Below are positions 1 through 64,000 of a stretch of DNA of 64,000 nt, piece after piece (the stretch's first letter is position 1; each line of letters starts with the position of its first letter). The position numbers were made by a program, and so were the translations under genes. The notes under the pieces are model-generated. The model was not told where the DNA came from. It saw only the letters and a program-made list of their open reading frames with translations, and ran no database searches. Source of the stretch: Arenicola marina (taxonomy: Eukaryota > Annelida > Polychaeta > Arenicolidae); assembly GCA_964019135.1 (NCBI GenBank), contig OZ025248.1:69508119-69572118 (forward strand), in the 5' to 3' direction.

Positions 1-2630
1 TCACCTTATTTCCGGGATCGTAAACTGCCATGATGCTTATTTCGTGATGCGAGATTGAGAAATTTTATTTCTGTGATCCGAGATGAGATACCCCTCTTAC
101 CCCTCTTAATTTGAAAAAGGGATCTCTGAAAACTTGCGACCGGGGGGGGGGGTGAAGATAACCCGGGGGTGGGGCACTCCACATCTCAGAAGATGGCCTT
201 GATTTTGCAAAGAAAGACGGAAAAATGGATCATTGAATTTTTTAGATTGAACAGTCCTTAATGATGAACATCGCCTTGCTTTAGGTGTGTGTGTGTGTGG
301 GGGGGGGGGGTAAACCTCTTACCCCCCCCCCGGATCTGCCACTGGATGAAATGCTGGTATTACACAATTGTGTGCCTGAAAGCAAAAAAGTTAAATCTTA
401 ACTAAGTCTAAATATCACGTCTAGTATAATAGTAATAGCCTTATTATTATGTATTACATTATTATTATTAACAAGCAGATCAAAGGCAATTTTCAAGTAG
501 CGCTAAAATTAATCTTCGACAAGTATGATAAAACTTTAATGCTAGGCGGCATTAATGCCTGGCAAAAGCTATGGGAATGCAAGGGCTTTTGGGAGTTATT
601 GCGACTTGGCTATATCGTATTACTGTCCCAACAGCGTACACAATATATATTCTGTGTCGAACGATAGGCCACTTGGTTCTCTGCACTGCTGGGACATGGA
701 CATGAATTAATAAGGTGTGACTGATGTCATCCAGCAGATCATCCAGAACCCCCAGAATGGCTGAGCCGGTGGGATCCAAAGCCGTGTCGATATGCCACAA
801 AAAATAATCCAAGATTCCATTCTTTATGTCCAGATTTAATATAAGTGTTTTGCACTAAAATGCCCCAGCCCATGGTACAAACCTATATACAAACGCAACC
901 ATTCTTCCATGTCTCTGCGTATAACGGTTTATATTTCAGTGTTCCCTTGAACCTCTCTACATAGGATATAAAATGACCCAGCTGAGCGTTTCCGTCAATT
1001 CTCGATTTCATTAGGAATCAGCTGCAATAATTTCTGACCCAGATTAAATATTACTTATGGATGTAGCAGTGTGGGTTGCTTCATATCATTTGTCGAAGTA
1101 ATCTGGAAGAACAACCCGCATCTCTGAACGATCGGTGGCAAATGCCCCGGTCAAGGTCTAAACATTTGCCACTATGGGCGCCGTTAGTAGTAGCCAATCA
1201 GCAAGCCATCACCATTCGTGCTTATCTTAGCACTCAATCTGGGTGACATATGGAAGCATACCGTTCCACTACTTTAAGAAATGGGTTGGCACATAATCAT
1301 CGAAAGGAAGATCATATGCGCACACAAAGTGGAATTCATTTTCAAGAGAAAGTGTACCTTTACAGCTACAATGTCGGCAGTATATCGCGTCCCTTTATAT
1401 AGTATACCTACTACCGGTTCCAATAGTTAAGCGATGGTCTGAACATATAAATTTTGATGAAATGTTCTTCGAAATTTCGCAACTTTTCAAAAGAGTCTCA
1501 AACGTGGCATGAGTCTAAAGTTTTACTGCTGTCCTTAACATCACTGCTTCAATCTTGTCGGGCACAGTCTCTCAGTCTTTGAACTAACTTTTTTAAAACA
1601 GTTCTTTTACGTTGGTCACCCAGTTTGGTTCACCATGTTGGTCCTTAAATATATAACATATTTTGGAGTCCCCACAGACCTCTGACGCATATATCAGCAT
1701 TAGAAGCATCATCTCGTCGAATATTTCAAATGCCACGGCTTGAGATATGACATTACATTTATAAATTAATCGGTGTTGCATATTAGCTGCTATTGACCCC
1801 TGATGACTTGCTATAGTATATCAAAGTAACTGACTGCTGGGGACGTGCCGCTTAAAAGGGTCTTTTCGTGCATTTTCGTGCATATTGGTACGCCAATGGG
1901 TACTCAATTATGCACCTGCATGGGTCTACGTTCGGAGGAAGTTAGGAAAAAGGCACTGATTTTGTATTTACTACAGACTGTACATAGATCTAATTATCAA
2001 AAACGTCAGGTCTTATAGCCATTCTCCGTTTCTTGAATTTTTCAGCTGGATGGTCTGAATGGGCTCTAATTGTACACGGTGCTTGGTGCTTGGATTTGGG
2101 GGCTCCCAGAGGATCTCCTTATAAATGTGTGTATTCAGTTACCCTCCGAGATTTTGACCCTTGGTCCGCGAGAGTCTTTGCTCCAACTAAGTCTTACAAA
2201 AAGAGAAAATAAATCACATACATAGATACAACCGATTAACCGAAGTTGTTGACATGGGAACGTATAGGAAATGGCGTTTGGATTGGAGAATTGTTGCGAT
2301 TAAACGGAAGTTGCGATTAACCGAAGTGCGATTAAGTGGCGCGCACTGTACTTGTTATAAGAAACACAAGCAATTTGACGACTTTCAAAGAACCATTTTT
2401 CGTTTTTTTTTATATAACGCCCCCAATTCTGAAAAACTTTCAAGATCGCTCTAGGGATAATTTATTCCTGGAGCCTGCATGCCTACCAGATCTGCGCACT
2501 GGATTAGATCATTGGCGTAACATCAAACAAATATTTGAGACATTTTTATCTAGAAATACACCATAGCATCTGCCTGTGGAGTATATCCCAGATAGCGAAA
2601 CGACGAGTGACCATCGTTAGGTCAACGTCG
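1..2630. other. No gene recognised; short simple-sequence tracts
   Basis: I see no supportable gene here. Open frames are short (up to 86 codons, minus strand 552-812) and show no family motif. There is a poly-G run near 141-151 and a TG/G tract near 281-310 followed by poly-C near 321-331. At about 2232-2335 a short motif of the form GCGATTAAnCGnAAGT is repeated several times. Confidence 0.5.
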
Positions 2631-2639
2631 GCCGCTACA

Positions 2640-2870
2640 TTGGCCTACTGTCGGCAAACATCATTGGGCCAATGTAGTTTTGTCCAGCGGCCCCATGTTG
2701 GTACACCGTCGGCATGGCAGCATTGCACCAGCGGTGGCCCAGGATTGGCCCAACTTGGGCAAACATCATACACCCATCATTGGCCCATTGTCGGCAAACA
2801 TCGTTGGGCCACCGTAGTTTTGTCTAGCGGGCCAACACTGGTACACTGTCGGCCCACAACACGAGGCCGC
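2640..2870. repeat. 140-bp tandem duplication rich in TTGGGCCA-type motifs
   Basis: A segment starting near 2640 (TGGCC...TGTCGGCAAACATC...TTGGGCCA...GTAGTTTTGTC) recurs with an offset of 140 bases from about 2780. Second-copy differences are substitutions and the second copy is partial. The recurring TTGGGCCA/TTGGCCCA words make the block locally self-complementary. Confidence 0.7.
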
Positions 2871-2879
2871 TAATTGACC

Positions 2880-4002
2880 GACACATTGGAGCACTGAATG
2901 TAAATAATAAACGTATACACATTTCAGACTTCGCATAACATTTATTGAACCAAATACACCGGATCAGTCAGATTCTTGATGACACCCTCCAAGCATGCAC
3001 ACATATCTAGAGGGCGCATCTACTGACGCATGAATCTCTTGACGCACCAGATCAGTCAAACTCTTCCAGCTGGTAGGCAACGTGGGCCATGTTCAGATCT
3101 GTCAAACAGAATATACAATTTGTAGCGCAAAATGCATTTAAAATAATTTGATGTTCAAAATCATCCAGATATTTCTCTCACATCAACAAACTTTATTAGT
3201 GGGCAGCAGACTAGGGCAAGGGGTATTTCCATTCAGCGTGGCCTGTGTGAGTAGTGTGGCCCGGTCGGCTGTGCCCACTCCTGGGCTAGCTGCCACCCCA
3301 AGGAGAGTGATCCAGGCCTGGTCATGCCTGAGCCTAGCCCTGGTACATGCCTCTCTTACCACGCCCGTAAACGGAGCAAGGGTGAGAGCCATGTCGCTGA
3401 CACGGCCGAAAACAAAAAATCGCGGACCGGTGGCTCAAGTTGAAGTTCATAACAGAATAAATATACAGTGCCTACCCGTCAAGTTGCTCCATTAGATTCC
3501 TGAAGCTTTCATGACGTTCGTCGGACAGTCATTTCTTTGGTCGGTAGTGTATTTTCTTGTAATCCGGGCGATTTGTGTCCTCTCTCGCTTCGTTTTGAAT
3601 GCTCCGCCGCTCGCCGGAAGTAAACAAACTTAGCCTGAGCAGTCGCTGCCAGGCGGCGTTTGTTGACATATCGATTATATCGATTTTCAGCCCACTTCGT
3701 CAATCTGGCAACAAGGCACCCCTATAATTTTAACATTATTAGTCGAACCTTTTTATGAACTGTAAAGAGAATGACTTTAGCCCACGCCATGGGAAATTTA
3801 CCTGTTCTTAGAATTGCATTACACGGATTTGTAAAGTAGTGTGGGGGGGGGGGTCAAGTAGGGAGGGGGCAACGGCTGCACTGTACATTTTGCTCGGCTT
3901 TTGTCTATGCTCTTCACCAGTTTCCAAAGTTGACCAGTTGCCATGTTACGGTGTGCTTGTTTCTAATTTATATCGTTGGTCAGTGCTATATGCCATTCTC
4001 TA
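2880..4002. other. No gene recognised
   Basis: Open frames of up to 115 codons on both strands (for example 3148-3495 +) overlap each other and show no recognised domain. A poly-G run sits at 3841-3851. I cannot assign a function to any part of this stretch. Confidence 0.5.
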
Positions 4003-5335
4003 CTCTGGAACAGATTTACCATACGTAACTTCCTGGAGCAGATTCTAAAATGTTAACAAATGCTTTGGTTGTCTTACAAGATATAATAATTACGGACCAA
4101 CTGCGGTTACATAAAGGGGCGATATATCGGACGGAATATTAGGACCATAGTCAGATTAGAAAGCCACGAAGGCCACTTGTACTGCTCGATCTTGAAAAGG
4201 CATTCGACACGGTAACGTCGCCATTTTTGCAACGTTTTTAAAAAAAAAACTTTTTGGGCCTTATTATCGCACATGGATGAAGATAATATACTCAAACATA
4301 ACTTCCTGCTGCATGAATAATAACATATCAACGTAATTCTTTAGCGTAAGGAGGGGCATAAGGCCAGGCTGTCCCACAAGGGTATAAAAGTAAGACAAAC
4401 CAAAGATTTACACGGTATTGCTATCCGGATATCGAATTTAAAATAAGCTAACTTGCGGGCGACGCCACTCTTTCTCTGCAAGATCACAAGTCTTTACGCA
4501 TTGCATTGAATATCTTAGACACATTTGCGTTGTGCTCTTGTTTAAAGTCAAAGACTAAGACACGTATTTTTTACCCTGGTAAGACAAATTACAAACCTAT
4601 GGCGCAGAACGTGTATGATATACAGCCTGCTGGAACATGTTATATTATGAAGCTTCAGTGTAATTGGTTAAGATTCCTTACGTCATGACTATCACATGAT
4701 CTCCACTGTCTTGGTCACTTCCACTGAACGGACGCACCACTGAATAAAACATCAACCTATGTCATGACAGTTGTCAAGTATATTCCGAGGCACTCGTCCA
4801 ACACACGGCAGAATGTAACAGAGCAGTATTTAAAAACATTGAGCTATGCTTCTGTAAAGATTTGCATAAAACCTCTGAACCAACTTTATTAAAATGGATC
4901 AAAAGACTGCTAACGACTAATTGCACTGGTAATTAATGTGTTAGCCTTCGAGCTTCTGACGACTATTTGCGCTGGTAATGTGTTAGCCTTCGAGCAGCTG
5001 CATGACGACTAATTGGACTAGTAATGTATTAGCCTTCGAGCTGCTGACGACTAATTGGACTAGTAATGTGTTAGCTGTTAGCTGCATCCGGTTACGCCAG
5101 AACAACTAATTAACAAGTTGGCAATGACATTTCTTTCATCATTTCTTTCAAAAACCAAAAAAGCTCCTTTATGACCAAATGTTAGAAATGTGGTGCTCTT
5201 TCCACGCTCGCGAACCGAAAGTGGAATCGATCCGGGGCGAGCATTTATGGCGTAACAAATTTATATTAATTGGTAAGGATATTGCAAGGAAACACAATAA
5301 TGGTTTTATGCGAAATGGGACCTGGCCGGTAAATA
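4003..5335 (+). pseudogene. Decayed copy of the L1/Tx1 LINE ORF2 (RT region)
   Basis: This is a degenerate relative of ORF2 of the complete LINE at 40598-47069. About 4003-4640 matches 44690-45415: it holds remnants of the RT palm region, including a copy of the LDFEKAFDTV coding segment at 4185-4215 and the sequence around KTRIFY...MAQN.YDIQPAG at 4555-4630. About 4823-4870 matches 45418-45470, and 4885-5335 matches 45775-46060. Frameshifts and stops break it throughout, the active-site segment is disrupted, and parts of ORF2 are deleted. About 180 bases unrelated to the LINE are inserted near 4641-4822. A short segment has been tandemly amplified at 4910-5080. It cannot encode a working enzyme. 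Confidence 0.85.
4910..5080. repeat. Local tandem amplification inside the dead LINE copy
   Basis: Four tandem versions of about 45-60 bases, each carrying GACGACTA-TTG-n-CT-GTAAT and GTTAGCCTTCGAGC. The intact LINE has this segment once, at 45790-45830, so amplification happened after insertion and decay of this copy. Confidence 0.75.
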
Positions 5336-5559
5336 AAAAAAGGGAGCACTATTAGAAATAGTATCCCATATGATGCGTTAAAACGTCAAAACATAGTCAG
5401 AGACGTTTCGTGACGCTTAAACGTAGGTTCCCCTCTGAAGAGCTCGTGCGCTGTACACATGAGACGGCAGTCCTACTACTTTTGATGCGTTAAAGAGTTT
5501 TAATACGTAATTCTGTTACAAAACATCGCCGATTAAAACGATGTTCCAGATATTATGAA

Positions 5560-5800
5560 TTCAACACATCGAACAGCTACTGCTGCATGGTTACCTCCTT
5601 TCTCAAAAACACCATTCATCTGAACATTTGAATAAACCATTCACATGCCGGCCTAAATTTAGCAATTAAACCGGTGCCTGCATCTACGTCACTTGGCGCG
5701 AAAATGGTTCTGGTCGTTCAAAGCTGATGCCCGAATTTGTACGGGTTTCGTGACTATGGCGCGCCTCACTTACCAAATTTGAACCATATAATTTGCATAA
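5560..5800. repeat. Dispersed repeat, copy 1 (partner near 23770-23990)
   Basis: Resembles 23770-23990 in the same orientation: both contain AATAAACC...TTCA, GGCCTAnA, CAATTAAACC, GCACCTATGTCACTTGG or a close variant, and TTTGTGACTAC or a close variant in the same order and at similar spacing. No coding capacity or terminal repeat was identified. Confidence 0.55.
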
Positions 5801-5929
5801 CTATCCAGATTACCTCAATATGTTCTCTTATGTGGGTATATTATGGTAATTTTGCGAATTAATTTACCCAGAAGCTGACCTTTAAATCACAATTTTATGG
5901 GATACCCATTCACTTTGAGGACTATTTAA

Positions 5930-6660
5930 TATTTAAGGGGTGTCCCGGCTTTAATTAATTATAAAGATGAGCCCGATGTGCTGTCAAACCGCACATATCG
6001 GGCTCCCCTTTAATTATTTAGGCGGTATACCCCCTTTAACATTTAACGGGTACTCCTCGATCAATTGTATACACTCACAGAACGCGTTTCATACAATGCT
6101 ATCTGATAAAAGAAGGATTGTCATTGGCACAAATTACGTGTGTGTTCAAAGTTATTAAACCAATCACGATATGCGATACACTGGCTCAGACGGCTGAGAC
6201 TGAACCTGGAAACAGTTTAGCCTAGTTGCACTTGATCTGTTGTCAGTGTGATACAAATATACATATATATGCCCGCAGCTTTAACTTGTGTTGTTGAACT
6301 TGTGCATGGGATCGACAACGGTTCTGGAGCCGGGCGCGGATCTGGCGCGCAGGCGACCCTAGCAATGTAAATTTAGGCTTCATGAAACATTTTTCCATAT
6401 GAGATGCACTATGTTGGCTAAGAAATGTCCGTTTATTTATTGCCGCAATCAAGATATACTATATGTACGTATATGCCGTAAGAATATAAATGCATCATTT
6501 CCAGTCAAAATATTTGCTGTATGAATAACTTAAAGGGGTACGCCTTAACTATTCGTTGAGCGGTACCCCTTAAATAATTAAGGGATATATATCCCGGCCT
6601 TATTAACTTTAAGGTGTACCGGTTAAATAATTAAGGGCTATCCATTAATAAGCCAGTGAT
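5930..6660. repeat. AT-rich short inverted repeats with GGGGTACC-type motifs
   Basis: Near 5968-6003 there is a stem with arms GAGCCCGATGTG and CACATATCGGGCTC. Around 5935-6060 and again 6530-6650 short words such as TTTAATTA, GGGGTGT or GGGGTACC and TTAAGGG recur in both orientations. Between them (6060-6530) I see no gene. The family is not recognised. Confidence 0.45.
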
Positions 6661-7369
6661 AATAGCGAGCGAAGCGAGCCTCTATAGCAACACACATGTA
6701 TAGATATATATATATATATTTTGAAATTTCATATGTCCATGCGATTGAAAAACCGTGGACACATGAGTGAGAATACCCAGGGGAATACCCTGGAGAATAC
6801 CGGTCCCGCAGGCCGATTTGTCGGACTGTGCCGGACTCATTGTTTTGGCCAACTGTGATTGGCTTAAATTTAACCTGAATTAATAATAACACTCTCACAG
6901 GTAGGCGGCGCGTCAATTCGAACTGCCGGGTGGGACGTAACGCTTCGTCCGCACAATTATGACACTTCGAATCCGATTTAGATGACTGTGAGAAACAACC
7001 GATTGGGCGAATGTTTCAACGACTACGTGATTGAACCATATCATCTCAGAAAACTGCTTAAGATACGAATAGCACAAAAGCCTTCTTCAACGAAAGGTAC
7101 CGTCCCGCCTTTTTGAAGATGAATGCCATTTTTTATGTAATTTTTTTCCATCTGGGGCATGGACCCCCCCTTTCTGGGGAAGAATGCTACATGAGGTGGC
7201 ATGGACCCCCCACATGCATAGACAAGTTTGGACACCCCCCCCCCCCGCCCCTTTTCAAATTCTGTGTGTGATAAGAACAGAAATAGTCCCAACCTAAGAT
7301 GTAAGTTTTTAAACAAAAATGGTGGTGTCAAAACATTATTTCTGATTTCTTAATCAACAATACCAGTTG

Positions 7370-8780
7370 GATTCTTTTTCCTTGGTCGGTTCACTTCATT
7401 TTAAAACCCAGCTAGCATATAGACTAGAATTGTTTTTCTTTGGTTGGTTAGCCTTTCGCTGTTTTTTAAAAACCTGACAAACTATAGAATAAAATATAAC
7501 TGAAGTTAAAGAAATGGTAATTCACAAAACCTACCCAATATATAGAGAGACACGGAATCTTTTTTTGTTAGAAAAACACTAAATGAGAAGAAAACAAGCC
7601 AATTCATGAAGCCAAAAAAACAGAAAAGGGCCATTCATTGGGTAAAGCTAGTCAACAAAAAAAGCGCAATGAAGCAAGACAAGCGCCATCAATTGAGTAA
7701 AAGTCTAGGCAAAAATAATTGCATTTGCAGAATTTTCTGCTTTGTTGGACTAGAATTTATTTCCATGATTGCGGTCACTTTGCACAGTTTTAAAACCAAA
7801 ACTGTGTTTAGGAAAAATATTAAGACTCAGAGTACGTCTAGCTAAAGTTAAACAATTTCTTTTTCCAAAAATGAATAAAAAAAAAGTGTGAAGAAACAAA
7901 CCATTAAAGTAATATACTTACATGCGCCATCTTAGATTTGTTACATTTTAGAATCAAAACTAAAAGTATCTCAACATCTATGAAGCATATGTTTTATATC
8001 TCGTTGAGTCTGTAAAACAAACATTTCAACATAAAACTGCGCGGTTTATATTTATCGCGCGCGAACGTGATAGCGAGCCGCGGTCGACATCACACACAAA
8101 ATAGCGAACTGCGAACAGGCGCGCAGGGATATAAAGCCGGCCACCAACTTCTGCTCCGTTGAACAAAATGGTTCTCTCTGGATAGCCCGCATGCTTTCAG
8201 GATTTAAATTCAAGACAGAATGTGCTTATTTGACATGGAGAAGAGGTTGGTAATACAAAAAAATACGGAATATATTGCTTTAAACAATTGAAACCAAAAA
8301 AGTACACAAACAGGATATTGAAGCAAGAAAACCACATTAATTAGGGAAAAGTCGATAAAAACAAACAATTACATTTGCAGAATTTATTTGCCTAAACACA
8401 TGCATGTCGATAAAATATCGAATTCTTTACCAATGTTTTTTTCCAAGTCAGAGGGCATGCATGCTTTTGTGTATTTTTTCATTGACCAGTTAATTTTTGT
8501 AGTTACAAACACAAAAAAACTGATAGACTAATGAAACAAATAAACTTAGCTGAAAGTTAAAAAGCAAAAAGTAGGCAGTTGACAAGAATTAACGAAGTAT
8601 AACTTTGTGAAGAAAAGCTATTGAAGCCAAAATATGTCCAAAAAAGGGCATTGAAGCAAAAAACAACAGTTTGTGAAGAACAATCAAGAAAAAATACTTA
8701 TTTCAGCATTAGATTTAACCAGGATTAAGCTGCATTTGTTGTGAAATAACTGTCAACCTTTCAACTATTGGATAATAAAT
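7370..8780. repeat. Degenerate A-rich repeated region
   Basis: Words such as GAAGCCAAAA, GAAGCAAGA, GGGCATTGAAGC, ACATTTGCAGAATTT and CTAGAATT recur at 7430-7470, 7600-7760, 8310-8395 and 8600-8680, so the stretch looks like diverged tandem copies of an A-rich unit. A GC-rich insert with GCGCGCGAA words lies at 8040-8165. No gene is supported; the 79-codon frame at 7606-7845 lies within the repeated part. Confidence 0.45.
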
Positions 8781-8790
8781 AAGAAAGAAA

Positions 8791-8805
8791 TGTATGAAAG
8801 AATTT
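8791..8805. repeat. Target-site duplication of the truncated LINE, copy 1
   Basis: TGTATGAAAGAATTT next to the poly-T run. The same 15 bases lie at 11509-11523 on the other side of the LINE; the last three T overlap the tail. Confidence 0.88.
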
Positions 8806-11508
8806 TTTTTTTTTTTTTTTTTTTTTATTTCATAGGCAGCACAAACACATTACATAATAACCAAAACGTAGCGGTGGTTTCATAGTAAACAAAAATAATG
8901 TCTCTACCGTAGCTTACTGGCAATCGAGGGCATGTCGCAGAGGACTCCACTTGTTATCGAAAATCATTAAACTGTACCCGCCTTTATCATGCGAAATATA
9001 TTTTTCTATTTGATAGTAAAACTTGATTGCATTTTTACACCCTTGAAAAGACGGCTTACTACCTTTCCATTTACTACCATATATATATCTTTTAATGATC
9101 CATAGTATATGGTTGAAAAGATTGCCATATTTATTCTTAGAGATTCCAAGCAAGATTATTTTCTTTGAAAACAAATTAACAATGTTAATTTCAATGTACT
9201 GTCTCAACCATGTGACCAATGTTACCCAAAGTTGCCTTATATAGGGACACTCGCAAAAAAGATGCATTATAGTTTCCGGGTCTGTGTGACAAAACGAACA
9301 ATTGTCATTCTCTCGTATCTTGCATGTCTTAAGATATACATTTGTGGCGGTAGTATGATGCAATATGTCAAATTGAAAGCTCCTTAATCGCTCATCAATA
9401 GTAGCTATGTACGGCAATTTATAAAAACATTTCCATTCAGGGGTTGAGATGGTACATCGAAGTTCTCCTTCCCATTTAGTTTCATTGCGTTTATTAACCT
9501 TAAGACACTTGACAAGATTATTATAGATATAATGACATGTTCGTTTCTCTCGGGATACCTTCTCCAAACAAGTATTTTCAAAATTTACCGCAATTTCTTG
9601 ATATGTGCTACATGTCTGCTTCCACTCTCTTGGAAGACAATGCATAAGGCTATAAAAGTCAGCAAAATTTATACTTGTATTGTAGCGCTCCTTAAATTCT
9701 ACCCATCCAAGTAGATCTCCGTTATCATTAAGTAAATCCTTAAAATAACACAGCCCTTTATTTATGAACTCTTTTTTCCTGGAAATTACGTTTTGGTTGG
9801 TTAGAAAATACGTGTTCCAAATTGGATACCTATATACGTCATAACTAGAATCTACACTTTGGGTTTTCAGATAGAAATACCAGGCTTTCACGACCTCGGC
9901 CCAAAAAAGAATTTCGAACTTTACAATATGGTACTAACGATCGAGGATCTACCTCCCACAACAACTTTTTTTCCTCACAAATGATATCTTGAAAAAGTTG
10001 TTGCCACGTCCCAGAAGTATTTATAAGGCGTGGAATCCATGCAAGCTTAAGCGCTTTAAAGAATGACGGAACATGAGTGTTACCTACACCTCCAGCTTCA
10101 ATGGACTGGCAAATCTGATTCATCGAAACTTTGGATTTTCTACCTTTCCAAATAAAATTGCGGATTGCACTGGTGAGCTTGTCCAAATACGCCTGTCCCG
10201 GCGTGGGTAAGGCCGCTATAACATGCATCAGCTTAGGTAACGCTAAAGACTTTACTACCATCACACTTCCCCTGAGTGACAGGTTTCGCTTGCCATATGC
10301 TTGTAATATTCTACTGAATTCTACTAGTTTACTGTCGTAGTTTAATGATATAATTCTATCAAAATCTAGTGTAAATTTAATACCCAACAATGTAAATTCA
10401 TCAGCCCAGTCCAGTGCTATATCTTTACAGAAATTAACATCCCGTTTTTTTCCAAACCATACCGCTTTTGTTTTATCAATATTCATACGCAAGCCAGACA
10501 CCCTATAAAACAACTCCATAATTTTTAACACTCGTCTTACTGACTTTTCGCTTCCGTCCAACATCAAGAATGTATCATCCGCGTACTGACCTATAAGAAA
10601 CTGTGTACATTTAATTACAATACCTATTACTGAAGAGTCGTTTTTCAAATACATAGCAAGTGGTTCTATAGCTAGAATAAAGATGTATGGTGACAAGGGG
10701 TCACCTTGTCTGCAACCTCTCTCTAGAGTAAACCTTTCTGAAAAGTTGCCATTGTTTATTACGCAACTACTAGGCTGTTTATATATCAAATTAAACCATT
10801 TAATAAACGATGGACCGAAACCGTATGCTTCAAAAACTCGGTTAATATATCTCCAACTTAACGTATCAAATGCCTTTTCAAAGTCTATTAAAAGTAACAT
10901 GCCAGTCCTGTTATTATTTACCATATAGTGCATCATATCATAGACTAACCGTGTGTTTTCACCTATAAATCGCCCCTTTAAAAAACCCTTCTGGTCACTG
11001 CTAATTATGTCAGGTAAAACTTGTTTCATTCTATGTGCTAAAACCCCTGTCAGAATCTTGAAATTCACATTTAGTAGAGATATAGGTCGCCAATTTTTAA
11101 AAAATTCCTTGGGTTTATCCCCTTTAGGTAAACACGTGATCACCCCTTGCTTCCGACTAATAGACAACTCCTCTACACGAAAAGCATGTTCAAGACTGCG
11201 ACACAGATAGGCCCCTAATTCCCTCCAAAATACTTTGTAAAAGTCGATGGGTAAACCATCGCTGCCCGGGGTTTTATTATTTTTCATATTTTTAACAATC
11301 AGCTTTATTTCTTGTATTGTAATATTGCCTTCACAAAGCTCACATTGTTGATCAGTTAACTTTTTAACGTTAGCCGATTGTAAAAACGTATCAAATAAAG
11401 ACTCTTGCCTCTGATCATCGGCATTCGAATACAGTGTCTCATAATATTTTCTAAGTTCTATCAAAACTTCCTTCGGTGTATTTACTTCTACCCCATCCAC
11501 TACTAATC
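8803..11508 (-). mobile_element. 5'-truncated L1/Tx1-type LINE (non-LTR retrotransposon)
   Basis: The element is read on the minus strand. Its 3' end is the poly-T run at 8803-8826 (poly-A on the element strand) and its 5' break is at 11508, where the 15-bp target duplication begins. Only the 3' part of ORF2 remains: the linker after the endonuclease, the whole reverse transcriptase and the C-terminal Cys/His motif. ORF1, the endonuclease and the 5' UTR are missing, as expected from incomplete reverse transcription. One frameshift near 9845-9900 splits the coding region. The exact target duplication and otherwise open reading frame indicate a fairly recent insertion that was dead on arrival. 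It is related to, but clearly different from, the complete LINE at 40598-47069. Confidence 0.92.
8914..9891 (-). pseudogene. LINE ORF2, C-terminal part (after frameshift)
   Basis: This frame encodes about 325 residues that continue the reverse-transcriptase protein of 9845-11533 after a one-frame shift. A Cys/His motif, CSFCHTDPETIMHLFCEC, is found about two thirds along; it matches the CX2C...HX4C motif near the C terminus of L1/Tx1-clade ORF2 proteins and aligns in position with CRLCGNMETIEHLFYHC in the complete LINE. The two frames overlap at 9845-9891, so a single indel in that overlap or just upstream separates them. The Met at 9891 is not a natural start. The stop is followed by about 90 bases of 3' UTR and the poly-A tail. 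Confidence 0.85.
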
Positions 11509-11533
11509 TGTATGAAAGAATTTGCTTACACAT
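9845..11533 (-). pseudogene. LINE ORF2, reverse transcriptase part (truncated)
   Basis: Open frame of 562 codons with the reverse-transcriptase blocks in order: NNKTPGSDGLP, the WRPISLLNVNFKI segment, DQKGFLKGRFIGENTR, LLLIDFEKAFDTLSW (first catalytic Asp), RGCRQGDPLSPYIFILAIEP, and the catalytic QYADDTFLML. This is the L1/Tx1 arrangement, in which the enzyme makes cDNA on nicked target DNA. The endonuclease that should precede it is missing. The first eight or nine residues, including the Met, come from the target duplication and flanking DNA (11509-11533), so this start is accidental. The frame ends in a frameshift, with the rest of the protein at 8914-9891. Confidence 0.93.
11509..11523. 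repeat. Target-site duplication of the truncated LINE, copy 2
   Basis: Exact copy of the 15 bases at 8791-8805. It marks the 5' break point of the LINE and supplies part of the spurious N terminus of the ORF on the minus strand. Confidence 0.88.
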
Positions 11534-11554
11534 TTTTCAGCCTAACTAGAGATA

Positions 11555-12432
11555 CAGCTTGTCGGGCAGTAACGGATCACAGGCAGTAGCGGATCACTTC
11601 GCTGTTCATGTTGAATCGTTTCTATTAAAAACCACTAAATGTAATAAATTAGAACTTATTTCAAAGATAATTACCCACTGACTTGAAATAAGTCCAAAAA
11701 CGCGAGGTTCTACCAATGTTTACATTCATTTTTACCTAAAATGCACTTCCGGTAGCGAGCTCTTTGCTCCGCGAGTTCTCGTGCGACACAGCAACTTCCA
11801 TTTCAACAGGCCATTCTTGCCAAAGTGAATACAGCTGTACACAACTGAGGTATTTTTTTCATAGATGTATATACCATGAACCTTCATATAAATAATCAGA
11901 TCCCTCCAAAAAGCAGAATTCCTGTTGTCATCCAAATTGCGTTAGCTGCTTTCTCGGCAGTAGCGGATCAGTGACGCACGTCTTTGCCGCCAAGCTTTAC
12001 CAGCAAGCTTGACCGCCAGGTGGCATGGCATGAATCATTAGTCCCATATCAGCAGCGGTACGGCTCCGATAATATCAAAATATGCTAGGATTATTTTACC
12101 AAACTATAAACTATGTGCCATATTAAATCGTCGACAACCTGATTTTGTATTTTTGAGACAGTCAATGCATTATGATACCTGTTTACTGTCCAAACAGGCC
12201 GCAAGATGGCGTGATCCGCTACTGCCTAAAGTGATCCGTTACTGGCTAATACAGTACCCCACAACATGGACCATTTTTAGACAGGTGGTTGCCGGAGAAT
12301 GATCAAGTTCGCTACCCATGAAAAGAGTCTGCATTTTTGAAAAGAATGAGCCTAAGATGATGCACCAGCTCCTCAGAAAACATGCTCAATCACTCCTTAG
12401 ACAAAAGTGATCCGCTACTGCCTGACAAGCTG
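11555..12432. mobile_element. Non-autonomous Tc1/mariner-like MITE, TA target duplication
   Basis: The ends are inverted repeats: the left begins CAGCTTGTCGGGCAGTAACG and the right, read inward, begins CAGCTTGTCAGGCAGTAGCG, each running on into GATCAC. Both are flanked by TA (11553-11554 and 12433-12434), the signature of Tc1/mariner/IS630 transposases. At 878 bp it has no transposase ORF; the 67-codon frame at 11732-11935 shows no DDE motif. The GGCAGTAGCGGATCAC core recurs inside the element near 11582-11596 and 11957-11972, and inverted near 12211-12240, like multiple transposase-binding sites. It lies about 30 bp beyond the LINE's 5' break. Confidence 0.82.
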
Positions 12433-12434
12433 TA

Positions 12435-15400
12435 GCTGCTTTTAATAAATACACTCTACTGCCAAATTTGTTTAACCCCGCTTATCCAATGGGTATATGT
12501 TGATTTATAGTAACTTTAAACTCATGCATTCCTTATTTTCCCACATCGGATGATCTAACTTCGCTCGCAATTTAGGTGACACCTATACGGGCCTATACAT
12601 ATAGTTCACTGATCGCGGTTTACAAAAAAGGCAAATAGCACCCACTCAATTTCCGTGTTCACTTAATAGGCCTATTATCGCCCATCTGCCGTTTGTTATG
12701 CTAGGGCTTCATGCTGGGAGTTTATGCACCGAAAATAATCAGTAAAATGTTGTTCCTATTCGACGTTAATGAATGCAAATAACATGCGGTGAGTAGAGTG
12801 ACATATTGACAGTTGAAGTGTCTTTTGTGTTGTTGTGGTCTGTGGAATTGCACTGCACTGTCTGGAATACTGTTTGTAGGGATGTCAGAGGATTTTGAAA
12901 AATGCTGTTGTTTTGGACATATTATACATCATTGTCAAGGTTTTCGATAGAGAAGAACATTGGTGAAATCTAAATTGAGCTATCTTTTACCGAAAATGAA
13001 TGACATGAAAAAATAACTTTTTGTTAAATGTCAGTTTTCTGCCATATTTTGGCTAAATCTTTCCACCATGTTAAATTATACATATGTAGTATAATAGAAG
13101 CAACAGTTATTATTGATTAACCTATTTAGATGCTGTACATGAGATAAAATAAATATTTGCTGTGTTAGTGTGTAAAATTATGGATAATTTACATCTAATT
13201 TTACAATAGGTCTATATATATCTTATATACCAAAAACATAATGACGCGGAAAGTAACAAATATTTAAAGTTATTCGATCAGTTGTTACTCGACAATACAT
13301 TTTTTTTTGCATAGTGCAGTGATATGAAAGATTGAGCAGGTTCAAGGAAATATATTTCAATAGTAATTAAATAATAATAATAATTAATTCTTGCATTAAT
13401 TAGGCTTCAAAATGTAACAATGTTAGATCCTGGTATGATTTGCCTGGGAAACAACTGTTTAAATAGCTTTAAGACTAGATATAGTTTTGTGATGCAAGGT
13501 ACCAATACAACTTATTTTGATGCGCAGTCAGTCAAATGCCATATAATTTTAATAGTGATGAAATTAATTACCAGTAAATAATAAATTAATAGTGAGTACC
13601 AATAATAGGATAGTATTATTTAGGAAAAAATTTTGAATAATGTTATACCTGATATTAGTTCTCTACAAGTATCTGCAGATCCCCTTGTTTTACATCCTCC
13701 TGCAGCTTATAGGTATATACTGTGTGCTTGTTTTGATCATATACAGCATTAAACCATTCGGAGAAGCCTGGCACCTGTGATACATCACCGTTTATCAGAC
13801 TGTTACTGTATAACATCACTTTTTCTTAATCAAATAGGTGTGTCATAATTATATGGGAAAATGGCTTTCTTGTAAACCACATCATCAAACTTGTACATAA
13901 TTATTTTCTGCTTTTTAACAGGTCATCCACTTCTCATTCAGAGTTTAGGTTCAGTCACAGTGGGTCCAGAATGTTTTTCCAAAATATTTTGATCATAACT
14001 TAACCCAGTTAAGGGAAGATGGCTGTATGCATGAGCAGTTTTAATTAAAATTTGCAGGGGAAAATTGCTGTATGAGCAGCTTTAATCTATTATTATAAAG
14101 ACAAATATTTTATTTTATTGATTAAAATAGAATGTCATCAGGCAATAAACATTAAACTTGAAAAAAGGTCTAAATTCACAACTAAACACAAAAACGGAAG
14201 TGAGCGATATTGAGGGTAATCGTATTCATGGAGCAGACGCTTTGCCGTAGGTACATCTCAAATGCCATGCGATCTTTTGCGATCGTCTATGGAGACAAGG
14301 TAACGATATTTTCGGTTAGAACTAGGTTCAAACTTACACAATAAACAATGCCTATGCTTGCCAAACTAGTTTCAAATAAATGCTGGGCCCTTAAAATCTT
14401 GACTAAATTCAACTATAAATTAAGGTAACTTCTGATGTAGGTATGATCATAAACTTAGTTTCGCAAACATCTTTGAAGCTTCTTCTTTCTGTTAAAAAGG
14501 TCGGTTAAATCATATTGCCCCAAAATCCTTTGCAACATCCTTTCAATCATGTGACCTATGTCAAGAAACAAAATGGCCGCGCTCATGATTTCTTGTCCAG
14601 CTCGCTAAGACAATCGTAAATATATCAACGGAATATTTGCACAAAGTTTTAACCAATTGTTCCTATGTATTCGAAAATTGCTTGGCTCAATTTTGATACC
14701 AAATACGGGTAGAATAGAACAATATTTCTTTGCGAAATATATGCAAAACTAGGACCTGTATTTCACATGCTGTCGGAATAGCGCGGTTGCTGTTCGCGAA
14801 TTCACTGACGTCCCTACTGTTTGGTTTGGTCATCTGCATTATTAGCTCTGGCCTCTGTCAACAAAACCTTATACAGAGACTTCTCTCTGTAGAAGGTTTT
14901 GAATACAAGGCCTTCTGCATGATCTAGCCTAAAGAAATGCACCCACTCTCAAACTCATGAACACATACTCAATTGCTGGTCGGATGGGGGTGTGAAGGGG
15001 CAGGTCAACATGCATACTGGCTGTGCACAGGTGCATCAAGCTGGCTGCCAATCAGTTAGGCTGCAGGTGAGGGGGAATAGAGGAGGGGGTCTGGGGATAG
15101 ATAGATAGCGGGTATAGAGGTTCAGTGTGGGGGCTTGATTGGTCAATTATTTATGGGGTGGCAAATTTGAAAGGAAACTATTAAATGAGATTATTGATAA
15201 GGTGGATAGATTGAGCTGGGGCCTAAAAGTTATTTTGGTGGATAAAGACTTGCAATAGTTAATAATGCCTTGGATATGGCTTTTCACACTTACAGAGCAT
15301 ATTACAAATGGCCCAGTTGTTGGCTTTATTATTGACACATTTGGTAAAATATAATATTAAATTGGGAGTTGTATCAACAATACTGGGCAAATAAGCAACA

Positions 15401-17440
15401 CTTCCTTTGCCATTTAATGTGTGTATCATCTTAAAAATGAATTTTAGTTGTTGATTGTTAAGATGTTCAGTTTTCAGATAGGGGACTGACTAACCCTCCC
15501 TCTTCCTTCCCTCCACCAGCACTGAAGCATGTGCACATGCACCAAGCGATAAGTGGGGCTGGAAGGGGGTAGTTATATACTGGATATTATACTATAGATA
15601 GATAGATGCCTCCAGCATAAAGTATAGCAGACAAAATGCTGCATTTCTTTAGATGTCAAAGGTGAAGGTCACATTGCTGCATTCTCATTGGTTGATATAA
15701 ACATGCTGCAGAAGGTTAATGAGTGAAATCTATGCAATGTCTTTGACATGTTGTATCTAAAATTAAATCTCTTTTTATTGCTCAAGATGCAAGTATAAAA
15801 ACAATATGACAAAGTGTAGGTGTGTGTATGTCTCAGCAAAATGAAGTTGACCTGCATTAGTCAATTTGACACAGTCTATCACCCACTTTTGGGCTTTAAG
15901 GCCAAGGGCGGCAGACAACCCGAAAAAAAAAAATTGATAGATTTCTTTAATTTTTTTTTTTCGTATTGCATATCACGCGGGCTATCAAAAAATGCAATAA
16001 AACAGATACGTCACCATGCTTACTTTTCAGTATTTAAGCATTTATTATCCAAGAAAATAACATTGACCATATGGGAAAATTTGCCAAAATTCAGGTTATT
16101 TCACAAATTTTGTGCCTCAGAAAAAAACTGTTCGATAGAAATACCTCAAAAACTTTCTGAATGTTGTCCATTTGTTAGTAAACATAATGACTGAATAATA
16201 TGTGGGGGTCACCGTACTAATTATGTCACTATAATTTCCTAAAACTGCCCCCCCCCCCCGCCATACCAATATGACTGAAAATGGGATCTTCCTCACAAGG
16301 TACATATATAGATAATACTTTTTGCCCAAGTTTCACTAGATAGATTTCTCTCAAACTCTCTGATTAGTAAATCTCCCTTTTTTTCGCATTAGGCGCCTGC
16401 CTGCGTGCTCCTCCATTTTCCTTGATTATCGCTCACAAGTTAGTTCCAGTTCTACTCGCTAGACGCTCATCAGTAGTACATAAAACACTCGCCTGGCGCT
16501 TGCCGCACTTGGCCTTAAGGGTTTGGCCCAAGCCAAAAACTGATAATTTTGGTGCTTATAGATTTTGCTCAGAACAGATTTTCATTATTCGACCAACACG
16601 TACAGTAGTAAACGTTATGGTGGAAAGGAATTCATCGCAACACAACCGGTCAGTCAGGTGTGCTTAGTCCGGTCAGTTTGTTTCAAGAGCTATAACCTAG
16701 AGCAGAAGTACGGCACTAACCCTCCCCTCCCTTTCAATGTGAACCATCATGCCTACCCAAAACTCAACATGCTCCCAAAGTTCATACCCCAAATCGCGGC
16801 CGATCGAGTGTCAAATGCAATCATGGGAATCCCTGAATGGTGCAATAGACGACTTCGCAAATCATAGTTCAGATTATTCCACTGTGAGGCGCCACTGCAT
16901 GTGCAATGCATTATGGGTATTATTTTGGTCTTTGCGATATGTCAAGTAGGCGTCATCGCATGACAACGTATTTTGACACTTAAACATACAATATTGTCAT
17001 ATATGTAATGGAAAAGGTACGGGACCTGAATGTAAGTTAGACCTGATCATTAATTTTATGCATGCCTTGTCAATACCCTGGAAATATGGTATTTATCTCC
17101 ATTAAAAAATCAGGAAAGCACCAAAATATTTCCCAGAATTCTTTGCGCCAGTACCGCTTTTTCCAAGATGGCGTATAATTGCGAAGCCGTGTATAGGACA
17201 CTGGGCGGCTCTTGGCCAGTCAATCTTTTGTGTTGAAAATGTTGAGGACTTAAAGTTTTCCCTCTGGGAAGATTATAATTATTTTAAAGCTTTAAAGTTT
17301 TGGCTCGATGAGATTTGTAACGATTTTTCGCGGTGAGCAAAGCCATGAAGTATAGAAATATATATGGTATGTTTTATGAATTTTTCTTTTTGTCACCTTT
17401 CAGATTTTATAGAAAGAGTACTGTAAACCTATTGGCATCG
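12435..17440. other. Long AT-rich stretch without a recognised gene
   Basis: No open frame here exceeds about 124 codons and none shows a family motif. Small features are a partial duplication near 14020-14090 (GCTGTATG...GAGCAG...TTTAAT twice), short GATA tracts near 15098 and 15598, and a poly-C run near 16248-16259. A word AAGATGGCG (YY1-like) at about 17165 lies roughly 290 bp upstream of the next gene and could belong to its promoter; this is only suggestive. Confidence 0.5.
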
Positions 17441-17453
17441 CTGATTCCCAATA

Positions 17454-18545
17454 ATGGCCAGATTTCATACCAAAGGTGTCCTAATCTCCGGTATCGTCGC
17501 ACTTATTTTCCTTACCTACTTCGCCATGATGAGCCAAGACCCTGGAGGTGGACATCGCCGCGGACACAGACCCTACGAACGACCAATTGACCTACGCCAG
17601 TTGAAACTCGAGCGACCCCCGCCTGACGTCATCCACGTAGATCACCCGCTCAACAAAGAAATTCAGAATAGTAATAAGGGGGACTTTGACGCGGCTGAGG
17701 TTCTGCCCATTCTAAATCAGAACCGAAATGAAAGTGTCCTAACGAATGAATCGTGGCAAGAATTTTTGAAGCCTATGCCTCGAATTGATGGAATGAACAT
17801 CGTGTCGATGACGCTGTACGGCAATCAGCGACGCTATACAATGGGAGCTTTGCGAAATGCCGAGCTGGTTAAAGACAATTTCCCTGGCTGGACGCTCAGG
17901 GTGTACACCGAGTCTCCGGCTGACGCCCGCCACGGTGCCTTACCTCGAGACGTGGTACAGGCCTTACGGATGCTGGGGGCCGAGATCTACTTCATGCAAG
18001 GGGACCAGGACTTCATCCCGCCCATGATGTGGCGCTTCCTCGTAGCAGACGACACTTGGGTCGACCGCTTCATTGTCAGGGACGCCGACGCTCGTCTGAC
18101 GGCCCGGGACGCCGCCGCGGTGTACGCCTGGGTCCAGGCCGACGCCCCATTCACCTGCATCCGAGATCATCCTAGTCATGCGCAGTACGCTGTTTCTGGG
18201 GGATTGTGGGGCGGTAAACCTACCGCTTTGCGGAACATCCTCCGCCGTTCGTGGCATGACATGATGCGAGGCGTACAAAGTCAGTATTTAGAGGATATGA
18301 ACTTCATGAACTACGTCATTTGGCCCAAAGTGCAGAATCATACTTTTTGCTCGGACAGCGTCTCTTGTCGGCAATGGCCCGGGGCACACCCCTTCCCCGT
18401 ACCTCGCTTTGGCTATGAGCACGTCGGTCAGGTTGTCAGTGAACAGGACCTGGGACGCCCAGTAGATATGCAAATTCTACGGAGCGCCGGTGAAAACGTC
18501 AACTGTACTCCACCAGCATTCAAACGACGTGTAATATCGAGTTGA
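17454..18545 (+). CDS. Type II membrane protein, glycosyltransferase-like, intronless
   Basis: A 363-codon uninterrupted frame. The ATG has A at -3 and G at +4, and an in-frame TGA lies four codons upstream, which fixes the start for an unspliced message. Residues 8-26 form one hydrophobic segment after a short basic N-tail, so the protein is predicted to be a single-pass type II protein with its C-terminal domain in the Golgi or ER lumen. Residues 50-100 look like a stem region. N-glycosylation sequons occur at N92, N98 and N295. The globular part has IVSMTLYGNQRRYTMGALRN (117-136), FIVRDADARLTARDAAAVYAW (206-226, with a DxD-like acidic triplet), CIRDHP and SGGLWGG. This pattern is common to a poorly characterised family of invertebrate and microbial glycosyltransferase-like proteins. 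I do not know the substrate. GC content is clearly above that of its surroundings. Confidence 0.85.
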   Translation: MARFHTKGVLISGIVALIFLTYFAMMSQDPGGGHRRGHRPYERPIDLRQLKLERPPPDVIHVDHPLNKEIQNSNKGDFDAAEVLPILNQNRNESVLTNESWQEFLKPMPRIDGMNIVSMTLYGNQRRYTMGALRNAELVKDNFPGWTLRVYTESPADARHGALPRDVVQALRMLGAEIYFMQGDQDFIPPMMWRFLVADDTWVDRFIVRDADARLTARDAAAVYAWVQADAPFTCIRDHPSHAQYAVSGGLWGGKPTALRNILRRSWHDMMRGVQSQYLEDMNFMNYVIWPKVQNHTFCSDSVSCRQWPGAHPFPVPRFGYEHVGQVVSEQDLGRPVDMQILRSAGENVNCTPPAFKRRVISS

Positions 18546-18548
18546 AGT

Positions 18549-18554
18549 AATAAA
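18549..18554 (+). promoter_or_regulatory. Possible poly-A signal of the glycosyltransferase-like gene
   Basis: AATAAA begins four bases after the stop codon at 18545, unusually close. A weaker TTATTTATTG stretch follows near 18590. If used, the 3' UTR is very short. Confidence 0.4.
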
Positions 18555-18559
18555 TGGGA

Positions 18560-20395
18560 GACTCGACGCCAAGGGGCTTCATTACTGTTATTTATTGCCA
18601 AGGTATAGGAACAGGTTATTGAGAAAATATGAAATTTCAAACTGCTTGATTACGCCGTACCTGTGTCTTACGCATTGATAACGGCCTGTGACTACACCAA
18701 TTCATGACAGTTGACAAGTGTAATCCGTCCAGGTCTCTGTTGATGTTACGATTGACGTCACCACCATGAGGGATCGTTGTTACTTCACTAAGCATTGTTA
18801 CATCCCCCTCGTCATAGGAAAGACGACAAATGTCGAGTATAATATCAGTTATGGTTACTATTATAATCCGATAAGCATTCTCTTAGATTAATATTAATAG
18901 TTCTACATAAATATTAGTCATCGTATCTCGTCAATGGTCCTCTCGTCGATCTTCGTAGTCCGAGTTCAGCCCTTGTAGTCGGTTGTTTAAGCATATTCTC
19001 TTAGCAGATTTGACTGATTTCATTAATTCTATATTGCAGTTATAGTGGTGATGATATGGTTAACTCGGAGTGTTTAAAACTCAGCTCTTCTCTGAGCCGT
19101 TGAAATTCATTAGAATGGTGGGCCGTAGTCGGTTACCACCATTGTCTGAAATCCCCATGCGGGCTAAGTGAGCTTTCATATCGGTGATGAGCAGCTATAT
19201 TCCCGATAGGTGTCGCACATATGTCTGTGTGGTTTTAATTCGCTGTTGATTGGTGCATACCCTCCGCCAAGCATGGGTCATAGATCTGCCTTTATTCATG
19301 TAGCCACAACGAATAGGCGTTGGGACCTCTACCCGTCTGTGACCTTGACCTTGACACGATACAACTAATCAAAAATGTGTAGTTAGGCCTATACTGTGCT
19401 TTTTACAAGAATTTCAACGATGCTAATGTGAGGAATCGTAGTGATCAATTGATATGCTTTGGGTTTTCGCTAATGATAATGTTATGTTGCATAGACTAGT
19501 AAAATTTGATATGCTGTTCAGACAGAAGTTCCATGATGTTGATCTAATTGTAAACTTACCAAGAGACCGCTGCAAGTATCCCAGCCATTTTGCTGCGTAC
19601 CGGCGCATTTGGAAACTATGGAATCCCCCGAATTGACCATACCAATACCATACCTTGCGCGTCACTACCGTCATATTTGATGCAATACTGCGCACAGTTT
19701 TCCGTGCAGTTATTGTTCGCATTGATCAAGCTGCCTGCAAGTTGTTTGCTGAGTGTAACCGCTGAACATTGCTGAATAACGATATATATAGCAGGCTAAA
19801 TCTGCACCTGCCCCGTCGGGCATACAAGCAGTACCACCTGTCCGACCATGTAGTTCAACTGTCTCTCCCTGCTGAGAGAGAAGTGTTTGGTCAAAAAAGG
19901 AATCCAAAATAGACACTGGCAGTCATGGCAATGTATATGAAGGTATAATTTATTTAAACACGTTTGATATCAACTGGAGCATATAGCCAAGAGCTGAAAT
20001 TTTATTTGGACACTTGCAATATCAACTGAAACTTCAGTCTCAGATGGGCACATCGAGAGAAATTGTAGATGTCTGCTCCGAGGATGGAGAAAAATAGGGG
20101 TCATTTGGGCGGCACATATGTATATACCTAATTATGTGTAGTGCCCATCCCCCGGGCCATGTACTCGAACAGTATAAAAAACACATGTGCATAATATCTT
20201 CGTTATTCTTTATCTTGAGCAGAGTTCCGCTAGCGCACGGTGATCGAGTGACATATCGGTAGGGCGACCATGTACAAGTCACTTAGTGACACTGATGTAG
20301 TAATCGTATTATCCATTATAAACAATACACTCTAATAGGCCTACAAGCACAGGATATTTTTTTTTTTTTCGCGGCAACCTGCTTGATGAACGCAC
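18560..20395. other. Intergenic stretch, no gene recognised
   Basis: Frames are below 100 codons and overlap on both strands. No splice-linked coding pattern or transposon ends were recognised here. Confidence 0.5.
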
Positions 20396-20405
20396 TTTTT
20401 CAGAG

Positions 20406-20580
20406 CCCCCCCCCCCCCCCCCCCCCCCCGCATTTTGTACACTATCCGTTCTATTGGGTTATCTTTTTCATCACAAACATCCGCTTTCTCAGGCATATCA
20501 TTAAGGCACCCGGCTGCGGACCCCCCCCCCCCCACCAGATCTGTACAAGAGTGACCCCCCCCGCGCACCCCGGGAACCAA
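20406..20580. repeat. Poly-C tract and dispersed repeat, copy 1
   Basis: A run of 24 C (20406-20429) is followed by a segment (about 20432-20520) resembling 32482-32560 in the same orientation: both carry ATCCG(C/T)TCTAT, GGGTATCTT or GGTTATCTT, a CACAAA/TACAAA-ATCCGCT word, CTCAGG and GCA(C/T)CCGG. Another C-run follows both copies. Frames read through it are only poly-Pro/poly-Gly artefacts. Confidence 0.6.
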
Positions 20581-20596
20581 TCAGTGAATTAAATTA

Positions 20597-20920
20597 GGGG
20601 CGCACCATTTCATATCGGGGGGGCGGGGGGGCCTAGAAAATAAATTACCATGCAATTTTTTTATTTTTCACAAATTTATTAACATTTTACCCATTTTTTG
20701 GGTATCTTTGCCATCAAATTATTTATTTATTTAGACATCCACAAGGACATTTTACAAGGTATTTTTTTTTTTTTTTGAATTATGAAAACAAGTAATTTTT
20801 TTCCTAGCATCTGAAAAGCAAACATTTTTTTCCCCCAAATATAGTCACAACAAACTTTATTTCAAATATTTTCTAGGCGCCCCCCCACCCCCCCCCCCCT
20901 GATATGAAATGGTGCGCCCC
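20597..20920. mobile_element. PIF/Harbinger-like MITE, TTA target duplication
   Basis: A 324-bp element whose ends are perfect inverted repeats over the first 20 bases, GGGGCGCACCATTTCATATC. Inward of these lie G-rich (left) and C-rich (right) tracts and a second complementary pair around CCTAGAAAATA / TATTTTCTAGG. It is flanked by TTA on both sides (20594-20596 and 20921-20923), the 3-bp duplication typical of PIF/Harbinger elements. It has no ORF of its own. It lies about 480 bp upstream of the eIF1A start codon, so it may sit in or near that promoter. Confidence 0.82.
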
Positions 20921-21050
20921 TTAGTTCAACTGCCTGGCTACGCGTCGCGGGTCAGGACAGAACACAGGCCAAGAAGGGGGGGGGGGGGGGCGGTATCAGT
21001 CGACCTGCGGCGCCTGTGGGACAGAAGAGCTGACACCGTTATTCATAAAC

Positions 21051-21105
21051 TATCAAGCTAGCACTGTTCATTCGTGTTGATCAAGCTAGCACTCTCCATT
21101 CACGT
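21051..21105. repeat. 27-bp direct duplication upstream of eIF1A
   Basis: ATCAAGCTAGCACT followed by a TTCATTCGTG or CCATTCACGT ending occurs twice in tandem, about 300 bp before the eIF1A start codon. It may be a promoter element, but nothing beyond position supports that. Confidence 0.45.
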
Positions 21106-21403
21106 ATACATGGGGCCGCCCGACCGTATAAACGAAAGGCTGCTGCATTTCGAAAGTCAGATAGTTTACATCATTCTAGCTGCCGGGAGATCGAGTTTAG
21201 AGTTCAGCTCACGGTTGGCAACTGTTTATCATTTTGTGGTGTGATACGTCAAAGCGGAACCGGAATGCCTGGCAATGAGATTGCTACCCTCTCTTTCGCA
21301 GCATTGTGTCGCAACAGCATTTGCTGTCAAGAACAAGAGATTTTCCGAAGACTAAGTTCGCTTAGATCATCGAAGCGTGTGTGCTGATATTTAGGAAACA
21401 AAC

Positions 21404-21419
21404 ATGCCGAAGAATAAAG
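21404..21419 (+). CDS. EIF1A: eIF1A exon 1 (coding part)
   Basis: Encodes MPKNK plus the first base of a Gly codon. The donor GTTTGA follows at 21420. The 5' UTR lies upstream; a TATAAAC word near 21127 and its end are uncertain. Confidence 0.93.
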
Positions 21420-24400
21420 GTTTGAATAGTGATCAATACAATTAGATAAACTCCCATACAGCCGCGATAATTGAATCTGCATTAGGCCCTACGGGCATTA
21501 TCATATGATCAGATGCGTAGCGGCATATTGTGACATAATTGTCGTCCGTCAGACAGATGGCGAAGACCCACTTTGACCGTGGTCCTCTTTGACCGTGGAT
21601 AGGGTGGAGAAGAAAGAGGTGGGGGTGTGATTAGGGATTCAAGTGTTGTGGGTCTCATTCCGTACCAGGGAATGTGACCCTGTCTTGCTACTCCAAGCAG
21701 GAAACCCAATGCTGTAGACCGGCTGTAGCCCTGTAACATGGCCCACCGGCCGCAGGGCGGACCGGAGGGCCATGGATTACCGATCACGGCCTGTTGTCCG
21801 AAAGGAGGGGTTGGTGACAAAGATTTCTGGATTCCACAAAAGTGTGATGGAGACGGCACATATCGTTCACATATTCATGTCCAGTTTGCATTTATGAAGC
21901 GTTAGGCACATAGATTGAAGACCCCACGCGCTACGCGCGAATTCATCAGTTCCCCAAATTTCAACCAAAATAAACATTCTGCCGCTTACCGCCATTTAAA
22001 AAAAGCGCTCGTTCCCGGACTCCTCAAAAACAAGGTTGGTTCCACTCTCACAGCAACGGGCACTTAGCTGCTTGTATGGCTTTAGTGACGTAAGGATGAG
22101 CGCCCTCTGGCGTGAGAGTAAGCGTTTAGTGGCACTAGCCTTGTTTTTGGTGAGTCCAGGAACAAGCCATATTTTTGAATTTGAATTTGAACAGTTACAC
22201 CACTGCACAGTGACACCTTCTCCTATTGCCTGCCCCAGTCGCAGTAATATGTATTTTTATGTGTGAATAGAATAAAATTTAATTTTTTTTCCTAAACTGG
22301 TATCAGTAATGATTTTGGAGCTAAGTGATAAATAACAATGTCGCATATCATATCTCTGGCACCAATGCAAAACTTCCCACCCCCATAAAAGTTAAATTGT
22401 CTAGCAGTCAAAGTAGGTGTAAAGTTGATACCCAGTTTTACTTACTTATTTATTACAATTACATAATGTTTTGAATCAATACAATTACTTGAAAATGTAA
22501 TTAATTATGATTATCTCATGTCAAATATAAACCGGAGAGGTGACTGATAGGTAAATAGTAATTATACGTTATTTGATATTAATGGTGTATGTCAAAATGT
22601 GATCATAAATACACTTTAGGTCTAGTCTAGCTTCTAGGTTGAAAGAAACTTTCAAGATATTATTCCTGATATTGTAGCGACCCTGGGCCTAGTGGTTAGT
22701 TGGCGGATAAACAGGAAAATTTACCTGTGCAGGTAGTTATTAGCTATTCATTGGTATTAGATTATATAACCGAAATATCTCAGGTTGTTGCAATCAACAG
22801 CATGGAGATATTGTAAGCAAATATGTGCATTGTTGTTGTATCTTACTTTGTATTTAATCGAGATCTGAATATGGTATAGCTTATGCATAATATAAGGCAA
22901 GTACCGACGGTGATATGATATGCAATAGAATGTTGTAGTTATTACCACAGCTAAGTAGCATAATTTTATTGTTATAATTACATGGCCATATCCATTAATT
23001 TATATACAGGTCTGAACTTGAAATCCCCAGGTAGCAACCTTATATATGATTATGGTACAGGGACGACTGGCTCTATCAAACGCTGGGCATCAAGGCCTAA
23101 ATATAGGGCGTTATGATGCTTAAAAGTGGGTGTGTCAGCCTAGCATGCATAAACATGACCTCAGATCTGATCAGTGAAGAAATACTGATCATATATACTG
23201 AATATATAGATCTACAGATGAAAAGGGGGATGACTCAGGGGGGCGACTGGGATAGAGCAAAGGAATGCCAGCTTAATAGTGCCCGACCGGGTCAAGGGAG
23301 CAAGTAATTTTCTCAACTACTAATCCCATAGTTACTGTTTGGAAATAAGCTATTATAATTAGGGAACTGCCTAACTAACATAAATACTGGTGTACATAAG
23401 TCAATGAATTTGACACTTATGGTAAAGACTCTGTAGGCAGAGTGTCTGTCTCTTTTGACAGCTCTCTATTTATACTAAACTATGACACCTAGCAACAGCA
23501 CGCATCACTAACATCACTCCATAAAACTAGTGATTCAGGTTGCGACATTCGTTCACATGACCCTTCAAATGGAGTAAACAAATGCGAGTGGGATGAAGTA
23601 AGCTCATTTTAACCAAATAACACCTGAAATATGAGATACTATTACTTAGATAACGTGATAACATAGGCTATACCAATTGACTACCGTATGACTAGTTAAA
23701 ACATCAAGGCAATCATTTGACATTTTGAAACTTAAATGTACATTCCCCTGGAATAGCTGGTGAGCTGTACGCATAAGCCTGTGCAATCACACTAATTGTT
23801 TTATTACAAAACATAAATAAACCCTTCATCGGCCTATAATTACCAATTAAACCAGAACCTGCACCTATGTCACTTGGTGCAAGAATTACAGCTTTGATCA
23901 TTCAGAGTTCAATTGATACCCAAGTTTATACAGATTTTGTGACTACAACAAGCTTCTTAATTTATGTTTAAAACTTTGTAAAAAGACTTAGCAAACATCT
24001 ATGTATCTCTCACCATTGTTGTTTTCAGGAAAGGGAGGAAAAAATAGGAGAAGGGGAAAGAACGAGAATGAAAACGAGAAGAGAGAATTGGTCTTCAAGG
24101 ATGACGGACAAGGTACAGTGCCACATATGTGAAACTCTTATTGTAGTTCATAAAGGGTACACATTACTGTCTGGGAAGCATATCACATAAATTCCCCCAG
24201 ATGGGATATTGGATTAATCTTTTACCTAACCTAGTACTTCTTAAAATAAAGTGTGCTATTCACGCTGTTAATGTCACCAACCAGGACATGGTCTGGTCAC
24301 CACACACCATATTGGGAGATAAAAGATGCCAACATCTATTTAATTGTTCAACATTCATTAAAATGTCAATGTTTGTCTATTGTTAGAATATGCCCAGGTG

Positions 24401-27356
24401 CTGAAGATGTTGGGCAATGGACGGTTGGAAGCGATGTGCTTTGATGGTGTGAAGCGATTATGTCACATACGAGGCAAATTGAGGAAAAAGGTATGTATTG
24501 CGTTCAATGTACTTTGATAGTGGCATTATGTGCGGAACGGAGACTGGTTAAAATGAAATGCAATGTTGGTACGTCAAGCCGCTTTTGTGCACATTAAGGC
24601 TAGATTGGGCCACTAAATCTCCCGATGCCATGCAATGGGGTTAGAGAAAGAACTTGCCCCAGATGCATGCTCTCGTTGATACTGAAGATAGGTCGCCTCA
24701 GCACCGATGGCTGGCAGATTTAGCTCCTCATCGAGCTAATTGCAATTAGTACCTGGTTAGGACTTCTTAAAGGAAATAAAAATATTAGCCCTTGTATCTG
24801 ACCCAAGCGTTTATTTGCTATCCATGCGTCAACCCTCCAAAGCGCAGATTTTTGTGACGCCCTAGTTGGTCGCAATAAATTTTTGAAGTGACCGCCTGTC
24901 GAGAAAACGCAGCTGTCCCGGGCGCAGCCCTCCTGGTGGGCGTGGCTGGCGCTAGCCAATCAGAGAGCGAGACCCAAACCGGAAATAGCGAAACGGGCGA
25001 TGTTTACCTAACTTCGCTCATATTCAACACACTATAAAAAAAACGCAGTTTATAGTCTAAGCATTCATATTAGACGGATACAATCTGTTGAATTTTTAGT
25101 TGCTAAATCGAAAGTGGTTCTCGGGCCTAATTTCTAGAAGAGATGGTGTACTGTGCGGCTTGGAATTGTAACAATTCCAGCGCGAAGCGAGGCCACGGAA
25201 TTTACTGTGGACAGGATTGCAAATTTATTTCTTTGAACTCGTTTTTCTCTAAGACGTGTCGTGTTTTGCAAAGTTGCTTTTAGGACCAAAACAATACTAA
25301 GGCCTCACGATTATATTAACGTTTTTACCCGCTTTAAGTAGTTGGCTGAACCCTATAATTCCCCTTAAGGCATTGGAGAGATGCATCATGACGGTATACA
25401 ATGTAGGACTTATTATAACCTTACCTATTGCACCTTTGTTAATGGCAGATAATTGTTGCATTGGCTTCGTTATCGATTTACGTATCTCGTATGTAATACA
25501 AAGCTGCCCTGTTTTGGCCATCCAAGTCACCCATACGTAGAGGCCGGATTTTTCTACGTTTCTGTTATGCATGGGAGATTCTTTCGCCAGGTGGCGCCAC
25601 TGCCTCATGCGCTTTTTACGGCATTCGGCGCCAAAATGAGAATCCCGGTCCTGCCCTTGGGATTGCTATGACGCCAGTGTGTGCGCCAGGTACAAATCCT
25701 GACCTCTCGTTGCAGGTCTGGATCAATACGTCCGACATCATCCTGATCGGACTCCGTGACTACCAGGACACGAAGGCTGACGTCATCCTGAAGTACACTG
25801 CCGACGAGGCCAGGAATCTGAAAGCTTACGGCGAATTGCCAGAAACAGGTAAAGTCCTCACGATTACCGACGTGGATGGATGAGGACTGAGAGCGCCCCG
25901 AAGATTTTAGTCACGATTATATCGCGTTTCGATTGTCACTCGGAACTTGTGTAACTTTTATGATTACCGTACTGATTGACCATATCGTTGGTAAGTACAC
26001 CGTAATGGCAATACCGTACTGATTGACCATATCGTTGGTAAATACACCGTAATGGCAATACCGTACTGATTGACCATATCGTTGGTAAGTACACCGTAAT
26101 GGCAATATTACGATGTTGTAAACTAAGAGTTGCTGCATCATGATTACAACGAATGGCACGGTAATACCTTACACGTTGATATGGTCTTTAACCCCCCGCC
26201 CCCCTCCCCTCTCGTACATAATGTAAGCGTAAGCTTAGTAAAGTCATAATGGCAAAACTGAAATGCAGCGGTCTTGCAAATTTCCGTTTGATTAAAATCC
26301 TTTATTGGATAACTATGTGTGTGTTTTAATTTTTGTTCATCTTGCACCCCCTCCACCCCTCCACCACCCTTGAGGATGTTACTGCGCCCAATTGTATCAA
26401 TTGTGCCACTGAACAAGCCCACCACGTGATTAAAATTGCATACGAGCTCTTTCCCGCCAGAACTAAAGAGGTTAAAATACCCATAAGAATCTTGAATCAC
26501 CCAGAATTTCTGTTGTCTGTATTTCACGCATGCCAGACTGCCAATTGGAGTCTCTTAGCCTTGCCCGTGAAATCATAGGTCTTCAACTTAGTGGTAAACG
26601 TCATCAGTTAGTGTGCTTCGCGATGCTTTGTTTGAAGTAGCAGTGCCGCGACAGAGTTCTGTGGTGTCCCGGGTTAGACACGTTTGCCATATCACAGCCG
26701 AAACGGCGATGTTTATTAGGTTTCTCAATTTATAAAATGAAACAATCGAGTTTTCTGCAAATTGTGATATATATGTCGCCTGGGCTTCCTTTTGGCGGGA
26801 AAGAGCTCGATATGCAACTTTAAATGTACTAAATACGTTACCCCAGACTTGATTGGTGTTTAATTACAATATTTGTGTTCTCCAGCCTATAGCCTTTGAT
26901 TCCTATCTTGCAGCTAAAATCAATGAAGACGCTCCCGAGGAGAATGACGACAACATCCTGTTCGACGACTTCGACGGCGATGATGACGACATTGATGACG
27001 TCAGTACTTGCACATTGTACCTGATCTCTCAAAACCAGTCCTGTAATTTATTCCCACGCCTGATTCACTTACTACGTTTTTTTGCGGTTTACGTATGTCG
27101 CGCTCTTTATTAATTATTATTTGTTACCATTACTATTATTACTATAAAATAATCAGCGGCATCATATTAACAACAATAGTCGTCTTTTATTCAAGGTGTC
27201 ATTACAATGCAAGGTGTATTTTAGGACAACGTATCTTGGTATATAACGTGCTTCAGAAGAAATCCATATGGCAATGATAAAACCGACCTATTCAAATGTA
27301 TCGTTTTTTTTCAACACGAATTTTAATGTATTTCTTTTGTATTATTTCAGATTTAA
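21404..27356 (+). CDS. EIF1A: Eukaryotic translation initiation factor 1A (eIF1A), six exons
   Basis: Joining 21404-21419, 24029-24112, 24387-24490, 25716-25848, 26914-26999 and 27351-27356 gives a 142-residue protein, close to the 143-144 residues usual for animals. eIF1A binds the 40S A site, promotes scanning with eIF1 and contacts eIF5B during subunit joining; it acts in the cytosol. The protein has the basic N-terminal tail ([20 protein letters not shown]), the OB-fold core with [20 protein letters not shown] and [18 protein letters not shown], the helical part [15 protein letters not shown] and the acidic tail ending DDIDDI that binds eIF5B. All five introns are GT-AG with matching phases. 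Exon 6 supplies only the last Ile and the stop. Four of the five introns are short to medium (274-1225 bp); intron 1 is 2.6 kb. I regard this as an intact host gene. Confidence 0.96.
22011..22163. mobile_element. Short hairpin-forming element in eIF1A intron 1
   Basis: The left arm 22011-22035 and right arm 22139-22163 are inverted repeats matching at 22 of 25 positions (outer ends GTTCC-GGACTC, inner ends CAAAAACAAGG). Further complementary words (ACTCTCAC) lie just inside. Total length is 153 bp with no clear target duplication, so the class is unassigned. It resembles a MITE. Confidence 0.6.
23770..23990. repeat. Dispersed repeat, copy 2, in eIF1A intron 1
   Basis: Partner of 5560-5800, same orientation. 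It shares the CAATTAAACC, GCACCTATGTCACTTGG and TTTGTGACTAC words in order. No coding capacity was seen. Confidence 0.55.
24029..24112 (+). CDS. EIF1A: eIF1A exon 2
   Basis: Acceptor TTTTCAG, donor GTACAG. It completes the Gly codon begun in exon 1 and encodes [20 protein letters not shown]...DDGQ, the basic N-tail and the first strand of the OB fold. Confidence 0.96.
24387..24490 (+). CDS. EIF1A: eIF1A exon 3
   Basis: Acceptor TGTTAG, donor GTATGT. It encodes [20 protein letters not shown] and on to GKLRKK, the OB-fold RNA-binding surface. The preceding intron is only 274 bp. Confidence 0.96.
24870..25200 (+). repeat. THAP-start promoter fragment, copy 1 (eIF1A intron 3)
   Basis: Similar to 29740-30095 in the same orientation. 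Both share GTGACCGCC/CTGACCGCC, a CCAATCAG box, AAACCGGAAAT-GCG and then, at 25143 here, an ATG opening [19 protein letters not shown]. The CAAxxCNN spacing (Cys-4 and Cys-9) is the start of a THAP zinc finger, the DNA-binding domain of P-element-type transposases. The frame has no FHRFP-like segment and soon ends, so this is a fragment: either the 5' end of a P-like transposon or a copied promoter. Confidence 0.55.
25716..25848 (+). CDS. EIF1A: eIF1A exon 4
   Basis: Acceptor GTTGCAG, donor GTAAAG. It encodes [20 protein letters not shown] and on to AYGELPET: the last OB-fold strands and the C-terminal helix. Confidence 0.96.
25966..26106. repeat. 47-bp tandem triplication in eIF1A intron 4
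   Basis: Exactly three copies (25966-26012, 26013-26059, 26060-26106), each beginning ACCGTACTGATTGACCATAT. They differ at one position (GTAAGT versus GTAAAT), so the expansion is recent. Confidence 0.95.
26434..26819. mobile_element. piggyBac-like MITE copy 1, TTAA-flanked (eIF1A intron 4)
   Basis: A 386-bp element with inverted ends, left A(A)TTGCATACGAGCTCTTTC and right, read inward, AGTTGCATATCGAGCTCTTT, both running into CCCGCC. TTAA lies directly outside each end (26430-26433 and 26820-26823), the target duplication of piggyBac-type transposases. No ORF. The body is roughly 80% or more alike to the second copy at 40042-40440. Confidence 0.85.
26914..26999 (+). CDS. EIF1A: eIF1A exon 5
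   Basis: Acceptor CTTGCAG, donor GTCAGT. It encodes [20 protein letters not shown] and then DGDDDDIDD, the acidic tail. Reading on past the donor would add unrelated residues, while splicing to exon 6 gives the conserved DDIDDI end. Confidence 0.94.
27351..27356 (+). CDS. EIF1A: eIF1A exon 6, coding part (Ile-stop)
   Basis: After ATTATTTCAG the sequence ATT TAA gives the final Ile and stop. The remainder of the exon is 3' UTR, continuing to about 27955. Confidence 0.9.
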   Translation: M

Positions 27357-27928
27357 CAAAAAAAACAAATGCACATTTGTCGAGACAACTGGCCGCTCTC
27401 TGTGATTAACGTTGTACGCGTGTTTATAAGGCTTTGGCCTCTTGAATGCAATGGTTGAATGGCCCGGCGTCCCTGGAACGACCTTGACAAATGAAGGTCA
27501 TATCGTCATATACCGTCGAGCCGGAGATGCCTTGGAGGGAGACAGTCATCGTCCGTTAGAACTCTTTGCAATGGACGAATTGCAATTACTTGCGATGTAC
27601 TCGGTATCTGTTCGTCGTTCTGTTCCTCTCACGCAACGGTTGAGTAGTGTAACTGAAAGACATTGATGTGGGGATTGCTATTGGTAAAATATTGGAAAGA
27701 CGAAACTAAAATGTTAACCGAGATCCGTATTGGGGAAGGGTGGGGGGGTGTGGTTGGTGTTGTCAGATGTCGTAAAGACGTTCATTTAGTATGATTTTAA
27801 GTTCGGTCCACCTGCAAACAATGACAATGAAAACATGTAAATGCGTCTAGACATTCTTTTCCCTTTGCAAGGTGGATACGTAGTCCGTATGGTCTGATTC
27901 TTATTTGTCCGTTAAACCTTGTTTGTTT

Positions 27929-27939
27929 AATAAAATAAA
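27929..27939 (+). promoter_or_regulatory. Poly-A signals of eIF1A
   Basis: Two overlapping AATAAA words, followed within 25 bases by a GT-rich stretch. This gives a 3' UTR of about 600 bases. The 74-codon frame at 27442-27666 lies in it and looks accidental. Confidence 0.65.
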
Positions 27940-27959
27940 ATTGTCGGTTTAGATTCGTG

Positions 27960-29420
27960 TTACACTAACTCCGGGCTTGTGACAGACAACACGCAGTCCC
28001 GACCTCAAGAAGTGATTATAAAAAAAAGAACTTTTCTCAACTGAATTATTTATACTTTTACAGGATTAAATATGTCTGATGGACAAAGTTGCATGTCTGC
28101 TATGATGTGAGTTTGTGTCTCTGTGGCGACTTTCCAATAGACTGGTATCTCAAATAAATTGCTGCGACGTTAAGAACTCCATAATGTAGTGTTGCACTTA
28201 AGCCTTGTTTATACATGAAATAATATACTCAATAAGCATCCTTTCTGGTGCTTGTTTGGTGCTAGCTGCCCCACCCCCCCCACCCCACCCACAGGTTTTG
28301 ATTGGAGCTTCAGTGGCGCTCGGATTCCAAGCCAGTGGTGTGAATTGGTTGAACTAACGCCATGAAACTTTGAAAGCAGCGTTTATAGTTTTCTTTTAAT
28401 TATGATGCCTCTATAATATTGGCGATATATATGTGACCCTCTTTTAGTTTGATGAACAATTATGTGTTCCGGCTTGAGAAAGCATCCTCCGACTTAATTG
28501 GAACTTTGAAACCTGTGTCGTAAGGATTTAGTCGTGGCGTGTAAATAGAAAGTGACCTACACTTTTGATGAGGCCATTCGGAAATCAATCGGGAACGAGT
28601 TGGTGAATATTATTAGGGTGCGTGCGGGACCGTCTCGAAAAGTTTGTCAGTCTTATCATGAGATCGAAATAAAAAAACGTTATTTACAACAAATATGAAG
28701 CCTTAGTTTTTTTGACACATTTATGATTTACACATATTCCTTGTGATAAATAACATCTTGTTTTGAAACAAACACAATACTAAATCCCTCCGAAAGCACT
28801 GAAAGTAGATAATATTCTATATGACCTTGCCGAAAGTTACTAATAACTCGTTCATTCACAGACAGGACCGATGGTACATAATGAAAACCAATCGAGTTCC
28901 AGCCTAAGCAGTTTTATAAAGAAGCCACATCGCTTGAAGATTATGGCAATAAACTACGTAAAGACGTTTTTACAGGGATTTTGGTTGCTCATCAAACAAA
29001 TATAGCAAGGTTATAAGCATCTTATTAAATAGGAAAATTATGGATTTTTGTTTTATTAATAAATATTTATAATACCTATTAAAGAACATTTAACTATTTG
29101 CAAATAGCGTCCCCTGACAGAGGTTGGCATGGGTAGAGACTTTCATACGACGCGGATATCACAAATTCCTTGAACCATTGATGGTGACGTGATGACAATC
29201 ATCGCATCCGGTGTGCTCTCTTAGGCCGGTGCGCGGTTTAAAGCCCACATGTGCAAATGTCTGTGAGCAAAGGATAAAGAACCCATGTTTTTCTTCGCAA
29301 GGAGTCTTCTGGCTTACTCGTCGACCTTTTCCATTATCGCAATACAACCTACTGTGAATACGTTAAAGCGCTCTAATTCAATAAATCAAGCACAATCACG
29401 TTTGAGGTTTATAAACAACG
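27960..29420. other. No gene recognised
   Basis: Only short frames. A poly-C-rich stretch lies at 28270-28290. No transposon ends were noticed. Confidence 0.5.
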
Positions 29421-29423
29421 TAC

Positions 29424-29627
29424 CATCTGATGGGCATTGTATCGATGTGTTGTGTCGCATTGACTATATGATGTGGAATTTATCGATGTGTTCTGTTGTA
29501 TAGACTATATGATGTGCAATGTTTAGATGCGTTTTGTGGTATAGACTATATGATGTGCAATGTATAGATGGGTTCTGTTGTATAGACTATATGATGTGCA
29601 ATGTATAGATGTGTTCTGTTGTATGTA
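29424..29627. repeat. 41-bp minisatellite, block A
   Basis: About five copies of a 41-bp unit containing TATAGACTATATGATGTGCA and GTATAGATGTGTTCTGTTG. The leftmost copies (29424-29490) are diverged and carry ATCGATGTG. The same family makes blocks at 31013-31390 and 31838-32105. Confidence 0.9.
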
Positions 29628-29739
29628 CTAGTTAAAGGGGACCGCCAGCCTGGCCTCTAACGCTGCTTTGCTGATTCATATAATACCCAATTGTCTATCC
29701 TCCTAATTACAGAATTTTTCGTCCTATCTATAGCTCACA

Positions 29740-30095
29740 ATAAAATTTAGAACTGACCGCCAGGCACAATTTCGCCACCTACCCAGGCGGCGGTCCTTTT
29801 TGGAGGTGTGTCCGCGATTGACCAATCAGGAGGCGATACTCTAATTTATGCAAACCGGAAATTGCGCTTATTGTGTGAGCAAAACAAGAGCGCGTGCTGA
29901 TCGCTAATATAAAGAGCTGCGATTCTAATTCCAATCATGGCATTGTTGCGGAGTCAATCGTCGCAAGACGTATATCAATTTGTTTGGATGGTACATTTTC
30001 ATAAAACACTAAGATCATGTTCTACTGCGTGGCTTGGAACTGCCGCTGTCCATCTGTAAATCGCGGCCCTGATCTCTCTCTCCGCGAGTTATAAC
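29740..30095 (+). repeat. THAP-start promoter fragment, copy 2
   Basis: Partner of 24870-25200. A CCAATCAG box at about 29820 and an AAACCGGAAATTGCG word precede an ATG at 30017 that opens MFYCVAWNCRCPSVNRGPD. The frame ends in TAA after 25 codons. The Cys-4/Cys-9 THAP opening is kept but the rest of the domain is absent. Confidence 0.55.
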
Positions 30096-30303
30096 GTCAG
30101 GCGGTGCCATATGAATAGTCACAATATGCGTCACTGCTCCCGGCAAAATGGCGCTCTGCTTGACATTGCTGGGGGTGGGTTGCCTTAATTTTTTCTCTCC
30201 TTACCAGTCGGCCGAAGCGAAGCGTTAATACTCGCCAATTTAACTTTAAGATGTAAACTTTCGGTGCAGATCGCGATTAAATTAGGTTGGACACCCGCTT
30301 TAA

Positions 30304-30392
30304 AGAACGAGCTGGAGTGCATTCGCCAAAATAAAGCACGAGACGCGATAGCGTCGAGTGGTTTACTTGGGGAATGCACGACAGCGAGTTCT
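30304..30392. mobile_element. Small TTAA-flanked inverted-repeat element
   Basis: Arms AGAACGAGCTGGAGTGCATT (left) and AGAACTCGCTGTCGTGCATT (right, read inward) match at about 19 of 24 positions and are flanked by TTAA at 30300-30303 and 30393-30396. At 89 bp it is mostly arm. It could be a minimal piggyBac-like MITE or simply a palindrome. Confidence 0.45.
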
Positions 30393-31012
30393 TTAACGTA
30401 CTTATAAAATTGTTATAACAAGGCATGACATGTGCTCACGTTTGGACACAGGAATTTACTATTGTGTCAATTGCACTGCCCGACGAATACATGAGGCACA
30501 TTGTGGAAACAACGGTTCGACATTGTGGCTTCACCTCGGGGGGGGGGGGGGGAGGCGTGGATGAAGTAGACATTTTGGAAGTCATTGCTTCTTAGTTTCG
30601 TGAAAACATCGCCCCCTGAAAAGCGATATGAGGGATTTAATGAGAAATGTATGCAGTCGATAACTGTGGAATTTCCATTTATTTTGAGAAATCTGATCTA
30701 ACCCCCTCTCCTTTGGTGCTTAACATTGACTTATGAATTCCATTGTTCTGTCAACACCAGCCAACTCGGCTCCGCTCAGCTCAGTTCGATTGATTATACC
30801 GTGACACTTGACGAGTCAATATTAACAACTGTTCTTTATCTAGATAATGCACAGTTTTTCCGTTCATTATTAAAATAAAGCACTGTTTCACCGTTCTTTA
30901 TTTGAATAACGCACACTTACGTTAATACAACACGGCTAGGTCTGTTTTTCGATCCATTCTTCAAGATAATGAACACATAAGACAAAGGCGTGACGTCACA
31001 CAATTTTTTTTA

Positions 31013-31390
31013 GAGACTATGATGTGCAATGTATAGATGTGTTCTGTTGTATAGGCTATATGATGCGCAATGTATAGATGTGTTTTGTTGTATAGACTAT
31101 ATGATGTGCAATGTATAGATGTGTTCTGTTGTATAGACTATATGATGTGCAATGTATAGATGCGTTCTGTTGTATAGACTATATGATGTGCAATGTATAG
31201 ATGTGTTCTGTTGTATAGACTATATGATGTGCAATGTATAGATGTGTTCTGTTGTATAGACTATATGATGCGCAATGTATAGATGTGTTCTGTGGTATAG
31301 ACTATATGATGGGAAATGTATTGATGTGTGCTGTTGTTTTGATCACTTGTATCGATGTGTTCTGTTGCATAGACTATATGATGTGGAGTA
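31013..31390. repeat. 41-bp minisatellite, block B
   Basis: About nine copies of the block A unit. Central copies are almost identical; the right end is diverged (TTTTGATCACTTGTATCGATG). Short frames on both strands are repeat artefacts. Confidence 0.93.
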
Positions 31391-31837
31391 GGCCGGGATC
31401 TGGAAGGAGTAAATGACGCGACACAGGCATATTTTAGTACAGCCGATATGTGCATGAATTGTGCCTTTTGTATACAAGCATGAAATTTAAAACATGGCTA
31501 GAGTATACCCCTAGAAAGATATTTAGCTATATGGCCATCCTAGATTTTCCTTTGGCGGCAATGGCAGCCATTTTCCAAGATGGCCGCCGCAAGCAAGTGG
31601 TCCAATATTGACTAAATAATGCTTTCAGATATTCAAATATCGACATTGCATGATTCCCAAATTTCGACACTGAGGATCTGAAAAAGCGACATCGACACAG
31701 ATGTTTGAAAAAAACGACACTGAACTTAGCCAAAGAGCGACACCAAAGGTCGTGAACATCGACATTCGACACTGAGATTTTTGATAACTGGACACTGGAC
31801 CCCCCCCCCGCCTTCCAGACCCATTACAATCTACAGA

Positions 31838-32105
31838 TGTGTCCTGTTGGATAGACCATCTGACGTGCATTGTATCGATGTGTTCTTTGACAGAGACTAT
31901 CTGACGTGCATTGTATCGATGTGTTCTTTGACAGAGACTATCTGATGTGCATTTTATCAATGTGTTCTTAGACATAAACCATTTAAGGTGCAATGTATCG
32001 ATGTGTTCTTTGACATAAACCATCTGACGTGCAATGCACCGATGTGTTCTGTTGCATAGACCATGTGACGTGCAATGTAGCGATCGGTGTTTGAGATAGA
32101 CCATG
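31838..32105. repeat. 41-bp minisatellite, block C (diverged)
   Basis: About six copies of a diverged version of the block A/B unit: ATAGACCATCTGACGTGCAT followed by TGTATCGATGTGTTCTTTGA. Same 41-base length. The 206-codon minus-strand frame 31625-32245 runs through it and is a repeat artefact. About 450 bp separate it from block B. Confidence 0.9.
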
Positions 32106-32409
32106 TCATGTTTAATAGTCGTGAACAGAAATTGCACCTTGCAGAATCCAGCATGGCGACAACAGAAATTGCACACTGCACCTTGCAGGATCCAGCCATG
32201 GCGACAACAGGCGTTATATTCGTGGTTGACACCACGACCGGTCATACAGCAGGTCGCCCTATTAGCCTCCTATTGTGCGTTAAGCCGATTAGGTGCTATG
32301 TATAACGCTGCCGGGGCCTAGTTGGCTTGCACTTAATCGAATGCCTCGATAATTACGTAATGAAACCGGGCCGATGTATCAAAAATTGTACCAGAAAGAA
32401 GGGTCCCTA

Positions 32410-32600
32410 ACGATGGGGAGTAAGCCTGGGGGGGGGGAGGGGTGGCGCGGTAAAGCCATCTATTTTTCGCCCCCGGTCGCATGTTTTAAAATATCCGCTC
32501 TATAGGGGTATCTTGTTATTACAAATATCCGCTCACTCAGGTTTCAAGGCATCCGGGAACCCCCCACCAGAAAGAGTAGGGGTTACCCCCGGGGACATGG
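32410..32600. repeat. Dispersed repeat with G/C runs, copy 2
   Basis: Partner of 20406-20580 (aligned from about 32482). It shares ATATCCGCTCTATAGGGGTA-type and ATATCCGCTCACTCAGG-type words and a following C-run. Confidence 0.55.
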
Positions 32601-32839
32601 CTCCTCTCTCCTTCTCCCATTGACGCAATATGACCAAAAGTGGTTAAAGTGTCCTGAATATACAACCAACTCCCTAAACCAGATTTGTATAATAGTGCAC
32701 CCCCGCCCCCTCCCAGGGGGAGGGGGACAACACTACCTGACTCCCCCTTGATACTATTTAATATGGAAACGATCTATATAGAAAGCTCATTAATATCAAT
32801 ATAAATCTGGAAAGGTGATACAAAATTGTTTTTTTTGCT

Positions 32840-33912
32840 GCAGCAGCTCCGGTAACCGTTCACGGGATGGTTTTGTTGCTGCAGCAGCCCTGGTAACCGT
32901 CAGTGGGATGGTTGTGTTGCTGTAGCAGCCCCGGTAACCTGCCACGGGATGGTTTTTTTGCTGCAGCAGCCCCGGTAACTATCCACGGGATGGTTTTGTT
33001 GCTGCAGCAGCCCCGGTAACCTGCCACGGGATGGTTTTGTTGCTGTAGCAGCCCCGGTAACCGTCCACGGGATGGTTGTGTTGCTGTAGCAGCCCCGGTA
33101 ACCGTCCACAGGATGGTTGTGTTGCTGTAGCAGCCCCGGTAACCTGCCACGGGATGGTTTTTTGCTGCAGCAGCCCCGGTAACCGTCCACGGGATGGTTT
33201 TGTTGCTGTAGCAGCCCCGGTAACCGTCCACAGGATGGTTGTGTTGCTGCAGCAGCCCCGGTAACCGGGATGGTTGTTTTGCTGCAGCAGCCCCGGTAAC
33301 CTGCCACGGGATGGTTTTTTGCTGCAGCAGCCCCGGTAACTGTCCACGGGATGGTTTTGTTGCTGCAGCAGCCCCGGTAACCGTCCACGGGATGGTTTTG
33401 TTGCTGTAGCAGCCCCGGTAACCGTCCACGGGATGGTTGTGTTGCTGCACCAGCCCCGGTAACCGTCCACAGGATGGTTGTGTTGCTGCAGCAGCCCCGG
33501 TAACCGGGATGGTTGTTTTGCTGCAGCAGCCCCGGTAACCTGCCACGGGATGGTTTTTTTGCTGCAGCAGCCCCGGTAACCGTCCACGGGATGGTTTCGT
33601 TGCTGCAGCAGCCCCGGTAACTGTCCACGGGATGGTTTTGTTGCTGCAGCAGCCCCGGTAACCGGGATGGTTGTGTTGTTGCAGCAGCCCCGGTAACCGG
33701 GATGGTTGTGTTGCTGCAGCAGCCCTGGTAACCGTCCACGGGATGGTTTTGTTTCTGCAGCAGCCCCGGTAACCGTTCGCGGGATGGTTGTGTTGCTGCA
33801 GCAGCCCCGGTAAACTGCCACGGGATGGTTTTATTGCTGCAGCAGCCCCGGTAACCTTCCACGAGATGGTTTTGTTGGTGCAGCAGCCCCGGTAACCGTC
33901 CACAGGAGGGTT
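32840..33912. repeat. Large 41-bp minisatellite (GCAGCAGCCCCGGTAAC family)
   Basis: About 26 tandem copies of a 41-bp unit with CTGCAGCAGCCCCGGTAACC and GTCCACGGGATGGTTTTGTT. Some copies are shortened to about 28 bp (GGTAACCGGGATGGTTG) and others vary at CTGCC/CGTCC/TGTCC. The unit has no stop codon in any minus-strand frame, so three long frames (347, 320 and 280 codons) overlap here. They are a by-product of the repeat, with no upstream gene structure. Confidence 0.95.
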
Positions 33913-33917
33913 TTGTT

Positions 33918-34200
33918 TGCTAGGCCGGACGGCTGGCTAGGCCGGAGGGCTGGCCAGGACGAACGGCTGGCTAGGTCGGATGGCTAGGCCGTCTGACTAG
34001 GCCGGATGGCTAGGCCGGACGACTGGCTAGGCCTGACGGCTGGCTAGGCCGGACGGCTGGCTAGGCCGGACAGCTCGCTTGGCCGGACAATGACTAGGCC
34101 GGACAATGGCTAGGTCGGGCGCCTGGCTAGGCCGGACAGCTCGCTTGGCCGGACAATGACCAGGCCGGACAATGGCTAGCCCGGACGGCTGGCCAGGCCA
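33918..34200. repeat. 17-bp tandem repeat (GGCTAGGCCGGACGGCT)
   Basis: About sixteen copies of a 17-base GC-rich unit, with variants carrying GACAATGACTAGGCCG and GCTCGCTTGGCCG. It starts directly after the 41-bp array, so the two arrays are adjacent. Confidence 0.9.
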
Positions 34201-34204
34201 TTGT

Positions 34205-35920
34205 GAAGGGAGACCTAGGCCTGCAGACTGGATAGGTCGGAGGTTTCGTTAGGTCGGATGGCTCACTGATTTAACAGGATAAGGTAAGCATAGGTAAGAC
34301 AACATCCGGATGAAACGGTAGATGTAGGCATGTGTAAATGAATAATGTACAATTTAACTAATGGAATTGATTTACTGATATGTGAATTGATTTACTGATA
34401 TGAACATTGAGTCCATCATCGGTGTGTGAAATTGAAATAAATATGTGTGGAATTAAATTCGAGATATATTAAAATGATTTAATGATATGTGCAAATATTT
34501 GAACGAATGCGTAATTATGTAAAGATATGTGCACATGCGTATTTAAAGAGATAAGGGCTTAATTGTCAAATAACTTTTCACGAAAAGAATTCTAAATTTC
34601 CTTTTGTTCAGTGATATATAGCTTGCCTTTTCAAAGACTCAACGCATTCATACCCATTTTTACAACGACTTTTTTATCATTCTTTTTACCTTTCTGTTAG
34701 CACATACCCAATACCATTCTGCCTTCGACTCACTCCGCTAGGGCTCCATAATAAGCGGAGCTTGCGTAACGCCACCTAGCGAATGGGAGCTTGAACCGAT
34801 GCATGCACAGTTTAACACGCGCCGATGCCGGCTGGGTAAGGGCAAAAGGAACGGGGTGGGGTGCTTGCCTTTCTCGGGATGGGAACGGTGCAAGCTTGTT
34901 ATGCACAACGTACCATCCTGGGTAAAGGTCATCCCGGCCCCGGTCACACACACAACTCGATTAACGTGGCATGCGGATTGGCGCTGCTCCAGTCGGCAAT
35001 TCACGGTCCTCTGGGTCACAGCTCGTTACCCAAATCCTGCCCTGCGTGAAAACCGCTCGCCTCATCGGTCAATAAAACCCTGAATCAAATCACACCAAAA
35101 TAAATTCTCATGTTTTCTTTGCTTTTTAGATGTTTCGGTGAAAACAGTTACTTCGTATCTATTCTGGTCCTCTGCAGCTAGGACTGACTAAACAACAGCT
35201 GGGTCAAAACATGATTGCAACATTGTGCTTTTAACTGTCGTGCTGCGAGTTACACAAAGGTGAAAGCAACATTATGGAACAAGTGAACAACTTCCCAGCA
35301 TGTATCCCTTTAGCACGACCGATCAAATGAACTAACGACAGAGGCTGAAAACCCTTCAATATCAATCCTTTCACCTGCCGTCCAGTTGGCTGGCCGTACC
35401 ATAGTGGGGTCTATAGCCGTCCTCACTCCATATGACCGCGCCGCCACACCAGCCATCTCCAGCTCAAAGGGCTGCCTGCAGAAAACTAAGACAACCACTG
35501 AAAAGCCTATTAAAGGATCAAAGCGTATAAATCAATATACCCTTGGATTATATCAAAAGGTGTATCAGATATGTGAGCTAGGTAAGAAATGGGGGTCTTT
35601 AATGACCAATATAATGGCGATATATACAGCTATATCTGACACGACCATGAACGTACTTCAAGGTCAAAACTGACCTCTTAGCCGGAGATGACTTACATTC
35701 TCATCCAGGGGCGTGGGTAATGCGAGCTAGCTAATGACCACCGGATAAAACGAAGGGTAAATCTACTATTTATAACATATTTTTCTCGGAACTGCTATAA
35801 TGTAGTTCGGGGTCTGAATATTGTTTGAGAAGTAATATTCTTTGACTTCAAAAATATTACTGAGTAGTTAATATGGCATTATTATATTACATTGTATCAT
35901 TCCATCACATGTAAATAAAT
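34205..35920. other. No gene recognised
   Basis: A short direct duplication (AATTGATTTACTGATATG twice) occurs near 34365-34402. The frames at 34738-35083 and 35386-35673 are each under 100 codons, overlap antisense frames and have no recognised motif. Confidence 0.45.
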
Positions 35921-35925
35921 ATTTT

Positions 35926-36145
35926 GCATGGCCTCATTATATTGTATGGGATCATTATATTATATGGCATCATTATATTGTATGGCATCGTTATATTACA
36001 TGGTATCACTATAATACATGGCATCACTATATTACATGACATCATTATTACGTATGGCATCATTATATCGCAAGACATAATATTACATGGCATCATTATA
36101 GTGTATGGCATCATTATATCACATGACATCACTTTGTCATGCATG
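35926..36145. repeat. 18-bp tandem repeat (GGCATCATTATATTGTAT)
   Basis: About twelve degenerate copies. The unit length is a multiple of three and has no stop in one frame on each strand, which explains the repetitive 104- and 79-codon frames here. Confidence 0.9.
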
Positions 36146-36149
36146 ACAT

Positions 36150-38025
36150 CGTGCTATTCCGTCTCGTCATACCCCGCCCAGATCATTTTTTTTACATGGT
36201 TTTGCAGTTCCTCACGCGGCGTTGTCATGACGTCATAATAACCCTCCGTATCTCTGTTTTCAACCAACTGGCAGGTGGTTTGACAGCCTCTCATTCTTAC
36301 TCACAAGGTGGACCATTTGTTTCCACGGAGTTTCACAATGGCGCAAGCGCGTTAACAGTGCATGCAGTGTCGCCCTCTAGTGAATGCAGCAGTGACTGAG
36401 AGTGCGTGCATGTCTACCGCAACCAAGTACTACGCATGCTCAGTAGAGCAACAAACGTTGCGGAATAACATTGATCGAAGCAGGGCAGGTCTCGAGATGA
36501 TATTACAAGACCATCCTCAATTACGTTGTTCAACTCGCTTAAATTATGCATGCAAATAAATGTAACATTTCTCCTTTCAAGTAAATTTGTTAACTGTATT
36601 TCCATCAAAGAGAGAAATTCTTACACGCATTTGAGTACATAAAAATGTAGCCTTGTGTGCAATGCTACATATGATGAACCCCCAAGAGAAGCAGGCTTGC
36701 ATGGTGGCACTTGCGCGTCCAGTGCAGAAGGCGCGTTGTAATGCTATCTATCTCCATCTATCTCGAGGATAGGCTGTCAGCACTTATTCCAGCAAGTTCG
36801 CTATATCAGGTAATGCCAATTATTGCTTTTAGAGATAATTCAGCTAGACAAAAACCGCGAATGTTCCCCAAGATATAACTTAGCCAAGCATACATGTAAT
36901 AAATCCTTAGATTCTATCACATGCCATTCTTCTTGGCTGGCGTGACTGGCGGCAGGCACATGTAAATAAATTATAATAGACAGTAGGTCTCTTCACATGT
37001 CAAGTCTGTTGCTAATGATGTCCGCGCAGCTCCAGCGAAATATACAATGGTTGGAGCGGAACAGGTCCATACAGGTAGCATCTATTTTTGGCGAAGAGAA
37101 CAAAACATCAACCGGAAATGCGGTATCATGACATGGCGTGAGACGTCGCACACCACCAATGCATCTCTTTCGGATAATCTCCACCAGGAACAGTTGTTCG
37201 ATGCCATTGCTTATGATCACTGATTCTTTCAGCTAACGACCGTTCACACGAGGATATATATAGGTTGGGTGGGGCCGGGGATGACGGCATCCTATAACAA
37301 CAGTGAGGACCACATAATGCTTCGCAATCACAGACATGGACATAGCAGCGTCGTGATCGCTGTACCTGTCCAACATGGAGTAAGGCGGCTATGTTTGCGG
37401 CCTTCGATGTTGATCGACATTGTATTGGGAATGGAAACAGTTAGTCGTAGAAATGTTTAGGTAAAAATATTTGAGCGCTTGCGGCGGTCAGCTCGCTCTA
37501 AACTTAAAACAAATAAAATCACATTCCGTATCAGCCAGGAGGTATGCTGTTGAGTTATTTTAGCCAAGCTGCATGTTTTCCTATCACACAAAAGGACAAA
37601 TTCGTCATCAAGACAAAGTTTTCATCAGTTCCGCATTTTAGTCTCTTTTTCCGATTATTTCGTATTATCGTCCTTCACTTTGAGACGTGGACGCGAGTGA
37701 GGGTTGTTAATCCAGATCTATATAGATGTATTAGTTTTCTTTTCTGTTTGGACTAATATAGGCATACGCTTGTTTTATAGTCTATACCAAATGGTTTACT
37801 GTTGTTAAACAAGATAATAAAAATATTACTATTCGGACTTCGGACACTTTGAAATTAATTGGTGTTTCAGGCCATGTCTGTGCATACAATGGTTAAACTG
37901 GGCCAACCAAAACCTCCCTATGGCTGATGATTGTAGGAAGCATGCTCCAGATTAGGTGCTCCCCCTACCCCCACCTTCACCCCCACCCCACTCCGTGTTA
38001 CTGAGGCCCTTCACAAACACAAGTC
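36150..38025. other. No gene recognised
   Basis: Frames are short. ATG/TGCAT-rich stretches occur near 36360-36430. A C-rich CCCACC stretch near 37960-37990 leads into the next repeat. No splice-linked coding pattern was recognised. Confidence 0.45.
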
Positions 38026-38029
38026 CCGC

Positions 38030-38330
38030 TTGTGGCGCAAAAGGCAACCGACATCATAGTCCGGGCAGCCTGTGCAGAATCAGGGGTCAACCCGAAACAA
38101 ATTGCAATAGTAATCAAACCTGTTTTCTTCTCATTCCTTATGTATCTGGTAATATCATTTCCAAAATCTACCAAAATCTATTCATTGGAACATATTTTTT
38201 ACGGGCGTAGTTTACCCTACCCCCGAAACACCAGCATGGATTACGTATTTGACCTTACACGAAGTGGCAGAAAAGCTTTGTAATTGAGACCCCTACTACA
38301 AATTTAGACCTTCGTAGCCTACCCCTAATA
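38030..38330. repeat. Dispersed repeat, inverted relative to the LINE insertion site
   Basis: The reverse complement of this segment resembles 40470-40597 joined to 47084-47240. For example CCAAAATCTACCAAAATCTA at 38160 onward is complementary to 47100-47120, and TAGTTTACCCTAC near 38208-38220 corresponds to GGGTAAAGTA on the left of the LINE. It is a second copy of the repeat into which the complete LINE inserted. Confidence 0.75.
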
Positions 38331-38629
38331 TATGTAATGGAGTGTTATTTCATCTACCGAATGCAACAAACAAAAATACAATATCTTTTGAGAATTTCTA
38401 CATATTTTTAATGGGGGACCCCTCTCCAGGTTTTGCGGCTGTCTATTGACACCGTGCATTTGCACAGCGCGCCGGATGGGAAGTGTGACAGACTGTAACT
38501 TTTCTATAAATTGTCCGATTTCCACAATTTAATCGACTATATACGCGTTTTATCTTTGGGCAGATCTACCACCGTGCCGGTCTAGATAGGCAGGGTAAAA
38601 AATGGGGAGGCTCTATCTGTAACGTTTCT

Positions 38630-39835
38630 ACCGTCCTCTAACTTGGGGTACCATTCTAACTTGGGGTACCACTCATAACTTAAGGCCTCTCCCATTGCCA
38701 AACTTGTTGCCTTCCAAATATTGGGTGTCTTCCCTCCGCAAATATTGGATGTCTCCCCTCCCCAACCTGGGGTGTCTTCTCTCCCCTAAGTCTGGGTGTC
38801 CCCGCCCCCCCACCATAACTTGCCTTTCCCCTCTCTACACTTGCGATACACGTTAAAAACCTGGGGTGTCTTCCCTCTCCTAATTAGGGGTGTTTCCCCA
38901 CCCCTAACTTGCAGTATCTCCCCTCCCTAAGCTTGAAGCACCACCTACACTTGGGGTGTCTCCCCTCCCTTAGTTTGGGGTATTTCCTCTCCTTTAACTC
39001 GGGGTGTCTCCCCTCTCCTAACTTGGAGTACCACCCCAATTGGGTTGCTTCCCTTTTCCTAATGCATGGTGTCTCCCCTCCCCTAATCTGAGGTGCCTCT
39101 CCTCCCCTAAGTTGGGATGTCTCCTCTCCCCTAAGTTGGGATGTCTCCCCTGCCCTAACTTGGGGTGCTTCTCCTGTCAAAACTCCTGTCTTCCCTTTCA
39201 TAAATTGGGGTCTCTCTCCTCCCCAAACATGTGGCACCACCCCTATCTTGGGGTCTCTCCCCTCTCCAAACTTGGGGTACTACCTGAACTTGGGGTACTA
39301 AAACTTGCCAGAACTTGCACGCCACCCCTCCAGAACGTAGTGGTGGCGGATCTAGGAATTTGAAAACGGGGGTTGGGTGTTCACTTGGGGCACCACCCCT
39401 AAATTGGGGCGTCTCCTCTTCCCTAAATTGGGATGTCTCCCCTCCCCTATGTTAGTGTACCACCCGAATATTGAATGTCCACCTACCCCCTAACTTAGGC
39501 TACCACCCCAACTCTTGGTGTCTTCCATCTCCTAACTTAAGATGTCTCCCCTTCCGTACCTAAGGGTGTGTCCCCTCCCCTGATTTGAGGTGCCTCCCCT
39601 GTCCTAGCTTGTGGCAGAGCCCCAATTTGAGGTGTCTTCCCTCCCCTATCTGTCGGCATCACCTGAATTTTGAATGTCTCCCCTCCCCTAACTTGGGGTA
39701 CCGCCCCAAATAGGGGTGTCTTCCTTCCAATAACTTTGGGTACCATCCAAACTTGGAGTGTCTGCCCTTCCTAATATCTCAGTCTCGCCTCCCCTAACTT
39801 AGAGTATGTCCCCTCTTCTAACTCCTTAAACCCCC
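38630..39835. repeat. Degenerate pyrimidine-rich repeat (CTTGGGGTGTCTCCCCTCCC)
   Basis: More than 40 imperfect copies of a unit of about 19-21 bases made of TAACTTGGGGT, GTCTCCCCTCCCC or GTACCACC. Copies differ in length, so no fixed frame exists. Open frames on both strands (for example 38884-39240 minus, 39040-39363 plus) are repeat artefacts. Confidence 0.85.
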
Positions 39836-40041
39836 TAACCCCCGCCCCCACCCCTTCCCCCTTGGATCCTGCTGATCCAATTCTATTCCAAGTCTATTTT
39901 ACATCGACAGAGATGAAATATACAATATTGGTCGTCGTGGTGGAAAAAAAATCATTTAACCTCATTTAGAGAGGTTCCGAATGTAAATATTAATATTAAT
40001 GTAATATAAATTTATCTATGTATTTGTATTTTGCAGTTTAA

Positions 40042-40440
40042 AGTTGCATGTCGAGCTCTTTCCCGCCCAAACTAAAGAAGTCAAAATACAAATAAGAATC
40101 AGTCCTTGAATCATTCAAGACATCTTTTGTCTATACTCCACCCATGCCAGACTGCCAAATGGTGTCTCTTAGCCTTGTCCGTGATATCAATTTACCACAA
40201 CTATTCATTTTAGTGGTAAACGTCATCAGTTTGTGTGCTTCGCGATGCTTTGGTATAAGTAGCAGTGCCGCGACCGAGTTCTGTGGTGTCCAGGGATAGA
40301 CACGTTTGCCACACCACAGCCGAAACGGCGATGTTTATCAGGTTTCTGAATTTATAGAATGAAACAATAGAGTTTTCTTCAAATTTTGATATAAATTTCG
40401 CCTGGACTTAGTTTTGGCGGGAAAGAACTCGACATGCACT
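40042..40440. mobile_element. piggyBac-like MITE copy 2, TTAA-flanked
   Basis: A 399-bp relative of the element in eIF1A intron 4 (26434-26819), same orientation. Ends are AGTTGCATGTCGAGCTCTTT and, read inward from the right, AGTGCATGTCGAGTTCTTTC, both running into CCGCC. TTAA flanks both ends (40038-40041 and 40441-40444). It lies about 30 bp from the repeat that hosts the complete LINE. Confidence 0.85.
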
Positions 40441-40583
40441 TTAAATAATTCACGCAAACGCAAACTGGAAATATGGGTATTGTAGGTCACAATTCGTAGT
40501 GCGGGTCTCAAATGCCTCGCCTTCCTGTCATTTCGTTTATGTAAAAATACGTTGCTTCTTGTGGAGTTAATAGGGTAAAGTAA

Positions 40584-40597
40584 GTCACCCCCTTAAA
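40584..40597. repeat. Target-site duplication of the complete LINE, left
   Basis: GTCACCCCCTTAAA, repeated exactly at 47070-47083. Two further A (40582-40583) could belong to it but cannot be separated from the poly-A tail on the right. Confidence 0.92.
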
Positions 40598-40990
40598 CTG
40601 GAAACCCCCTGGAAACTGAAAATGGCTAACTGGCACAGCGGCATGAAATTCTGACTCTGAATGTGAACCTTAAATGTGCAACCTCAAGCCTTGCTGATCA
40701 GATATATATTGCGGAATTACGACAATGAACATAGAAGGATTCATTTGAATAATATCATGTGGTGAAAAGAGATGCCGACTTGGTGATTGAAGCTGGTATT
40801 ATTTCGTCAGTTGGTTACTGAATGTAACCTATCGCTGCATGGCCGGCGGACGCATTCAACCGAAACCAAGCGCTAACATTGAAGGCGACACAGCACACCT
40901 GTTCGCCGGCCACGTCACGGCATCTCGGTCAATACGGATAGACCCCACGCACCGTTTCGGATATATACACATAAGCTCTGGTGGATACAA

Positions 40991-42289
40991 ATGGCACGTA
41001 ATCTCACCCCAAGAACTATAAGTAAGCGACCATTCTCAATCTTATCTCCTGACTCCCCAACGTATGCCATATCACAGATAGCTAAGAAAATAGATATGGA
41101 AGAAGAAATTGACTTGGGGCTTCCAACAGACACACCAAAGTGGGCCGTCTGTATGGCTAATGTTATTGCGAACAAAATGGATAAAATGGAAAAATGCCTC
41201 GGTCAAAGCATTATGTTACTACAAGAAGAGTGTCAAGAAAACTCTACTGCCATAACAGAAGTGAAAAAACAAACGGAGTGTTTAACATCTGAAATTGCTG
41301 CCCTTAAATGGGAAAACAAACAACTTAAAGAGAGAGTCGTGCGCAACGAAGCTCAGGACCGTAGGAACAATCTACTGTTCTTCGGCCTGCCAGAGGCTGC
41401 GGGTGAAACTAACACTGATTGCGAAGAGCTAATTAAAAAAACCATCACCGAAACTATGCAGCTTGACAGCAGTAAGATGCTAATATCCAGAGCACATCGC
41501 AATCCCCCCGGCCCCTTTAAGCCAGGTGGAACTCGCGCTGTCATCGTCAGATTTCACTTCCTTGGTGATCGTATGGCCGTGTGGCGCAAACGGTCTGCCC
41601 TCATTGGCAACGTCAAGGTCGCCGAAGACTTTCCCCAAGAAATAATGGACCGCCGGCGTGAGCTGAAACCGATTCTACACGCCGCAAAACAAAACCCCTT
41701 GTACAACAATGCATACCTCACAGTGGATAAGCTGGTAATCAACAAGGTAACCTACTCGGTCGACACGCTCAGTCGACTGCCACGGGAGCTTGATGGGAAG
41801 CAGATCGCCACCCCCACAAAGTCTGACGTCACGTGTTTCTGGAGTCAAGCGTCACCCCTGTCAAACTTCCATGGCACCACACTAAAACTTAAAGGAAAAG
41901 ACTTCTACTCAGTGGAACAATATTACCAATATCAGAAGGCCATGCATCACAACGAAAGTGATCTGGCACGAGATATTGTGACAGTGTGCGATCCGGTACA
42001 GGCACGGAAGCTGGGAAAGCAAATCAAGACCAACAGCGGAACTTGGGAACAACAGTCCATGGCCATCATGGAGGAGGCGCTGCGTGCAAAGTTTTCGCAA
42101 AACCCTGCATTGAAAGACTTTCTTCTCGCAACCGGGCAAACCAAGTTGGCTGAGTGCAGTCCTCATGACAAGTTTTGGGGTACAGGACTCTACCTAAGCC
42201 ATGCAGATGCATTTAACCCTAAAGCCTGGCCAGGCCAAAACCAGCTCGGATCAATGCTCGAGCGAGTGCGCGCGGAGCTTCGACTGTAA
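40991..42289 (+). CDS. LINE ORF1 protein: coiled coil, RRM-like region and C-terminal NADAR domain
   Basis: 432 residues. Residues about 62-122 are heptad-rich and charged (coiled coil for oligomerisation). NNLLFFGLPE (126-135) and AVIVRFHFLGDRMAVWRKR fit the RRM-like domain, and KVAEDFPQEIMDRRRELKPI the C-terminal domain, of L1-type ORF1 RNA chaperones. From residue about 281 to the end is a NADAR (YbiA-like) domain: CFWSQASPLSNF (282-293), FYSVEQYYQYQKA (305-317, with the SxExYxQxxKA signature), DPVQARKLGKQIK, IMEEALRAKFSQNPAL and DKFWGTGLY (393-401). The domain appears complete, with its conserved acidic and aromatic positions kept. NADAR enzymes cleave N-glycosidic bonds of phosphoribosyl or ADP-ribosyl compounds, including ADP-ribose on guanine in DNA. 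The role here is unproven. The ORF lies within a LINE with ORF2 following, so it is an element gene, not a host gene. Confidence 0.94.
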   Translation: MARNLTPRTISKRPFSILSPDSPTYAISQIAKKIDMEEEIDLGLPTDTPKWAVCMANVIANKMDKMEKCLGQSIMLLQEECQENSTAITEVKKQTECLTSEIAALKWENKQLKERVVRNEAQDRRNNLLFFGLPEAAGETNTDCEELIKKTITETMQLDSSKMLISRAHRNPPGPFKPGGTRAVIVRFHFLGDRMAVWRKRSALIGNVKVAEDFPQEIMDRRRELKPILHAAKQNPLYNNAYLTVDKLVINKVTYSVDTLSRLPRELDGKQIATPTKSDVTCFWSQASPLSNFHGTTLKLKGKDFYSVEQYYQYQKAMHHNESDLARDIVTVCDPVQARKLGKQIKTNSGTWEQQSMAIMEEALRAKFSQNPALKDFLLATGQTKLAECSPHDKFWGTGLYLSHADAFNPKAWPGQNQLGSMLERVRAELRL

Positions 42290-43124
42290 AGGCCAGTAAT
42301 TGGTGACATTGTATGCGCGCTCGCCCAGTAGGTGCCCTGCGTCATGCCTCGTAACTTAACTTGTCTCTTAAGACTTAACTCAACTCAATCGTCACGTCAT
42401 GATTTCTGGTCCTTTATTAAATTTAAATGTATTTCACCTCGAGAGCCTACAATGAACAAGAGCCGCTTAGGTTAACGTGATTGTTCAGTGTGTAGCTTGC
42501 CCATAACGACTGTAGCCACGTTTTGAATTATAGGCCTACCTAATCATGCTCTACGCACCATTGGTTCATTTGCATAGTTGTAAGAGTTAAATGTGCTATC
42601 GTGTTCGCTATGCACCCAAAAGTTGCAGTAAATTATTAGAGTAATGGTGTCGTTAATAAGTTACATACAACGATGTCCTTATTAACGCGGAAGCCAACAT
42701 GGTGTATACTTGGCGTATGCATTAACGCGTTTCGCTATATATCTACATATTCATCTCAGCTTGCAACTGTGTCTGAGTCGAGCATTGATTAGTACGTGGC
42801 TCTATTTAAAGATAAAGTGCACTTGTGATTTGTTTCCTAACACAGCAAAGGTTACCATGTATATTACATGTCCAATTCAACTCATAGCCACGCTTGAGTC
42901 AATTACATTCAGGCTTACTCATAGCAGAGGTTTAAATTAGCACACCAAAGGTTCACTGTCAGTTTCAGAGTAATATCTCGTTATAGCCAACAAGCCATAC
43001 ACAATTGAAAACGCTTTCACGCGATGTACAATGTATTGATACTAAATCTGCCTTCAACACAGAACGACACAATGAGCACAGAACGTCACGCACATAACCT
43101 TAAAATGAAAAGTCATCATAAAAC
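42290..43124 (+). other. Long inter-ORF spacer of the LINE
   Basis: 835 bases between ORF1 and ORF2 with no long frame in the sense direction; the largest open stretch (42710-42940) shows no domain. Many L1/Tx1 elements have much shorter spacers or overlapping ORFs. ORF2 translation would need reinitiation, internal entry or a separate RNA. Confidence 0.7.
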
Positions 43125-46100
43125 ATGGGGATAAAAATCACAAGCTTTAATGCAAGGGGGTTGCGTGATAAATTAAAAAGAAAAGCCGTCATTCAGCATC
43201 TCTTTGAACAACAAAATGGAATAATATTCCTACAAGAAACACATAGTGATGTACAGTCCGAGAAGGACTGGAAAAACGAGTGGCATGGAGAAATACTCTT
43301 CTCCCATGCGACATCTCAGAGACGAGGTGTCGCAATATTATTCCCTAATCATCTACAGTTTCATATAGATAGTTGCGCGTCTGACACTGATGGCAGATAC
43401 ATCTGGGTAAATGTCACCATTGGTAGCGATACTTATTTTTTGCTTAATATCTACGCTCCCACCAAAGATTATCCAAGATCGCAACTTCAATTTGGAACTG
43501 AAATATCAAATCTAATGGTAACCCATGGCGATCAAAATATAATAATTGGAGGAGATTTTAATATATGTTTAAATCCGCAAGTTGACAAGCGCGGTGGTAA
43601 AATAGAACAACCCACAGAATACACGAAGTGTCTCTTAAATTTGATGGAAGTTTATGAATTGAACGATATTTGGCGGGTCCGAAATCCCACTGCCAAAAGA
43701 TTTACCCATAAACAAAAAACGAAGTTGGGGATGGTGTACTCTAGAATTGATTATTTTCTCACATCTGCCCAACTGGGGTATTTTATAAGTGATGTAGATA
43801 TACGAACCAGAGCATTTTCAGATCATTCAAGTATTCAGTTATCATTAAGTCCAACCGGGGTACCAAAAAGAGGGCGAGGATTCTGGAAATTTAATGTTTC
43901 TCTACTGCGTGATCAAAGCTATGTTGAATCCATAAAACGGTGTATAGCGGAATGCAAAATCCGTTATGCCAGCACTAATGATAAAGGATTGGTTTGGGAT
44001 GTAATCAAGTGTGAAATCAGAGGTAAAAGTATCAGCTATAGTAAGTTTAAGACCAAAAGTGAACGTAACAGAAAAGATGAGTTAGTAAAACGACTGAATA
44101 GCTTAGAGTTAAAGCAGGATCAAACGGGCGCAACTACCGATGAAATGATGCTCTTACAACGACAGTATGAAGATCTCCAAATGTATGAAGCCCAGGGTGC
44201 ATTGGTTAGGGCAAGAGCGGTACGAATTGAAAATGATGAAAGAAACACAAAATACTTCTTAAATATGGAAAAGAAGAGAAGCACTCTCAAACATATTACC
44301 GCCCTCTTTGATAGCAACGATTGCCTAGTTTCGGAACCTGAACTAATACTGAAAGAGCAATTGAAATTCTACTCACAACTCTATACCGATAATAGAACTC
44401 TAGATGAAATAGACTCATATTCCGACTTCTTCTTATGCCACGATGTACCAACAATAACACCAGAATCGCGAGACCATTGCGATAAAGACCTAACATATAA
44501 TGACTTTGCAAAAGCTCTCCAAAACATGAAAAATAACAAAAGCCCAGGGAGTGATGGATTATCATGTGAATTCTATAAGTTTTTTTGGTCGGAAATCAAG
44601 GATCTTGTACTAGATAGCCTTTTGTATGCCCTTGATAAAAAGTCATTAAGCATAGAACAAAGGAGAGGTGTCCTTACATTGATCCCCAAAACTGGAAAAG
44701 ATTTACGATACGTAACTTCTTGGAGACCTTTGAGTCTGCTGAATACGGATTATAAAATTTTAACAAAAGCCTTAGCTGAGAAACTCCAGGTTGTCATACA
44801 AGAGGTAGTAAGTACGGACCAATGCGGTTACATAAGGGGGCGATATATCGGACGGAATATTAGGACTATCGCAGATATCATGGAATACACCAGTTTAGAA
44901 AACCGTGAAGGCCTACTTGTACTGCTCGACTTCGAAAAGGCATTCGACACGGTAACGTGGCCCTTTTTACACAGAGTTTTGGAAAAAATGAATTTTGGGC
45001 CTTATTATCGCACTTGGATCAAGCTAATATACTCAAACATAACTTCCTGCTGCATGAATAATAACATATCAACGGCGTTCTTTACCGTAACGAGGGGCAT
45101 AAGGCAAGGCTGTCCCATAAGCGCTCTTCTCTTCATTTTAGTTGTCGAAACACTGGCTATAAAAATAAGACAAACCAAAGATATACACGGTATTGCTATC
45201 CGGAATACCGAATTTAAAATAACCCAACTTGCGGATGACGCCACTCTCTTTCTGCAAGATCAAAAGTCGTTAAGCATTGCATTACATATCTTCGACAAAT
45301 TTGCCTTGTGCTCTGGTTTAAAGTTAAACAGGACCAAGACACGTATTTTTTACCTTGGTAACACAAACCACAAACCTATGGCACAGAACTTGTATGATAT
45401 ACAACCTGCTGGACCAGTGTTCAAAACTCTTGGTATATACTTCTGTAAAGATTTGCATGAAATGTCTGCAAAGAATCTTGACGAAAGGTTTCGAAAATTT
45501 AAAACAATCTTGCAAATATGGTCTTCAAGATCACTATCCCTGAGAGGTAAAATTACTGTCTTGAAAAGTTTGGCGATCAGTCAGCTAACGTATGCAACCT
45601 CAATGATATATGTACCATCGAGCTTTATTCAAGCAGTAGATAAAGAGATTGTAAGCTTCTTATGGAATAAGAAACCAGCAAAAGTGAAAAAAAGTACCAT
45701 CGTGTCAGATTATAAGTACGGGGGCCTGAAGATGCCTCACTTTGAATCTATTATATGTAGCCAGAGGGTAATGTGGATAAAAAGATTGCTGACGACTAAT
45801 TGTACTGGTAATGTGTTAGCCTTCGAGCTTCTTACAGTGACGCCAGACGAACTAACCAGCAAGTTGGCAATGAAATTTGTTTCAAAACCAAAAAGCCTTT
45901 TTTATGAGCAAATGTTAGAAAAGTGGTACTCTTTCCACTCTCGCGAACCTGAAGCGGAATCGATCCGGGACGAGCATTTATGGCGTAACAAATTTATATT
46001 AATTGGTAAGGATATTGCAAGCAAACACAATAATGGTATTTATGTGAAATGGGAACATGCCGGTATAAAAACCGTAGGCGACCTTTGGAATGTCGAAGGC

Positions 46101-46925
46101 GAAATAATTAGTGTATCTGATTTACGGGATAGGTACAATATTTATATTGATGTGATGCTCCATAACAGTATTATTCACGCGATACCAAAAATCTGGATTT
46201 ACAAATATCGCCATATAATGGAAAAAGATAACTTAGTTATTAAAGTTTCTATCCCACGAGGTAATATAATGTGTAATGGACAACTGCTAGCCGGGTTATC
46301 AAACCGGTGGGTGTATGACTGTTTAATAGCGAGATTCCAGAAGCCTCCTTCCTCCATCGCGAAATGGATTGAACAGTTCCCTTACCTTCATGATGCTGAC
46401 TTTGCAACAATTTTTTCCCTACCACAGCAAATTACTCGAAGCACAAGATTGCAAAGCTTCCAATATAAGGTTTTAAATAGAATTGTTGCCTGCGGATATA
46501 ACCTGGCTAAATGGAAATTAAGCAATACTGCACAGTGTAGGTTATGTGGAAACATGGAAACAATAGAACATTTGTTTTATCACTGTATTAAGGTCAGACC
46601 GTTTTGGGAAAACATCGAACGATTTGTGCAAATTAAGAGTCCGCTGTCTCTCCCTAATATAATTTTTGGAGTACCGTTGTTAGAACGGACGGATCAATTG
46701 TATATCAACCTCACTATATTAGTAGGGAAATGGTTTCTATATGGATTAATGCTTAACAATTGTAGTACTATATCCACAACGTCTTTTGTTAATACCCTAA
46801 AAACTCATGTAGCCAGCGAGCACATGGCAGAAGTTCTTTATAGTAACAATAGACGGGAATGGCAAGCCTTCAATGAACAAATTTCTTCTCGACCGCCACC
46901 AAATGAGACAGACGACAGTCCCTGA
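43125..46925 (+). CDS. LINE ORF2 protein: AP-like endonuclease and reverse transcriptase
   Basis: 1266 residues, intact. The N-terminal AP-like endonuclease nicks target DNA: SFNARG (N9), LQETH (E38), LLNIYAPT, GGDFN (D144, N146), SRIDYF and SDHSS (D233, H234) are all present. The reverse transcriptase follows: NNKSPGSDGL, LIPK, WRPLSLLNTDYKI, LLVLLDFEKAFDTV (catalytic D602), RGIRQGCPISALLFILVVET and LADDATLFL (catalytic D704 and D705; the residue before ADD is Leu rather than the commoner Tyr or Phe). Near the C terminus CRLCGNMETIEHLFYHC (1138-1154) is the Cys/His motif of the L1/Tx1 clade. Together these carry out target-primed reverse transcription. The start chosen is the ATG giving the MGIKITSFNARGLRD opening, typical for the endonuclease. 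Confidence 0.97.
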   Translation: MGIKITSFNARGLRDKLKRKAVIQHLFEQQNGIIFLQETHSDVQSEKDWKNEWHGEILFSHATSQRRGVAILFPNHLQFHIDSCASDTDGRYIWVNVTIGSDTYFLLNIYAPTKDYPRSQLQFGTEISNLMVTHGDQNIIIGGDFNICLNPQVDKRGGKIEQPTEYTKCLLNLMEVYELNDIWRVRNPTAKRFTHKQKTKLGMVYSRIDYFLTSAQLGYFISDVDIRTRAFSDHSSIQLSLSPTGVPKRGRGFWKFNVSLLRDQSYVESIKRCIAECKIRYASTNDKGLVWDVIKCEIRGKSISYSKFKTKSERNRKDELVKRLNSLELKQDQTGATTDEMMLLQRQYEDLQMYEAQGALVRARAVRIENDERNTKYFLNMEKKRSTLKHITALFDSNDCLVSEPELILKEQLKFYSQLYTDNRTLDEIDSYSDFFLCHDVPTITPESRDHCDKDLTYNDFAKALQNMKNNKSPGSDGLSCEFYKFFWSEIKDLVLDSLLYALDKKSLSIEQRRGVLTLIPKTGKDLRYVTSWRPLSLLNTDYKILTKALAEKLQVVIQEVVSTDQCGYIRGRYIGRNIRTIADIMEYTSLENREGLLVLLDFEKAFDTVTWPFLHRVLEKMNFGPYYRTWIKLIYSNITSCCMNNNISTAFFTVTRGIRQGCPISALLFILVVETLAIKIRQTKDIHGIAIRNTEFKITQLADDATLFLQDQKSLSIALHIFDKFALCSGLKLNRTKTRIFYLGNTNHKPMAQNLYDIQPAGPVFKTLGIYFCKDLHEMSAKNLDERFRKFKTILQIWSSRSLSLRGKITVLKSLAISQLTYATSMIYVPSSFIQAVDKEIVSFLWNKKPAKVKKSTIVSDYKYGGLKMPHFESIICSQRVMWIKRLLTTNCTGNVLAFELLTVTPDELTSKLAMKFVSKPKSLFYEQMLEKWYSFHSREPEAESIRDEHLWRNKFILIGKDIASKHNNGIYVKWEHAGIKTVGDLWNVEGEIISVSDLRDRYNIYIDVMLHNSIIHAIPKIWIYKYRHIMEKDNLVIKVSIPRGNIMCNGQLLAGLSNRWVYDCLIARFQKPPSSIAKWIEQFPYLHDADFATIFSLPQQITRSTRLQSFQYKVLNRIVACGYNLAKWKLSNTAQCRLCGNMETIEHLFYHCIKVRPFWENIERFVQIKSPLSLPNIIFGVPLLERTDQLYINLTILVGKWFLYGLMLNNCSTISTTSFVNTLKTHVASEHMAEVLYSNNRREWQAFNEQISSRPPPNETDDSP

Positions 46926-47069
46926 TACTATACTTTGTTTTTGCTTTTGTTTTTTTTTCTCTTAATCCCTAGACTTACATTAAGAAATGTGTGTGTGTGA
47001 TTGATGTATCTCTCTGTGCTCATTGATGTGTATTTCTGTTGAAAGCAAAAAAAAAAAAAAAAAAAAAAA

Positions 47070-47083
47070 GTCACCCCCTTAAA
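47070..47083. repeat. Target-site duplication of the complete LINE, right
   Basis: Exact repeat of 40584-40597 directly after the poly-A tail. The sequence continues AATATGTTCCAATG, which matches the reverse complement of the repeat copy near 38185. Confidence 0.92.
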
Positions 47084-47240
47084 AATATGTTCCAATGAAT
47101 AGATTTTGGTAGATTTTGGATACACTGCTCCTAAATACGTAAGGAATGAGAAAAAACAGGTTTCATTACTATTGCAATTTGTTTTGGGTACATCCCTATT
47201 TTGCCGGGACTACATACCGGATTCGAGTGGGCGTTTCCGA
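47084..47240. repeat. Right part of the dispersed repeat split by the LINE
   Basis: Reverse complement of about 38060-38195, for example TAAGGAATGAGAAAA and CTATTGCAATTTGTTT. Its left part is at 40470-40597. Confidence 0.75.
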
Positions 47241-47244
47241 GAAA

Positions 47245-48560
47245 CCAGCACTCACGGCTACTGTTCTCCCCACTTCACTTCGCTCCGCCATCCCTGCTGA
47301 CCCCTCCCATCCGCCACCATCTCCCCCTCCAGAAACAAAACCCTGTGACTGACACACGCACAAAGTGACCCCTCATATATATACGTTTTATTCGTATGTT
47401 ATGTCTCACGCATGCTGGAGAGCGAAAGAGAGCGGGAGAGAGAGAAAGATAGAGGGGCTAGATGACATTTCAAGACTCGTAAGGTTAGACTGATTTGACA
47501 AAGCGTGCTAGGATACGCGGAAAGGTAGCGTTAACCCAACGTTGGGTAACGTTGATTCCATTGACGTGCCAAACGCGCGGCTCTCAACATTATGGAGAAT
47601 ATTTTACTGATTAATAAAATTAATCATGCAGCAATATTTTCCCTGAACAACTTTCCGAATGTTTTGAATTGAAAGGACGTATTCAGGTAATAGGACACAT
47701 ATATTAGCCTTAATTAAGTAATTGTTTATGACATCTTATCAATATAAAGTCAACCTTCTTAACAAGTCGGTAGTTGAACGAATTTAGTCCGACCCCTTAT
47801 CCTGGGTCAATGGTCACGCTCGCAATGACTTTATTAGTAGTGATGAGACATGTAAAACCTTGAGAGCTATATAATGCTCACTGTCAAACCTAACGCCCGC
47901 TACCATGGCCACTAAAGGGGGACTCCTCACATATATTACAATGCATATTGGCTACTTCCGGTCACCTGTTGCCGCCATCACGGCATCGCCGGTATATGAC
48001 ATTTGGTTAATCTTTGCTGGATGGTGATGTTGTACATCGTAAATAGGACACAGGGCGGGGTGAACGGGTTGTGCTGGCACATGGTATGCCCACAGCTTAT
48101 CATTGTGCCTGGCTGACAAGCACCCCCTCGACACCCCCCTCCCTGTCTGCTTTTCCTCATTCCGCATTCATGTCGCCTTCTCTCAGCCTTGTCATTTGTC
48201 CCGTTATGGCGTTCTCCTGCTATATTTAGCCAGAATTTGTTTCCCAGCTGTCCGATGCATGGACAGCGCTCAGCAGGGGTTTCTTGTGGGGACTTGCAGA
48301 GGAGTTTTGTAGCCTACAGCCATCCAAAAGTGATGTGTCAATGGTCGCACTCCGGTCTGCAGCACGCGTTTCGAGCACCGTTCGTGCGTCCCTTACCTTC
48401 CATCATTTATGACAGGATCGACTTCCCGGTGGCCCACGTACCCATTAGAGGACACCTTGACTGCTCCCATCAACGTTAAGCGTTAAGCGAGTAGGGTCTT
48501 GTTGGATAGAGAGAAAGAGGGAGAGAGAGACCCCCTAACCCCTCTATTTCTATCTCTCTG
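47245..48560. other. No gene recognised
   Basis: Contains a GAGA-rich purine tract at about 47418-47456 and a small palindrome AACCCAACGTTGGGTAACGTT at 47534-47555. Overlapping frames on both strands (47952-48479) show no domain. Confidence 0.45.
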
Positions 48561-48570
48561 TCTCACAATA

Positions 48571-49185
48571 TCTAAGTCAATGTTTCCCGTCCTTTATACT
48601 ATATCACAAGACCCCACTCAAATCTTTGAGGCAATGCTACCTGTTCGTTATACTATTCAACAAGACCCCACTCACAATCTCTAAGTCAATGTTTCCCGTC
48701 CTTTATACTATTCAACAAGACCCCACTCACAATCTCTAAGTCAATGTTTCTCGTCCTTTATACTATGTCACAAGACCCCACTCACAATCTCTAAGGCAAT
48801 CTCTAAGTCAATGTTTCTCGTCCTTTATACTATATCACAAGACCCCACTCACAATCTCTAAGGCAATGCTTCCTGTTCGTTATACTATTCAACAAGACCC
48901 CGCTCACAATCTCTAAGTCAATGTTTCCCGTCCTTTATACTATTCAACAAGACCCCACTCACAATCTCTAAGTCAATGTTTCCCGTCCTTTATACTATAT
49001 CACAAGACCCCACTCAAATCTTTGAGGCAATGCTACCTGTTCGTTATACTATTCAACAAGACCCCACTCACAATCTCTAAGTCAATGTTTCTCGTCCTTT
49101 ATACTATATCACAAGACCCCACTCACAATCTCTAAGGCAATCTCTAAGTCAATGTTTCCCGTCCTTTATACTATATCACAATATC
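48571..49185. repeat. 55-bp tandem array with higher-order variants
   Basis: About eleven copies of a unit with CTAAGTCAATGTTTCCCGTC, CTTTATACTAT, TCAACAAGACCCC or ATCACAAGACCCC, ACTCACAATCT. Copies of two types (TTCAACAAG and ATCACAAG; TTTCCCGTCC and GCTACCTGTTCG) are mixed, and longer blocks recur (48571-48690 resembles 48961-49080), so block duplications occurred. Confidence 0.9.
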
Positions 49186-49313
49186 TCAAAGTGAGCCTCG
49201 TTTTCGACCAAAGCCCCGTCCAGACGGTAGGTTCTATTTCAACCGACAAGACCTGGGGTCATAAAATAGGCTATGGCTTTGTCCTAGCTCTTGTCCAGAC
49301 GGTAAGATTACTT

Positions 49314-49354
49314 TGACCTATAGGTCACGTCTATGGGTCATGACCTATAGGTCA
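49314..49354. promoter_or_regulatory. Cluster of AGGTCA half-sites in everted pairs
   Basis: TGACCTATAGGTCA occurs at 49314-49327 and again at 49341-49354, and GGGTCATGACCT overlaps the second (49335-49346). AGGTCA is the classic nuclear-receptor half-site and here it is everted with a 2-base spacer. The neighbourhood also repeats GTCCAGACGGTA (49212, 49293). No gene is seen close by, so a regulatory role is only a suggestion. Confidence 0.35.
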
Positions 49355-49379
49355 CAGTGTGTCGTCTGGACAGTACTGA

Positions 49380-50300
49380 GGGATTCTCGGCGAAGTTGCA
49401 TACATATGGAAGTAACCAATCCCAATATGAATTTATGTTGTTTTAAAAAAAAAAAAAAAAGTATAAACAAAGTTATACTTACCCATATATTAGTAGTCCT
49501 TCGGTGACTGCTTGGGCGACACCAGGCCTATATTTTATGGTTAATTGGCGATTACTCGACAAATGCAAACGACTGGCTACTTCTCTATCGCGTAGGGAGA
49601 CGGCGTTGCTATGACAATAATAAGCTTGGCTGGGGAGGGCTGAAACTGGACGGTTTGCGACATGAGACCGCCCGTGGCGTCTCTGACCAAGGCTGCAGGG
49701 TTTAACATGTGCTTCTCTCCGGTGAGCGGTCGGCACCATGCAGCTAAGGGCTGAGTCCGAGTGCCTTATTGGCATGCTGAGTAAGTGTTGTTACTAATTA
49801 ATTCAGGCGTGGATAGGGCATTAATCATGCACGTGGGGCTTACCTGGCCACCCCATAGGGCGTCAACTGCTGGTGAAGCGCTACATCACCATCAGACACA
49901 CGCCTGTGCTCACACCACACCAAATAAATTCACCCCAACCCGCCACGTGGGTTCACGTGAGCCATTTGGATAGAGAGGCTTATTGCCGCAAAGCTTGTAA
50001 CGTAAATGAGTGAAGGACTGTATGTCGTGAGATGTATGATACAATTGTGCGTAAACCCGTCGCCGAATAAATGGAGGCGAGGGCTAGTCGCAATGAATAT
50101 GACCGATCAGGTTGCCACGGTCTTGTATCACTTGATGCGACCATATCCGAGGACCTAATTTATGGCAATATTCAGACATACGATACTATATGGACATTTG
50201 TAGATACTAATCAGATGATGATACAACCATTATTGTAGGCAATACTGAAATAAAAATTACTATTTTGTTCCTGACAGTACAACAAATACTACAGGGCGAT
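49380..50300. other. No gene recognised
   Basis: An A-run at 49444-49460 precedes GTATAAACAAAGTTATAC. The 98-codon minus-strand frame at 49479-49775 has no recognised domain. Confidence 0.45.
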
Positions 50301-50307
50301 TGTACCG

Positions 50308-50724
50308 CCATATCGATAAATACATCACTGTATAGCCATATCGATAAATACACCATTACATGGCCATATCGATAAATACATCATTATATGACCATATCGA
50401 TAAATACATCACTGTATAGCCATATCGAAAATTATATCATTATATGGTCATATCGATAAATACATCATTACATGGCCATATCGATAAATACATCATTGTA
50501 TGACCATAACGATAAATACATCATTGTATGACCATAACGATAAATACATCATTGTTTGACCATAACGATAAATACATCATTGTATGACCATAACGATAAA
50601 TACATCATTGTATGACCATAACGATAAATACATCATTGTATGACCATAACGACAAATACATCATTGTATGACCATAACGATAAATACATCATTGTATGAC
50701 CATAACGATAAATACATCATTGTT
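50308..50724. repeat. 28-bp tandem array (CCATAACGATAAATACATCA)
   Basis: About fifteen copies of a 28-base unit. The left third has CCATATCGATAAATACA with ATGGCC/ATAGCC variants, the right two thirds an almost uniform TGTATGACCATAACGATAAA type. This gradient shows that the right part was amplified later. Confidence 0.93.
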
Positions 50725-50729
50725 TTCTT

Positions 50730-51700
50730 GGTGTGTTGCCGAGATAAATGGCTTAATATTGTATCGTCTTGCCTTAATGGTGACTTAATGGTTATCTTGA
50801 CGTCAAGCTTCGATGCCTAATATCTCCACACTGATGGTTTGATCGCCATAAGATTAGACGTTACTTTTGCATCGTTACCCAGTCAGGCACTCTGTTGCAT
50901 CGCGGTTGACGGTAAGCCGTTTACAGCGTACTGACGTGTAATTCAGAACGCGATTAACGGACACATGAACCACGCGAGCTTTACTACGGCGTCCATGGTC
51001 CCTTGTCGGGCTCACCGAAAGAAGTGCCTCAGGCAGCTAATTACCGAAAGGATGACAAAAAATGACTGATGACAGGTAATGCCGGTAACGTTGTGTAATA
51101 GTATCTAATGGGTTGATGGGGTAGACACGCAACGATATGACATCACGTCGCGCGGCCAAGTTACTCACTAGAAGGGACTACACCTGAGATTAGATATGGC
51201 TGGGAGTGCCATAGTGAAGAGTAGCCTCAACGTATCAGTCACATACATATCTATGTTACAAGCTTTTCTCCTTTTTTTCATTATCAGAATCAAGTAATTA
51301 TTTGGGCACGCTATTTGAATATATCGCAAATAATGACCGCAATGTCCGTATATAGATTATGGCTTAAAGAACAGGAACGCCACCTTGTCAAATATGTAGG
51401 CTTACTTAAACCAATCTGGCGAAAAAATAATTTTCACATCATTCCGTTGTATTAGCACACGATTAATATTAATTTCCAGGCGATAAATTAATTTAATATA
51501 TAATTTTCCGGTCTTCAGATTGCCATGTGCCCAACGAATGCACGAATATGTGGACATTGTGGCATATCGGAACAATAGAGACTATAACAATGATATAACA
51601 TCCTTTAATAATAATAATAATCATACACATATCTGGCATAGATATTGCCCCGTCATTCTACGAGAGCTCAAAAAGACTTTCCTTCAGAATAAGAGCGATA
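50730..51700. other. No gene recognised
   Basis: AT-rich with short frames only. ATAATAATAAT occurs at 51607-51621, just before the LINE fragment. Confidence 0.45.
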
Positions 51701-51706
51701 AATCGG

Positions 51707-52650
51707 CTACAACCCCATGTCGTTGCCCATATCGATGCATTACGTAACGGTATTAAATTAGGAGGTGATATGATTAGTATCTTTCTGTACGCAGATGACA
51801 TGGTCTTGATCGCCGATAGCGAGGAGAAGTTGCACATTATGCTACATGCTTTATTTGACTGGTCCGGTAAGTGGCGTCTGTAGGTAAATAGAGAAAAGAT
51901 CCAGATTGTGCACTTTCGCCCAGTTAGAAAGAAGGGAGCATGTTTGGTTTTTAAATATGGTGAGATCGTAATTCAGCAAACTGACTGTTATAAATATCTC
52001 GGAGTGCTGTTGATGGATGAAAATCCCAATTTTGAGAAAAAAATCAGACACACTCTAGGAATCTGCCGGCCGGGCACTTGGTGGTATTGAGAAATTTAAG
52101 AGTCTTTCACCAAATTGTTTGAAGCCGGTGTACATCCCATTTTGAATTAATGAAGGATCAGAACTTTGGGGGTTCGGTAAATATCAAAAGCTAGATAAAG
52201 TTTTACACAGAGCTATGCGCTATTTTGTCGGAGTACATAAATTTGCCCCAACTGCTGCAGTGCCAGGTGATATGAGATGGTTGTCCCTCAAGTATGGACG
52301 GTACATTTATATGGAATTATTCGTTTGTGGAATCGATTGGTAAATATGAATGCTATGCGATTAACGAAACGGATGCATTTATGGCGCTAAGACAAAGCAA
52401 TAGATAATTGGTGTCAAGACATGAAACAAATAGCGGAGCTTTTCGGCGCTCAATATGTTTACGATAACAAAAAGTCTTTTAATATTAAGGATACGGAAGA
52501 TAAATGTCAAGAGCTTAAGTCTTAAATCTAAACCCAAACGTCAGACATATATGAAAGTAAAGGACAATTTGGACGCAGAATCCTATGCATTTAACTATGT
52601 GTCCAGATATGATCGATCTATATGGGCTCAATTATTTATGGTCTACAAAT
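51707..52650 (+). pseudogene. Dead fragment of a second LINE type (reverse transcriptase)
   Basis: A reading frame with GIKLGGDMISIFLYADDMVL (catalytic YADD at about 51791-51802), IADSEEKLHIMLHALFDWSG and, after an in-frame TAG at 51882, VNREKIQIVHF and the DCYKYLGVLL segment typical of reverse transcriptase plus thumb. After a frameshift (about 52075-52145) the frame ELWGFGKYQKLDKVLHRAMR and on to FGAQYVYDNKKSFNIKD continues the C-terminal region of such proteins. Several shifts and stops show it is not functional. Motif spacing differs from the L1/Tx1 elements and looks like a Jockey/CR1-type ORF2; I cannot name the clade. Confidence 0.8.
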
Positions 52651-52654
52651 AAGG

Positions 52655-55600
52655 TGATGGTGTGCAAGCAGAAACAGCACATGTTTCATCTGGAGGTGAG
52701 AATGCGACTGGGTGGGGCGGGAGGTGGGTCATCAGGCCAGACAGTACGGTTCGCCCACGCGGCTCACACATTCCTTCGCCATTAACTCTTCATTTGGCAT
52801 CACAGCTTTAAGAAGCCAATGATGTCTTTCACCTTTTGTTGGGGGCGAATTTTAAGTCCCTTATATCATCTTTATATATCATTATATATTATAGTCAAAT
52901 ATCCAGGGTGCAATATACGGAATGTAACAAAAAAGTGTGGGGCTTCTGGTGTGGTACGCGGCGTGGTACGCAGGGGGTGGGGGTGTACAGTGTGTAGTGG
53001 GGACTCCGAGGACAGGCAACGGACTTGTAACCGAACAAGTCATTATTTGACCTCTGGGAATCCAGATATCTTCACCTTCTTCGAAGGCCAAGACTACTTC
53101 GGTGCTCCACCAGGGTGGACCTAAAGTGCGACGCAGATGTTTTCTTACGATTTATTACCACGTCAACTAATCAACTATTTATAGAAATGAGAGGAAAGAT
53201 CTATGCGGCGTTGCCTCGGCGGCAGCGGCGGCAGCGGCGCCGGAGATAACAGGTCCTGACCTTGCTTTATGAAGGTGACTAGCCGGCTAGGATTCCTGCG
53301 GACAGAGTGGTCCGGGTTGGCGGTGGCCGTACGTTCTGCTGTGCGTGGCTCCCGCAAATTACTTTTTCACGTAAATCAATCTTGTTGTTGTATAGCGTGC
53401 TGACAGGTTTGCGTATTGTCTATGTCGCTATCCATGTCAAGTAATTTAAGATATTCCAGCCCTTGAGGTGTCAGTGGCCTGTCGGCTCATTCGTTGTGTT
53501 TGTGCATGTGACACAGTCAATGATGGTTTTATACACCTTTTGGGCTCCGGAAGGCCATATCTAGCTACCGGGTATAAAATGGATCCGACCGTTTCAGGCT
53601 GTCAATCATTTATTGACGTCACTGTTGCTTTATCCGATCATGTGGTGAACAAACTGTCCTGCGTCTTCCGACATACTGCAGATTCAGAAAGGTACCTTGC
53701 GCCAAGGAATATAAAACCTGTTTCTACTTAGACTACAAAAACAATAAATGGACAATGGAATGGGCTTGGGGTGGGGTTGGGGGAGTAGCGTCCATCCCTT
53801 GCCCCCTTCCATGCATCCCTCTCATGAATGCACGACTTACGAGTTATCAAGAAAGAGGCTACCGCTAGAAATATCAAGTTATAATTATTATGTCGTCTCT
53901 GGTCTAGAACTAAGACGTGGGGTTAAATGAGTGATGCTTTTAATGGCATCTTGACGCGCTACTCACTAAGTTTGACCACGATACCTCCTTTCTCAAAGAG
54001 TCGCATAAAGGCATAAACGAAAAAATTATATTCATTATATTAACATTATTTGTCAAGTGTGTGTATTCGCAGCCATAGGGTTGCCTTATCACGGTTAAGA
54101 TGTTCAGCACATCCTCTAGCGTTCGGGAGTCAAAGGGGGACAGGTGGAGAGGAACCTTAGGTTTGGTAGTTTATGTCTAAACAGTGGAACAAGAATTATC
54201 GAAGATGAATATCACTTTGTTTTAATCTGTCCCCTTAATCGTCATATTACTTCTTTCATCTGCAAATCCATCTACACTCCGCAATGTTGCCGCGTACACC
54301 TATAATGCATTTAAGTTCCGTAAACAAACTTTGTGAATTCACAATTCGCAGCACGTGAACAATGTGCTGCACCATGTATTTAACAGTTATAATGGGCCCA
54401 TGGCCTGAAGGGTATGAATAAAGATTATTATTAATAATGGAAACCCCTGAATCGCATTAGGACTTGCACCCCACACCGGTTTATCTGAACCCGAGTGGGC
54501 CACCCGTAGGTACAGCCATGGAGACGCTCTGGAGGACGATGCGGCAGCCGGTTGATTTACCCGCTGGGACAGTAAGCTGCCGCGCAAGGGCTAATTGGAA
54601 CATGTCGTGGTGCAATCGATGAAGGCAGCCATGGCTGCTGCCAACAATGTGGCCCTGTGAGATATATATTTCCATCGGGGGACTCCACACACACACTGCA
54701 CTGCAACACTGGGACGGAGGGGTGAACACCGTCGGCTGAGCGTGCCACACTGAAAGTCCACTTAAGGCGACAGTAAGTTCAATAAAAAATATATCCATCT
54801 TTTTTCTTCCCTATCGCTGGCTCATTCACCGTTGCGTCGATGGGTTGTGGCCTACCGGAAACCAGGGACTAAAGACATGGCTACCGATTGAAGGTGACAA
54901 CCTGTACATGTAGCGCCCCCTGTCTGGAGACAAATAAACTGTCATCCACTTCGTGACCTGTCGCATTGACTCTTGGGAAGGCATATGGTTCGCATAATGT
55001 ATATGCCGTAGTGTTAAATTAAACATGGCATATGCCACTTGATTGAATAGCTGTGTCTTTATTAAAGTTTATTCCTATTGTATTTTTACATTCGACTCGT
55101 TTTCTTCGAGGAATATCCAGTTCGAGGTAAATCTCGCATAGCGTTACCCTACGCATCACCTAATACTGTTGGTGTTAACTCTATAGGCTACCTACATCAA
55201 TGTGCACACATTGTGATGACGTAGGACAGAATCGCCAATTTTCCCGTACACATTGTATGTTATTGATGCAGGACGACATCAAGGCATCTATGGTATTAAA
55301 TGATGCATTAGCAACCTGAATAACAGTGATAATGCAATAATATCAATGGTGGTCATAATACAAGGATGTTAATAATCATACAATAATAACAATGCATAAT
55401 AACAATGTAACAATAACCATGCATAATAACAATGTAAAAATAACCATACTTATTTGTCAAAAGCTTGCGTTTTCTCGATGTGATTGCCTTTTCTCAAAAC
55501 GCATCCGATGCATCTGGTGTCGCTTTCGTTTGATCTGTCCATACATATAGAGTTTACAAAGCACGGTGTCTCGGTAGCTTCGGTCTGCAATAAAACACCT

Positions 55601-57955
55601 CCATTTAGTGTCAGCACCCCGGTGGGAAGCGATCTCTTCCAGGATTGGGTTGTCGACACGAGTTGAGAGGTAAAGCGAGGCACGGGTGGTGTGGTGGCGG
55701 GGTGGGGGTGAGGGTCGGGAAGGGTGGGGGGTGAGGGTCGGGAAGGGTGGGGGTTGTTGATCGTAGACGGTAGCAGCGATGGCGTCAGAGTTGGCTCCTT
55801 GGGGAGGGGGAGACGGTGGGGGGCACCTTGATGGTGACATATTGTGAAGAGGACCTGCCTGGTGGACGTGCAGCCCCCCGAGACAACGTCAGTCACACGC
55901 AGGGTCAAAGCGCTGTTGTTCGTTTCTTCCGTGTCGTGCCCGTGACACTACCACGTAGTGTATGGGAAGCGTATAACCCCATAAATATATTTATGTGGGC
56001 GTGTCGTACGAAGCTAGTTTAATGGGCATGTATAATAGAAAATGGCAATAAAATGTTTATTGACGGTTAACAATTGCATTGACCCATCAAATGTGAGCTT
56101 CATAAGGCAGCGCACAGCATAGTGGCAACAAACACTATGATTTCATGGACGAATACGGAATAAGAAATCGCGATTACAGGGATGGTGGGTGGGAAAGGAG
56201 AAACACAGATTATCACAGATTGAAATGAAACGGGCAAATAAAAACCTCCACCTTGTTCTGACTCTAACCGGAAACGGGAAAAGCTAGTCCCCGATTGGTC
56301 GATATACAATGTAGGACTAAACACCGTGAGACATATAGTTCGATCGTACAACGATAACCGATAATCGACTACCCCCATAAATATGTTTTAACGTTGCAAA
56401 AACTTCTTATATATGTAAATACAGGGACGAATTCAGAAGGGCTTGGGGGAGAATGATGGGCGTCATCCAAAATATGGAGCAAAAAATGCGGGGGGGGGGG
56501 GGGGGAGGGGGGGGGGGGTGGATCCGCCAGCGGTATGTGGAATAGTTGTTTACACTCCCGATGTCGTCCTATTGCGGTGATATTATTTTGACGACCCTCG
56601 TATCAGACTGTATCATGTGCGTTGTTGTGCGTATGCTCCCCATCATGTGGCGCCCCCCTCTCGGCTTAATCATCACGATAAGCCGCAAATATTCTCATGG
56701 CTCTGAGCCTCTCGCCATCAAGGGAATCAGCCAGGTAATACTTGCAAGCCCCGGGGGAGGGTGGAGGTGTTGACGGCGTAAACCCATGCCTCATTTCCTG
56801 CTCACACCTCCCCCCCCCCCCCCCCCCCCCTCTCAGCCTCCATCCTCCCCTTTCCCCGCCTCCACCCCTTTCCCCCGCCTCCACCCCTTTTCCCCCGCCT
56901 CCACCCCTTCCCTCCGCCTCTACCCACCACCCGTCTCCACCAGCCTCCACTCCCCTACCCAAGTTCCCGCGATTGTTCGGCGGCCCATGGGTCTCGGCCG
57001 CCCCGGCCAGCCCCACCCCCCCCCCCCCACCCCCCTCCCCCCCTGTCCACCCGGCGAGGCCCGCAGCCTCTTTTCCACAAAGACCCCCGCCGAGCGTCAG
57101 CAGCAAAGCCCTGGCACCGAGCGCCACACTCGCAGTATTACGGCTTGGCGCACGCTGTGACATCATTCTCTCGTCGGCTGCGTCACCAACCACGTGACAT
57201 ACGCCTAACTGGGGCACCGAAGTGAAACGGAACTTTTAACGAAGAAGAGGACGTGTGTCACAAATTCATTTATAAAGATACTTTTTCCTGGCATGAATGC
57301 GGGCACAGACCAACTCGTAAAGCGAAGGAGGTTGGTTGGTTCCGCTCTTTCATTAGGAGGCCGGCTGCTGGCAAAGGGATGCCGGCGAGGCTTCGGCACT
57401 TCCCGCGCTGAAAACAGGACAACCTTTAACGTATAATCGTCTCCACAATAACAACTTGTTGCCGGGAAGAGTTACCTCTGATTAAAACAAGGATCACTTG
57501 TATTTCAATTTCAGGATCTGGAACGCAACTACACGCTAAAAAGGGCATTGGTAATATTTTCTTAACTAGATCAAGTTGGCGTATTTCCTATATCGAAGCA
57601 AGCGGGACATCATACCGGACGATAGCATTTCTGCAGAAGCAAAGCAACAAGAGATCTTTTCTCCCCAAACAACACCAAGTCTTGGATTATCGCCGACCCC
57701 AATTCGCATCAAACAGGTAAGAACCAGTAACAGCATTTACACCATATCCTCACGTTATATATTGGTTTCTCCCAATCGTATGTGCCATAAGTTCACACAC
57801 AAAATATATTTATAGATACTCTATTACTTCCAACTAAGGCCTACATTCTTGAAAGATAATAAATTGGTATAGAGCAAACGATCAAATAATCACTTTTGAA
57901 TGTAATCAGTAAAAAAAATGCGCGTCCAAATGATGACGTTTTATATTATATTAGT
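52655..57955. other. Long stretch without a supported gene; simple-sequence tracts
   Basis: Contains a GGC/GGCAGC repeat at 53207-53235, AATAAC repeats at 55380-55445, two copies of GGTGAGGGTCGGGAAGGGTG at 55705-55752, a G-run at 56490-56518 broken by one A, and a C-rich stretch at 56808-57050 with three copies of CCGCCTCCACCCCTTT. Frames such as 56742-57197 (+) and 56666-57217 (-) are low-complexity artefacts of these tracts. A short open stretch ending in a GTAAGA donor at 57717 could be an exon but has no homologue I recognise. Confidence 0.4.
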
Positions 57956-57960
57956 CTTTA

Positions 57961-58725
57961 TTCACTCGGGTTATTACGCCTACATTAAACTGGTGGCGCC
58001 ATTCACTCGGGGTATTGTGCCTACATTAAGCTGGTGGCATCATTCACTCGGGGTATTGTGCCTACATTAAACTGGTGGCGCCATTCACTCGGGGTATTGT
58101 GCCTACATTAAGCTGGTGGCATCATTCACTCGGGGTATTGTGCCTACATTAAACTGGTGGCGCCATTCACTCGGGGTATTGTGCCTACATTAAGCTGGTG
58201 GCATCATTCACTCGGGGTATTGTGCCTACATTAAACTGGTGGCGCCATTCACTCGGGGTATTGTGCCTACATTAAGCTGGTGGCACCATTCACTCGGGGT
58301 ATTGTGCCTACATTAAGCTGGTGGCATCATTCACTCGGGGTATTGTGCCTACATTAAGCTGGTGGCATCATTCACTCGGGGTATTGTGCCCACATTAAGC
58401 TGGTGGCATCACTCACTCGGGGTATTGTGCCTACATTAAGCTGGTGGCACCATTCACTCGGGGTATTGTGCCTACATTAAGCTGGTGGCACCATTCACTC
58501 GGGGTGTTGTGCCTACATTAAGCTGGTGGCACCATTCACTCGGGGTATTGTGCCTACATTGAACTGGTGGCATCATTCACTAGGGGTATTGCGCCCACAT
58601 TAAACTGGTGGCACCATTCACTCGTGTGTTGTGCCTACATTAAACTGGTGGCACCATTCACTCGGGGTGTGCCTACATTAAACTGGTGGAACCATTCATT
58701 CGGGGTATTGCGCCTACATTAACTC
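57961..58725. repeat. 41-bp tandem array with 82-bp higher-order pattern
   Basis: About eighteen copies of a 41-base unit with CATTCACTCGGGGTATTGTG, CCTACATTAA and CTGGTGGC. Between 57990 and 58260 two subtypes (AAACTGGTGGCGC and AAGCTGGTGGCAT) strictly alternate, giving an 82-bp dimer. After about 58260 the order is irregular, and the right end is degenerate (CACTCGTGTGTTG, shortened copies). Confidence 0.95.
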
Positions 58726-58729
58726 GTGT

Positions 58730-61700
58730 GTTTAGTTAAATATCGTGCCTGACATGACGAGTATCAGTACCGACGTTATCGATCAGGAAGAGAGACACAG
58801 GATGAGCTAACAAACTGTTAATCCATAGATTAACACCGGCTTAATTTGACGAACCATCTCCTCCCCATCCAGCCTGCACTGACTCTCCGTTGTCACCCTG
58901 GCAACATTCCAGTCGATATTGGAGGCGTTACATTCAATGCGAACCTGATTCCCTTCATGTGTGTCCGCGTTTGGCTAACAAAGAGATGGCTAACAGAGAG
59001 ATGGTGTGCTTCCCAGGGTACGCTCAGTGGGAGCCCCCCCCCCCCTCCCCCCACCCAACACCCCCGTAGGTTCCCACGGGCTGACTGTAGGTCATGTGTG
59101 CTAAAAGCCCCAGGACCCAGGTAATGCACTTAGCGGATTAGGGAAGATAATATGCAAGTCATGAGGACTTGTTGAGATAATACACACATATAATACATAT
59201 AAATGTTTGTCGACATAATATGTTCGTTGAAAAAATGTAATGATTATAATATTTTTTTGGCTCTTTTAAGCGAAATAATATTTAATTTTGCGATTGTACT
59301 GTAAACTGTGAGGCATTTATTACAGAGATATTTCAGGATAATATCACAAAAGACCTTATTATGGGACGTATTTTGTATTGTTCGAGTTACTAAAAAATAA
59401 TATTAGGGTATAAACTGTGCATACATATATATAATAAAATCACCCAGGTAAAGAAACATGGATAAAATGCCAGACTAACCTGATGATTGACTTTTATTCG
59501 GGTTGGAGCCTGGAATCTTTGCTAGTTGGGTGTCCGGGGTGGAAGGTCTCCTCTGCTTCATTAGTGCAGCCACTTGGTCATGCCCTTTGGGTGCCACATG
59601 TTGAATTAGCCACCAGGCGTTAGTTCGTATCCTGCACCACGTGATCTTTGGCTGAGGCCGGCAAGAAGCCGTACGACAGGTCGGGCGTAGGATTCGTTGA
59701 GAGCAAGTCTCGCGCGATATTTCTTCATAGTGTCACATGCCCGCTGTCTTTAAATGGGCACGTTCTGGAGGGCGCTTAGACCTGAAGCACCGGCCAGAAC
59801 AGAGGGGAGGCAGGCGCGGGGGGGGGGGTGAGGAAGGGTCAATTAGCTGTGCAAAAAGGTTCCAATAGTTGCCGACGCCGTAGTTGTGCCTATAGTATTA
59901 AAACAAAATGGAGAATTCACTGCGTAAAGCTAACACAATGTTCCCACACGCCTATGCCCTGGTGATATAATAACACTAGTAATAATAACGCTTTCGTTAG
60001 CATGATTGTAGTGGTCGAACTATATATGTTACTTGACTATGTATGGTGCCGATATGTGCCGATATATTATTACTTATGATTAATACAGTTGACAAATTTT
60101 ATGTCCTATATCATAATTTATTGCCTGTACGGCCATTTAAATGCGTAATGTTTACTTTCAAAGAACTGCCACTTGCATTACAATGACACAAATAAACCAC
60201 ACCTCGTGTTTATCACAGACAAATAGTCACACAAGAGGTGGATTTTCTGAATTAGGAAAGTGATAAAATTATATTGTTATATATGGTTTCTTGATCACGA
60301 GCAGCACCATGCAATTATCGTCCGTAAGCTAAGTGTAGTTTATGAATACGGCCCCAGTGGTGACTACCAGTTGATGTAGCAGGCGTTTTCTTGAGTAATT
60401 ATTGTCTGATGACACATATTGTGGTACAACAATCAGAAAATCGGGCCAAATCGGGGCCGTAAACTAAACGGCTTGGTTTTGACACAAGTTTAAAGTTGTG
60501 TTTGGGCACGGGCTCTAATTAATGACGCCATACACCCTAAGTACGGTCCATAGCGACACCATGTGTCTGGGAAAAATTTAAGATTAAATTATTTAGGCGC
60601 AGTGTATGGACGGCTGCATTTAGTGAGGTGGTGACTGTTGTTTACCATCAAGTAAGAAGCGACAAAAAAGGCCAAGAGACAACGGTGGAATGGCATAACC
60701 GGAAGTGAAAGCTGGTGAATAAAGTTCAACGGATGCCGCCGGGTGGCGCTGATCGTCAACAACCTAACAGGAAACGGAGATGCGCCACTGGATTGCTATG
60801 TCATCCAGCCTTCAATGGAGGGTGGAACCGGTTGCGGAAGGGTGTGGCAGTGCTCGACTCGACTCGACGGACCAGGCTTGATGGCCTCCTGGTCTAGGGT
60901 CACACCAGCAACGACCGGGGGAGAGGGGCGGGATGGGGGGGGGGGGTGCTATACGTTAATGCTACCGGGACCTATTCGAGGGGTGGCCAACTGTCAGGGG
61001 GGATCAAACCACGGCGCCCTCTGGCGGACCAAGTCGGCGACACATTTTATGGGAATACAGACCCAGGTGGCCATGTCTGTTTCCGCTTGATGGTTATGCA
61101 GAGCTTGCATTAGGGCTGTGCTTATGGGTGGTTTGTATGCATGATGTGCAGCGCCTGCTCGAAGCTGGACTCACAGAGTATAGTGCCCTGGATACCCCAC
61201 CCCAAGGTTGTGGGGCAGAGGTCAGTGTATTATTGCATGCCTGGGTGCAGTACTTACGGGTAGTACCCGGCTCGTCATTTATGTGGCCATATCCCGATGT
61301 TTCCCTCAGTTTGCCATCAACAAGAGTTATTACTTTGTTTTCTATCCACTTCTAACTTTTCTCCATAGATAAATACGGTTCAGCAAGATATCTGTTGGTA
61401 AAAAAGATAAATTAGGCCGTTTGATTCTGCTCTAAAGTGGCATACATTATAGTGGTACAAGGAATGAGAAACGTGTAAAATAGGAAAGCGTGGGTGAAAC
61501 CGGCTAATTTAAAGACATTTCTGAAACAAACCCGTGAAGCCATATGTTAGTTACCGAGCGAATAAAGCTGGTTGGAGAAAAACGAGACGTGAAGATGAGA
61601 AATAAAACGACAGAAGTAGCAACCACTGACACTGTTACCAAAGTTATTCAGTGAGAAATCGAAAAAAGGAAGAAGTAATATCTATCAAATAGCCAGACTC

Positions 61701-62405
61701 AAGTAAAACCAAGGTTATTTAAGCAGTTAACTAGTCTGATTAACCCTGAACTCGCATGTGGGTCCGCTAGCTAATGAGCCAAGGGGGGATTGGAAGGAGA
61801 AAAATGTAAGTGAAAATTCCAATCGTAGAAAACAGTGTCTGAGTTACATAAAGATTGTTTAGCAAGGAATGGCGAGGGCAAGGAGAGAAAATCGATGAAG
61901 ATGGGGAGGACGCCGACTTGCCGCCAGGTGTCGTGGCGGCAGTCTGGCCGACGCTAATTCTGTTACTCGGCTTTGACCGCAGATGTTGCTGCTCCTATGA
62001 CGTGATTGGATAGCATTTTAGCCAATCAGCAAACGGGTCACGCTCTAGCTCGGGAGTTGTGACATCCAGCAAGCAACATGGGCCAATACTGTCTGTAAAT
62101 CCAAGCTTAGGGAATCCTAGTGACATTAATTGAAGGTTTTAGGTGATAAATATGCACCCTTTTTGGTCGGCTGGCACGCTCTGGCAACCATTTCCATCAT
62201 CCTAGCTAGGTAAAAAACCGGCAGCAAATACTTGCCATTGCCATTGGCTTGTCATTGATAGGGTTCGAACCAAGATAAAACCAAGATAATATTTAATCCT
62301 ACACCCTCACCTGCAATATTAGTTCTCTCGAACGGAACGAAAAAAAACTGACCAATGGCCGGAGACCGATCGACTAAAGAACAAAATGGAGAGCAATTTG
62401 CAGCA
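58730..62405. other. No gene recognised
   Basis: Contains C- and G-runs near 59034-59046, 59818-59828 and 60935-60947. Frames at 58846-59124 and 60743-61090 are short, overlap other frames and show no domain. Two CCAAT-type words (GATTGG and CCAATCAG) occur near 62004 and 62020 without an identifiable gene. Confidence 0.45.
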
Positions 62406-62415
62406 AAAAAGTGTC

Positions 62416-63270
62416 CCACCTCCCTGAAACGGTCATTACACGTTAGATGGTGGCACCTCCCTGAAACGGTCATTACACGTTAGATGGTGGCACCTCCCTG
62501 AAACGGTCATTACACGTTAGATGGTGGCACCTCCCTGCAACGGTCATTACACGTTAGATGGTGGCACCTCCCTGCAACGGTCATTACACGTTAGATGGTG
62601 GCACCTCCCTGCAACGGTCATTACACGTTAGATGGTGGCACCTCCCTGGAACGGTCATTTCACGTTAGATGGTGGCACCTCCCTGGAACGGTCATTTCAC
62701 GTTAGATGGTGGCACCTCCCTGCAACGGTCATTACACGTTAGATGGTGGCACCTCCCTGGAACGGTCATTTCACGTTAGATGGTGGCACCTCCCTGGAAC
62801 GGTCATTTCACGTTAGATGGTGGCACCTCCCTGCAACGGTCATTACACGTTAGATGGTGGCACCTCCCTGCAACGGTCATTTCACGTTAGATGGTGGCAC
62901 CTCCCTGGGACGGTCATTACACGTTACATGGTGGCACCTCCCTAGAACGATCATTACACGTTAGATGGTGGCACCTCCCTGGAACGGTCATTTCACGTTA
63001 GATGGTGGCACCTCCCTGGAACGATCATTACACGTTAGATGGTGGCACCTCCCTAGAACGATCATTACACGTTAGATGGTGGCACCTCCCTAGAACGGTC
63101 ATTTCACGTTAGATGGTGGCACCTCCCTGGAACGGTCATTTTACGTTAGATGGTGGCACCTCCCTAGAACGATCATTACACGTTAGATGGTGGCACCTCC
63201 CTGGAACGGTCATTTCACGTTAGATGGTGGCACCTCCCTAGAACGATCATTACACGTTAGATGGTGGGGG
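62416..63270. repeat. 37-bp tandem array (GGTGGCACCTCCCTG family)
   Basis: About 23 copies of a 37-base unit with TGGCACCTCCCTGGAACGGT and CATTACACGTTAGATGG. Variants at three sites (CTGAAAC/CTGCAAC/CTGGAAC/CTAGAAC, GGTC/GATC, ATTAC/ATTTC) occur in mosaic order, showing repeated unequal exchange or gene conversion. Confidence 0.95.
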
Positions 63271-63274
63271 TGTT

Positions 63275-64000
63275 CTCAATGACAACCACGTGTCTAGAAG
63301 ACGATCGTCCTTTAAAATTAAGGCTGTTGACCTTGAGGAAGATGCTCTGATGAGATCGGTAACTTTTCCATATTCATGACGAATTTGCCGTTTCTCGGAT
63401 CAATGTGGCTTATCTTGCCGGTTCTGTCGACCACCAGACCCTTGCTCCCCATTCCTTCGCATCTTAGAACGAGCCAGTTATTCTCAGGTTGGCCCAGGTC
63501 AGGCTGAAAACCCTTCCTGCGGCTAGGCATGTTAGGCTGACACCAAACTGACCACCACACAGGGCGACATTCACGAAGGGTGATAAATATCAACGTTGGA
63601 ACGGGATCGCGGGATTCCCGGTCACGTGCTAATCATGTGACGATCACTTCCAATTGCTACAAGCGGACCGCCGGAGGAAGGTATAATTTCCTTGCTCCCC
63701 GTTTGCTCCCCCCCCCCCCCCACCTCCTTCGCCTCCTCCCCTCGATAGCAGGATTACTGCCAATGACATCTCGGAGGATGCGAAACGAAGATTCCCAAAA
63801 GGGCGAAACTGACGTAATGGGTCACCTAACCCGGGCTTGTTGGGCTTGTCTGCGCTGAGATGTGTTAACGGTGAACGCATATACATAGATGCATACTATA
63901 GATAGGGAGGTATGTAGATCATGTAGCAGATACATACATAGAGAGGTATGAAATATGGGCTAGCCGTTCAAATAAATGCGACCTGTACTATATACAGAAA
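63275..64000. other. No gene recognised
   Basis: The 91-codon minus-strand frame at 63318-63593 (WLVLRCEGMGSKGLVVDRTG and following) has no stop and a normal composition but no family I recognise. A poly-C run lies at 63709-63721 and short ATAC/ATAG words at 63880-63945. Confidence 0.4.

Follow-up and report, generated by a model that had tools for sequence, protein, structure and literature searches.

In the annelid Arenicola marina, ORF1 of a full-length LINE encodes an L1-type ORF1 protein fused to a NADAR domain of the YbiA type with a complete catalytic set. The element lies in a 64,000-nucleotide stretch of contig OZ025248.1 (assembly GCA_964019135.1, positions 69,508,119 to 69,572,118), referred to here as the window. 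A preliminary description of this DNA, made from its letters alone, had read a LINE ORF1 joined to a complete NADAR in one uninterrupted frame of 432 codons, and this was confirmed by profile match, fold and catalytic residues. By analogy with characterised NADARs, we consider it possible, at somewhat less than an even chance, that the domain strips ADP-ribose from guanine in the element's own RNA or cDNA.

Anatomy of the element and its fusion protein

In the profile search that the preliminary description had proposed, the NADAR part of the window protein scored 136.2 bits against a curated cut-off of 35.1, and the predicted structure, superposed on NADAR structures as it had also suggested, has the NADAR fold. 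The L1-type parts that had been named, a coiled coil, an RRM-like domain and a C-terminal domain, were recovered in the AlphaFold2 model and by matches to human L1 ORF1p. The start region of ORF1 resembles the N-terminus of a related family, L025 (by eye).

The element has the parts of an L1-group LINE, with an apurinic-type endonuclease and a reverse transcriptase in ORF2, an ORF1 protein with coiled coil, RRM and C-terminal domain, a poly(A) tail and a target-site duplication, the last described beforehand as perfect and found to be an exact repeat of 16 bp (Table 1). In a comparison covering LINE-1 proteins and R2-type proteins with PDB structures, ORF2 has human LINE-1 ORF2p as its best solved relative (E 5e-101), with R2 proteins far behind (E 5e-19). 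The ORF1p trimer fold, the endonuclease and reverse transcriptase of ORF2, the poly(A) and the target duplications are shared with human LINE-1; we know of no NADAR in human L1 ORF1p.

Table 1. Features of the LINE in the window
Feature	Position	Strand	Evidence or content
Left target-site duplication AAGTCACCCCCTTAAA	40582..40597	.	exact 16-bp match to 47068-47083
Full-length L1-group LINE: 5' UTR, ORF1, spacer, ORF2, 3' UTR, poly(A)	40598..47069	+	between target duplications; copies L009, L010
ORF1, 432-aa ORF1p-NADAR fusion protein	40991..42289	+	
Coiled-coil helix, residues 50-123	41138..41359	+	single long helix in AlphaFold2 model
RRM-like and C-terminal domains of L1-type ORF1p, about residues 124-275	41360..41815	+	structural match to human L1 ORF1p 2ykp/2w7a/2ldy
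NADAR domain, residues 281-431	41831..42283	+	profile match, alignment to 8bau, structure match
Spacer between ORF1 and ORF2, 835 bp	42290..43124	+	
ORF2, 1266 aa	43125..46925	+	endonuclease residues 7-234, reverse transcriptase 520-748, C-terminal zf-RVT 1107-1161
Poly(A) tail, 23 A, last two within duplication	47047..47069	+	
Right target-site duplication	47068..47083	.	

Two further copies of the element were read. L009 is 98.9% identical to the window across 40620-47069, and L010 is 5'-truncated, with similarity that begins inside the NADAR codons and 99.1% identity. Both are inserted elsewhere than the window copy, L009 with a 13-bp target duplication 7 bases ahead of the start of similarity and L010 with an 8-bp candidate duplication only; the target sites of the three copies are unrelated, and no target-site specificity was seen among them. 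The ORF2 frame is open in all three, and base changes between the window and L009 fall in 8 synonymous and 11 nonsynonymous codons of the 1266. In L009 the open ORF1 frame begins no earlier than about codon 36 (396 codons from stop to stop versus 468), L010 lacks the 5' part of ORF1, and among the three copies both frames are whole in the window copy only. The near-identity of the copies and their open ORF2 frames indicate that the family is young, and the window element is a young, probably autonomous L1-group retrotransposon. The spacer between its frames has counterparts of about 0.9 kb in L019-L021, to which no DNA similarity was detected, and the corresponding gap in L023 and L024, which are of the CCHC type described below, is 22 bp.

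Elsewhere in the window, the minus strand at 8917-11536 carries what is left of a different L1-group ORF2, which spans two overlapping frames and is related to the element in L013, and further fragments lie on the plus strand in the vicinity of 4005-5352. A plus-strand frame of 366 codons (17445-18542) begins like a signal anchor, with a hydrophobic segment seen by eye, and had no Pfam match. Tandem arrays occupy 32830-33917 and 57960-58722 (period 41 bp in both), 48562-49141 (55 bp) and 62417-63267 (37 bp), and several frames are open on the minus strand of the array at 32830. In the same assembly, contig C762 is a mitochondrial genome of 15,942 bp, with twelve protein genes present as long frames (named by eye) on one strand and tRNAs on the same strand, two opposite-strand calls and a further call inside a gene having been set aside. 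Its order is cox1-N-cox2-D-(gap fitting atp8)-Y-G-cox3-Q-nad6-cob-W-atp6-R-H-nad5-F-E-P-T-nad4L-nad4-C-M-V-L-A-S-L-nad1-I-K-nad3-S-nad2, which we take to be the annelid ground pattern. In conserved stretches of nad4, AAA corresponds to Lys (by eye), which speaks against an echinoderm.

Distribution and architectures of NADAR-bearing LINEs

A search of the A. marina genome returned at least 317 NADAR candidates, of which 150 were scored; all 150 exceeded the Pfam cut-off, 118 matched without an internal stop, and 78 lay in stop-free frames of at least 350 codons. Twenty loci of about 10 kb were picked from the top of this list, and in 18 of them (the exceptions being L013 and L016) ORF2-like frames follow downstream on the same strand, as judged by eye. 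The NADAR domain is described as rare in animal proteins (PMC9303266), and the count of 18 in 20 suggests that animal NADAR listings may in part consist of retrotransposon proteins. In a public protein set, the window ORF1 as query found 27 relatives, 26 of them with a Pfam NADAR, and a CCHC-type query found 26, all with one. The same fusion, which the preliminary description had proposed to look for in other elements, is present in many LINE families.

Two architectures were distinguished. The first, an L1-type ORF1p with a C-terminal NADAR, includes the window protein, L009, L014, L019-L022, L025, L027, L028 and L038. In the second, a CCHC knuckle closely precedes the NADAR and a long tail follows (L023, L024, L030-L037, L039, L040 and P0034-P0054), and in 21 of 21 sequences of P0034-P0054 the CCHC pattern lies 25-28 residues ahead of the NADAR start. 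A model of the CCHC type (mean pLDDT 76.9, residues 377-520 below 50) matched NADARs first (8bau, E 6.8e-8) and next tandem-RRM proteins such as UP1, with a poor superposition (rmsd about 12-13 A), so that a tandem RRM in the CCHC-type ORF1 is a reading of the model and not a firm result. The ORF2 of this type, read in L023 and L024 and at its start in L036, is related to that of the window. In L030, L031, L032, L035 and L037 the NADAR is followed by a long SAPSGEKPSHAA-like repeat of copy-dependent length.

The trees disagree on one capture of the domain versus several. In a 67-row tree the window clade and the A. marina CCHC-type NADARs group together (95/95). In a 75-row tree the CCHC-type NADARs and the tandem protein L029 are separated from the others by a branch (100/97), and the L1-type NADARs are intermixed with stand-alone NADARs; in AU tests on this tree, a single clade was rejected neither for the ten stand-alone NADARs (p 0.29) nor for the 37 L1-type rows (p 0.16). 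A scan of prokaryotic genome contigs with the NADAR domain gave 11 pattern matches and a scan of viral contigs with the full ORF1 gave 6, none confirmed in either case; single-protein scans of this sort reach close relatives only, and these negatives therefore say little about origin. The tandem protein (L029:111-2696, G000:C2:38384400-38388000) is an open frame of 862 codons with two nearly identical NADARs, a repetitive charged middle and an N-terminus with a weak likeness to linker histone (16.9 bits against a cut-off of 22.4). It is not obviously a LINE ORF1 and may be a host gene or else a domesticated copy. Another protein, P0027 (478 aa), has both a Macro domain and a NADAR, so that a single chain combines two families of ADP-ribose hydrolase.

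As a kind, the LINE ORF1-NADAR fusion is already in print. A Repbase query reported in PMC12477816 (Genome Biology 2025) found that several Tx1 families of LINEs in the Pacific oyster (Crassostrea gigas) carry a YbiA-type NADAR in ORF1, and the window protein, a LINE ORF1 with a YbiA-type NADAR, is of this kind. The oyster elements differ from the window element in belonging to another phylum, and the passages of that paper on their NADARs give no selection or active-site analysis of them. The same paper reports a YbiA-type NADAR in Pol of Ectocarpus Gypsy elements, which are likewise retroelements with such a domain but are LTR elements of a brown alga that carry it in a Pol polyprotein. NADARs in polyproteins of animal RNA viruses, described in PMC9503650, offer a further RNA-based genetic element with the domain, although these are viruses and not retrotransposons. 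Among the matches listed in the open-access literature, we found neither an annelid fusion nor an active-site or selection analysis or a tested function of such a fusion.

The active site and selection on the domain

In the NADAR of Phytophthora nicotianae, according to PMC11543638, the distal ribose is bound by E43 and E125, and hydrolysis depends on K50 for its efficiency; for the enzyme assayed there, E88A, at the equivalent of E43, is reported to have a minor effect in vitro and E88Q to be inactive. Alignment to the P. nicotianae structure (8bau) places E309 (41915-41917), K316 and W352 of the window protein at E43, K50 and W89, and E388 (42152-42154), D393 and W396 at E125, D130 and W133. 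By subfamily, the E125 position is given as Glu in YbiA, His in phage and Asp in BC4488 NADARs (PMC11125620), and the Glu of YbiA is found in the window and in all 21 sequences of alignment A1. DarT1-NADAR toxin-antitoxin systems use the same hydrolase family, but assignment to their NADAR (BC4488) was ruled out since it needs Asp at this position (PMC11543638), and unlike them the element has no coding frames besides ORF1 and ORF2.

Conservation was counted over rows with an ORF1-like part, leaving out eight stand-alone or other proteins, L029 and the duplicate loci L001-L008. Among 51 public proteins (the window included), which are LINE-like by their ORF1 part only, the E43 position is Glu in every one and the E125 position is Glu in 43, His in 5 and Asp in 1, two sequences ending before the site. 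In the A. marina genome (33 rows from 30 loci) the E43 position is Glu in 29 and Asp in 4, and the E125 position is Glu in 28 and Ala in 4, with one row ending before the site. Lys or Arg occupies the K50 position in 42 of the 51 public rows and in all 33 from A. marina. His, the residue reported for phage NADARs, occupies the E125 position in five ORF1s of the CCHC type, P0043, P0049, P0051, P0052 and P0053.

In a set of 52 sequences, which leaves out the lineage of L015-L017 and L026 as well as P0021, P0025, P0028 and P0055-P0059, six pocket residues, a subset chosen once the alignment had been viewed, exceed the remainder of 114 positions in conservation (Mann-Whitney p 0.00026), and all 13 published contacts taken together give p 0.012 against the rest. 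The positions of Y84, D86 and R93, adenosine-end contacts in P. nicotianae, are variable in this set. The NADARs of P. nicotianae (8bau) and E. coli (YbiA, 2b3w), which unlike the window protein lack a fusion to a retrotransposon ORF1p, also differ from it in their adenosine contacts. Given these variable contacts, and a K50 position that is not always Lys or Arg, the ligand may differ from ADP-ribose. A different small ligand would fit a role in which the NADAR of the LINE particle removes soluble signals of a host immune pathway, ADP-ribose or NAD-derived, and not nucleic-acid adducts, and for viral NADARs, those of phages in particular, PMC9503650 proposes a possible preference for small derivatives of ADP-ribose. 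An RNA-binding trimer is, however, an odd anchor for an enzyme acting on a diffusible signal, and we regard this role as improbable.

The preliminary description had also raised conservation of the catalytic Glu across copies, which holds in most elements but fails in one lineage, L015-L017 and L026, where Asp and Ala replace the two Glu in four of four loci. Near-identical copies of this lineage lie on three chromosomes, and L026 retains an open frame of 420 codons despite the loss. Judged by its residues, the lineage is a candidate pseudo-enzyme LINE, and since both Glu are lost in a lineage that is young, catalysis is not needed in every LINE. The lineage is the best argument for the NADAR as a binding or structural module, for nucleic acid, ADP-ribose or a protein partner, in which catalysis is dispensable; the two catalytic positions are nevertheless among the most conserved of the 52-sequence set, from which this lineage is absent, and we hold such a module to be quite improbable. 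In L015, L017 and L026, the downstream reverse transcriptase is only distantly related to that of the window (E about 1e-5 to 1e-7).

Selection was assessed by pairwise codon likelihood, using the rejection of omega = 1 and not the omega values themselves; synonymous distance was saturated, 4 of 11 NADAR branch lengths ran to an extreme and a fifth was 92, and the pairs share sequences and hence are not independent. Between families, omega = 1 was rejected in 11 of 11 pairs both for the NADAR codons (2dlnL 65.5-126.2) and for the rest of ORF1 (72.8-197.2), and constraint on the two parts appears comparable. Free decay of the domain, with dN/dS near 1, which had been named beforehand as evidence against a function, was therefore not what was found between families. 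In the within-family pair L021 and L025, omega = 1 was rejected in neither the NADAR (omega 1.47, not different from 1) nor the rest of ORF1. Constraint between families with none clear within a family suggests that moving lineages keep the domain and single copies drift. That the captured domain is a passenger, merely lengthening ORF1p, might be read from the near-identical copies, which have few changes and include neutral-looking pairs such as this one, as would dead copies of any element; the omega tests between families already disfavour it, as do the conserved pocket and the occurrence of the domain in two architectures, which make it highly improbable.

Possible function in the retrotransposon particle

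The interpretation first offered for the domain was that of an eraser by which the element may counter host ADP-ribosylation. It is supported in part, by the fusion, by similar fusions in many other elements, by Glu residues conserved in most of them and by purifying selection on the domain between families, and the erasure of ADP-ribose is what we infer. NADARs, E. coli YbiA included, are reported to take ADP-ribose off guanine in DNA (PMC11125620) and also to hydrolyse guanine-ADP-ribose in RNA, which no macrodomain or ARH enzyme tested in PMC11833690 did. If the coiled coil trimerises ORF1p on the element RNA, as it does in human L1 ORF1p, each particle would place numerous NADAR active sites next to its RNA, and next to the new cDNA as well while target-primed reverse transcription is under way. 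Hydrolysis of the ADP-ribose-guanine bond there would keep the template readable for the reverse transcriptase, and the selecting agent would be a putative guanine ADP-ribosyltransferase from the host or the environment.

In the nematode trans-splicing factor SNA-3, mutation of residues homologous to the catalytic ones of NADAR impairs an RNA-processing protein, although folding could be affected according to the authors (PMC9303266). We count this toward the eraser model. The place of SNA-3, a NADAR protein, within an RNA-processing complex also favours a NADAR that serves the ribonucleoprotein as an RNA-processing or RNA-end module, for example by acting on RNA ends that are modified or in the assembly of the RNP, as do the match of L1-type ORF1p to RNA-binding folds, the CCHC knuckle of the second type and a guess by the authors of PMC12477816 that the Ectocarpus domain processes RNA intermediates. 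Against such a module, the C7 NADAR of E. coli is reported to be inactive on RNA ADP-ribosylated at phosphate ends (PMC11833690), and we consider it, too, to be improbable.

The eraser model is supported by the family and fold of the domain, the conserved Glu, the rejection of omega = 1 between families and published NADAR chemistry, and by the fusion of NADAR to RNA-binding-type ORF1 proteins of two architectures. The Glu-less lineage, the variable adenosine contacts, the K50 position that is not always Lys or Arg and the lack of clear within-family constraint weaken it. A broader proposition, which we think doubtful, is that ADP-ribosylation of guanine in RNA or cDNA serves invertebrates as a defence against retrotransposons, and that LINEs of two ORF1 architectures answered by adding NADAR, the only hydrolase family known to take this mark off RNA, to the protein that coats their RNA. 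With an active domain, LINE particles would bring their own nucleic-acid repair enzyme, and its presence would point to an ADP-ribosylation pressure on invertebrate retrotransposons.
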